From Bermanella sp. (lineage in GTDB: Bacteria; Pseudomonadota; Gammaproteobacteria; Pseudomonadales; Oceanobacteraceae), in assembly GCA_029938135.1 (NCBI GenBank), contig JAPYOO010000012.1:1-42624 (forward strand): a DNA stretch of 42,624 bases, read 5' to 3'. The notes beneath the pieces were generated by a model. The model worked only from the letters and a program-made list of their open reading frames with translations. It was not told the DNA's origin and ran no database searches. Made by a program: the position numbers and the translations under genes. Numbering within the stretch: position 1 is the stretch's first letter; every line of letters starts with the position of its first letter. Of this stretch, positions 1 through 42,624 are shown piece after piece.

Positions 1-125
1 GAAATAAAGGCAGCTGAGGCCTGACCTCGCAGCTTTCAGTTAGAAGAGGGGCACATAGTGGCCCTCTTCAAACGACTAAATACCCGCTGTACATTTTCTA
101 CTCTGTAAACAAGATTCTTTATTGC

Positions 126-331
126 TACGAATTAACGCACTTCGTCCTTTCATGCTAAAATCACCATATATTTATTTACTTGCAAGCATCCCCCGTCATG
201 TTACGAATTAATGAACTAATTAACTTGGCCCTTTAACGTTACGAATTAACGCACATCTTCTATTCATGCTAAAATCAGCTGTATATTTATTTACCTGCAA
301 GCATCCCCGTCATGTTACGAATTAATGAACT
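126..331. repeat. Imperfect tandem duplication, period 114 bp (copies 126-217 and 240-331), including the start codon and first 7 codons of the downstream CDS
   Basis: tacgaattaacgcac...catgctaaaatca...tatatttatttac.tgcaagcatcccc.gtcatgttacgaattaatgaact is present twice. Confidence 0.9.
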
Positions 332-1970
332 CAAGCTGCCTTTAAATCACACTGATGAAGACCTAACGGCTGCCATTGTTGAAAAATTAGCGATCGAATC
401 GGAGCAGTTAGTAAGCTTTAGTGTCTTTAAACGCAGCTACGATGCTCGCCAAAAAAACAGTATCTTGCTTATTTATCAACTGGATGTGGTGGTGGACCAG
501 GCGCTTGAGGCCAGTGTTTTGAGCAAACAACCCAAACAAGCGTTGGTGCGATTAAGCCCTGATACCGATTATTACCAGGTGGCGTCTGCCGCAACCGACT
601 TCCCAGGCGTGGATCAACAACGTCCACTGGTTATTGGATTTGGCCCTTGTGGCATTTTAGCGGCTTTGTTGTTGGCACAAATGGGGCTTAAACCCATAGT
701 GTTAGAACGTGGCCAAGATGTTCGTCAGCGCACCAAAGATACCTGGGGTTTGTGGCGCAACGGTAAACTAAATACCGAGTCTAACGTGCAATATGGTGAA
801 GGCGGTGCCGGCACCTTTTCTGATGGTAAGTTATACAGCCAAGTAAAAGACAAGCGTCATTTGGGCCGCAAGGTGCTTACTGAGTTTGTGATTGCGGGTG
901 CCCCCGAAGAAATTATGTATGTAAGCAAACCCCACATAGGTACCTTTAAATTGGTGACGATGGTGGAAAACATGCGTGCCGAAATTACTCGCTTGGGTGG
1001 TGAAATTCGGTTTGATCAAAAAGTTGAGACCATTCACCGTGAAGCAAGTGAGGATGCTAATAATAATGGGCAGGGGCAAGTAACCGGGGTGACGTTAAAA
1101 AATGGCGATACCTTACACAGCCGTCATATTGTTTTGGCCATTGGCCATAGTGCGCGCGACACTTTCCAAATGCTGCTAGATCAAGGGGTGTACATAGAGC
1201 CTAAACCTTTCTCTATTGGCTTTCGTATTGAACATCCTCAGTCCATTATTGATCAGGCTCGCTTCGGTAAAAATGCGGGCAATGAAATTTTGGGTGCGGC
1301 TGATTATAAACTGGTGCATCACTGTAAAAATGATCGCAGTGTTTATAGTTTTTGCATGTGTCCAGGCGGCACGGTAGTGGCGGCGACTTCCGAAGAAGGC
1401 TGCGTGGTGACCAATGGCATGTCGCAATACTCGCGTAACGAACGCAACGCTAACGCGGCCATTGTAGTGGGCATTGAACCTGAGCGAGATTACCCTCAGC
1501 ACATATTGGCAGGCATCGATTTACAGCGAGCACTTGAAAAAAAGGCCTACGAATTGGGTGGTAAAGATTACAGTGCGCCGGCACAACTTGTAGGGGATTT
1601 CTTAAAAGACAAAGCCTCTACTGAGCTGGCAAGTGTTGAGCCATCGTATAAGCCGGGTATTACTTTAGGAAACTTAAGCGCTGCACTGCCTGACTTTGCT
1701 ATTGAAGCCATTCGTGAGGCGATTCCTGCGTTTAATAAAAAGATTAAAGGCTTTGCCATGGATGACGCCATTTTAACGGGGGTAGAAACCCGTACGTCAT
1801 CACCTATTTGTATTAAGCGTGATAAAGATTTTCAGAACTTAAATACACGTGGTTTATATCCAGCCGGTGAAGGCGCGGGTTACGCAGGAGGTATTTTATC
1901 GGCGGGCATAGATGGTATTAAAGTGGCTGAGGCACTGGCGTTAGATTTATTAAACGTTAAAGCGGATTAA
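312..1970 (+). CDS. NAD(P)/FAD-dependent oxidoreductase (COG2509-like uncharacterized FAD dehydrogenase)
   Basis: 552-aa ORF; dinucleotide-binding motif PLVIGFGPCGILAALLLAQMGLKPIVLERG; C-terminal GLYPAGEGAGYAGGILSAGIDGIKVAEAL. Confidence 0.85.
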   Translation: MLRINELKLPLNHTDEDLTAAIVEKLAIESEQLVSFSVFKRSYDARQKNSILLIYQLDVVVDQALEASVLSKQPKQALVRLSPDTDYYQVASAATDFPGVDQQRPLVIGFGPCGILAALLLAQMGLKPIVLERGQDVRQRTKDTWGLWRNGKLNTESNVQYGEGGAGTFSDGKLYSQVKDKRHLGRKVLTEFVIAGAPEEIMYVSKPHIGTFKLVTMVENMRAEITRLGGEIRFDQKVETIHREASEDANNNGQGQVTGVTLKNGDTLHSRHIVLAIGHSARDTFQMLLDQGVYIEPKPFSIGFRIEHPQSIIDQARFGKNAGNEILGAADYKLVHHCKNDRSVYSFCMCPGGTVVAATSEEGCVVTNGMSQYSRNERNANAAIVVGIEPERDYPQHILAGIDLQRALEKKAYELGGKDYSAPAQLVGDFLKDKASTELASVEPSYKPGITLGNLSAALPDFAIEAIREAIPAFNKKIKGFAMDDAILTGVETRTSSPICIKRDKDFQNLNTRGLYPAGEGAGYAGGILSAGIDGIKVAEALALDLLNVKAD

Positions 1971-2020
1971 ATTATCGAAAGAGCTTAGCCAATAGCGAGT
2001 GCCGTTGGCTAAGCGTAACA

Positions 2021-2908
2021 TTACTTATAAAAGCTAGAGCGTCCTTCAGGCTGCAGGCGAAAACGCTTATAACCCCATTGATATTGCTCGGGGCAATCTA
2101 GAATACAATCTTCAATACTTTGGTTAAGCGCAGTTGCCGACACCACCGCATCTTCATTACGAATCTCTTCATTGGCCGGTTTTAATACCACCGCATAATT
2201 ACCATCGTCTAAACGCTTGGCATAGCAACACAGTAAGTAGGCAGGTGTCTTTCTTGCTAAGTCCCCGATAAGTTTACCGGTTAATGCAGGCTGTCCAAAG
2301 AAAGGAGCATATACGCCGCTTTTTACACTGGGCTCTTGATCGGGCAATACTGCAATCACGCCTTTTTTCTTCAGTAATTTAAATAATGACAATACCCCAC
2401 GTTTGTCGGCAGGTACCAATCCCACATCGACCCGTTTGCGGGTGTTAAAAATAAACTTGTTAAGGGCAGGGATCTTTGTGGGTTTATACATTACGGTCAT
2501 GAACAGGTGCTGGCGGAAAAAGTGATTTAACAATTCCCAGTTTCCCAAATGCGGGGCAATAAGAATAATGCCGTTGTCATCATTAAGCGCTTGTTGTAAA
2601 TGCTCCATGCCCTCAACCTGAGTGATGAGCTTATTTACTTTAGGAATGGGCCACATCCACGACATGCCCATTTCAGCATAGGTTTTACCCAACGCAATGA
2701 GGCTTTTTTTAGCTTTTTGTGCGCGCTGTTCAGGGCTTTCTTCAGGGAAGCATAACTTTAAGTTAATCATGGCCACTTTGGCTGTTGAACTGCGGCTGTG
2801 CCATAACCCTAAACCAATTAACCAGCCCAGCCCATGGGCGGCGGGTAGCGGTAAAAATGATACTAAACGAATCAGACCAATTATTAGATATATTGCTGCA
2901 CTTTTCAC
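2021..2908 (-). CDS. Lysophospholipid acyltransferase family protein (LpxL/HtrB-like lipid A acyltransferase)
   Basis: 295 aa; APHLGNWELLNHFF (HX4D/E-type acyltransferase motif), LPDQEP. Confidence 0.85.
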   Translation of the reverse strand: MKSAAIYLIIGLIRLVSFLPLPAAHGLGWLIGLGLWHSRSSTAKVAMINLKLCFPEESPEQRAQKAKKSLIALGKTYAEMGMSWMWPIPKVNKLITQVEGMEHLQQALNDDNGIILIAPHLGNWELLNHFFRQHLFMTVMYKPTKIPALNKFIFNTRKRVDVGLVPADKRGVLSLFKLLKKKGVIAVLPDQEPSVKSGVYAPFFGQPALTGKLIGDLARKTPAYLLCCYAKRLDDGNYAVVLKPANEEIRNEDAVVSATALNQSIEDCILDCPEQYQWGYKRFRLQPEGRSSFYK

Positions 2909-3051
2909 AAATCATCTCCTATGTGTCGGCGTAGAATACGCATTTTAACGGCTTATTAATATAGTTTGTGTGGATTTACAGTGACTTACACACAGAGCAA
3001 TTACCCGCTTGGCTTGCTATTATGGCGTTAACTACTTATGACGCTAAATTT

Positions 3052-3561
3052 AAGATGACAAAATCAAGTGTAAGCCTGGGCATTACCAACCCTAAAAGCC
3101 CGACCAACATGGGTATCGTGATGCGCGCGGCAGGCTGTTTTCAAGTGGATTCTATTTTTTATACCGGTGAACGTTATGCTAAAGCGGCCCGTTTCCATAC
3201 CGATACCCACAAAACCAGTCAAAAAATCCCTTTAACAGGGGTGGATACTTTAGTGGGCTGTGTGCCCAAGCATGTGAAAGTGATATGTGTGGAATTGGTA
3301 GAGGGCGCGATTTCGTTACCTGATTTTGAACACCCTCAAGATGCTATTTATATCTTTGGCCCAGAAGACGGCTCGATTAAACAAGATGTATTGGATCAAG
3401 CGGATGCCGTGGTCTATATTCCGACGGTGGGTTGCTTAAATCTAGCCGCTACTGTGAATGTATTGTTGTATGACCGTTTGGCAAAATCTGAAAACCGTAT
3501 TGGTGGCGACGCGTTAATTCGCAGCAGTCGCGACATAAAAAATAATACCAAAATGGCCTAA
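3052..3561 (+). CDS. TrmH/SpoU-family RNA methyltransferase; start chosen near MTKSSVSLGITNPKSPTNMG (ORF extends upstream to 2968)
   Basis: NPKSPTNMGIVMRAAGCF, IYIFGPEDGSI, VGCLNLAATVNVLLYDR: SPOUT motifs 1-3. Confidence 0.8.
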   Translation, partial: KMTKSSVSLGITNPKSPTNMGIVMRAAGCFQVDSIFYTGERYAKAARFHTDTHKTSQKIPLTGVDTLVGCVPKHVKVICVELVEGAISLPDFEHPQDAIYIFGPEDGSIKQDVLDQADAVVYIPTVGCLNLAATVNVLLYDRLAKSENRIGGDALIRSSRDIKNNTKMA

Positions 3562-3625
3562 AAGAGATCTAAGTATCGATTCATCGCAGCGTTTAAAACG
3601 GTTACTAAAACAAGATCCCGCACGG

Positions 3626-4120
3626 ATGAGGCTATTAAAATTAGTGGCCGCATTAAAGCTGCCCGATGTTTGGGTGGCGGCTGGATTTGTACGTAATATG
3701 GTATGGGATGATCTTCATGATAAGCCCGGTCAACCGCTAAATGATGTGGACGTTTTATTCTTTGACCCCGCGGATATTGAAAACAGGAGCGCGCAAGCCG
3801 CAATGCTTACGTTAGGTGAGTGGGCACCCGAGGTAAATTGGCAGGTAAAAAATCAAGCCTTCATGCATATAAGAAACCAAGATACGCCTTATCAAAGCAG
3901 CTCAGACGCCATGACGTATTGGCCAGAAAAAGAGACAGCAGTGGCGGTGTGTGTGGGTGAAGAAGGACAAATAATAGTGAGTGCGCCCTTTGGTTTAAAC
4001 AGTCTTTTTAGGGGGCATGTTAGCCACAACCCTAAACGGGATAAAAGTGTGTATTTGCAGCGAATAGGCGATAAAAAGTGGTTGTCTATCTGGCCCAAAT
4101 TAAGGTTGATGCATACCTAA
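3626..4120 (+). CDS. Nucleotidyltransferase family protein (COG3575-like)
   Basis: VWVAAGFVRNMVWDDLHD...LNDVDVLFFD; in-frame homologous-looking sequence continues upstream of the first ATG. Confidence 0.75.
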   Translation: MRLLKLVAALKLPDVWVAAGFVRNMVWDDLHDKPGQPLNDVDVLFFDPADIENRSAQAAMLTLGEWAPEVNWQVKNQAFMHIRNQDTPYQSSSDAMTYWPEKETAVAVCVGEEGQIIVSAPFGLNSLFRGHVSHNPKRDKSVYLQRIGDKKWLSIWPKLRLMHT

Positions 4121-4255
4121 CACCGGCTTCAGAGCGATTGATCAAGCGTAAATACTTAGCGCATACTCAAAGAGGTTAGTCTTAAGATTTTGGCGTGTTA
4201 TGGCTGCATGTCCTACACTAATTTAAGTCTTTATCGTTTAAATTAGGAGTGGATT

Positions 4256-4462
4256 ATGAGTGATCACGTGTACAAAAAAGTCGAAATCACCGGCAGTTCT
4301 GCCATTGATATGGAGGATGCGGTGAAAAATGCGGTGGCTAAGTGCAGCCAATCCATCAATAATTTAGATTGGTTTGAGGTCACAGAGACCCGTGGTCATA
4401 TTAAGGATGGCAAAGTGGCGCATTGGCAGGTGACGGTTAAAATTGGTTTCAGATTAGATTAA
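4256..4462 (+). CDS. Dodecin family flavoprotein
   Basis: 68 aa; [11 protein letters not shown]...[32 protein letters not shown] matches the dodecin family. Confidence 0.9.
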
Positions 4463-4505
4463 TCTAGGCCATTTTGGGGTTGCAAGGGAAACACTCATGC
4501 AGTCA

Positions 4506-7500
4506 TTACTTCCCTTCAATCCACTGCTGAAGTTTTTCTTCTAAATGCATGATGTTTAGCGGCTTTGTTAGGTAGTCGTCCATGCCCGAGTCTAAGCACT
4601 TCTCACGATCGCCTTTCATGGCGTTGGCGGTCATGGCAATGATAGCTACGTTTTTATACTGCTTACCGGCAAGTCCCTTACGTATATTGCGGGTGGTTTC
4701 ATAACCGTCCATAACCGGCATTTGGCAATCCATTAAAATAGCCGAATAAGCGGGGTTTTGATTCAGCATATTAATGGCTATCTTGCCATTTTCTGCGGTA
4801 TCTATACTGTAACCAAATTCTTCCATAATGCATTTAGCCACTTCTTGGTTAATAAGATTGTCTTCTACCAATAAAAGTTTTTTAGTGTCGGATTTTAAAG
4901 ACTGTAAATTCGCTTCGGTGACTAGACCGTGGGTTTCTTCAAATGCCTTTCCGTGATCAATTATAATGGCCAAAGCCCGGTGTAAATCCATATTAATAAC
5001 CGGTTTATTAAGAACCCCAGATAAACCCAATATTTTCATTTCACTTGTAGGCATATCAAGCACCAAAGACGTCATGAGTAAAAAATAAGTTTGTTTAAAT
5101 TGTCTTTTTTCTTGCAGTCGCTTTAATAAATATAGGCCGTCTTCGCCTGGCATTTGCATGTCTAGAATAACGACTCGGTACTTATTGTCATCACTTATTA
5201 TTTTGTCCCATGCTGATTTCGGACCAGAGGAAAACTCTACATTGGCACCCCAGGATGTTAAAAGTCCACCAATAACTTCGCAGTTAGTTTGATTGTCGTC
5301 CACCACTAATATAGCGGTGTCATTTAAAGATATATGAGGCAATTCTGTCTGTTGCTGTATATCAGACTTTGGTAAGTCTAGTGCGAACCAAAATTGACTG
5401 CCTTGATCTGTGTTACTTTCAACGCCAATGTCTCCGCCCATTAGATCACACAGTTGCTTGCTAATAGAAAGCCCTAGCCCGGTGCCTCCGTATTCTCGGG
5501 TTGTACTGCCATCAACTTGAGTGAATTTATTAAATAGGTTTTGTATTTTTTCTTGAGGAATACCTATGCCAGAATCTTTTATTTCAAAGTGAATGCGGTC
5601 ATTGTCGGTGGGCTTTACTGTTAAATGTATTTCACCCTTACTGGTAAATTTTAAGGCATTACCACATAAGTTGGTGATAATTTGCCTAAGTCGAGTAGGA
5701 TCGCCGCTGACAATGTTAGGCAGGTTTTTGTCCAGCTCTACAATGTACTCCAAATTTTTTTCATGCACGCGATAAGCAAACGCTTCGGAGAATTCGCTGA
5801 TTAATTTAATTAAATCAAATTCTATGGTTTCCAATTCAAGTTTACCGGCTTCAATTTTAGAAAAATCTAAAATATCATTAATTAAAATGAGTAGTGACTC
5901 GGCGCTGTTATGAGCTAATTGAGCATAGCGCTCTTGTTGAGGATCTTGATCGGTGCGAATCAATAAATTAAGCATGCCCAATACGCCATTCATGGGCGTG
6001 CGAATTTCGTGAGACATGTTGGCTAAAAACTCACTTTTGGCGATGTTGGCTTGATCGGCTTCAATGGCAAGTACCTCTGCTTTAGCCACAGCATCATGAA
6101 GATTGTGCTCGGATATTTTTTTGTGAGTGATGTCAGTTTGAACTTCGATAAGTTCTTTTACATTACCGTCACCATCTTTAATAGCTTGAATATCAATTGA
6201 AACCCAATACTCTTGTCCGTTCTTGTGGTAAACAAGTAACTCTTCGTGCACATCCTCACCTTTGGCGATTTTTTCTGCTAGATATTCGATGGTATCTATA
6301 TCTGAGTTTTTTCCATTTAAAAAATCGGCTAATTTTTTTGTTTTAATCTCTTTAAGATTATAACCGCTGATACGCGTAAAGGCATCATTAACCCATTTTA
6401 TGTGCCCCTGTGGGTCACAAATAATAACGGCATTGTTGGTGCTGCTGGCCACTAAAGCTAATTGTCTAAGTTGGTCCTCATTGTTTTTTTGCTCAGTTTG
6501 ATCCCAATTAACTCCTATTACTCTCTCCACTTCACCCGCCTCGTTGAGGCTCATGCTGGCATGGGCATTTATGTGACGAATGCCTTTTGTTGTGTGGTTG
6601 ATTCTAAAGTCACCAACATAGTTACACTTATTTTCAATTGCTTGATTCAATGAATTTGAGGCAGCCTCAATGTCATCAATATGTACTTTGTCGGACCAAT
6701 CTTGAAGTGAGTGGGTGAAGGTTTCTTTTGCGCTGCCAAAAATACTAAACATTTCATCGTTCCAGTTTAGTTTTTGTTCACTAAGATCAAAGGTCCAAAC
6801 GCCCATATTTACAGATTCAGTGGCGATACTTAAAATTTCATTACTGGCACTCACTTGGTCTCGATATTTGGCCAGTTTCTTTTCGGCTTCTTTTCTTTCG
6901 CAGATGTCGCGTACAAATGCCATGTAACCTATTAAATTATTGTTTTTATCATGAATGGGCCCTCCAACGGTTTCAGATGGAAATAAAGAGTTATCTTTTC
7001 TACGGTAACAAGTTTCAAATATTTTAGCGTTAGAGGTGGTGCTGTCGCTATAGGTGTTCTTGCCAGCATCTTTATAGGCTTCTTCATTCTCATATAAGAA
7101 ATTGGTATTTTTTCCAATGACGTCTTTACTTGCGTAGCCAAACGTTTTACAGAAAGCAGGGTTTACAATTTTAATAATACGTTCGGGCGTGGTGATGATC
7201 ATTGCCTCTGGTGCATCATTAATAATGCCTTCCAATAACCCCTTCTGTTCGATGGACTCTTGCTGAGCCTGATACAACGCGGTCACATCTAAAAGGCAGG
7301 CAATGGTGTAACGGGCCTGATCAACTTCAAATCCAGATAGTGAAAGTTTAACTTTTATGGGCGTACCTTCTCGATTGATGATGTCGATTACCGATTCATG
7401 TTGCGCCAAACTTATCTCAGAGCTGTCAGTATGCACCTTCGTATAGGCTTCAAAAGCGTTATGAAAACTTAATCCGAAAATATTTTTTACTGTTTTCCCT

Positions 7501-8762
7501 AATAAGTCAGCCTCCTTGTACTGGGTAATGGATTGAATTTCATTGTTGGCTAATACTATGCCCGCGTTATCATCTATTTCAATTAGCCCAACGGGTGCGT
7601 TGGTTAATATGGATAGTGTTCTTTTTTTGATTGCTTGATTGGAGAGTTCAAAACCCTGGCGCTCAATTAAACGTAATTTTAGTTGATGTAAGGCTTGGGC
7701 TATCTCACCCAGTTCATCATTATGTTCGCGGTAACTTATGTCTGTGCTTAAATGCCCGGACGATATTTGTAGTAACTGAATTTTTAATTGGTTAATGGTT
7801 AGCAGTAATGTGCCGACCATGCGCCAAGCTAACCAAATAGCTAAGGCCAAAGCTAACGCCATGACTAACGAGACAGTTAGTTGCAGATCTTGATTACGTT
7901 GATTAATGTGCTCAATTATTTTTTCGTCATAAAGGATTACGGCCTGCGAAATATCATCCAACAACTCCAGTAATGTCACTAAGTTAATAGAAATATGCTG
8001 TTCTATTTCATCTTTAAGAGCAAGCTTAGCCTGGTGTATTTGAATTTTAAGTAAGGCCTGCTGTTGTAAAGCGGTAATGGATTTCACAGGAGCCCCATTA
8101 ATTGCAGACAGTTGTTTTATGGTTGACGTTAAATGTTGAAATAACACAGGGTTAACTTGGCTTGAGCCCTCTAGGTAGGTCGCCAGTTTGATATTAAATT
8201 CAGAAAGCTGATGGCTCGCAGTGAACACAGCAGCTGCCAAACTAGGTTGTAGCTTAACTTGCGCTAACATTTGTTGATGTAGAGAGGCGCGAATTCTTTC
8301 AAGCTCTTGCGCGCTAAGTGTTTGTATATCGATTGATGGTGAAAATTGCTTGATGAGGGCATTAAACTTTAGATTGGTTGCAGACGATAGCTGCTCAATA
8401 TGCGATATGGTCGCTATGAAAATAGCGGCATGATTGGGAGTGTCGGCGTCATTGTGGCTTAAATTGCTTTTTTGAAAGTTAACGATGCCTTCCACCTGAT
8501 TAAGGAAATGTGAAAAGCGTAAACTTAAGCTGTTAATAGGCGTGTTAAGGCTTTGCTGCAATAAATGCTGGGCGTTTAATATATGCCCGCCAATGCCTTG
8601 GTTGGCCAGTACCAAAGATTCAATTAACTGAGTGTTTTTTTCAACAGATTGAGTAACCGATTGCCCTAAACGCAGGTAAACCAAGGCCGACAGAATGGCG
8701 CTGATCACCAAAATGGAAAAGGCAAAATAGATTTTTTGCTTGATAGAAAGTGTTAATGCCAT
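4506..8762 (-). CDS. Hybrid sensor histidine kinase: N-terminal TM sensor + HAMP, multiple PAS, HisKA/HATPase, two REC domains
   Basis: 1418 aa; FLANMSHEIRTPMNGVLGML (H-box), GTGLGLSISKQL (G-box), two receivers (ILVVDDNQTN...LDMQMPGEDG; LLLVEDNLINQEV...LMDCQMPVMDGYE). Confidence 0.92.
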   Translation of the reverse strand: MALTLSIKQKIYFAFSILVISAILSALVYLRLGQSVTQSVEKNTQLIESLVLANQGIGGHILNAQHLLQQSLNTPINSLSLRFSHFLNQVEGIVNFQKSNLSHNDADTPNHAAIFIATISHIEQLSSATNLKFNALIKQFSPSIDIQTLSAQELERIRASLHQQMLAQVKLQPSLAAAVFTASHQLSEFNIKLATYLEGSSQVNPVLFQHLTSTIKQLSAINGAPVKSITALQQQALLKIQIHQAKLALKDEIEQHISINLVTLLELLDDISQAVILYDEKIIEHINQRNQDLQLTVSLVMALALALAIWLAWRMVGTLLLTINQLKIQLLQISSGHLSTDISYREHNDELGEIAQALHQLKLRLIERQGFELSNQAIKKRTLSILTNAPVGLIEIDDNAGIVLANNEIQSITQYKEADLLGKTVKNIFGLSFHNAFEAYTKVHTDSSEISLAQHESVIDIINREGTPIKVKLSLSGFEVDQARYTIACLLDVTALYQAQQESIEQKGLLEGIINDAPEAMIITTPERIIKIVNPAFCKTFGYASKDVIGKNTNFLYENEEAYKDAGKNTYSDSTTSNAKIFETCYRRKDNSLFPSETVGGPIHDKNNNLIGYMAFVRDICERKEAEKKLAKYRDQVSASNEILSIATESVNMGVWTFDLSEQKLNWNDEMFSIFGSAKETFTHSLQDWSDKVHIDDIEAASNSLNQAIENKCNYVGDFRINHTTKGIRHINAHASMSLNEAGEVERVIGVNWDQTEQKNNEDQLRQLALVASSTNNAVIICDPQGHIKWVNDAFTRISGYNLKEIKTKKLADFLNGKNSDIDTIEYLAEKIAKGEDVHEELLVYHKNGQEYWVSIDIQAIKDGDGNVKELIEVQTDITHKKISEHNLHDAVAKAEVLAIEADQANIAKSEFLANMSHEIRTPMNGVLGMLNLLIRTDQDPQQERYAQLAHNSAESLLILINDILDFSKIEAGKLELETIEFDLIKLISEFSEAFAYRVHEKNLEYIVELDKNLPNIVSGDPTRLRQIITNLCGNALKFTSKGEIHLTVKPTDNDRIHFEIKDSGIGIPQEKIQNLFNKFTQVDGSTTREYGGTGLGLSISKQLCDLMGGDIGVESNTDQGSQFWFALDLPKSDIQQQTELPHISLNDTAILVVDDNQTNCEVIGGLLTSWGANVEFSSGPKSAWDKIISDDNKYRVVILDMQMPGEDGLYLLKRLQEKRQFKQTYFLLMTSLVLDMPTSEMKILGLSGVLNKPVINMDLHRALAIIIDHGKAFEETHGLVTEANLQSLKSDTKKLLLVEDNLINQEVAKCIMEEFGYSIDTAENGKIAINMLNQNPAYSAILMDCQMPVMDGYETTRNIRKGLAGKQYKNVAIIAMTANAMKGDREKCLDSGMDDYLTKPLNIMHLEEKLQQWIEGK

Positions 8763-8770
8763 TAAAAATT

Positions 8771-8833
8771 CCGAGCCTAAACCAGTAGGTGCCTGCGGAA
8801 GGCACCCTTAATTAGTGTAGACAATAGGCTCGG
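8771..8833 (-). promoter_or_regulatory. Nested inverted repeats in the 5' UTR of the sensor kinase gene (possible attenuator/terminator)
   Basis: CCGAGCCTA (8771-8779) / TAGGCTCGG (8825-8833) enclosing GGTGCC (8788-8793) / GGCACC (8801-8806); on the minus strand the outer stem is followed by AATTTTTAATG. Confidence 0.55.
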
Positions 8834-8847
8834 TTAAGGCGGGCTTT

Positions 8848-9942
8848 TTACGGTTTAACCACTCGTTGACCCAGGGTTGCGTCAAACTCCATAAATTGGC
8901 CGTCGCGTATGACGCCCAATTTAATGATGTCTCCTGGCATTAGGTCGGCAATTTGGCGCATGGTCGCGGTGCCTTTATCGGCTTCTAGGCCATTAAAGTG
9001 GGTGACAATATCGCCATTTTTAAGGCCTGCCAGCTGTGCTGGGCCATTTTGTGCCACTCCCACTACAACTTGGCCGGTGAGCTGTTCGGGGATGCCAAAT
9101 ACTTGTTTAAGTTGCTCGGTAAGCTCTTGGGTTTCTAATCCCAGCCAGCCACGTACTACCTGACCGTGTTGCAGTAAGTCACTTACCACGGTTAGGGCGT
9201 GTTCAAGAGGGATGGCAAAACCAATGCCTTGATTGATGCCGGATTTAGTATAAATAGCGGTATTAATGCCCACTAATTCTCCGTACGCATTAACCAGAGC
9301 GCCACCTGAGTTACCTGGATTTACCGCCGCATCGGTTTGAATAAAGTCTTCATAGGTACTGATGCCCAGCTCGTTACGGCCAGTGGCACTGACAATCCCC
9401 ATGCTGACGCTTTGGCCCACGCCAAAAGGGTTGCCTATGGCCAGGGTGATATCGCCCACTTGCATATGAGGGTTTTTGGCAAAGGTAATCACCGGTAAAT
9501 CATGCATTTGAATCTTTAACAGGGCGATATCGGTCTCGGGGTCTTTGCCAATGACTTGAGCGTTAACAGTGCGGCCATCTTGTAAGGCCACCAATATTTC
9601 ATCAGCGCCTTCTATAACATGATTATTGGTAACAATAAGCCCATCTGCCCCCAATATAACGCCCGATCCCAAACTGTTTTGAATACGATTTTTAGGAATG
9701 GGGGCGCGCTCAAAAAAGCGTTTAAAAAACGGCTGGTTCATGAGCGGATGGCTGCGTTGGCGAATGGTTTTACTGGTGTAAATATTCACCACCGCAGGAG
9801 CGGCTCGCTCCACGGCGCTTGCATAAGAATAGGGGCCCGTGTTTGACGGGTTAGAGATCTTTTGGGGGATAAAATGCAATATCAGGCTGGCCAAGACTAA
9901 GCCCATTAAAATAGACCAGGATAAAAAACCGGGTTTTTGCAT
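8848..9942 (-). CDS. Trypsin-like periplasmic serine protease with PDZ domain (DegS/AlgW type)
   Basis: 364 aa; N-terminal TM anchor, TNNHVIEG (His), DTDIALLKI (Asp), AAVNPGNSGGALVN (Ser), one PDZ domain. Confidence 0.9.
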   Translation of the reverse strand: MQKPGFLSWSILMGLVLASLILHFIPQKISNPSNTGPYSYASAVERAAPAVVNIYTSKTIRQRSHPLMNQPFFKRFFERAPIPKNRIQNSLGSGVILGADGLIVTNNHVIEGADEILVALQDGRTVNAQVIGKDPETDIALLKIQMHDLPVITFAKNPHMQVGDITLAIGNPFGVGQSVSMGIVSATGRNELGISTYEDFIQTDAAVNPGNSGGALVNAYGELVGINTAIYTKSGINQGIGFAIPLEHALTVVSDLLQHGQVVRGWLGLETQELTEQLKQVFGIPEQLTGQVVVGVAQNGPAQLAGLKNGDIVTHFNGLEADKGTATMRQIADLMPGDIIKLGVIRDGQFMEFDATLGQRVVKP

Positions 9943-10093
9943 ATTAATAATTGCCTTTTATGCTAAATCTTTGAGAATACCCCGTAGTTTACTGAAGTGG
10001 TGATGGGATATGAAGCTTAATGCTATCACTATGCGCCATAGCAAACATATTTCAGTCGTTTAAATTACACTGGTTTATTTAATGGTGGTGGAA

Positions 10094-10849
10094 ATGAAAC
10101 TTAACGAATTAGTGACTTATTTAAATGGTCAGCTGCAAATAGGCCAATTCAAAGACTATTGCCCTAATGGCTTGCAAGTGGAAGGTAAAAGCGAGGTAAA
10201 GCGCATAGTGACAGGGGTGACAGCCTGCCAGTCTTTAATTGATGTGGCCATTGAAAAACAAGCCGATGCCATACTGGTACATCATGGTTATTTTTGGAAA
10301 GGGGAAAACGAGGCCATTACTGGCATTAAAAAACAACGTATTCAATCTTTGCTTAAACATGACATTAGCTTGTTGGCGTATCACTTACCGCTTGATAGCC
10401 ACAGTGACTGGGGTAATAACGTGCAATTGGCGCGCGTTTTAGATTTTGATATTAGCGGCCCCATAGATCCAAGCGATGAGCGTGTACCTGGATTTATAGG
10501 GCGTTTAAAGACGCCTATGACCGCCCTTGAGTTAAGCCAGCATATTCAGCTTAAATTGAACCGAGCCCCTATGCATATTGGGGAAGAGGATGATCTAGTG
10601 CAAACCATCGCGTGGTGCACCGGTGGCGCACAATCTTATATGCAGTACGCCATTGATGCCGGCATAGATGCCTTTTTAACCGGTGAAATAAGCGAGCCCA
10701 GTGTGCACAATGCGCGGGAATCGGGTACCCATTTTTATGCCGCTGGCCATCACGCAACCGAGCGTTACGGCGCTAAGGCCTTGGGTGAACACTTGGCAGA
10801 CGAGTTTTCCCTAGAGGTTGAATTTGTAGACATAGATAACCCAGTGTAA
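10094..10849 (+). CDS. Nif3-like dinuclear metal center protein (YbgI family)
   Basis: DYCPNGLQVEG, ILVHHGYFW, LAYHLPLDSH, TGEISEPSVHNARESGTHFYAAGHHATERYG. Confidence 0.92.
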   Translation: MKLNELVTYLNGQLQIGQFKDYCPNGLQVEGKSEVKRIVTGVTACQSLIDVAIEKQADAILVHHGYFWKGENEAITGIKKQRIQSLLKHDISLLAYHLPLDSHSDWGNNVQLARVLDFDISGPIDPSDERVPGFIGRLKTPMTALELSQHIQLKLNRAPMHIGEEDDLVQTIAWCTGGAQSYMQYAIDAGIDAFLTGEISEPSVHNARESGTHFYAAGHHATERYGAKALGEHLADEFSLEVEFVDIDNPV

Positions 10850-10949
10850 CCCAGTGCAATACGGCTGATCCGCCTCGGCAGTTGACCCTTCCATATATGG
10901 ACTAAGCTTAAGCCCAAGTACCTCATCGAGTGCAAAAGGGGCATTAGGC

Positions 10950-12200
10950 TTGGGTTCACCCTGCAAAAAATTATCTTGTTTATGTTTACTGTGCTGCCTG
11001 ATGTGTTTAAGCGCCTGTCGGTGGCAACCAGACCCCATCAAGATAGGCATTCTTCATTCCTTAACGGGCACCATGGCCATTAGTGAGCAGCCCGTTGTGG
11101 ACGCCACCATAATGGCCATAGATGAAATTAATGCCCGCGGCGGCGTGCTGGGTCGGCCCCTGCAAGCCGTAGTGGTGGATGGCAAGTCAGATTGGCCAAG
11201 CTTTGCGCAGGGGGCCAGACGGCTAATACAAGAGCAAAAGGTGAGTGTCATTTTTGGTTGCTGGACCTCGGCCAGCCGCAAAGAAGTGAAGGTGGTGGTG
11301 GAGCAACTTGATCACTTGTTGTTTTACCCGGTGCAATATGAAGGGTTGGAGCAATCCAACAATATAATCTACACCGGCTCTGCCCCCAATCAGCAAATTG
11401 CGCCAGCAGTAAAGTGGAGTGTAGACAACTTGGGTAAGCGGGTGTTTTTAGCAGCATCCGACTATGTGTTTCCTCGTGCCGCCAATACGCTCATTAAAAA
11501 ACAATTGATTGCCCTAGGTGCCACCTTAGTAGGAGAGTCTTATGTGGTGTTGGGCAGTCATCAACTGGATGAGATGACAGATGCCATCGCCAATAGCCGC
11601 GCAGATGTGGTTCTAAATACCATTAATGGCGATAGCAACCGCACTTTTTTTAAACGCCTTAAAGAAAAAAACATTTCCACTCCGGTGCTCTCGTTTAGTA
11701 TTGCTGAAGATGAATTACAGCATTTTGATATGAACTCTATGCAGGGGCATTACGCCGCCTGGAGTTATTTTCAGAGTATCGACAGCGCGGAAAATAAAAA
11801 ATTTGTAAATAGATTTAAAAGAATGTATGGCCGCCACCGCACCACCAGTGCGTCCATGGAGGCCGCTTATCTAGGGGTGCATTTATGGGCCGTGGCCGCT
11901 GAAAAAGCACAGTCGAGCGAGCCAAGTGTATTAAGAACGGCGTTAAAAGGCCAAGTGTTTAATGCCCCGGAAGGGCAGGTCACTGTGAGCGCGGTGAATA
12001 ATCATTTATTTAAGGCTCTGTACATCGGGAAAATTCAACCCAGCGGCCAGTTTAAGATTGTTTGGAGTGATCCCGAGCCCATTCAACCCATTCCTTTTCC
12101 GTTATATGAAACCCGCTATACTTGGGAAAATTATCTTAATAATTTATATCTTGGCTGGGGTGGTCACTGGGCAAAGGTGAACGACGATGTTGGTTTATAA
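10950..12200 (+). CDS. UrtA/AmiC-type periplasmic substrate-binding lipoprotein (TTG start)
   Basis: Signal with lipobox LSAC-R; IKIGILHSLTGTMAISEQPVVDATIMAIDEINARGGVLGRPLQ...VIFGCWTSASRK; no permease/ATPase genes nearby, histidine kinase gene follows immediately. Confidence 0.85.
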   Translation: MGSPCKKLSCLCLLCCLMCLSACRWQPDPIKIGILHSLTGTMAISEQPVVDATIMAIDEINARGGVLGRPLQAVVVDGKSDWPSFAQGARRLIQEQKVSVIFGCWTSASRKEVKVVVEQLDHLLFYPVQYEGLEQSNNIIYTGSAPNQQIAPAVKWSVDNLGKRVFLAASDYVFPRAANTLIKKQLIALGATLVGESYVVLGSHQLDEMTDAIANSRADVVLNTINGDSNRTFFKRLKEKNISTPVLSFSIAEDELQHFDMNSMQGHYAAWSYFQSIDSAENKKFVNRFKRMYGRHRTTSASMEAAYLGVHLWAVAAEKAQSSEPSVLRTALKGQVFNAPEGQVTVSAVNNHLFKALYIGKIQPSGQFKIVWSDPEPIQPIPFPLYETRYTWENYLNNLYLGWGGHWAKVNDDVGL

Positions 12201-15200
12201 ATGAGCATTCGATATAAATTAATGCTGGCCTTCCTATTGATGAGCTTTATATCCGTAGGAATTGTGGCATTTATTTCTATTAATAACGCTACCAAGACCA
12301 TCCATCAGGAAGTGGAAAGCGCGTTAAATAATATTGTGGATGATAAGCTGCACAGTATTTACGACTATATAAGCAGCAAGGAAATTGCGGTGGCCACCGC
12401 CGCCGATTTACCTGTGGTGGCCAGCGCCATGAAGGACTTAACCCAAGCATTTATTTATGGCATCAAAAGCTCGCAATACCTGCACAATGATAATAAATAT
12501 CGTAAGGCGTTAAATAGATTACGAGGCCGTTATAACAGCTATGATCTGTTTTTAATTTCTGCGCAGGGCGATATTGTTTTTAGCGTGATACATGAAGATG
12601 ATTTTTCCACTAATTTAATTTCCGGTCCTTATCAGCATAGTCAGTTAGCCAAAGTATATAGCCGTGCCGCCACTTTGTTAGAAACCCATGTGTCGACGTT
12701 TGAACCCTATAGTCCATCACAATGGCGCAGGAAAACCTCAACTATTAAAGACGAACGCCATATCGGTAAGGGCATGGGCAGTGAACAGCACAGTGCTTTT
12801 GTGGCAGCGCCTGTATTTCATGAAGAGCGGTTTCTGGGGGTGCTGGCCATTCAGCTTAATAGTAATGATTATTATCACCTCACGGAAGATTACATCGGTA
12901 TCAAACACAGTGGTGAAGTGGTTATAAGCCAGTTAAAAGATAATCGGGCCATGATTATTGCCCCCTTGCGACATGTACCGGATGCCGCCTTTAATCTGTC
13001 TTTTGAGTTGGGCAGTAAACATGCACTGCCCATTCAATTGTCGGCATCTGGCCAGCGAGGTTCGGGTTTATCTTTGGGGTATGAGGACACAAATATCTTA
13101 GCCGCCTGGCGCTATATTCCAGAGTTAAAATGGGGGGTGGTGGTAAAAATTGATTCCAGTGAAGCCTTTGCATCCGCCGAAAACCTTAAATGGAACTTTA
13201 TCTATGTGGGCGCTGCCATCGCGTTATTTTCCACCGTATTTGCTTTGTTCATTGCCTTTCGTATTTCTCGGCCGTTACTGCTGTTGGCCGAAGCGACTAA
13301 GGGCATTGCACGGGGGGATTATGATCAACGCATAAATATTGAGTCATCTGATGAGATAGGTCACCTAGCTAAATCCTTTAACCAGATGCTGCAGGCTCGT
13401 CAAAGCTATGAACAAACTCTTGAGAAAAAGGAAGCCCAATTAAGGGGCGTTTTTGAATCGGTAGCCGATGGCATTATCACCATCGACGTGCAAGGAAGGG
13501 TACAAAGTTTTAATCCTTCAGCGGCTAAAATGTTTGGTTATTCAGCTCATGAAGTAATAAATAAAGATATCACTATGTTAATGCCAATTTCCTACCGTGA
13601 ACGCCACATAAAAGGATTGCAGGGTTACTTAAGGAGTGGCGAGAAAAAAATTATCGACCGGACGTTGGAAATGGAAGGTTTACGAAAAAATGGCGATATT
13701 TTTAGCTTGGAATTATCCATCCGTGAAATAAAGCTGGATGGTGATCATTATTTCACGGCCAGTGCCCGTGATATTACCGAGCGCAAACAGACCGAACAAT
13801 CCCTGGCCGAAAGCGCCAAGCAGCTTGAGCTGGTGATAGAGAATACCGGCGTGGGTATTTGGGATTGGCAGGTGCAGGCAGATGAGATCATTTTCAATGA
13901 ACGTTGGGCTCAAATTGTAGGTTATACCTTGGCCGAAATTGAACCCATTAAAAATGAAATATGGCAGTCTCTTACCCACCCTGATGATTTTATAGAATCC
14001 ACAAAATTACTTAAGCAACATTGGCGTAAAGAAAGCAAAACGTATACGGCAGAGGCCCGCATGCGACATAAAAAAGGCCACTATGTTTGGATAATGGACA
14101 CCGGCCGGGTGGTGGAGTGGCAATCGGATGGCAAACCCAAGCGCATGATTGGCACCCACATTGACATCAGCAAACGAAAAAAATCTGAGGCACAGATCAT
14201 TGAAGCCAAAGAAATTGCCGAACAGGCAGTGCACGCAAAAAGTGAATTTTTGGCCAGCATGAGTCATGAAATTCGTACCCCTATGAACGGTGTCTTGGGC
14301 ATGTTGGGTTTGTTGCTAAATACTAAATTAACCTCCGAGCAATTGCATCAAGCTAAGATTGCCCAGGGCAGTGCCAAATCTTTATTGACGTTAATAAACG
14401 ATATCCTAGATTTCTCCAAAGTGGACGCAGGAAAACTGGAGCTGGAATACCTAGACTTTAATTTACGCGAGATGTTAGGTGAATTTGCCGAAGCCATGGG
14501 GCATCAGGCGCAAGGGAAAAACCTAGAGCTGATACTGGACACCACTCATATTTATGAGTCCACCGTTAAAGGAGACCCTGGGCGCTTACGGCAGATACTT
14601 ACTAATATTGTCAGCAACGCCATTAAGTTTACCCAGCAAGGGGAGGTTCTGATTCAAATTCGCCTTGATTCATTTAGTGATGATCAATGGCGGCTCAATT
14701 GCAGTGTTCGCGATACCGGCATCGGCATTGCCCCTGACAAAATTTCCAAATTATTTGAATCCTTTAGCCAGGTGGATGCCTCCACCACGCGGGAGTATGG
14801 CGGCACTGGATTGGGGTTGGCCATAGTGAAAAGATTGTGTGAGCTGATGCAAGGGGATATTCAGGTAAGCAGTAAACCCGGACAAGGCAGTTGTTTTACC
14901 CTGAATGTGTTGCTGCAAAAAAGTCATCAATCCCAAAGTGTTTTGCCTCAACTAGATGTGTCAAAGCTGAATTTATTGATAGTGGATGATAATCAAACTA
15001 ACCGGGAAGTGTTAAGGGGGCAGTTGGAGCATTGGGGCGCGAAGGTGAGCGAGGCGGCCAGTGGTCAGCAGGCTCTTGATATTTGCCGGCAGCGTCTGCA
15101 AAACAATCATGAAAGCTTGTTTGATATTGCTTTTCTGGATTTTCAGATGCCCGGCATGGACGGCGCCGAATTGGCAAGCAAGTTCAAAGAAAATGCTAAC

Positions 15201-15851
15201 TTTAAAGGGATGAAACTGATCATGATGACGTCCATGGGAAAAATGGGAGACGAACACTATTTTTCCCAGTTGGGTTTTAGCGCCTATTTTCCCAAGCCTG
15301 CCACCACCACCGATCTATTTGAGGCCTTGGCTGTAGTGGCGGAGGGCAAGGATGCACTTAAGCAAGCAAGCCCATTAGTGACCCATGGTTATTTGCAAAC
15401 CCTGCAGCACCCACAACAAGAGCAGGCTCAACAGGCGGCTAAAAGCGCCCTGCACCATGCTCGTATCCTATTGGTAGAAGATAACCAAATTAATCAGATG
15501 GTGGCCGAAGGGATTTTAGAAGGCAGTGACCTGCAGGTTGATATCGCCGCTAATGGTTTGGAAGCCATTCACAGTTTACAACAAGCCCCCAAAGAGAGCC
15601 CCTACGATTTAGTATTAATGGATTGCCAAATGCCGGAAATGGATGGTTATGAAGCTACTCGTCAAATTCGACAGGGGGTTGCTCTTGAGCACAATGCCAA
15701 AATTCCCATTATTGCCATGACCGCCAACGCCATGGCTGGGGATCGCGACAAGTGCCTGGCGGCCGGTATGGATGACTATTTGTCAAAACCCATCAGTGCC
15801 AAGCTGTTGCTGGCCAAATTACAGGAATGGCTAGTACAAGGGTCACGCTAA
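12201..15851 (+). CDS. Hybrid sensor histidine kinase: periplasmic Cache-like sensor, HAMP, PAS x2, HisKA/HATPase, two REC domains
   Basis: 1216 aa; FLASMSHEIRTPMNGVLGMLG, GTGLGLAIVKRL, LLIVDDNQTNREV, ILLVEDNQINQMVAEG; ATG directly follows the upstream TAA. Confidence 0.92.
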   Translation: MSIRYKLMLAFLLMSFISVGIVAFISINNATKTIHQEVESALNNIVDDKLHSIYDYISSKEIAVATAADLPVVASAMKDLTQAFIYGIKSSQYLHNDNKYRKALNRLRGRYNSYDLFLISAQGDIVFSVIHEDDFSTNLISGPYQHSQLAKVYSRAATLLETHVSTFEPYSPSQWRRKTSTIKDERHIGKGMGSEQHSAFVAAPVFHEERFLGVLAIQLNSNDYYHLTEDYIGIKHSGEVVISQLKDNRAMIIAPLRHVPDAAFNLSFELGSKHALPIQLSASGQRGSGLSLGYEDTNILAAWRYIPELKWGVVVKIDSSEAFASAENLKWNFIYVGAAIALFSTVFALFIAFRISRPLLLLAEATKGIARGDYDQRINIESSDEIGHLAKSFNQMLQARQSYEQTLEKKEAQLRGVFESVADGIITIDVQGRVQSFNPSAAKMFGYSAHEVINKDITMLMPISYRERHIKGLQGYLRSGEKKIIDRTLEMEGLRKNGDIFSLELSIREIKLDGDHYFTASARDITERKQTEQSLAESAKQLELVIENTGVGIWDWQVQADEIIFNERWAQIVGYTLAEIEPIKNEIWQSLTHPDDFIESTKLLKQHWRKESKTYTAEARMRHKKGHYVWIMDTGRVVEWQSDGKPKRMIGTHIDISKRKKSEAQIIEAKEIAEQAVHAKSEFLASMSHEIRTPMNGVLGMLGLLLNTKLTSEQLHQAKIAQGSAKSLLTLINDILDFSKVDAGKLELEYLDFNLREMLGEFAEAMGHQAQGKNLELILDTTHIYESTVKGDPGRLRQILTNIVSNAIKFTQQGEVLIQIRLDSFSDDQWRLNCSVRDTGIGIAPDKISKLFESFSQVDASTTREYGGTGLGLAIVKRLCELMQGDIQVSSKPGQGSCFTLNVLLQKSHQSQSVLPQLDVSKLNLLIVDDNQTNREVLRGQLEHWGAKVSEAASGQQALDICRQRLQNNHESLFDIAFLDFQMPGMDGAELASKFKENANFKGMKLIMMTSMGKMGDEHYFSQLGFSAYFPKPATTTDLFEALAVVAEGKDALKQASPLVTHGYLQTLQHPQQEQAQQAAKSALHHARILLVEDNQINQMVAEGILEGSDLQVDIAANGLEAIHSLQQAPKESPYDLVLMDCQMPEMDGYEATRQIRQGVALEHNAKIPIIAMTANAMAGDRDKCLAAGMDDYLSKPISAKLLLAKLQEWLVQGSR

Positions 15852-16213
15852 TCGCTCTCCGTTACGTACTCCAATATCCAATTGGGCATCTGTTGAGCAG
15901 AACCAAAGTGTTCCAGCAGTTTAAAACACACACTGGGGTGGTCCTGCTGGGCCTGGTTTAACAGTTTGGGTAAATCTTGCGCCACATGAAAACCCTGGGC
16001 TAAAAAATAGGGCATTAATACGATGTGATCGCAGCCCAAGGCCACCAGTTCATGGAGGCTGGTGGCCGGTTTAGGATCCGCTAATTCCAGAAAGCAATGG
16101 CGTACATGGCTGAAGTCGGCAGATTGCTGTGCAATGTTATTGCTTAATTGGGCAATTTCTGTGGTGGAGCTGGCCTTGCGGCTGCCATGAACAATTAATA
16201 ACAGGGCTTTCAT
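15848..16213 (-). CDS. CbiX/SirB-like chelatase family protein
   Basis: 121 aa; ALLLIVHGSRK, CDHIVLMPYFLAQGFHVAQDLP. Confidence 0.85.
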   Translation of the reverse strand: MKALLLIVHGSRKASSTTEIAQLSNNIAQQSADFSHVRHCFLELADPKPATSLHELVALGCDHIVLMPYFLAQGFHVAQDLPKLLNQAQQDHPSVCFKLLEHFGSAQQMPNWILEYVTESD

Positions 16214-16413
16214 GCAGAGGTTTTACTCATGAGAGGGCGTGCTGATATAGCAGCGCCTAATGACAATCATTTTACCTTTTTGCATGCTCTTAGGCTAATT
16301 ATCCCAGCCGTGATCAGATTCCCTTATATTACAGAGGCATAGGCCGTTCCGGTGAGCCACTAATTCAGGTAAAGTGGTGGGCTTTATTTTGTCACATTGG
16401 TATCACTAATTGT

Positions 16414-17913
16414 ATGTTTTTTGAACAAGGCCGCAGTCAGTTTTTTCGCCCACTCACCAGCAAGTATCGCGAGCAAATGGTGGAGTGTTTGCGTGAGCTG
16501 TATAAACAGCTTTTCTCTAGCTCCCATGCGGGAAGTAGTGAGTATGGTCAGGCCTTAAGCCGCGAGGCCGTAATTAACATTTTTAGTGAAGCTTTAGTGC
16601 GTGCTCCGGTTATTCAAGCGGAAGACGAAGAAGACGAAAGCCGCTTTAAAAGTCACCGAGAGCTGGCGGGTTTCATTCTTAATAATATGATTGAACACGG
16701 TTGGATGGAAAAGCAGGTAGACGAAGCCACGTTGCAATCCAGTTTTAACTTCACCCGCTGGGGGCGCCAATTTGTTGAGCCCTTCATGGAAGGCTACGGA
16801 GCGGTACAAGTAGCCCGTCATCGTAATACACGTAATGTACGTAATGCGCTTGAAAGCTTTTTAGAGCACGGCGAAGTATATGATTTATTAGATGCCTTTG
16901 AATTTAGTGAGCGCATCATCAGTGACTTCACCGATGTGATCAGTGAACTGGATGAGCGTAAACGGGATTTAGTACGTGAAATCGACGGTCAAATGTTGGC
17001 ACAAAAAGCCAGTGAGCAATTCTTTGATTTTATGGAAAAACGTTTCCAACCTGATTTGTCGGTACGTTTGTCAGCCGATAACGTTGAAAAATACCGCAGT
17101 CAAATTAGCGAAATTATCCAGCAGATTCGTCTAGCCCCTAATGATTTTAAAGCACGTGCCGAAAAACGCCTGCGTGAATTATTGCCAGAGCAAGTTCAAG
17201 GCAACGCATCATTATTGTGGTCAGTGTTAGATGATATCGAACACAGATTAAAAAGTGCCTGTGAACATATTTTGCCATTGGTGCGTAAAGCACTGCAAAA
17301 CTTCACTAAGCGAGCCGATATTATTATTCGCCAAATGAGTTATTTGGCCAGCCAAAAAAATAATGATGTTGTGGCGGTGTGCAAGCAATTATCGGGTTTG
17401 TCTGTGGATGAACAAAATGAACAATTGGCACGGGTTTCCATGTTAATGGCCGTGCCTAAGTTAGGATTTATTGACCCTAACCAAGTACGCCTGCAAGCCC
17501 CTCGCCGACAAACCGTGATTGATAACGTGGTGGATGAAGGCCTAGAAAGCGTAGATCAAAGCAGCCGACGTGAACTGTATGTGCAGCAAGCCTTAGATCA
17601 AGCATTTTTTGTGAACAATAATCAAGTGCGTAATTTTATGGTAGAGCAATTTATGATGCGCGATGAAATTCGCAGCAGCGAATTGCCTATTAACAACGCC
17701 AATGACTTATTGTCAGTGGCGCATGTGGTGAGTGTGGGTGCGTTAGATAACTTATCAAGTGACTACCACTTTGAATTGAAGTGGGTAGAGGAAGTGTCCA
17801 GTGAATACTTTGAGAAAAAAGATGTATTTAGTATTCGTTTAATGAGAAATGAAAGCTCAAATGACACTTCAAATGAACCAGCCGTAACGACTGCAACGCA
17901 GCCTGCAGCCTAA
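16414..17913 (+). CDS. mksF: MksF/JetA-like condensin subunit (kleisin)
   Basis: 499 aa; first gene of an F-E-B operon followed by a small acidic protein and an SMC-like ATPase. Confidence 0.8.
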
Positions 17914-17933
17914 TATCAGAAACTGGAAAAAAT

Positions 17934-18635
17934 ATGTTAAATAAAATAGAACAGCTTCTGGAAAAAGAAGGTTTACAGTTAAAAGACTTTACTGAATTAA
18001 CCATTCGTTTAATGGATTACGGCGTTATTTGCCGTGACGAATCTCAAGTAGAGCAAGTTTTGTATGATAGATACTTACGTATAGAGTCGCTAATACAGGA
18101 TTATGTGTCGTTAATGGGTATTCGTATTCAGCATGATCGCCGCTTTCAATTTGCACGCTGTTTTCCACCGGGCGCGCAAATTCCAGGTATGGAAGATGAC
18201 GACCAGCCCTTCAATGGCGGTTTGCGTGTGCGCTTAAATCAAAATGAAGTGGCGGTAGTTTTGGTATTAAGAAGCCAATACGACAAAGCATTGCGTGAAG
18301 GGCAGGTAGATGAACAGGGTTGTGTTTTAGTCTCACTCGAATCCTTAAGCATAGCGCTTAAAAATTTACTAAGCCGAAGCTTGCCTGAACAATTAACGGA
18401 GCGTAAAAATTTATTTCGCCGTTTACGTCAACTGCGCTTAATTCAATTGGCCAATGAAGATGTGTTAGACAGCAGCGAGTTTTGGTTAAAAGTGCGTCCC
18501 ATGATCATGAGCTACGTAAGTGATGATGTATTAAGTGGCCTTTTACAAGACGGTGAAAAATCAAGCGAGGCAGAAGCTGCTGCACTCACGCAAGAACCTG
18601 AAACAGCAGAATTAAATACACAGAAGGAGGGCTAA
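17934..18635 (+). CDS. mksE: MksE/JetB-like condensin accessory subunit (DUF4194-like)
   Basis: 233 aa between the MksF and MksB homologues; winged-helix-like small subunit. Confidence 0.78.
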
Positions 18636-18639
18636 CCCA

Positions 18640-21600
18640 ATGCTATTGAAAAAATTTGTTTATGTGAACTGGGGAAACATTCCTGCCACCGACTTTGAAT
18701 TTGGCCCCATCAACCTTTTAAGCGGTGGTAATGGCTCGGGTAAAACCACCGCAGCCGATGCCATACAAACCATCATGACAGCGGCCCATGATAATTTATT
18801 TAACTATAACCCAGGCCAAGACGAAGCCACCCAAAAAGGTCGTGGCAAGCAAGTACGTACCTTGGCATCTTATGTGTTGGGTTGTGATGATGGCGCCTAC
18901 GCTCGTCCAGGTGGTGCACACGGTTATTTAGCCGCGGTGTTTCATCCCACTAAAGGCGAAAGTGCTCAACCTTTTACCGCCATTATTGGTGTAAGTGCGT
19001 TTATAGATAAAGCCGGCAATAAAGCAGTGGCTAGGCAAAGTGATTTTTTATTGATGATAGTGGCGGGTCACGAGTTAACTCAAAGTGACTTCCTGTTAGA
19101 AGAAGATGGCGCCAAACAAGCTTGTGACGTAAGTAAAATATATAAGCGCCTGCAAAAGCGTTGTGGTGTGCGTGCCGTAGAAAAATACGATACCAAAAAA
19201 CAGTATTTACGTCGTTTATATGGGGCCCTGCGCGGCCGCGAAGATGCCGTAAGTGAACGCGAAGCGATTAACGCGGCCCGCGCGTTTTCACGCTTCATGG
19301 CGTATAAACCCGTTAAAAGCATTAATGGTTTTGTGGCCAACGAAATCTTAGAGAAAAAAGATTTAGGCGAAGCGATTCGCAGTATCAGTGACCTGATGAA
19401 AACCATTCACTCGATGGAATCGGATGCCAATCAGTTAATTGAAAATATCAATATTTTGTTAGGCGGGAAATCCCATAGCCAAACCTATATTGATCAATGG
19501 ATCGATTATCAAACCGCCCATTATGTGGCGGCCAAGAGTCGTTTCATAGAAGATCAAAAAGCGTATCGTGATGCCAAGCAAACACAGCAAGAGCTGCGCA
19601 GTAATCTAACCAGTAACGATAACGAGCGAGAAACATGCGACGACCGTCGTAAACAGGCCCGTGAACAATTGGTCAGTTTAGAGGCGCGTCGCCAAGGGAT
19701 TCCGGCATTAAAAGATAAGGATCACCTTGAGCAAGATATAAAAAGTTATCAACAGCAACTACAACAACAAGCGGTTTTATTGTTGGAGCAAGATAAACAG
19801 CTTAAGTACACTTTGGATGCCACCAAAAGTATCCACAAGACGTTACAAAATACTAGCATTGGGGCCGAAATTAGCGCATTAAATGAGCGTGGGTTTCTAA
19901 AGCAATGCAAAGATGTAATGTTGTTAAGTGATGAAAATCAATTAGATTTTCCGGCGATCTTAAATAAAGACATGATTGATATGTCGCCGTTGGAAGCGCA
20001 CTTAGACGATGGCATTAAACGCCAAGAGCAAATTAATCAGTGGCGTCATCAATGGTTTAGCAGCGAACTTACCACAGAAGGCGTGAGCCTGCGTGATCAA
20101 TTGGCCCGTTTAGCTGATCGTCGAGAGCAAAAGCTGCAAGCGCAATCTAAAAAGATGCAGCAAAACCAGCAGGATATTGATCGCCTTAATGCCAGTCAGG
20201 TCAGTTACCCATATTTTGTAGAAGCCGCGCTGGATGCTATTCAAAGAGAGTGTCCACAGGCCGACCCTAAAGTGTTGTGTGACTACGTAGAAGTATTAGA
20301 CGGCAATTGGCAAAACGCCATCGAAGGTTATATAGGTGGTGCACGTTACTCAATCATCGTTGAAGAAGACTATGAACGAGATGCCATTAGTGTGGTGCGC
20401 AGTATGCCAGGCGGTAACCGCGCCCGCGTGATTCAGGGCAGTAAAGCGAAGATTGATAGTGATCGAATTAAAGTGCCGCACAATTCTATAATGCATCTAA
20501 TGGAGTTTGAACACGCCACCGCTAAACATTATTTAATGGCCAGCTACGGCAGTGTAGAGCAAGTACCCGATGCGGCAACTTTGCGTAAAACTCGCCGTGG
20601 CCTTACCAGTGAAGGCATGGGGTCTGGCTCGTACTCTATGTATCGATGTGACATGAGTGACAGTGAACTGGTATTTGGTCAGGGTGCACGTGAGCGCGCG
20701 CTAAGTGCCAAGCAAAAAGAGCTGCAACAATTGGCACAGCAAGCAAGTTCAGCGCAGCAAGCGCAGCGTGAAGCACAAGATTTATTACTGGCGGTCAATC
20801 AATTACGCCACTTAAGTTACGCCGATCAATTGCAGCAAATGGTGAGTGTTAACCGTCAATGGCAAAATGCTGAGAAGCAGCTTGAGACCATCGATTTGTC
20901 GGACTTCTCTGAGCTGGAAGGTGAATACCTACAGTTAGCCGAACAAGCGCAAACTCTAGATTTACAAATACAAACCCTAGACGGTGAATTAGGCCGTACT
21001 AAACAGCAACTTAAAGAAAGTGAAAAACGCTGCGTAATATTAAGTGACCAGCAAGAGTTTACCAGCGAAAAAGCGGATCAAAACGAAGAGAATTTACGCG
21101 GAATTGCTAAGTTTTGGCCCGACTTTGATGTAGAAAAATGCATGGTTGAAGCCGATGCCGAATCGGAACGCACCACCGCCGAAGTGGCTCAAAATCAGCA
21201 GCAGTCAATATTAAGTGAGCTTAATAGTCGAGCACAATCATTAGAGCGCGCCATCAGTGATCATAACCAGCGTTGCCAAACTTTGGATGCCATTGTATAC
21301 GCCGCCGATTACAGCACAGAGCACAGTGCAAACTTTTTTCAGGGTGTATGTGATGTACAGCGTGAAATGGAGCGCATTCATAACCGCTTAAAAAATAATA
21401 TCCTAGTTGAAAAACAAGATAAATTGGTGAGCCTAAAAGCCAGTTTTGACAATGCTTTTGTGACTAACCTTTGTCACAGTATTCACCAGTCCATTAGTGA
21501 TGGTAAACGGGTACTAGAGGAAATGAACAAAGAGCTTAAGCACCACAGATTTGGTACCGACCGAGAGTGTTATTGGTTTGATTGGGAGTGGGTGCCTGAA

Positions 21601-22278
21601 TTTAAAGATTACTGGAATTTCTTTGAAGAAGTTATAAAAAATCCGGCCATCGGTGAAGGGCAAACGTTATTTGAAGCTGAGCTAAGTGTTAAGTCAGTGA
21701 AAATACGTGAGCAGTTAATGAGTATGCTGCTGGATGATGATGAGCAAAAAGCCATGCGTGAGCTAGAGCGTCTATCGGATTACCGTAACTACCGTAGCTA
21801 CGAAATTTATAAACACCCTGAAGGCAAAGAGCCCATTGCACTTTCGCAATACGGTACCGGTTCCGGTGGTCAGTTAGAGACTCCGGCGTACATTATCCGC
21901 AGTGCCGCTATTACCTCCGCATTCCGCTTTAACCAGGGCGACAGTCACTTGCGTATGGTTCTGGTGGATGAAGCCTTCTCTAAAATGGATGAAACCCGCT
22001 CTAAAGAAGTGATTAACTACTTAACCGAAAGCCTAGGGTTGCAGCTACTGTTTATCATGCCTACCAGCAAGTCAGGGCCTTTCATGGACTTGATTAGTAA
22101 CCAGTATGTGTTCAGCAAGGTGCCTTTGGCGTCGGGCAAGCGTGGTGAGTTAAATACCCGAGTACTGGTTGATCGCCAGCAGTGCAACCAAGAAAAAATT
22201 CAGCAGTTGTGGGCCAATCACCGTAAAGTGGTACGCCAACAAGCTGAGTTGGATTTTATGGAAGAGTTTACGTCCTAG
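18640..22278 (+). CDS. mksB: MksB/JetC-like SMC-family ATPase
   Basis: 1212 aa; Walker A GGNGSGKTTAADAIQT, long coiled coil, signature GTGSGGQLETPAYI, Walker B LRMVLVDEAFSKMDE. Confidence 0.9.
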   Translation: MLLKKFVYVNWGNIPATDFEFGPINLLSGGNGSGKTTAADAIQTIMTAAHDNLFNYNPGQDEATQKGRGKQVRTLASYVLGCDDGAYARPGGAHGYLAAVFHPTKGESAQPFTAIIGVSAFIDKAGNKAVARQSDFLLMIVAGHELTQSDFLLEEDGAKQACDVSKIYKRLQKRCGVRAVEKYDTKKQYLRRLYGALRGREDAVSEREAINAARAFSRFMAYKPVKSINGFVANEILEKKDLGEAIRSISDLMKTIHSMESDANQLIENINILLGGKSHSQTYIDQWIDYQTAHYVAAKSRFIEDQKAYRDAKQTQQELRSNLTSNDNERETCDDRRKQAREQLVSLEARRQGIPALKDKDHLEQDIKSYQQQLQQQAVLLLEQDKQLKYTLDATKSIHKTLQNTSIGAEISALNERGFLKQCKDVMLLSDENQLDFPAILNKDMIDMSPLEAHLDDGIKRQEQINQWRHQWFSSELTTEGVSLRDQLARLADRREQKLQAQSKKMQQNQQDIDRLNASQVSYPYFVEAALDAIQRECPQADPKVLCDYVEVLDGNWQNAIEGYIGGARYSIIVEEDYERDAISVVRSMPGGNRARVIQGSKAKIDSDRIKVPHNSIMHLMEFEHATAKHYLMASYGSVEQVPDAATLRKTRRGLTSEGMGSGSYSMYRCDMSDSELVFGQGARERALSAKQKELQQLAQQASSAQQAQREAQDLLLAVNQLRHLSYADQLQQMVSVNRQWQNAEKQLETIDLSDFSELEGEYLQLAEQAQTLDLQIQTLDGELGRTKQQLKESEKRCVILSDQQEFTSEKADQNEENLRGIAKFWPDFDVEKCMVEADAESERTTAEVAQNQQQSILSELNSRAQSLERAISDHNQRCQTLDAIVYAADYSTEHSANFFQGVCDVQREMERIHNRLKNNILVEKQDKLVSLKASFDNAFVTNLCHSIHQSISDGKRVLEEMNKELKHHRFGTDRECYWFDWEWVPEFKDYWNFFEEVIKNPAIGEGQTLFEAELSVKSVKIREQLMSMLLDDDEQKAMRELERLSDYRNYRSYEIYKHPEGKEPIALSQYGTGSGGQLETPAYIIRSAAITSAFRFNQGDSHLRMVLVDEAFSKMDETRSKEVINYLTESLGLQLLFIMPTSKSGPFMDLISNQYVFSKVPLASGKRGELNTRVLVDRQQCNQEKIQQLWANHRKVVRQQAELDFMEEFTS

Positions 22279-22285
22279 GTCTAAG

Positions 22286-22314
22286 CTCAAGGGTATTCCC
22301 TGAATACTCTTGAG
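22286..22314 (+). other. Inverted repeat between mksB and the small exported protein gene
   Basis: CTCAAGGGTATTC-CCT-GAATACTCTTGAG (12/13 pairs). Confidence 0.6.
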
Positions 22315-22322
22315 TGATATTT

Positions 22323-22679
22323 ATGAAAGTACTACTTACCTTTTTGATGGTGCTATTAACAGTACCATCGTTGGCGGCCGGTCTTGATCTACGTAAAATT
22401 CAATCCCCCGTGTTAGATGCACAAGCCAGTGCAAAAAGTGTGCGTCCTTATTTTGTCGCCTTCGTTAGTGATAACAATTCCAAGCCTAGAATGCCTGGCG
22501 TGAATGGTGAGCAGCGTCTGCTGATTAAAAAAAAATACGGTATGAAAGTACTTAATGAATATCGATTGTATCAGCCGTATAAAAAGAAATTATCCAATCA
22601 AGACATACAAGAAAAAATTTCACTAGAGCGATATTGTTCGCGCTATAACCGCCAACTTTTAAAATTATTAGGAATCTAA
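22323..22679 (+). CDS. Small hypothetical exported protein
   Basis: MKVLLTFLMVLLTVPSLAAG signal peptide; basic C-terminal half; no family recognised. Confidence 0.6.
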   Translation: MKVLLTFLMVLLTVPSLAAGLDLRKIQSPVLDAQASAKSVRPYFVAFVSDNNSKPRMPGVNGEQRLLIKKKYGMKVLNEYRLYQPYKKKLSNQDIQEKISLERYCSRYNRQLLKLLGI

Positions 22680-22928
22680 ATGGAATGCCGGCTTTATTGT
22701 GGTGCTTGCTGCATTGCCCCTTCTATTAGCAGTTTTATACCGGGCATGCCCAATGGTAAAAAAGCGGGTGAGCGTTGTATTCAATTAGATGATGATAACC
22801 TGTGTAAGCTATTTGGCTTGCCCGAGCGTCCAAAAGTTTGCAGTGATTTTAAAGCAGAAATTGAAATTTGTGGTGATACGCGCGAACAGGCCTTAGACAC
22901 TATTATTCATTTAGAAAACATAACCTAG
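22680..22928 (+). CDS. YkgJ family cysteine-cluster protein
   Basis: 82 aa; ECRLYCGACCIAPSISSFIPGMPNGKKAGERCIQLDDDNLCKLF...PKVCSDF. Confidence 0.85.
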   Translation: MECRLYCGACCIAPSISSFIPGMPNGKKAGERCIQLDDDNLCKLFGLPERPKVCSDFKAEIEICGDTREQALDTIIHLENIT

Positions 22929-22945
22929 AGGGACTTTAAATCTCT

Positions 22946-23269
22946 ATGTTTAGAATTAACGTTTACGTGCCTCAAAGTCATTTAGAAGCCGTAAAGCTGG
23001 CCATGTTTAGTGCGGGTGCAGGTCGGGTGGGTTTGTATGACATGTGCTGTTGGCAAGTGAAAGGCGAGGGTCAGTTTAGGCCCTTGTTGGGCAGTGATGC
23101 ATTTATTGGGGACGTGGGTAAACTTGAAAAGACAGCTGAATATAAAGTACAGATGGTCTGTGCTGCCAGCCATATAAAACAGGCATTAATTGCCATGCAG
23201 GCCGCTCACCCCTATGAAGAGGTAGCTTATGATGTTTATCCGTTATTGAGCATCAGTGATTTTGATTAA
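22946..23269 (+). CDS. Stand-alone NIF3-associated domain protein (COG3323, YqfO-insert/CutA-like)
   Basis: 107 aa; YVPQSHLEAVKLAMFSAGAGRVGLYDMCCWQVKGEGQFRPL...AHPYEEVAYDVYPL. Confidence 0.85.
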   Translation: MFRINVYVPQSHLEAVKLAMFSAGAGRVGLYDMCCWQVKGEGQFRPLLGSDAFIGDVGKLEKTAEYKVQMVCAASHIKQALIAMQAAHPYEEVAYDVYPLLSISDFD

Positions 23270-23826
23270 TTTTTAGTACGCGCGATGCGCTCTTTAAAAT
23301 GAATATCAAATACACGAGTTTGAATATTACCAGCCTCTACGTCGTTTAAGTAATGGCGTAAGGTTTTTTTAACGGTGGGGAAGGCTATTTCTTGCCAAGG
23401 AATATCGTTAACTTCGAATAGCTGTACTTCCAAGCTTTCGCTAGTGCTTTGCGCGTGTTGCGCATTTTCCATATGGGTTAAAAAGAAAATATGCACTTGG
23501 GAAATATGCGGCACACTAATGGACGTCAACATTTGTTCAGCGACTATCTCTATACCCGCTTCTTCTTGGGTTTCTCGCACCGCACCTGCCTCCAGGGTTT
23601 CGCCTTGCTCCATAAAACCCGCTGGTAACGTCCAGTAGCCTTTACGGGGTTCAATAGCGCGTCGGCACAACAATATTTTGTTTTCAAAAACAGGCAAACA
23701 GCCGGCAATAATCCGTGGATTCACATAATGAATGGTGCCGCACTGAGCACAGACCGAGCGTGGGCGGTTATCCCCTTGGGGAGTCTCGGTATGTATAGGG
23801 TGTGCGCATTCGCTGCAAAACTTCAT
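23266..23826 (-). CDS. NUDIX hydrolase with N-terminal zinc ribbon
   Basis: CSECAHPI...CAQCGTIHYVNPR; GFMEQGETLEAGAVRETQEEAGIE Nudix box. Confidence 0.9.
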   Translation of the reverse strand: MKFCSECAHPIHTETPQGDNRPRSVCAQCGTIHYVNPRIIAGCLPVFENKILLCRRAIEPRKGYWTLPAGFMEQGETLEAGAVRETQEEAGIEIVAEQMLTSISVPHISQVHIFFLTHMENAQHAQSTSESLEVQLFEVNDIPWQEIAFPTVKKTLRHYLNDVEAGNIQTRVFDIHFKERIARTKN

Positions 23827-23833
23827 GGCTAAT

Positions 23834-23979
23834 CCTTAAGAAGCCCGAATTGTGTCAAGAGTATAACGCTGTAGGTAAGGAGATGGCAAAACTGCAGATG
23901 GTTATGCCTTAAGAAGCCTGAATAGTGCCACGAGTATAACGTTGTCGGTAAGCAGATGGCAAAAACCGCAGGTAGTAAC
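23834..23979. repeat. Imperfect tandem duplication, period 73 bp
   Basis: CCTTAAGAAGCCcGAATtGTGtCAaGAGTATAACGcTGTaGGTAAGgAGATGGCAAAA repeated at 23907. Confidence 0.9.
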
Positions 23980-23991
23980 GTCTGCGGTTTT
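23962..23991 (-). terminator. Rho-independent terminator of the DUF3135 gene
   Basis: AAAACCGCAG...CTGCGGTTTT inverted repeat with T-run on the minus strand. Confidence 0.75.
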
Positions 23992-24017
23992 GAAGGGAGC
24001 GATTAATAAAGGTGCTT

Positions 24018-24347
24018 TTAACTAGGGAACGCTAACACCGTAGCGGCTTCCATTTGCGTAAGATCAGCAGACCTTTCACTGTCATCTATGAAGCTTTTTA
24101 AGGTGTTTAAAGACTCATGCATCATCTTGCTAATACCAATACAGGATGCCATAGGGTTATTGGTGGTTCTGCGCACCCCATCAATTTGGAACTGCAAACC
24201 AGCCAGGCGCTGGCGGTACGCTTCAGGCGCGCTTTCAATGGCGCTGTTCACATGTTCTTGGCGTAAGCGCTCTAGCGCCTCTGGGTCTTGCTTAGCTAAT
24301 TTAAGCAAGGCTTCAAAACTTGGCAGTACTTGGTTCATAGTCTTCAC
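24018..24347 (-). CDS. DUF3135-like protein
   Basis: 109 aa; LPSFEALLKLAKQDPEALERLRQEHVNSAIESAPEAYRQRLAGLQFQID. Confidence 0.75.
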   Translation of the reverse strand: MKTMNQVLPSFEALLKLAKQDPEALERLRQEHVNSAIESAPEAYRQRLAGLQFQIDGVRRTTNNPMASCIGISKMMHESLNTLKSFIDDSERSADLTQMEAATVLAFPS

Positions 24348-24756
24348 CCCACTGTGACTGTTGCCGTTAATTATTTATAAATAGGTGGCAATCAAATTTG
24401 TAATTCTTAGTCTTTAGTCTACAGGTGAATGCACGCTTAAATAAGCTTGAAAACGGCCGTAAACTAGGGCAGGAATGGCCAGTTCAGCGGCAGTAGCGAT
24501 ATAATTGTTTTTAGGCTTGCCTATAAAAAGCCTTTAAAATCAAATGGTTATGGGGGGTTAAGTGGTTGCTTGGATTTTCTATGCATAATTTTTGGCGATA
24601 AGAGACGTATGTCTAAGAACAAACTCTTATAAGTTAACTTGTTAATGTGTGATCGGGACGCTCTTTTTTAATGCCCTTAATTTGCTAGTCAGGTTGTACT
24701 TGTTTCCGCTATGGTACCAATTGGTTAATATAAATAAAAATCGGAGGCTCCTTACT

Positions 24757-25347
24757 ATGTCGTTAACATCATTAATAGAAGGCGTCACAGCGCACCAACC
24801 AAGGGTGTTATCTAACAATGAGCTAGCACGGGCCTCGGTATTGATTGCTATTACTGATCAAAAAGAGCCTGAAGTTATCTTAACCCTGCGTTCAAGCCAA
24901 ATGCCCACCCACAAAGGTGAGGTTGCTTTCCCTGGGGGAAAAGCGGAGGCACGTGACGCAGATGCCACTGCCACGGCACTGCGTGAAGCGCACGAGGAAG
25001 TGGGGTTAAACCCTGAATTGGTACGTGTAATCGGCCCCCTTGACGAAGTGGTCTCGCGCTTTGGCTTTCTGGTCACCCCAATATTGGGCATCGTCCCAGC
25101 AGATATTGAGCTGAATGCCGACTCTCGTGAAATCGAGGGTGTATTTAGGGTGCCACTGAAATTCTTCTTAGAGGGGCAGCCGGATCAAATTGATCAATTT
25201 GGCAGTTTTCGTGGGCCTAGGTGGTACTTCGAGGGTTATACCATTTGGGGGCTAACGGCCATGATGATAGCGGAGTTACTCAATCGATTTTACGATGCCG
25301 GTCTTGAGCTGCATTTTGGTGATATGAACGATCTTATTCAAAAATAA
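24757..25347 (+). CDS. CoA pyrophosphatase-like NUDIX hydrolase
   Basis: Nudix box GKAEARDADATATALREAHEEVGL; SD tcggagg upstream of the ATG at 24757; ORF is open upstream to 24649. Confidence 0.85.
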   Translation: MSLTSLIEGVTAHQPRVLSNNELARASVLIAITDQKEPEVILTLRSSQMPTHKGEVAFPGGKAEARDADATATALREAHEEVGLNPELVRVIGPLDEVVSRFGFLVTPILGIVPADIELNADSREIEGVFRVPLKFFLEGQPDQIDQFGSFRGPRWYFEGYTIWGLTAMMIAELLNRFYDAGLELHFGDMNDLIQK

Positions 25348-25357
25348 CAGGTTTTAA

Positions 25358-25885
25358 ATGATTTACTCTTTAGGTGATAGAAAAACGCAAATCCAAGCTG
25401 ATGATTATTTTATCGCCCCCAGTGCGGATTTAATTGGCAGTGTTGTGTTAAAAAACAATGCCAGCGTGTGGTTCAATGTAGTGGTACGCGGTGATAATGA
25501 TGTGATCACCATTGGCGAAAACAGTAATGTACAAGATGGTTCGGTATTGCATACCGATCCCGGTTTTAAGCTTACGTTAGGCAAGGGTGTGACAATAGGC
25601 CATAAGGTCATGTTGCATGGCTGCGAAATTGGAGATTACTCGCTAATAGGCATGAACGCGGTAGTCTTAAACGGTGCTAAAATTGGTAAACATTGCCTAA
25701 TTGGTGCCAATACACTTATTCCTGAGGGAATGGTGATACCCGATGGCTCCATGGTAGTGGGAAGTCCTGGTAAAATTAAACGTGAATTAAACGATGTGCA
25801 AAAAAAGCAGCTTGAAATGGGCGGCGATTATTATGTACAAAACTTTAAGCGCTTTAATAAAGAATTAAAAATACAAACGTTGTAG
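25358..25885 (+). CDS. Gamma-class carbonic anhydrase family protein (YrdA-like)
   Basis: Left-handed beta-helix hexapeptides; [30 protein letters not shown]...[31 protein letters not shown]. Confidence 0.92.
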
Positions 25886-25903
25886 TCGTAATGGTAGTTG
25901 TAA

Positions 25904-26113
25904 ATGAGTGATGTAAAACAAAACATATTTGGCATGGTGAAATCTCCGTGTGTGGCTATTTGTGCATTGGATAATAACGATGTGTGCATTGGCTGTTATC
26001 GTAGTGGTGAAGAAATCACTGCGTGGGGCGAACTGGATAACGAACAAAAACGAGAGGTGCTTAAAAAAGTAGCCGTTCGAGAACTGGCTTCCGGTAATAT
26101 TATACATATTTAA
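25904..26113 (+). CDS. DUF1289 family protein
   Basis: SPCVAICALDNNDVCIGCYRSGEEITAWGEL. Confidence 0.88.
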   Translation: MSDVKQNIFGMVKSPCVAICALDNNDVCIGCYRSGEEITAWGELDNEQKREVLKKVAVRELASGNIIHI

Positions 26114-26206
26114 ACCGCTAACTATGTCTGCTAGTTATTCGTATACATCCAACGTAAATTATCTATTTTAACTGTTCATTTAAGTAATTAATTTTAAGGC
26201 TGCACT

Positions 26207-27391
26207 ATGTCTGTATCGCTCGGCACTCCATTATCAAAAACCGCAAAAAAAGTACTGTTGTGTGGCTCGGGCGAATTAGGCAAAGAAGTCGCTATTGAAT
26301 TACAGCGGCTGGGAGTAGAGGTGATTGCGGTTGATCGTTATGCCAATGCTCCTGCCATGCAGGTAGCTCATCGCAACCATGTTGTTGATATGCTGGATGC
26401 CAAAGCCTTACGTGACGTTATTGAACTTGAGAAACCCGATTTAATCGTGCCCGAAATTGAAGCCATCGCCACCGATACTTTGTTTGAATTAGAGCAAGAA
26501 GGTTTTAACGTAGTACCCACCGCGAAAGCCACACAGCTGACCATGAACCGAGAAGGCATTCGCCGCTTGGCAGCAGAAGAATTAGGCATTAAAACCGGAC
26601 GTTACGTGTTTGCCGGTGATCAAGGTGAATACAATGCGGCGTTAAATGAAATAGGCTTTCCGTGTTTGGTAAAACCCATCATGAGCTCTTCTGGTAAAGG
26701 GCAGTCTTTATTAAAAAGCCAGCAAGATGCGCAAGCGGCTTGGGATTATGCCCAAGAAGGCGGACGCGCGGGTAAAGGCAAAGTGATTGTAGAAGGCTTT
26801 GTGGATTTTGATTTTGAAATCACCTTGCTCACGGTTCGCCACCGTGACGGCACCTCTTTTTGTGATCCAGTAGGGCATCGCCAAGCGAACGGTGATTACC
26901 AAGAGTCATGGCAGCCACAAGTTATGTCTGCAGCGGCTTTGGCCAGCGCGCAAGCCATAGCCTTAACCGTTACCGATGCCCTAGGTGGCAAAGGTTTATT
27001 TGGTGTGGAGTTGTTTGTTAAAGGCGACGAGGTTATTTTTAGTGAGGTCTCGCCCCGCCCCCACGACACCGGATTAGTGACATTGGTCAGCCAGGACTTA
27101 TCTGAATTTGCGCTGCATGCTCGTGCGATTTTAGACTTACCCATTCCCAGTATTAAACAAATGGGACCATCGGCTAGCAGTGTTATTTTAGTACAAGGGG
27201 ACAGTGACCAAGTGCAATTTGGTAATTTAGAAAAAGCCTTAAGTGTTGCCAATACTCAATTACGATTATTTGGTAAACCGCACGTTTCAGGTGTTCGCCG
27301 TATGGGGGTGGCGTTAGCCTGTGCCGAGAGTATTGACGAGGCCAGAGAATTGGCCCGCGACTGTGCTGCCTCGGTTGAGATCACACTTTAA
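26207..27391 (+). CDS. purT: Formate-dependent phosphoribosylglycinamide formyltransferase
   Basis: 394 aa ATP-grasp; [57 protein letters not shown]. Confidence 0.95.
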
Positions 27392-27420
27392 CGGCCTTTA
27401 AAATTGGCGCTCTGTAGAAA

Positions 27421-27459
27421 TAAAAACGGCGTATTATTAAGTTAGTACGCCGTTTTTAT
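27421..27459. terminator. Bidirectional terminator between purT and the CNNM transporter gene
   Basis: AAAAACGGCGTA...TACGCCGTTTTTATT. Confidence 0.85.
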
Positions 27460-28725
27460 TTACCTAGTATGAGTGATCTTGGCACTGGCAATCGTGTTGG
27501 TATGCACTTTAAGCACTTCTATTTGGTAGTTTCCAATTTTTAAACACACGCTGTTGTCTGGAATGGCTTCTAAGCTTTCAATAATTAAGCCACTGAACGT
27601 TTTTGGCCCTTGTATGGGTAGGGCGTAGTTAAGGGCTTTATTTAATTCACGAATGGTGGTGGTGCCATCGATAATAAAGCTGCCGTCTGCTTGAGGCGTA
27701 ATGTCTTGGCTAGTAGTGGACACATCAGTGGTGAAATCTCCTACTATCTCTTCTAAAATATCTTCTAAGGTGGCGATACCTTGTACCTCACCATATTCGT
27801 CTACTACGATAGCGATGCGACGTTGCTGACTTTGAAAGTGGAACAGCTGATTGTGTAGCTGAGCCGTTTCGGGAATAAAATAAGGCTCGCGGGTAATTTG
27901 CATCAGTTCGGCCTTGTTAAATGCTTCCTGGGCCAACACTTTAACCACGTTGCGCATGTGCAAAATACCAATCACATTATTAATATTGCCTTTCCAAACG
28001 GGTAAGCGGGTGTGCTGCGAGTTTCGCAATTGGTGTTCAATATCTCGCAAGTTGTCGTCTAGGTCTATGCCTGCAATTTCGTTACGCGGCACCATAATGT
28101 CGTTCACGCGCACGGTTTCTAAATCCAAAATGGATAACAACATTTTTTGGCGACGCTCAGGAATAACGGCTCCGGCTTCATGAACCAAAGTTCGAAACTC
28201 TTCCGTACTTAATAAGTCCTTGTCGCCCTGATCTATGTCTAGGCGACTAAGGCGAATAATAAAGTTGGCAATGATGTTTACTACCCATACAAACGGCATC
28301 AGCAACCATAATAGCGGCATTAACAAATAGCTGGCAGGGAAGGCAATTTTTTCAGGGTGATTGGCCGCAATGGTTTTAGGGGTCACTTCAGAAAAAATTA
28401 AGATCACTAACGTTAATAGAATGGTGGCTATAGACACACCAAACTCAGGATTATCAGCCCAAATTCGCTGAGCAATAAGTGTCGCAATAGAAGCCGCGGC
28501 AATATTAACGAAGTTATTGCCAATGAGGATAACGCCAATAAGGCGGTCGGGACGCATTAGTAGCTTACTGGCGCGTTTTGCACCTCTATGCCCCTGCTTT
28601 GACATATGACGTAGACGATAGCGGTTAAGCGACATCATGCCGGTTTCAGAGCTGGAAAAAAAAGCAGAAAGAATTATCAGTAAAAACAGTGCTGAATACA
28701 GTACGCTGAGGGGGATCTCGCTCAC
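27460..28725 (-). CDS. HlyC/CorC-type transporter (DUF21-CBS-CorC_HlyC)
   Basis: 421 aa; ALFLLIILSAFFSSSETGMMSLNRYRLR; two CBS repeats, VDEYGEVQGIATLEDILEEIVGDF. Confidence 0.92.
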   Translation of the reverse strand: MSEIPLSVLYSALFLLIILSAFFSSSETGMMSLNRYRLRHMSKQGHRGAKRASKLLMRPDRLIGVILIGNNFVNIAAASIATLIAQRIWADNPEFGVSIATILLTLVILIFSEVTPKTIAANHPEKIAFPASYLLMPLLWLLMPFVWVVNIIANFIIRLSRLDIDQGDKDLLSTEEFRTLVHEAGAVIPERRQKMLLSILDLETVRVNDIMVPRNEIAGIDLDDNLRDIEHQLRNSQHTRLPVWKGNINNVIGILHMRNVVKVLAQEAFNKAELMQITREPYFIPETAQLHNQLFHFQSQQRRIAIVVDEYGEVQGIATLEDILEEIVGDFTTDVSTTSQDITPQADGSFIIDGTTTIRELNKALNYALPIQGPKTFSGLIIESLEAIPDNSVCLKIGNYQIEVLKVHTNTIASAKITHTR

Positions 28726-28838
28726 AAAAGGGGCCTAGAGACTAAAAGTGCCCTAAGCCTAAACCTTTTCAAGCATGATTTCTAATGTTTGTTTGCCCCT
28801 GGCCCACCAAGGAAGGGGGCCGGGTTGAAAGAAAGGGC

Positions 28839-29639
28839 TTAAACCTTGTGCAATATGATTTCTAAAACCAACTTGCTGCCAAAATAGGCCAGTATTAAAA
28901 AACTAATGCCCACTAATGTCCATTTTGAGGCCACATTTCCACGCCAGCCAAAGCGCCAATGAGCAAATACCAAGAAACTTAAAATCCCCCATGCCACTAA
29001 TGTAAATACGGTTTTATGTACAAGGTGCTGGGCGAAAATATTGTCTAGAAAGATGAACCCCGACGCGATGGCTAAGGTTAAAATGGCCGTGCCTACGCTT
29101 AGCATTTCAAACAATAAGCGATCCATGGTTTGCAGTGGCGGTAAAATACGCATGATGCCCGACAGGTGCTTTTGCTTAAGCTGGCGGTTTTGCACCAGTA
29201 ACATCACCGCTTGAAAAGCCGCGATGGTTAATATGCTGTACGCAATTATAGACAATACAATATGGGCGGTGACGCCAGCACTCCATTGAGACGGCACGTT
29301 TGTCGTAGAGGGTGCCAAGAGATTAAGCAGCAGTAATAACGCGGCCATGGGAAAAATGCCCAAGAACAAATTCTCTAAGGGCTTTTTAATGGCACTGGTG
29401 ATAATAAGAGCGCTGATCACAAGCGCAATTAATGAGCCCACACTAAAGAAGCTAAATACTTGCGCCCCAGACTGAATCACCGGTAAAAACCAACTAACCC
29501 CATGAAAAAGGGTGGCAATAGCGCCCATATATAGAACGTCGGCACGACGAGTAGCGTCAGAAGCGTAAATCACCGATATTTGGCGATAGGTACTAAATAG
29601 GTATAAAAGTATGGCGATAATTGCCAACAGCTGGGCCAT
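28839..29639 (-). CDS. ypjD: YpjD/CcsA-like cytochrome c assembly family inner membrane protein
   Basis: 266 aa, multi-TM; divergently adjacent to ffh as in other Gammaproteobacteria. Confidence 0.85.
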   Translation of the reverse strand: MAQLLAIIAILLYLFSTYRQISVIYASDATRRADVLYMGAIATLFHGVSWFLPVIQSGAQVFSFFSVGSLIALVISALIITSAIKKPLENLFLGIFPMAALLLLLNLLAPSTTNVPSQWSAGVTAHIVLSIIAYSILTIAAFQAVMLLVQNRQLKQKHLSGIMRILPPLQTMDRLLFEMLSVGTAILTLAIASGFIFLDNIFAQHLVHKTVFTLVAWGILSFLVFAHWRFGWRGNVASKWTLVGISFLILAYFGSKLVLEIILHKV

Positions 29640-29784
29640 GTTGATGGGGAATTCCTACTCTGCACGGTGTTTTTATGATGGAAGTGTTTATTTGTGTATT
29701 AATCACCCGACTTATGAGTGAGTTATTGTGCACTTCCCTATATAATGCTGCTCAATTGTGCACATTGTGGCGACGGATGTATAG

Positions 29785-31209
29785 ATGTTTGAGAACCTTC
29801 AAGACCGCTTGACCGGCGCTTTGCGCTCAATGAGCGGCAAAGCAAAAATTACAGAAGATAATGTTAAGGCTACCCTGCGCGAAGTTCGCATGGCCTTACT
29901 AGAGGCTGATGTAGCCCTGCCTGTGGTGAAAGCCTTTGTAAATCAGGTGAAAGAGCGCGCTGTGGGCAGTGAGGTTTTAAATAGCCTTAGCCCAGGCCAA
30001 GCCTTCCTAAAAATTGTACACAGCGAATTGCAAAGTGTGATGGGTGAGGCCAACGAAGGCCTAGACCTAGCCGCTAAGCCGCCGGCCATTATTCTTATGG
30101 CCGGTTTGCAAGGTGCAGGTAAAACCACCACCGTGGCAAAACTTGCTTTGTATTTGCAAGAGCGCGAAAAGAAAAAAGTAATGGTGGTAAGCGCCGACGT
30201 ATATCGTCCGGCCGCGATCAAGCAGCTAGAAACCCTAGCCAAAGAGGTGGGTGCGCAGTTCTTCCCATCTGATATATCCCAAAAGCCGGTAGACATTGCC
30301 CGCGCCGCTATTAAAGAAGCCAAAACGCAATTCGCTGATGTATTGATCGTTGATACCGCGGGCCGTTTAGCCATTGATGACGCCATGATGGCCGAAATTC
30401 AGCAGCTACATAAAGTGATTGATCCAGTAGAAACCTTGTTTGTGGTTGATGCCATGACAGGTCAGGATGCGGCCAATACCGCTAAGGCATTTAATGAAGC
30501 CTTACCGTTAACCGGTGTGATCCTAACAAAAGCCGATGGTGATGCACGTGGTGGTGCGGCCCTTTCGGTTCGTCACATTACTGGCAAGCCCCTTAAGTTT
30601 ATGGGTATGGGCGAGAAAATCGATGCCCTTGAGCCTTTCCACCCCGACCGTGTAGCGTCACGAATTCTAGATATGGGCGACGTAATGTCGTTGATCGAAG
30701 AAGTTGAACGCAAGGTCGATAAGAAAAAAGCCGAAAAACTTGCCAAGAAAATGCAAAAAGGCAAAGGCTTTGATCTAGAAGATTTCCGTGACCAGCTGCT
30801 GCAAATGAAAAATATGGGCGGCTTAATGGGCATGATGGATAAGCTTCCAGGCATGGGTAAAATGGGCGCGCAAGCGGGCCAAATGGATGTAGCCGAAAAA
30901 CAAATGGGTCAAACCGAAGCGGTTATTAATTCAATGACGCCAATGGAGCGTCGCTTCCCAGATAAAATTAACGGCAGCCGTAAAAAGCGTATCGCCGCGG
31001 GTTCTGGAACCAACATCCAAGAAATTAACCGCGTGCTTAAGCAACATAAGCAAATGCAAAAAATGATGAAAAAAATGTCGGGTAAAGGCGGCATGCGTAA
31101 AATGATGGGCGCTATGCAAGGCATGGGTGGTCAAGGCGGCCCAGGCGGAATGCCAGGCGGCGGTATGCCACCAGGTATGGGTGGCGGTGGCGGCTTTCCC
31201 AAGTTTTAA
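29785..31209 (+). CDS. ffh: Signal recognition particle protein Ffh
   Basis: AGLQGAGKTTTVAKLALYL, DTAGRLAIDD, LTKADGDARGGAALS; Met-rich M domain. Confidence 0.98.
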   Translation: MFENLQDRLTGALRSMSGKAKITEDNVKATLREVRMALLEADVALPVVKAFVNQVKERAVGSEVLNSLSPGQAFLKIVHSELQSVMGEANEGLDLAAKPPAIILMAGLQGAGKTTTVAKLALYLQEREKKKVMVVSADVYRPAAIKQLETLAKEVGAQFFPSDISQKPVDIARAAIKEAKTQFADVLIVDTAGRLAIDDAMMAEIQQLHKVIDPVETLFVVDAMTGQDAANTAKAFNEALPLTGVILTKADGDARGGAALSVRHITGKPLKFMGMGEKIDALEPFHPDRVASRILDMGDVMSLIEEVERKVDKKKAEKLAKKMQKGKGFDLEDFRDQLLQMKNMGGLMGMMDKLPGMGKMGAQAGQMDVAEKQMGQTEAVINSMTPMERRFPDKINGSRKKRIAAGSGTNIQEINRVLKQHKQMQKMMKKMSGKGGMRKMMGAMQGMGGQGGPGGMPGGGMPPGMGGGGGFPKF

Positions 31210-31235
31210 GTAAAAGATTAAAGAATGCAAAATTG

Positions 31236-31259
31236 AACCGGGCCTAGCCCGGTTTTTTT
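31236..31259 (+). terminator. ffh terminator
   Basis: AACCGGGC-CTA-GCCCGGTTTTTTT. Confidence 0.9.
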
Positions 31260-31442
31260 ATGTTCAGGATGAACGGCAGATTTTTGCTCCATGCAAAATC
31301 GGCATTTCCCACATCCATGTGGGTCGTATAGCGCGGTGGCAGGGTCGTGACAGGGATGTCACTTATCAGGACAATGCATGGAGCAATTGTCTAATGGCAA
31401 AGAGCGTATATGTTCAAGATAAAAGGCAGGTTTCTCCAGTCA
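31259..31442. repeat. Structured intergenic element: 150-bp-period direct repeat flanking nested inverted repeats
   Basis: TATGTTCAgGATgAAcGGCAGaTTT at 31259 and TATGTTCAaGATaAAaGGCAGgTTT at 31409; TTGCTCCATGCA (31284-31295)/TGCATGGAGCAA (31375-31386); inner hairpins CCCACAT-CC-ATGTGGG (31308-31323) and GTGACA-GGGA-TGTCAC (31347-31362). Confidence 0.7.
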
Positions 31443-31480
31443 TGGAATAGACCCCTAATATACGATCCAGTTATTTAATT

Positions 31481-31512
31481 CTTTCGTAGGAGTCGAGCTC
31501 GCTCGCGAACTC
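31481..31512. repeat. REP-like sequence (Pseudomonas-type GTAGGAGC...GCTCGCGAA)
   Basis: ctttcGTAGGAGtCGAGCTcGCTCGCGAActc resembles known Pseudomonas REP consensus; one copy seen here. Confidence 0.4.
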
Positions 31513-31571
31513 AAAGGCCCAATTCAAAACTAAGCTCTTTGATAGTGAATACCTCTAATGGTGAGTAAATC

Positions 31572-31644
31572 TCAGTTAAACCCACCATTCACCAGCCCCG
31601 CTGCGTCCATGCGACAAAGGCTGATGAATGGCAGGCTTAACTGA
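31572..31644 (-). ncRNA. Candidate structured RNA or folded DNA element: 26-bp hairpin, 21-nt loop
   Basis: TCAGTTAAACCCACCATTCACCAGCC ... GGCTGATGAATGGCAGGCTTAACTGA; 22/26 Watson-Crick pairs, and the 4 mismatches are A.C/C.A on + and therefore G.U on -. Confidence 0.45.
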
Positions 31645-31791
31645 TCTTGGCAGAAGCTTGTGATTCCGCTTTATAAGGACATCTGCAAAAGACGAAGCCG
31701 GAAATAGTCGTTTATTTTAGGTTGTCGGTACGCATATCCTGTATTTGAGGCCACAGCTGAAGGCTTCGTATTTAGAGGGCTGTAGGAATGT

Positions 31792-31965
31792 ATGCACAAG
31801 GCTGTAGAGTTATGCGGCTTTGACCGTGGTTATCAATTGTTTTTTGAAAATGAGGTGTTATGGTTGTGCCAATTAATATTAAAAAGTAATGAAGCGGCGA
31901 TGGAAATGCTGTGTAAGTGTTTGAGCGTAAAGGGAAAATACGTACCCGCCCAATGCCGCATATAA
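31792..31965 (+). CDS. Small hypothetical protein (57 aa), below the ORF-track cutoff
   Basis: MHKAVELCGFDRGYQLFFENEVLWLCQLILKSNEAAMEMLCKCLSVKGKYVPAQCRI; aggaatgt upstream. Confidence 0.35.
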   Translation: MHKAVELCGFDRGYQLFFENEVLWLCQLILKSNEAAMEMLCKCLSVKGKYVPAQCRI

Positions 31966-32025
31966 ATTCTTATCAGCACTCAAGCCGCATAACTGAACTG
32001 TTATGGATCATAAAAAGGAAAATTA

Positions 32026-32559
32026 ATGCATATTATAATTGGAATTATCACAGCCATCGCTGGCTTTTTTTGGGCATTACATAGCTTGCAAAACGCTGGT
32101 GTGGATCTTAATGCCTTTAACCCATTTACTTGGGCTCGTCGAAGAAAGTGGGAAAAACAATTAGGAACTAAGCCGCGACATACACTTACCAACTCAATGG
32201 ATGCAGCTGCACTTTTAGTTGTGGCAATTTCAAAGCAAGATGGTGAGATTACTAGAGAAACAAAACTTGAAGTATTATCCATTTTTGAATCTGAATTTGG
32301 CGTATCTAGAAGTAAAGCAATCGAAATGTTTTCTTCTTCAACATATCTGCTTAATGATGTTGTTGATATGATCTCTGAGGTTAAACCAGTATTAGAACCT
32401 AGTAAAAGCGAATTTCAGGTAAGTCATACGAATAAATTGGTAAAAATGCTAATTAAAGTAGCAAATATTGAAACTGGTATTTCTATAAACCAAGATAAAA
32501 TAATTCAAGGAGTAAAGGAAACCTTACTAATTACAGAGAAGAAGGCTTCGAACTGGTAA
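32026..32559 (+). CDS. TerB-like membrane-anchored protein (cassette gene)
   Basis: 177 aa; N-terminal TM, AAALLVVAISKQDGEITRETKLEVLSIFESEFGVS...LIKVANIETGISINQDKIIQGVKETL; followed 1 nt later by an attC-like site. Confidence 0.6.
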   Translation: MHIIIGIITAIAGFFWALHSLQNAGVDLNAFNPFTWARRRKWEKQLGTKPRHTLTNSMDAAALLVVAISKQDGEITRETKLEVLSIFESEFGVSRSKAIEMFSSSTYLLNDVVDMISEVKPVLEPSKSEFQVSHTNKLVKMLIKVANIETGISINQDKIIQGVKETLLITEKKASNW

Positions 32560-32560
32560 G

Positions 32561-32662
32561 CCATAACAAACGCATCATGATCGCAGCCTTTGGCTGCTGG
32601 GACGGTTTACACTTCGTTCGTTCCTCGCTGCGTTTCAACCGCCCCATATGCAGGCGTTATGC
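32561..32662 (+). repeat. attC-like integron recombination site (site A)
   Basis: cCATAACAAACGC...GCGTTATGc: CATAAC (562-567) pairs with GTTATG (656-661); inner GGGaCGGTT/AACCGcCCC stem and GCAGCC-TTT-GGCTGC hairpin. Confidence 0.85.
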
Positions 32663-32678
32663 ATAAAAATGATGATTA

Positions 32679-33223
32679 ATGGCCCCGCTTACGCCTCAAC
32701 TTGAATTAGCAATAAAAGACGAGTTAGGAACGGCTGAAATACTTAAATGGACTGAGCAGCCAATACCTTATAATACGATGGTTACTGCTTTTAGTTTATG
32801 GTTTATTGCTGTTCCATGGAGTGCTTTTTCTTACTTTTGGATTCAGGCTGCAATTGAAGAAGCAGAGCTAGGTAGTTTTTTCCTTACTTTGGTCTGCCTT
32901 TTTTTATTGTAGGGATATGTATGCTGCTATCTCCTTTTTGGAGATATTTTGAAGCAACTAGAACTGTATATGCGATAACTAATAAGAGAGCATTTACTCT
33001 TGGAATGGCTAATCGTATTGAAGTTAGAAATTATTTTCCAAATAGTATTGGTAACTTTAAAAAAATTGTTAAAAGTGACGGTGTAGGTGACTTAATTCTA
33101 GGTTTTGAACATTACAAAGATGCGGAAGGAGATAAGCAAATAAAAGAATATGGATTTTTCGCTGTAAATAAAATAAATGAAGTTGAAAAACTTATAGAAA
33201 ATTTAATTGAAATAAATACATAA
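32679..33223 (+). pseudogene. PH-domain-like membrane protein split by a -1 frameshift (32679-32912 + frame of 32921-33223); pseudogene, sequencing error or programmed frameshift
   Basis: LTLVCLF(F/L)IVGICMLLSPFWRYFEATRTVYAITNKRAFTL is rebuilt by a shift at a 7-T run; heptamer T_TTT_TTA at 32900-32906 is in the zero frame. Confidence 0.65.
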
Positions 33224-33300
33224 CAAAGCAAAGTACATTCGCACAGTAATCTGTGCTGGACTTGCTCATTCTTCGCTCGTCTGTGCTTGCGGCGTTGAGT
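33218..33300 (+). repeat. attC-like integron recombination site (site B)
   Basis: aCATAACAAAGC...GGCGTTGAGT; GTTGAGT fits GTTRRRY; GCAAAGTACA/TGTGCTTGC imperfect stem with bulge; inner GCACAG-TAAT-CTGTGC. Confidence 0.75.
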
Positions 33301-33333
33301 AAATTATATCGTCAAATATTAATGAGGTTAACG

Positions 33334-33879
33334 ATGAGAAATGTACTAGTGTGTTTTTTGTTAATAATATTGTCGTTTCAAGCAAGAGCAGAAGTAACTT
33401 CGACGGAGTTATTCAGTATTATTAACGACCGTCTAAGCTATATGAAAGACGTCGCTTTATTCAAAGCACAAAATCATCGCCCTATCGAAGATATTGATCG
33501 AGAAAAAATTGTTATAGATAACGCTAAAATGTCTGCACATAAAAGGGGTCTTGATCCAGTCCATGTCGAAGATTTCTATAAGGCACAAATCTCTGTCGCA
33601 AAGGCAATTCAGTACCGGTATCGCGCAGATTTACTTTCTCAATCCTCTTTTCAAAAGCCAAAAGATCTTCAGAAGGAGGTGCGTCCTGCCTTGCTTCGCT
33701 TAGGTGATCAAATTATTCAGAAAATGATGATGTACATTGAAATCTATGGCTCATTTAAATCAACAAAGTTTGATGAGTTTGATGCAGCCATTACTGTAAA
33801 ATACGTTACAGCTTCTGATAAGCAACTTATATTTAATGCTTTGCAAAAAATTAAACCAATGCCAAAAAAAGTAATTTAA
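33334..33879 (+). CDS. Secreted gamma-class chorismate mutase (AroQ-gamma/PheA2-like), cassette gene
   Basis: Signal peptide MRNVLVCFLLIILSFQARA; RLSYMKDVALFKAQNHRPIEDIDREKIVIDNA...GLDPVHVEDFYKAQISVAKAIQYRYRADLL. Confidence 0.8.
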   Translation: MRNVLVCFLLIILSFQARAEVTSTELFSIINDRLSYMKDVALFKAQNHRPIEDIDREKIVIDNAKMSAHKRGLDPVHVEDFYKAQISVAKAIQYRYRADLLSQSSFQKPKDLQKEVRPALLRLGDQIIQKMMMYIEIYGSFKSTKFDEFDAAITVKYVTASDKQLIFNALQKIKPMPKKVI

Positions 33880-33967
33880 CAAGTTACTGAGCAGCGAGCT
33901 ATATTCCGTATCTGAAGGCTCCCCCTAAAAGTAGACACCTATAATTAGCATAAGGTAGGTGTTAAAT
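33874..33967 (+). repeat. Possible degenerate attC (site C) or attC left half with mobile-element debris
   Basis: ATTTAAC (fits RYYYAAC) over the stop codon, and its exact reverse complement GTTAAAT (fits GTTRRRY) 80 nt downstream; central arms pair poorly. Confidence 0.35.
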
Positions 33968-34058
33968 GGCGAAAATACTCTGTGAAGAGCGCGTAGTAGA
34001 GCGCACACAAAATCGAATCAATCAGAAATAACCCATACTTAAGAACTTGAGGTTTAAA

Positions 34059-34931
34059 ACGATGAAAAAAAATGCCCTTATTTTGTTAGCAGCTACGGCA
34101 CTATTTCCTGTTGGCGCCAGTGCTGAAAGCAATCAATCCATTGTTCATGGTCAGGTTTCTGATCAGGTTATTGCGAAGCAGCGTGAGATGCTGAAAAAAA
34201 ATACCAAGGTTAAAGGGTTTGGCCCGCAGTCGCCACGTGATATCGACTTAAGCATTGGTAGTAATAGTCGTATATTTAGTGCGGCGCCCGCTTATACACA
34301 GATGAATCTATGTAATATTCATTTTCACAAAAATGCCGAGCATAAGGGTGGCGAGTTTACGCGTTATGCAGGCAATGGTGATGGCCACGGATATCAAAGT
34401 GGTTACCGATATTCAGGTCATTTAACTGCAGAAGAACAAGCACCTGTCGACACAGATATATGCCCAAGCAAACACGGTAGTCTTTTACCGGGGGATACCA
34501 TTGAAGTTCACTACGTTCACTCAACCGCTCAGATTAAACCCGGCCCAACTTTGGGTTCTTGTTTAAGTGACTCGATAAAAAATCCGCAATTGCGCGTAGA
34601 GACTCAAGTCTATGTCTTGGTTAACGACTCAAGTGCACAAGACTTCGGTGAATTGACCAAGCATGATTTGCAAAATGATCTACATCAGGCATCAAACATA
34701 CCTAAAAATACGGGCACGCCTATACAGTACGCAGGCTCCACTACGGGTCCTGGTTACAACGAAAGCGGCTCACCATTCCAGGTAACATGGAGTGTTCGCC
34801 CTAAAGTCGCCAAGGTTAATATTGAGACGGTAGGCGAATGGTGCAAAGGCAATACATTTAATGAAGATCATGCCCATGGAGTGCGAAACCTTGTTACTAA
34901 CCCCGATCTTCTGTCAAAAATTGACGGATAG
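34059..34931 (+). CDS. Delta-class carbonic anhydrase, exported (cassette gene); start may be 34047
   Basis: Signal MKKNALILLAATALFPVGASA; NLCNIHFHKNAEHKGGEFTRYAGNGDGHGYQSGYRYSG...PGDTIEVHYVHSTAQIKPGPTLGSCLS. Confidence 0.8.
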   Translation, partial: TMKKNALILLAATALFPVGASAESNQSIVHGQVSDQVIAKQREMLKKNTKVKGFGPQSPRDIDLSIGSNSRIFSAAPAYTQMNLCNIHFHKNAEHKGGEFTRYAGNGDGHGYQSGYRYSGHLTAEEQAPVDTDICPSKHGSLLPGDTIEVHYVHSTAQIKPGPTLGSCLSDSIKNPQLRVETQVYVLVNDSSAQDFGELTKHDLQNDLHQASNIPKNTGTPIQYAGSTTGPGYNESGSPFQVTWSVRPKVAKVNIETVGEWCKGNTFNEDHAHGVRNLVTNPDLLSKIDG

Positions 34932-34947
34932 TTTTAACAGCAACAAT

Positions 34948-35005
34948 CGTTAACAAAAAGCGCAAGCGGTCGCTGAAAAGCATGCCGTTTAGCTTGGTGT
35001 TAATT
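34948..35005 (+). repeat. Short attC-like integron recombination site (site D, ~58 bp)
   Basis: TTAAC/GTTAA outer, AAGC/GCTT, then AA(G)CGG/CCGTT with an extrahelical G at 34966. Confidence 0.8.
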
Positions 35006-35086
35006 TTGATGGCATAAGGCGGTAGTCTTTAAACGTAATTATCTAATTGGTATATTTAGCATGCGCAAAATTCAAGAGATAGCATT

Positions 35087-35644
35087 GTGAAAATAAACAT
35101 TCGTAAGTTTAAAGAAGGTGATGCACAAAAATTCCAAGAAGCGGTATTGGAATCCGTTGAACACCTTTCAATGTGGCTACCTTGGTGTACACCAAATTAC
35201 AGTATTGAAGATGCTAGTGAATGGGTAGCGTCGGCTGCTGATACTTGGCAAGCCGGAACGGATTACCGCTTTGTTATCGAAGACGCTAAAACACTTAAAA
35301 TTTTAGGCTGTGTCGGAATCAATCAGGTTGTGCCTCAACACAAAGTTGGGAACCTTGGATACTGGGTAAGAAAATCTGCACTGAATCAGGGTGTGTGTAC
35401 TCAAGCGGCTCGCCAAGTCGCTGCATTCGCGTTTGAGCAACTCGGATTTAAGCGGTTGGAGATTCATGTGCTAACTGACAATGACGCTAGCAATGGGGCC
35501 GCGTCCAAGTTAGGTGGGGAATACGAAGGCGTTTTCCGCAATAAATTATTATTTAATGATAAATCCCTACCAGCAAAATGTTATTCGATTGTTCCGGCTG
35601 ACTATGAAGTGAAAGTGTCTACGGTGACTAGTATTTACCAATAG
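35087..35644 (+). CDS. GNAT-family N-acetyltransferase (RimJ/RimL-like), GTG start
   Basis: 185 aa; VGNLGYWVRKSALNQGVCTQAARQVAAFAFEQLGFKRLEIHVLTDNDASNGAASKLGGEYEGVFRN. Confidence 0.88.
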   Translation: MKINIRKFKEGDAQKFQEAVLESVEHLSMWLPWCTPNYSIEDASEWVASAADTWQAGTDYRFVIEDAKTLKILGCVGINQVVPQHKVGNLGYWVRKSALNQGVCTQAARQVAAFAFEQLGFKRLEIHVLTDNDASNGAASKLGGEYEGVFRNKLLFNDKSLPAKCYSIVPADYEVKVSTVTSIYQ

Positions 35645-35938
35645 CCACGCTATTTGTATTATCTGAGTCAATGGTGTCGGAGCGATTGATTTTCTGCGTA
35701 AATAACAATGTGGTCGCTGTATGTATTCAGTAAAAAAAGCTGCGCTAGTCAAAAATGTCCAGTCTACAGCGCCCGAATTACCTTGAAACCCTCTTAAATA
35801 CACGGCTAAGCGGCCTTCCATTCCCTGTTCAAACCCTATACAATACGCGCCCAATATCCGCCATCTGTCTTTTTGACAGTTGGTAAACAAATGGCAAGTC
35901 ATATTAACGCTTGCCCACAACGAAGAAGGTTCCGTCGT

Positions 35939-36196
35939 ATGGTAGTTATCCGTTTAGCTCGTAGTGGTTCTAAGAAAAAGCCGTTTTATCACCTTTCTGT
36001 AGCTGACCAGCGTTTTCCACGTGACGGTCGTTTCATCGAGCGTGTAGGTTTCTTTAACCCTGTTGCTCGTGGCGCTGAAGAAGCTCTTCGTGTAGATCAA
36101 GAACGCGTTGAATACTGGATGAGCAAAGGCGCTCAGCCAAGTGCACGTGTTGCTAAGCTTCTTAAAGATGCTAAGAAAGCACAAGTAGCTGCATAA
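35939..36196 (+). CDS. rpsP: 30S ribosomal protein S16
   Basis: [41 protein letters not shown]; listed ORF start 35873 is too far upstream. Confidence 0.97.
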
Positions 36197-36223
36197 TTCT
36201 GTTTGGTAATAAGACGTACTTTG

Positions 36224-36751
36224 ATGATTAAAACACCAGAACATCTAGCCATTATTGGCAAAATAACCGGCGTCTATGGCATCAAAGGTTGGCTGAAGAT
36301 CCAAAGTGATACTCAGCCAATGGAGAATATATTCTCTTACGGTGATTGGCAGGTTTGTATGAACGGCCAATGGACCACCGTTAAAGTGCGCAGCTGGCGC
36401 CCCCATGGTAAGGGCATTGTAGCGGCACTGGATGATTGTCAAGATCGCACATTAGCGCAGAAATACTGCCAATGTGAGGTAGCTATCCCACGGGATTTGT
36501 TGCCAACCGGCGAAGATGGCGAGTTTTATTACCATCAATTAGAAAAATTATTAGTGGTTACCACTAATGGCGAAGTTTTAGGGCGTATTGAAGAGCTTTT
36601 CAATACGGGGTCAAACGACGTAATGGTTGTGAAGCCTTGTAAAGAAAGTATCGATGGCCGCGAGCGCTGGGTGCCTTATGCAGACCAGTACTTAGCGGGC
36701 ATTAGCCTTGAAGATGGCGTTGTTAAAGTAGATTGGGATCCGGAATTCTAA
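36224..36751 (+). CDS. rimM: Ribosome maturation factor RimM
   Basis: [17 protein letters not shown]...VKVDWDPEF. Confidence 0.95.
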
Positions 36752-36753
36752 TC

Positions 36754-37533
36754 ATGCAGTTTGGCATTATCTCAATATTTCCAGAGATGTTCCAAGCGTT
36801 GACTGAGCAAGGCGTTACCGGCCGCGCAGTGAACAAGGGTTTGGTGTCATTTGATGTGTGGAATCCTAGAGATTTCACCACAGATAAACACCGAACTGTA
36901 GATGATCGCCCTTACGGCGGTGGTCCAGGCATGTTGATGAAGGTTGAGCCGCTAGAGCAAGCAATTGCTGCGGCCAAGGCCAAATTAGGCCCCCAAAGCA
37001 AAGTGATTTATCTGTCTCCGCAAGGTCGTACACTCGACCAAGCAGGGGCAGAGGAGCTGGCAGGACAGTTTTCCTCTTCACTCTCTAATGCTGAGAGCGA
37101 AGGTGGTTTGATTTTCTTGGCGGGCCGCTACGAAGGTGTAGACGAGCGTTTGATTCAAACGCATATAGATCAGGAATGGTCTATTGGCGACTACGTATTA
37201 AGTGGTGGTGAACTGGCCGCAATGGTGATGATGGATTCCATTATTCGCCTGTTGCCAGGGGTTTTGGGGCACGAATTAAGTGCGGTGGAAGATTCTTTCA
37301 CCGATGGCTTATTAGACTGTCCCCACTATACTCGACCTGAGGATTACAAAGGTCAGCAAGTGCCCGACATTTTGCTAAGTGGTAATCACAAAAAGATTAA
37401 AGAATGGCGCCTTAAGCAGGCGTTAGGGCGGACCTGGCAGCGAAGGCCAGATCTGCTAGAGCAAAGGTCGTTAAGCAAAGCTGAAGCGGCACTTTTGCAA
37501 GAATACATGCGCGAAGTTCAAGGCGACACTTGA
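36754..37533 (+). CDS. trmD: tRNA (guanine-N1)-methyltransferase
   Basis: IISIFPEMF...[18 protein letters not shown]...[10 protein letters not shown]...[13 protein letters not shown]. Confidence 0.97.
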
Positions 37534-37562
37534 ACCAATCCGTAAAAACTTAGGAGCTAGCC

Positions 37563-37925
37563 ATGAGCAGCAAAAACAAGATTATCCAGGCCATCGAGTC
37601 TGCACAACTACGTACTGATATTCCTGAATTCGGCGCCGGTGATACCGTAATCGTTCAGGTTAAAGTTAAAGAAGGCGATCGTTCTCGTCTACAGGCTTAT
37701 GAAGGTGTTGTAATCGCGAAGAAGAATCGTGGTCTTAACTCTGCTTTCACTGTACGTAAAATCTCTAGCGGTGTTGGTGTTGAGCGTACTTTCCAGACTC
37801 ACAGCCAGCAGATCGACAACGTTGTAGTTAAACGTCGCGGCGCTGTACGTCAAGCTAAGATCTACTACTTGCGTGAGCTTAGTGGTCGTGCTGCACGTAT
37901 CAAAGAGAAGTTGGTTCGTAAATAA
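37563..37925 (+). CDS. rplS: 50S ribosomal protein L19
   Basis: [55 protein letters not shown]. Confidence 0.97.
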
Positions 37926-37953
37926 ACCCCGGTTTATCTGCGCATTAACAAAA

Positions 37954-37984
37954 AAAAGGGTCATTCGAAAGAATGGCCCTTTTT
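37954..37984 (+). terminator. rplS operon terminator
   Basis: AAAAGGGTCATTC-GAAA-GAATGGCCCTTTT. Confidence 0.9.
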
Positions 37985-38169
37985 GCGTATAGGGATATAC
38001 GTATGCGAAGTCATGAGTGGTAGCATTGATATCGCCCAGTAAATTTACCTTAGTTTTTGCCTAAGACGGTTCACGATGGCAGATTATGGGAACTCTTTAC
38101 GGGCATAATGCTCTAACCTATAAATGTAGGCCACTTAACACTACTTATTCAGAGATTGAGATTATTATT

Positions 38170-38934
38170 ATGCGGATTATGTTACTAATTAGCGCCATGC
38201 TGGGTGCGTGTTTGGCATTGCAAAGCCAGGCTCAAGACGGCGAAAAAGTAAGTGTAGAAGAGACTATTGCCAGCGCGTTACGTGCTGCTCAACCAAACCT
38301 AGTGATGCAAAGTGCCACTCAGGTGCAGGGCCAAGCATTATACGAGGTTGAATTAACCTCGGGTGAAGTACTGTACACCACGCCAGATGGTCGTTTTTTC
38401 ATATACGGCTCTTTATTTGAAGCCGGCGAGAAAGGTCTGGTTAATTTAACGGCTAAACGTGGTGATGCCAAGCGTCAGAAGATGTTGGCATTAGTTGATG
38501 TTAAAGACATGGTCGTTTTTCAAAGCAAGGGCGAGCAAAAAGCCGTTGTTAGCGTATTTACGGATGTAGATTGTGGTTACTGCCGTAAATTGCACCGCGA
38601 AGTGCCTAAGTTAAATGAACTGGGTATTACGGTTCGTTATTTAGCTTACCCACGTGCGGGTGTTTATAGTGATGCAAGCCGTACTAAATTTACCGGCTCT
38701 TACAAAAAATTGAAGTCAGTTTGGTGTGATAGCGATCCAGCTGCCGCCATGAGCAAAGCTAAGGCCACGGGTTTTATTAAAGAAAACCTAGACTGTGAAG
38801 CCCCAATTGAAGCGCATTTGGCGTTAGGCGAGCAATTTGGTGTGCGTGGTACGCCTGCGTTAGTATTTGAATCAGGTGAATTGGTACCAGGCTACTTGCC
38901 TGCCGATCAGCTAGCTAAAAAACTGGGTCTGTAG
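38170..38934 (+). CDS. dsbC: Thiol:disulfide interchange protein DsbC
   Basis: Signal peptide; VSVFTDVDCGYCRKLHREVP; FGVRGTPALVFESGELVPGYLPADQL. Confidence 0.93.
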   Translation: MRIMLLISAMLGACLALQSQAQDGEKVSVEETIASALRAAQPNLVMQSATQVQGQALYEVELTSGEVLYTTPDGRFFIYGSLFEAGEKGLVNLTAKRGDAKRQKMLALVDVKDMVVFQSKGEQKAVVSVFTDVDCGYCRKLHREVPKLNELGITVRYLAYPRAGVYSDASRTKFTGSYKKLKSVWCDSDPAAAMSKAKATGFIKENLDCEAPIEAHLALGEQFGVRGTPALVFESGELVPGYLPADQLAKKLGL

Positions 38935-38944
38935 CCCGTAAAAA

Positions 38945-38968
38945 GCGCCGGACTACAGGGTCTGGCGC
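38945..38968 (+). terminator. Likely dsbC terminator
   Basis: GCGCCGGAC...GTCTGGCGC followed by gaatttt. Confidence 0.6.
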
Positions 38969-39140
38969 GAATTTTAATTTATCCCCCCTTTTGCTGCCGA
39001 TTTTCCCCTTTCGTTACCTTTAAAGCCCTTAAAGCCCTCCAAATAAACGTGTCGTTGTGATACATTTAGCCCCAATTTTTCAAGCTCAGCCTTTCCTGCA
39101 ACTCATGCAGGTGCAAGGCAACAACAAACGGAGAGCAGGT

Positions 39141-40421
39141 ATGAAATCGCTTAAAGTAGGTATCTGTGGTTTTGGCACCGTTGGCGGTGGCACATTTAAC
39201 GTATTAACTAATAATGCCATTGAAATTGCGCGTCGTGCTGGCTGTGACATTACCGTCACACAAGTAGGCGCTCGTCGTGATAATAGCGATTGCGATACCA
39301 GCAATACCAGCATTACCCGTGATATTTTTGAAGTAGCCCGTAATCCTGAGATCGACGTAGTGGTTGAGCTAATTGGTGGTTACGACGTGGCTAAAGAGCT
39401 AGTAATGGAAGCCATTAAAAACGGCAAGCACGTCGTTACAGCGAATAAAGCGCTGATTGCCGTGCACGGCGAAGAGATTTTTGCTGCGGCCAAAAAAGCC
39501 GGCGTGTCCGTGGGCTATGAAGCGGGTGTTGCCGGCGGCATCCCTGTTATTAAAGCGATTCGTGAAGGTTTAGCGGCCAACAAAATTAATCGTGTAGCGG
39601 GTATCATCAATGGTACTGGTAACTTCATCCTGACCGAGATGCGCGATAAAGGCCGTGACTTCGCTGATGTATTACAAGAAGCACAAGATTTAGGGTATGC
39701 CGAAGCGGATCCAACCTTTGATGTAGAAGGCATTGATGCTGCACATAAGCTGACCATTTTGGCGTCTATTGCTTACGGTATTCCGTTGCAGTTTGATAAC
39801 TGCTTCACCGAAGGCATTGGCAAAATTACCCGTGACGATGTGGAATACGCCGAAGAGCTTGGTTACCGCATTAAACACTTAGGCGTGAGTTCACGCAGTG
39901 CCGCAGGCATTGATTTACGTGTACACCCAACGCTTATTCCTGAAAGCAACATGATTGCTAAAGTAGATGGCGTAATGAACGCCGTTGCTGTTAATGGCGA
40001 CGCGGTTAACGACACATTGTTCTGTGGCCCAGGCGCCGGTGCAGGCCCAACGGCATCAGCCGTAGTCGCTGATATTATCGATATTGCCCGTGGCATTAAA
40101 GTTGAGCCGTTGTCTTACAACACACTCGATGATGTAAAAGTATTAACAATCGACGAAATTGAAACGTGCTACTACTTACGCATGCAAGCAAATGACAAAG
40201 CTGGTGTATTGGCGAATGTAGCTAGCATCTTAAGTAATAAGGGCATTAACATTGAAGCCATTATTCAAAAAGAACCTGCCACAGGCGAAAGCCTTGTGCC
40301 GGTTATTATGCTGACACACAAAGTACAAGAAAAAGTAATGAATCAAGCCATTAGCGAAATTGAAGCGCTAGGCGATATTAATGGTTCTGTTACGCGTATT
40401 CGTGTTGAACACTTAAGCTAA
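39141..40421 (+). CDS. hom: Homoserine dehydrogenase
   Basis: VGICGFGTVGGGTFNVL; VTANKALIAVHGEE; GIINGTGNFILTEM; C-terminal ACT domain. Confidence 0.96.
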   Translation: MKSLKVGICGFGTVGGGTFNVLTNNAIEIARRAGCDITVTQVGARRDNSDCDTSNTSITRDIFEVARNPEIDVVVELIGGYDVAKELVMEAIKNGKHVVTANKALIAVHGEEIFAAAKKAGVSVGYEAGVAGGIPVIKAIREGLAANKINRVAGIINGTGNFILTEMRDKGRDFADVLQEAQDLGYAEADPTFDVEGIDAAHKLTILASIAYGIPLQFDNCFTEGIGKITRDDVEYAEELGYRIKHLGVSSRSAAGIDLRVHPTLIPESNMIAKVDGVMNAVAVNGDAVNDTLFCGPGAGAGPTASAVVADIIDIARGIKVEPLSYNTLDDVKVLTIDEIETCYYLRMQANDKAGVLANVASILSNKGINIEAIIQKEPATGESLVPVIMLTHKVQEKVMNQAISEIEALGDINGSVTRIRVEHLS

Positions 40422-40475
40422 TTTTTTTAATTCTAAACACAGAGCCCCGTTAAAAGGGCTCCGGTAGACTTGATT

Positions 40476-41879
40476 ATGATGAAATATATATCCACTCGTG
40501 GAAATGCTCCAGAGTTAAACTTTGAAGAAGTATTATTAGCCGGTTTAGCAGAAGACGGCGGCTTGTACGTTCCTAAAGACGTGCCACAATTTACTCAGGC
40601 CGAAATAGAATCTTGGCGTGACCTTCCGTACTCGGAACTGGCCCACAAAATAATATTACCGTTTGTAGAAGGTTGTGTGGAAAGCGATGATCTTAAAAAG
40701 ATTCTGGATGAAGTATACGCAAGCTTTGATCACAAAGCGGTGGCACCTCTTCAGCAGTTAGATCATAACGAATACGTGTTGGAATTATTTCACGGCCCCA
40801 CATTAGCGTTTAAAGATTTTGCATTACAGACTCTTGGCCGTTTATTGGATTACGTATTAGAGCGTCGTCATGAAAAAGTAGTCATCATGGGCGCCACCTC
40901 TGGTGACACGGGTTCTGCTGCCATCGAAGGCACTAAAGCGTGTCGTAACGTTGATATCTTTATTTTGCATCCGCACGGTAAGGTATCAGAAGTTCAGCGT
41001 CGTCAAATGACCACCGTTAAAGGCGATAATATTTACAATATCGCTATCAAGGGTAACTTTGATCAAGCGCAAGATATGATTAAGGCCAGCTTTGCTGATC
41101 AATCATTTTTGAAAGGCGAGCGTAAATTAGTCGCGGTAAACAGCATCAACTGGGCGCGCATCATGTCTCAGATTGTTTATTACTTCTATTCGTCATTGAA
41201 CCTAGGTGGTCCTTTGCGCCCCATGGCGTACTCGGTTCCAACAGGTAACTTTGGTGATATTTTTGCCGGTTACATGGCGAAAAAAATGGGCTTGCCCATT
41301 GAACAATTGATCATCGCGACTAACAGTAACGATGTATTGCATCGCTTAATGAGCAAAAATAAATACGAAGTGCACGAGTTGCTTCATACTATTACTCCAT
41401 CAATGGACATTGCGGTATCGTCTAACTTTGAACGTTTATTGTTTGATTTGTACGACCGTGACGGCAAAGCAATGACCGAATTAATGGGTCGCATGAACGC
41501 TAAAAAAGACGTAGTGAAACTGGATGAAGCTAAGTTGGCCAAAGCCCGTGAGTTGTTTGACAGCTACGCCTGTGATGAAGATGCTACGGTTAAAACCATG
41601 CAAGACGTATTTTCTGAAACCGGTTATTTATTAGACCCACACACAGCCGTTGGTGTTAAAGCCGCTCGTAGTGTTCGCCGTAATCAAAACATTCCTATGA
41701 TTACTTTGGGTACAGCACATCCGGTTAAATTTGAAGAAGCGGTAGAGCGTGCCGGTTTTGATCATCCAGCACTGCCACATCACTTAAAAGACTTGATGAC
41801 ACGCGAAGAACGTTTAGATGTACTGCCAGCAGATTTGGCTGAAGTGCATAAGTTTATAGCTGAAAAAACCTTTAAGTAA
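40476..41879 (+). CDS. thrC: Threonine synthase
   Basis: MKYISTRGNAPELNFEEVLLAGLAEDGGLYVP; FHGPTLAFKDFALQ; GATSGDTGSAAIEG. Confidence 0.97.
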   Translation: MMKYISTRGNAPELNFEEVLLAGLAEDGGLYVPKDVPQFTQAEIESWRDLPYSELAHKIILPFVEGCVESDDLKKILDEVYASFDHKAVAPLQQLDHNEYVLELFHGPTLAFKDFALQTLGRLLDYVLERRHEKVVIMGATSGDTGSAAIEGTKACRNVDIFILHPHGKVSEVQRRQMTTVKGDNIYNIAIKGNFDQAQDMIKASFADQSFLKGERKLVAVNSINWARIMSQIVYYFYSSLNLGGPLRPMAYSVPTGNFGDIFAGYMAKKMGLPIEQLIIATNSNDVLHRLMSKNKYEVHELLHTITPSMDIAVSSNFERLLFDLYDRDGKAMTELMGRMNAKKDVVKLDEAKLAKARELFDSYACDEDATVKTMQDVFSETGYLLDPHTAVGVKAARSVRRNQNIPMITLGTAHPVKFEEAVERAGFDHPALPHHLKDLMTREERLDVLPADLAEVHKFIAEKTFK

Positions 41880-41909
41880 CCTTTAGAATTTCTATATAGG
41901 TTAACGAAA

Positions 41910-41945
41910 AACCGAAGTAGTGTTTATAACTACTTCGGTTTTTTT
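41910..41945 (+). terminator. thrC terminator
   Basis: AACCGAAGTAG...CTACTTCGGTTTTTTT. Confidence 0.9.
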
Positions 41946-41990
41946 ATGTTTTTAAATTACGTCACTTTAAATTTATTGGGTAGATCATAT

Positions 41991-42624
41991 ATGACTGTTC
42001 ACATTCAACGTCGCCCAAGTGACGCTTCACTGCCATTGGTTGATCGTATTTTACAAGGGCGCGGTTTAACCCGTGATGCGCTGGCCTATAGCTTAAATGG
42101 TCTGGCCGATTTTAGTGCGCTTAAAGATATAGATAAGGCGGCGCAATTATTGGCGCAGGCCATTAATAAAAAACAACGTATTTTAATTGTAGGTGATTTT
42201 GATGTAGACGGGGCCACCAGTACTGCGCTGGCGGTAGACTGTTTACAAAAAATGGGGGCGGCGTGGGTGCATTTTTTAGTGCCAAATCGGTTTGAATACG
42301 GTTATGGATTGTCAGTGCCCATTGTCGATTTAGCGCAAAAAGAATTTCAGCCCGGTTTATTGGTGACGGTTGATAATGGTATTTCAAGTTTTGAAGGCGT
42401 GGCTCGTGCTAAAGAGCTGGGTATGCAGGTATTGGTAACGGATCATCATTTAGCCGCCGACAGTTTGCCCAATGCAGATGCTATTGTGAATCCGAATCAG
42501 CCCGGTTGTAAATTCCCCTCCAAAAACGCCTGTGGCTGCACGGTTATTTTTTATGTGTGCTGTGCGTTACGACGTCACTTAATTACTGCCGGTGTTGATC
42601 AAAACTCCCTGCCTAATATGGCGC
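41991..42624 (+). CDS. recJ: Single-stranded-DNA-specific exonuclease RecJ, 5' part; runs off the window (absent from the ORF track)
   Basis: ATG at 41991, open to the end; RILIVGDFDVDGATSTALAV, FLVPNRFEYGYGLS, TVDNGISSFEGV, VTDHHLAADSLPNADAIVNPNQPGCKFPSK. Confidence 0.93.
   Translation, partial: MTVHIQRRPSDASLPLVDRILQGRGLTRDALAYSLNGLADFSALKDIDKAAQLLAQAINKKQRILIVGDFDVDGATSTALAVDCLQKMGAAWVHFLVPNRFEYGYGLSVPIVDLAQKEFQPGLLVTVDNGISSFEGVARAKELGMQVLVTDHHLAADSLPNADAIVNPNQPGCKFPSKNACGCTVIFYVCCALRRHLITAGVDQNSLPNMA

Follow-up and report, generated by a model that had tools for sequence, protein, structure and literature searches.

A putative attI copy with two gene cassettes and no integrase gene between ffh and rpsP in Bermanella sp., one of several dispersed arrays

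The window considered here is a stretch of 42,624 nucleotides of contig C546 from the Bermanella sp. genome G000, an assembly of 4.73 Mb in 687 contigs (90% complete, 3.6% contamination). Within it, a gap of 4,729 bp separates the end of ffh (31209) from the start of rpsP (35939) – against 229 bp and 270 bp in two congeners with the same gene order, G008 and G002, respectively – and the contig is unbroken from ffh through rpsP–rimM–trmD–rplS. As these short-gap congeners do not have the segment, and homology to them picks up again near 35815, the interval is accessory, which bears out what an earlier note on this DNA had claimed for some 4.6 kb between the two genes. The corresponding gap of G004 measures 1,387 bp and holds a different gene. 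In G016, an integrase-less cassette cluster (CALIN) lies upstream of rpsP, with a single attC-like match in common with the intI region of that genome; no attI copy was found at this CALIN. The features of the interval in G000 are as follows.

31250–31412, + strand: dispersed palindromic repeat, directly after the ffh terminator (blastn against own genome)
31772–32005, + strand: putative attI copy without intI, a 234-bp unit with a conserved core at about 31914–32005
31988–32006, + strand: L/R simple site GCATAAC-TGAACT-GTTATGG (L-N6-R, assigned from sequence layout)
32001–32656, + strand: cassette 1, 656 bp, between GTTATGG of attI and GTTATGC of attC A
32026–32559, + strand: cassette 1 gene, weakly TerB-like (Pfam TerB), 177 aa
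32561–32662, + strand: attC A, 102 bp, strong
32657–33294, + strand: cassette 2, 638 bp, between the GTT boxes of attC A and attC B
32679–33223, + strand: cassette 2 gene, membrane-associated protein, frame broken near 32899–32915
33218–33300, + strand: attC B, 83 bp, good
33253–33879, + strand: AroQ-gamma (periplasmic-type) chorismate mutase gene
34047–34931, + strand: delta-class carbonic anhydrase gene
34948–35005, + strand: attC-like site D, 58 bp, weak
35087–35644, + strand: GNAT acetyltransferase gene (RimL-like)

The palindromic repeat is probably outside the integron; blastn finds it several more times elsewhere in the genome, in part or in full. The two cassettes carry one gene each and agree in length with the estimates of about 0.65 and 0.64 kb made in the earlier note, whose gene names fared unequally. 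The TerB resemblance of the cassette 1 protein (E 2.2e-4, 22.0 bits) falls under the 24.4-bit cut-off, and the protein has a single distant homologue among 76 relatives. The cassette 2 protein, formerly described as PH-like, matches no Pfam family; its gene consists of two ORFs in different frames (32679–32912 and 32921–33223), with the break in a poly-T run near 32899 reflecting either decay or a sequencing error. The names of the chorismate mutase (NCBIfam NF005965, 182.7 bits, over cut-off; start likely about 33334) and the delta-carbonic anhydrase (Pfam PF10563, 279.7 bits) are solid, and neither gene was found in any of the nine congeners searched. As to whether the carbonic anhydrase gene might be native to the region upstream of rpsP, in G010 it lies 2.6 kb upstream of rpsP, with other genes in between. 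The GNAT gene (Pfam PF13302, 86.4 bits) has no homologue in the compared regions upstream of rpsP in relatives.

The attC sites were assessed with two covariance models – R1, trained on attCs from the intI-linked arrays of relatives and from other G000 contigs, with none from the window, and R2, retrained on 85 array attCs – and with a combined PWM and arm-pairing score, also trained on array attCs (training range 22.5–45). In a shuffled-DNA control of 0.85 Mb, this score reached 25 nowhere and exceeded 16 about 13 times per Mb. R1 returned three matches below E 0.05 in the window, all on the + strand and all inside the ffh–rpsP segment. attC A scores 28.9 bits with R1 (E 2.8e-5), 43.6 bits with R2 and 35.3 by PWM and arm pairing; the corresponding values for attC B are 19.0 bits (E 0.013), 22.3 bits and 34.2. 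On the bottom strand, attC A has the full layout of R''/R' and L''/L' pairing with one unpaired base, and the arms of attC B pair with one mismatch and one wobble. Over 84 nt, attC A shares 81% identity with an attC that neighbours intI in G014; attC B is 88% identical over 81 nt to an attC of the G005 intI array and also matches an attC on contig C178 of G000. Since both models, arm pairing and the homologous attCs of other arrays agree, A and B are, on these sequence criteria, genuine attCs. Across G000, R2 recovers 13 attCs on seven contigs at E ≤ 1, A and B included. R1 run with its filters off failed to recover the long sites A and B, and no Rfam family matched at its gathering threshold. 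An IUPAC pattern for R''-L''...R' was also tried and rejected: it gave 15 matches over G000 and eight in a reversed control, none of them attC-like.

Site D is another matter. It is the third-best R1 match (17.7 bits, E 0.028), its PWM score of 16.8 is expected by chance about 0.5 times per window strand, and R2 gives no match there at E ≤ 5; it is possibly a decayed attC. Of the three attC-like sites first proposed, A and B thus pass the covariance-model check that had been suggested for them, whereas D scores with R1 only and depends on the model. As for the described placement just 3' of a same-strand gene, A begins 2 nt past the TerB-like stop, B overlaps the stop of its own gene and D begins 17 nt past the carbonic anhydrase stop. 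The view that the chorismate mutase and carbonic anhydrase genes are themselves cassettes is not supported, the former having no convincing attC – a candidate decayed site at 33874–33967 reaches an arm-pairing score of just 13.4 – and the latter having only the weak D. No attC was found after the GNAT gene. With no convincing attC for any of these three, we regard them as accessory genes, which may be either cassettes that have eroded or insertions unrelated to the array.

It is the left end of the cluster, overlooked in the earlier description of an array without attI, that sets the locus apart. No attC was found left of the first cassette; what lies there is a 234-bp repeat whose end coincides exactly with the junction to the first cassette (GTTATGG, 32000). 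Blastn finds at least five copies of it in G000 – in the window and on contigs C170, C252, C307 and C626 – all ending at one nucleotide with unrelated DNA beyond. The best preserved end CATAAC-N6-GTTATG, and the cassette junction reads GTT, or GTC in C626. R3, a sequence-only model built on the repeat, matches immediately upstream of the complete intI of G002 (C6:224440–225369) and immediately upstream of a truncated intI duplicate in the same genome, the G002 match ending CCGAATAAC-CAAATT-GTTATG at the first cassette. The core also occurs upstream of intI on contig C214 of G008. The window core is identical to the G002 and G008 attI at 61 and 56 of 98 positions, respectively, and its match to the attI position of both intI loci has the correct orientation and includes CCGxATAAC-N6-GTTA. 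The intI-linked match covers the 3' ~95 bp of the repeat, and the upstream 140 bp have no counterpart at the G002 intI-linked attI. Inspection by eye found GCCGCATA twice in the window copy, which may be compared with the upstream direct repeats DR1/DR2 of attI1. Because its position, orientation and L/R layout match those of the intI-linked attI of G002 and G008, we assign the element at 31772–32005 as an attI by sequence, with crossover expected after the G at 32000. The alternative of a gene-less cassette running from GTTATGC at 31811 to 32000 was considered and rejected: homology reaches back as far as 31772, and neither C170 nor C307 conserves the left GTTATGC. A degenerate pattern of the attI repeat gave no match in a wider collection of genome contigs.

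Neither Phage_integrase (PF00589) nor TIGR02249 matched anything on C546, consistent with the earlier statement that the window has no tyrosine recombinase ORF. An integrase encoded elsewhere in the genome had been anticipated, and the intI search found a complete one on C520 and the C-terminal part of a second at the end of contig C492. The C520 IntI (324 aa; TIGR02249 378 bits against a 265-bit cut-off) matches VchIntIA (PDB 2a3v) end to end at 3e-79, with the R, K, HxxR, H and Y residues present. C520 ends 4 bp upstream of the intI start codon, placing the adjoining attI beyond the contig, and C252 begins 3 bp before its attI; judging by these contig ends, the two may be neighbours, with C252 as the primary integron. 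Which integrase is cognate to the dispersed attI copies is uncertain, since in G005 an IS110-family element lies upstream of the single intI and since the intI of G002 and of G008 C214 are only ~40% identical to the C520 IntI. No attI of the 234-bp repeat family was recognisable upstream of the G005 intI.

The window is not the only locus of its kind. In G000, attI copies also lead attCs on C252 and on C170 (degenerate), while the C307 copy has no attC and C626 no clear one. The pattern is best seen in G005, a near-complete congener (99% complete, two contigs) with one intI over the NCBIfam cut-off, in which R3 finds six full attI copies without intI at 1.24, 1.48, 1.76, 1.99, 2.31 and 3.19 Mb. 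Five of the six have a same-strand attC 336–889 bp downstream (P about 3e-11 under random placement); the copy at 1762k has none. Of its 33 attCs, nine belong to the intI-linked array, 20 to the five attI-led clusters and four to one cluster without a recognised attI. Dispersed and intI-linked arrays have similar attCs, and attC C178a of G000 is 97.5% identical to an attC of the G005 intI array.

We therefore read the ffh–rpsP segment as an attI with two cassettes and no intI, one of several dispersed arrays for which we propose an IntI acting in trans, and give this reading a probability of about 0.8. The CALIN-like cluster of the earlier note stands as an integrase-less cassette cluster between ffh and rpsP, but the attI copy at its head makes it more than a mere group of attCs, and hence more than a CALIN. 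Nor was it demonstrated to be a relic, as had been suggested: the L and R boxes of attI and attC A look intact. The arrangement supports past insertion of cassettes at the window attI, which may still be active. On this comparison of sequences, the integron of the genus seems to be dispersed over several attI sites that are served in trans.

Under the mechanism proposed by analogy with established integron biology, an IntI encoded elsewhere would act in trans on the ectopic attI. Crossover between the folded bottom strand of an attC and this attI, in double-stranded form, would follow the G of GTTATG, and new cassettes would thereby enter first in line at 32000, as at a primary integron, and they would be expressed from the attI region. 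attI might be copied by duplication of a block comprising the 5' end of intI and attI, with later loss of intI – a route we offer because G002 shows such a duplicate. More tentatively, and at somewhat less than even odds, the whole may constitute a distributed integron, in which an attI unit has been copied to many loci, each an independent platform for capture and expression, with one integrase acting in trans.

A competing reading is that a complete integron (intI, attI and cassettes) entered the ffh–rpsP interval and lost intI in place, the other attI copies having arisen likewise. This is among the proposed CALIN origins (PMC8618304), and the G002 array, with its duplicated truncated intI and attI, indicates that decay beside attI occurs. 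Yet tblastn with 13 intI proteins found no intI remnant beside any ectopic attI copy of G000 or G005, and the copies of both species have a common left border about 220–235 bp from the crossover, which suggests that a discrete unit was copied, rather than that deletions occurred separately at many loci; we consider in-place loss unlikely.

It is less probable still that the 234-bp element is an unrelated, MITE-like dispersed repeat that happens to be a hot spot for cassettes. A discrete element with a sharp left border, some copies of which lack cassettes, would fit such a description, but not a core that coincides, motif and orientation included, with the attI position of two intI loci. Even greater doubt attaches to an ordinary CALIN, in which IntI would have put cassettes into a non-classical attG site in the ffh–rpsP spacer, with no attI involved. 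There is precedent for CALINs and for insertion at attG (PMC8618304, PMC12444791), and the locus has attCs and no intI; instead of a random GTN, however, its left junction is where a multi-copy element with homology to intI-linked attI ends, and other copies of this element also lead arrays. That the pattern was created by draft or chimeric metagenome assembly is hardly credible: the number of contigs and the level of contamination in G000 invite the suspicion, but the window contig is contiguous across the whole region, and attI-plus-array recurs five times in the two-contig G005 assembly.

If the dispersed attI copies are active, one integrase would feed several first positions and several cassettes would be first in line simultaneously, with consequences for models of integron expression and shuffling. 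Were the distributed reading true, cassettes would be shared among parallel arrays rather than held in one linear array. The G005 pattern of one intI with six attI copies elsewhere makes the question of service in trans directly testable. CALINs and complete integrons occur with roughly equal frequency (PMC9024848); whether the former arise by off-target insertion, intI loss or rearrangement is debated (PMC8618304). attI copying is not among the origins proposed there; attI spread would be a fourth and testable one, most clusters of the near-complete G005 chromosome being attI-headed. A CALIN is defined, and found, by its attCs only, and IntegronFinder recognises no attI other than that of class 1 (PMC9024848). 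Because standard software is so restricted, attI-led platforms may be widely mislabelled as CALINs.

We found no equivalent of dispersed attI copies in the open-access full-text literature, and several known systems share part of the arrangement. Like a CALIN (PMC9024848, PMC8618304), the window has at least two same-orientation attCs with one gene each, no integrase close by and an intI elsewhere in the genome; unlike one, it starts with an attI copy that recurs at other loci. In Xanthomonas, CALINs similarly form clusters at several loci apart from intI, seven fixed positions distant from ilvD, but the accessible part of that report does not mention attI copies (PMC12444791), whereas five of the six non-intI clusters of G005 are attI-headed. 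At attG sites (Loot et al. 2024, cited in PMC12444791), too, cassettes insert outside the primary integron; these sites, however, are non-classical and not attI-like, whereas the left site of the window is attI-like. The delta-attI-type cassettes of mobile integrons show that attI can move away from intI and stay recombinationally active with IntI1 (PMC12901181), but there attI lies 3' of the gene and replaces attC, whereas the window attI belongs to a stand-alone locus and is placed 5' of its first cassette. With a sedentary chromosomal integron, finally, the segment has in common an attI followed directly by cassettes, with GTT boundaries that fit attI × attC insertion; it differs in being an attI site without intI, and in that several such platforms, rather than one, are found per chromosome.

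Two features lie between ffh and the attI copy of the window:

31250-31412, dispersed palindromic repeat, immediately 3' of the ffh terminator
31570-31650, long hairpin with arms TCAGTTAAACCCACCATTCACCAGCC...GGCTGATGAATGGCAGGCTTAACTGA

The palindromic repeat recurs, as full or partial copies, on other contigs of the same genome (C128, C36 – where there are two – C226, C591, C119, C229 and C21), and a portion of the hairpin is found alongside the attI copy on a further contig, C170.

In the congener G005, the tail of attI is repeated in degenerate form about 75 bp upstream of the attI unit at two loci (L141 and L145); this second copy spans 36 bp and is 75-78% identical. The unit at L141 and L145 looks as if it were flanked by attI-like direct repeats. 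A weaker copy of the tail is present next to L146. In another congener, G002, the 5' end of intI is duplicated together with attI within one array (L024, contig C6; 3340-3760 and 6200-6620), the two copies being near-identical, and this duplication is a possible intermediate in the spread of attI. Elsewhere in G002 (L148, contig C22), two attI-like copies without intI, at 2028-2183 and 4004-4172, enclose one attC; this is the third species in which such copies are seen.

Within the window, the frame of the cassette-2 gene is disrupted at 32899-32915, inside a run of seven Ts, which may reflect sequencing error, decay or slippage. By eye only, the spacer between the chorismate mutase and carbonic anhydrase genes holds, at 33917-34040, a short stretch resembling an insertion-sequence end and a truncated start (MAKILCEERVVER...).

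At the intI locus of G005 (L026), an IS110-family transposase gene lies between intI and the first cassette and abuts a GTTATGC box; the element is perhaps inserted in the primary attI. In G016, which belongs to another genus, three attCs on the minus strand (L115, 4312-5469) lie about 4 kb upstream of rpsP and adjoin large recombinase-like genes; one cassette gene there appears, by eye, to be nucleotidyltransferase-like, of the aminoglycoside-modifying type. Finally, the cluster of four attCs at G005:C1:2639615-2646048, with neither intI nor a recognised attI copy, is a plain CALIN, that is, a cluster of attCs without an integrase.
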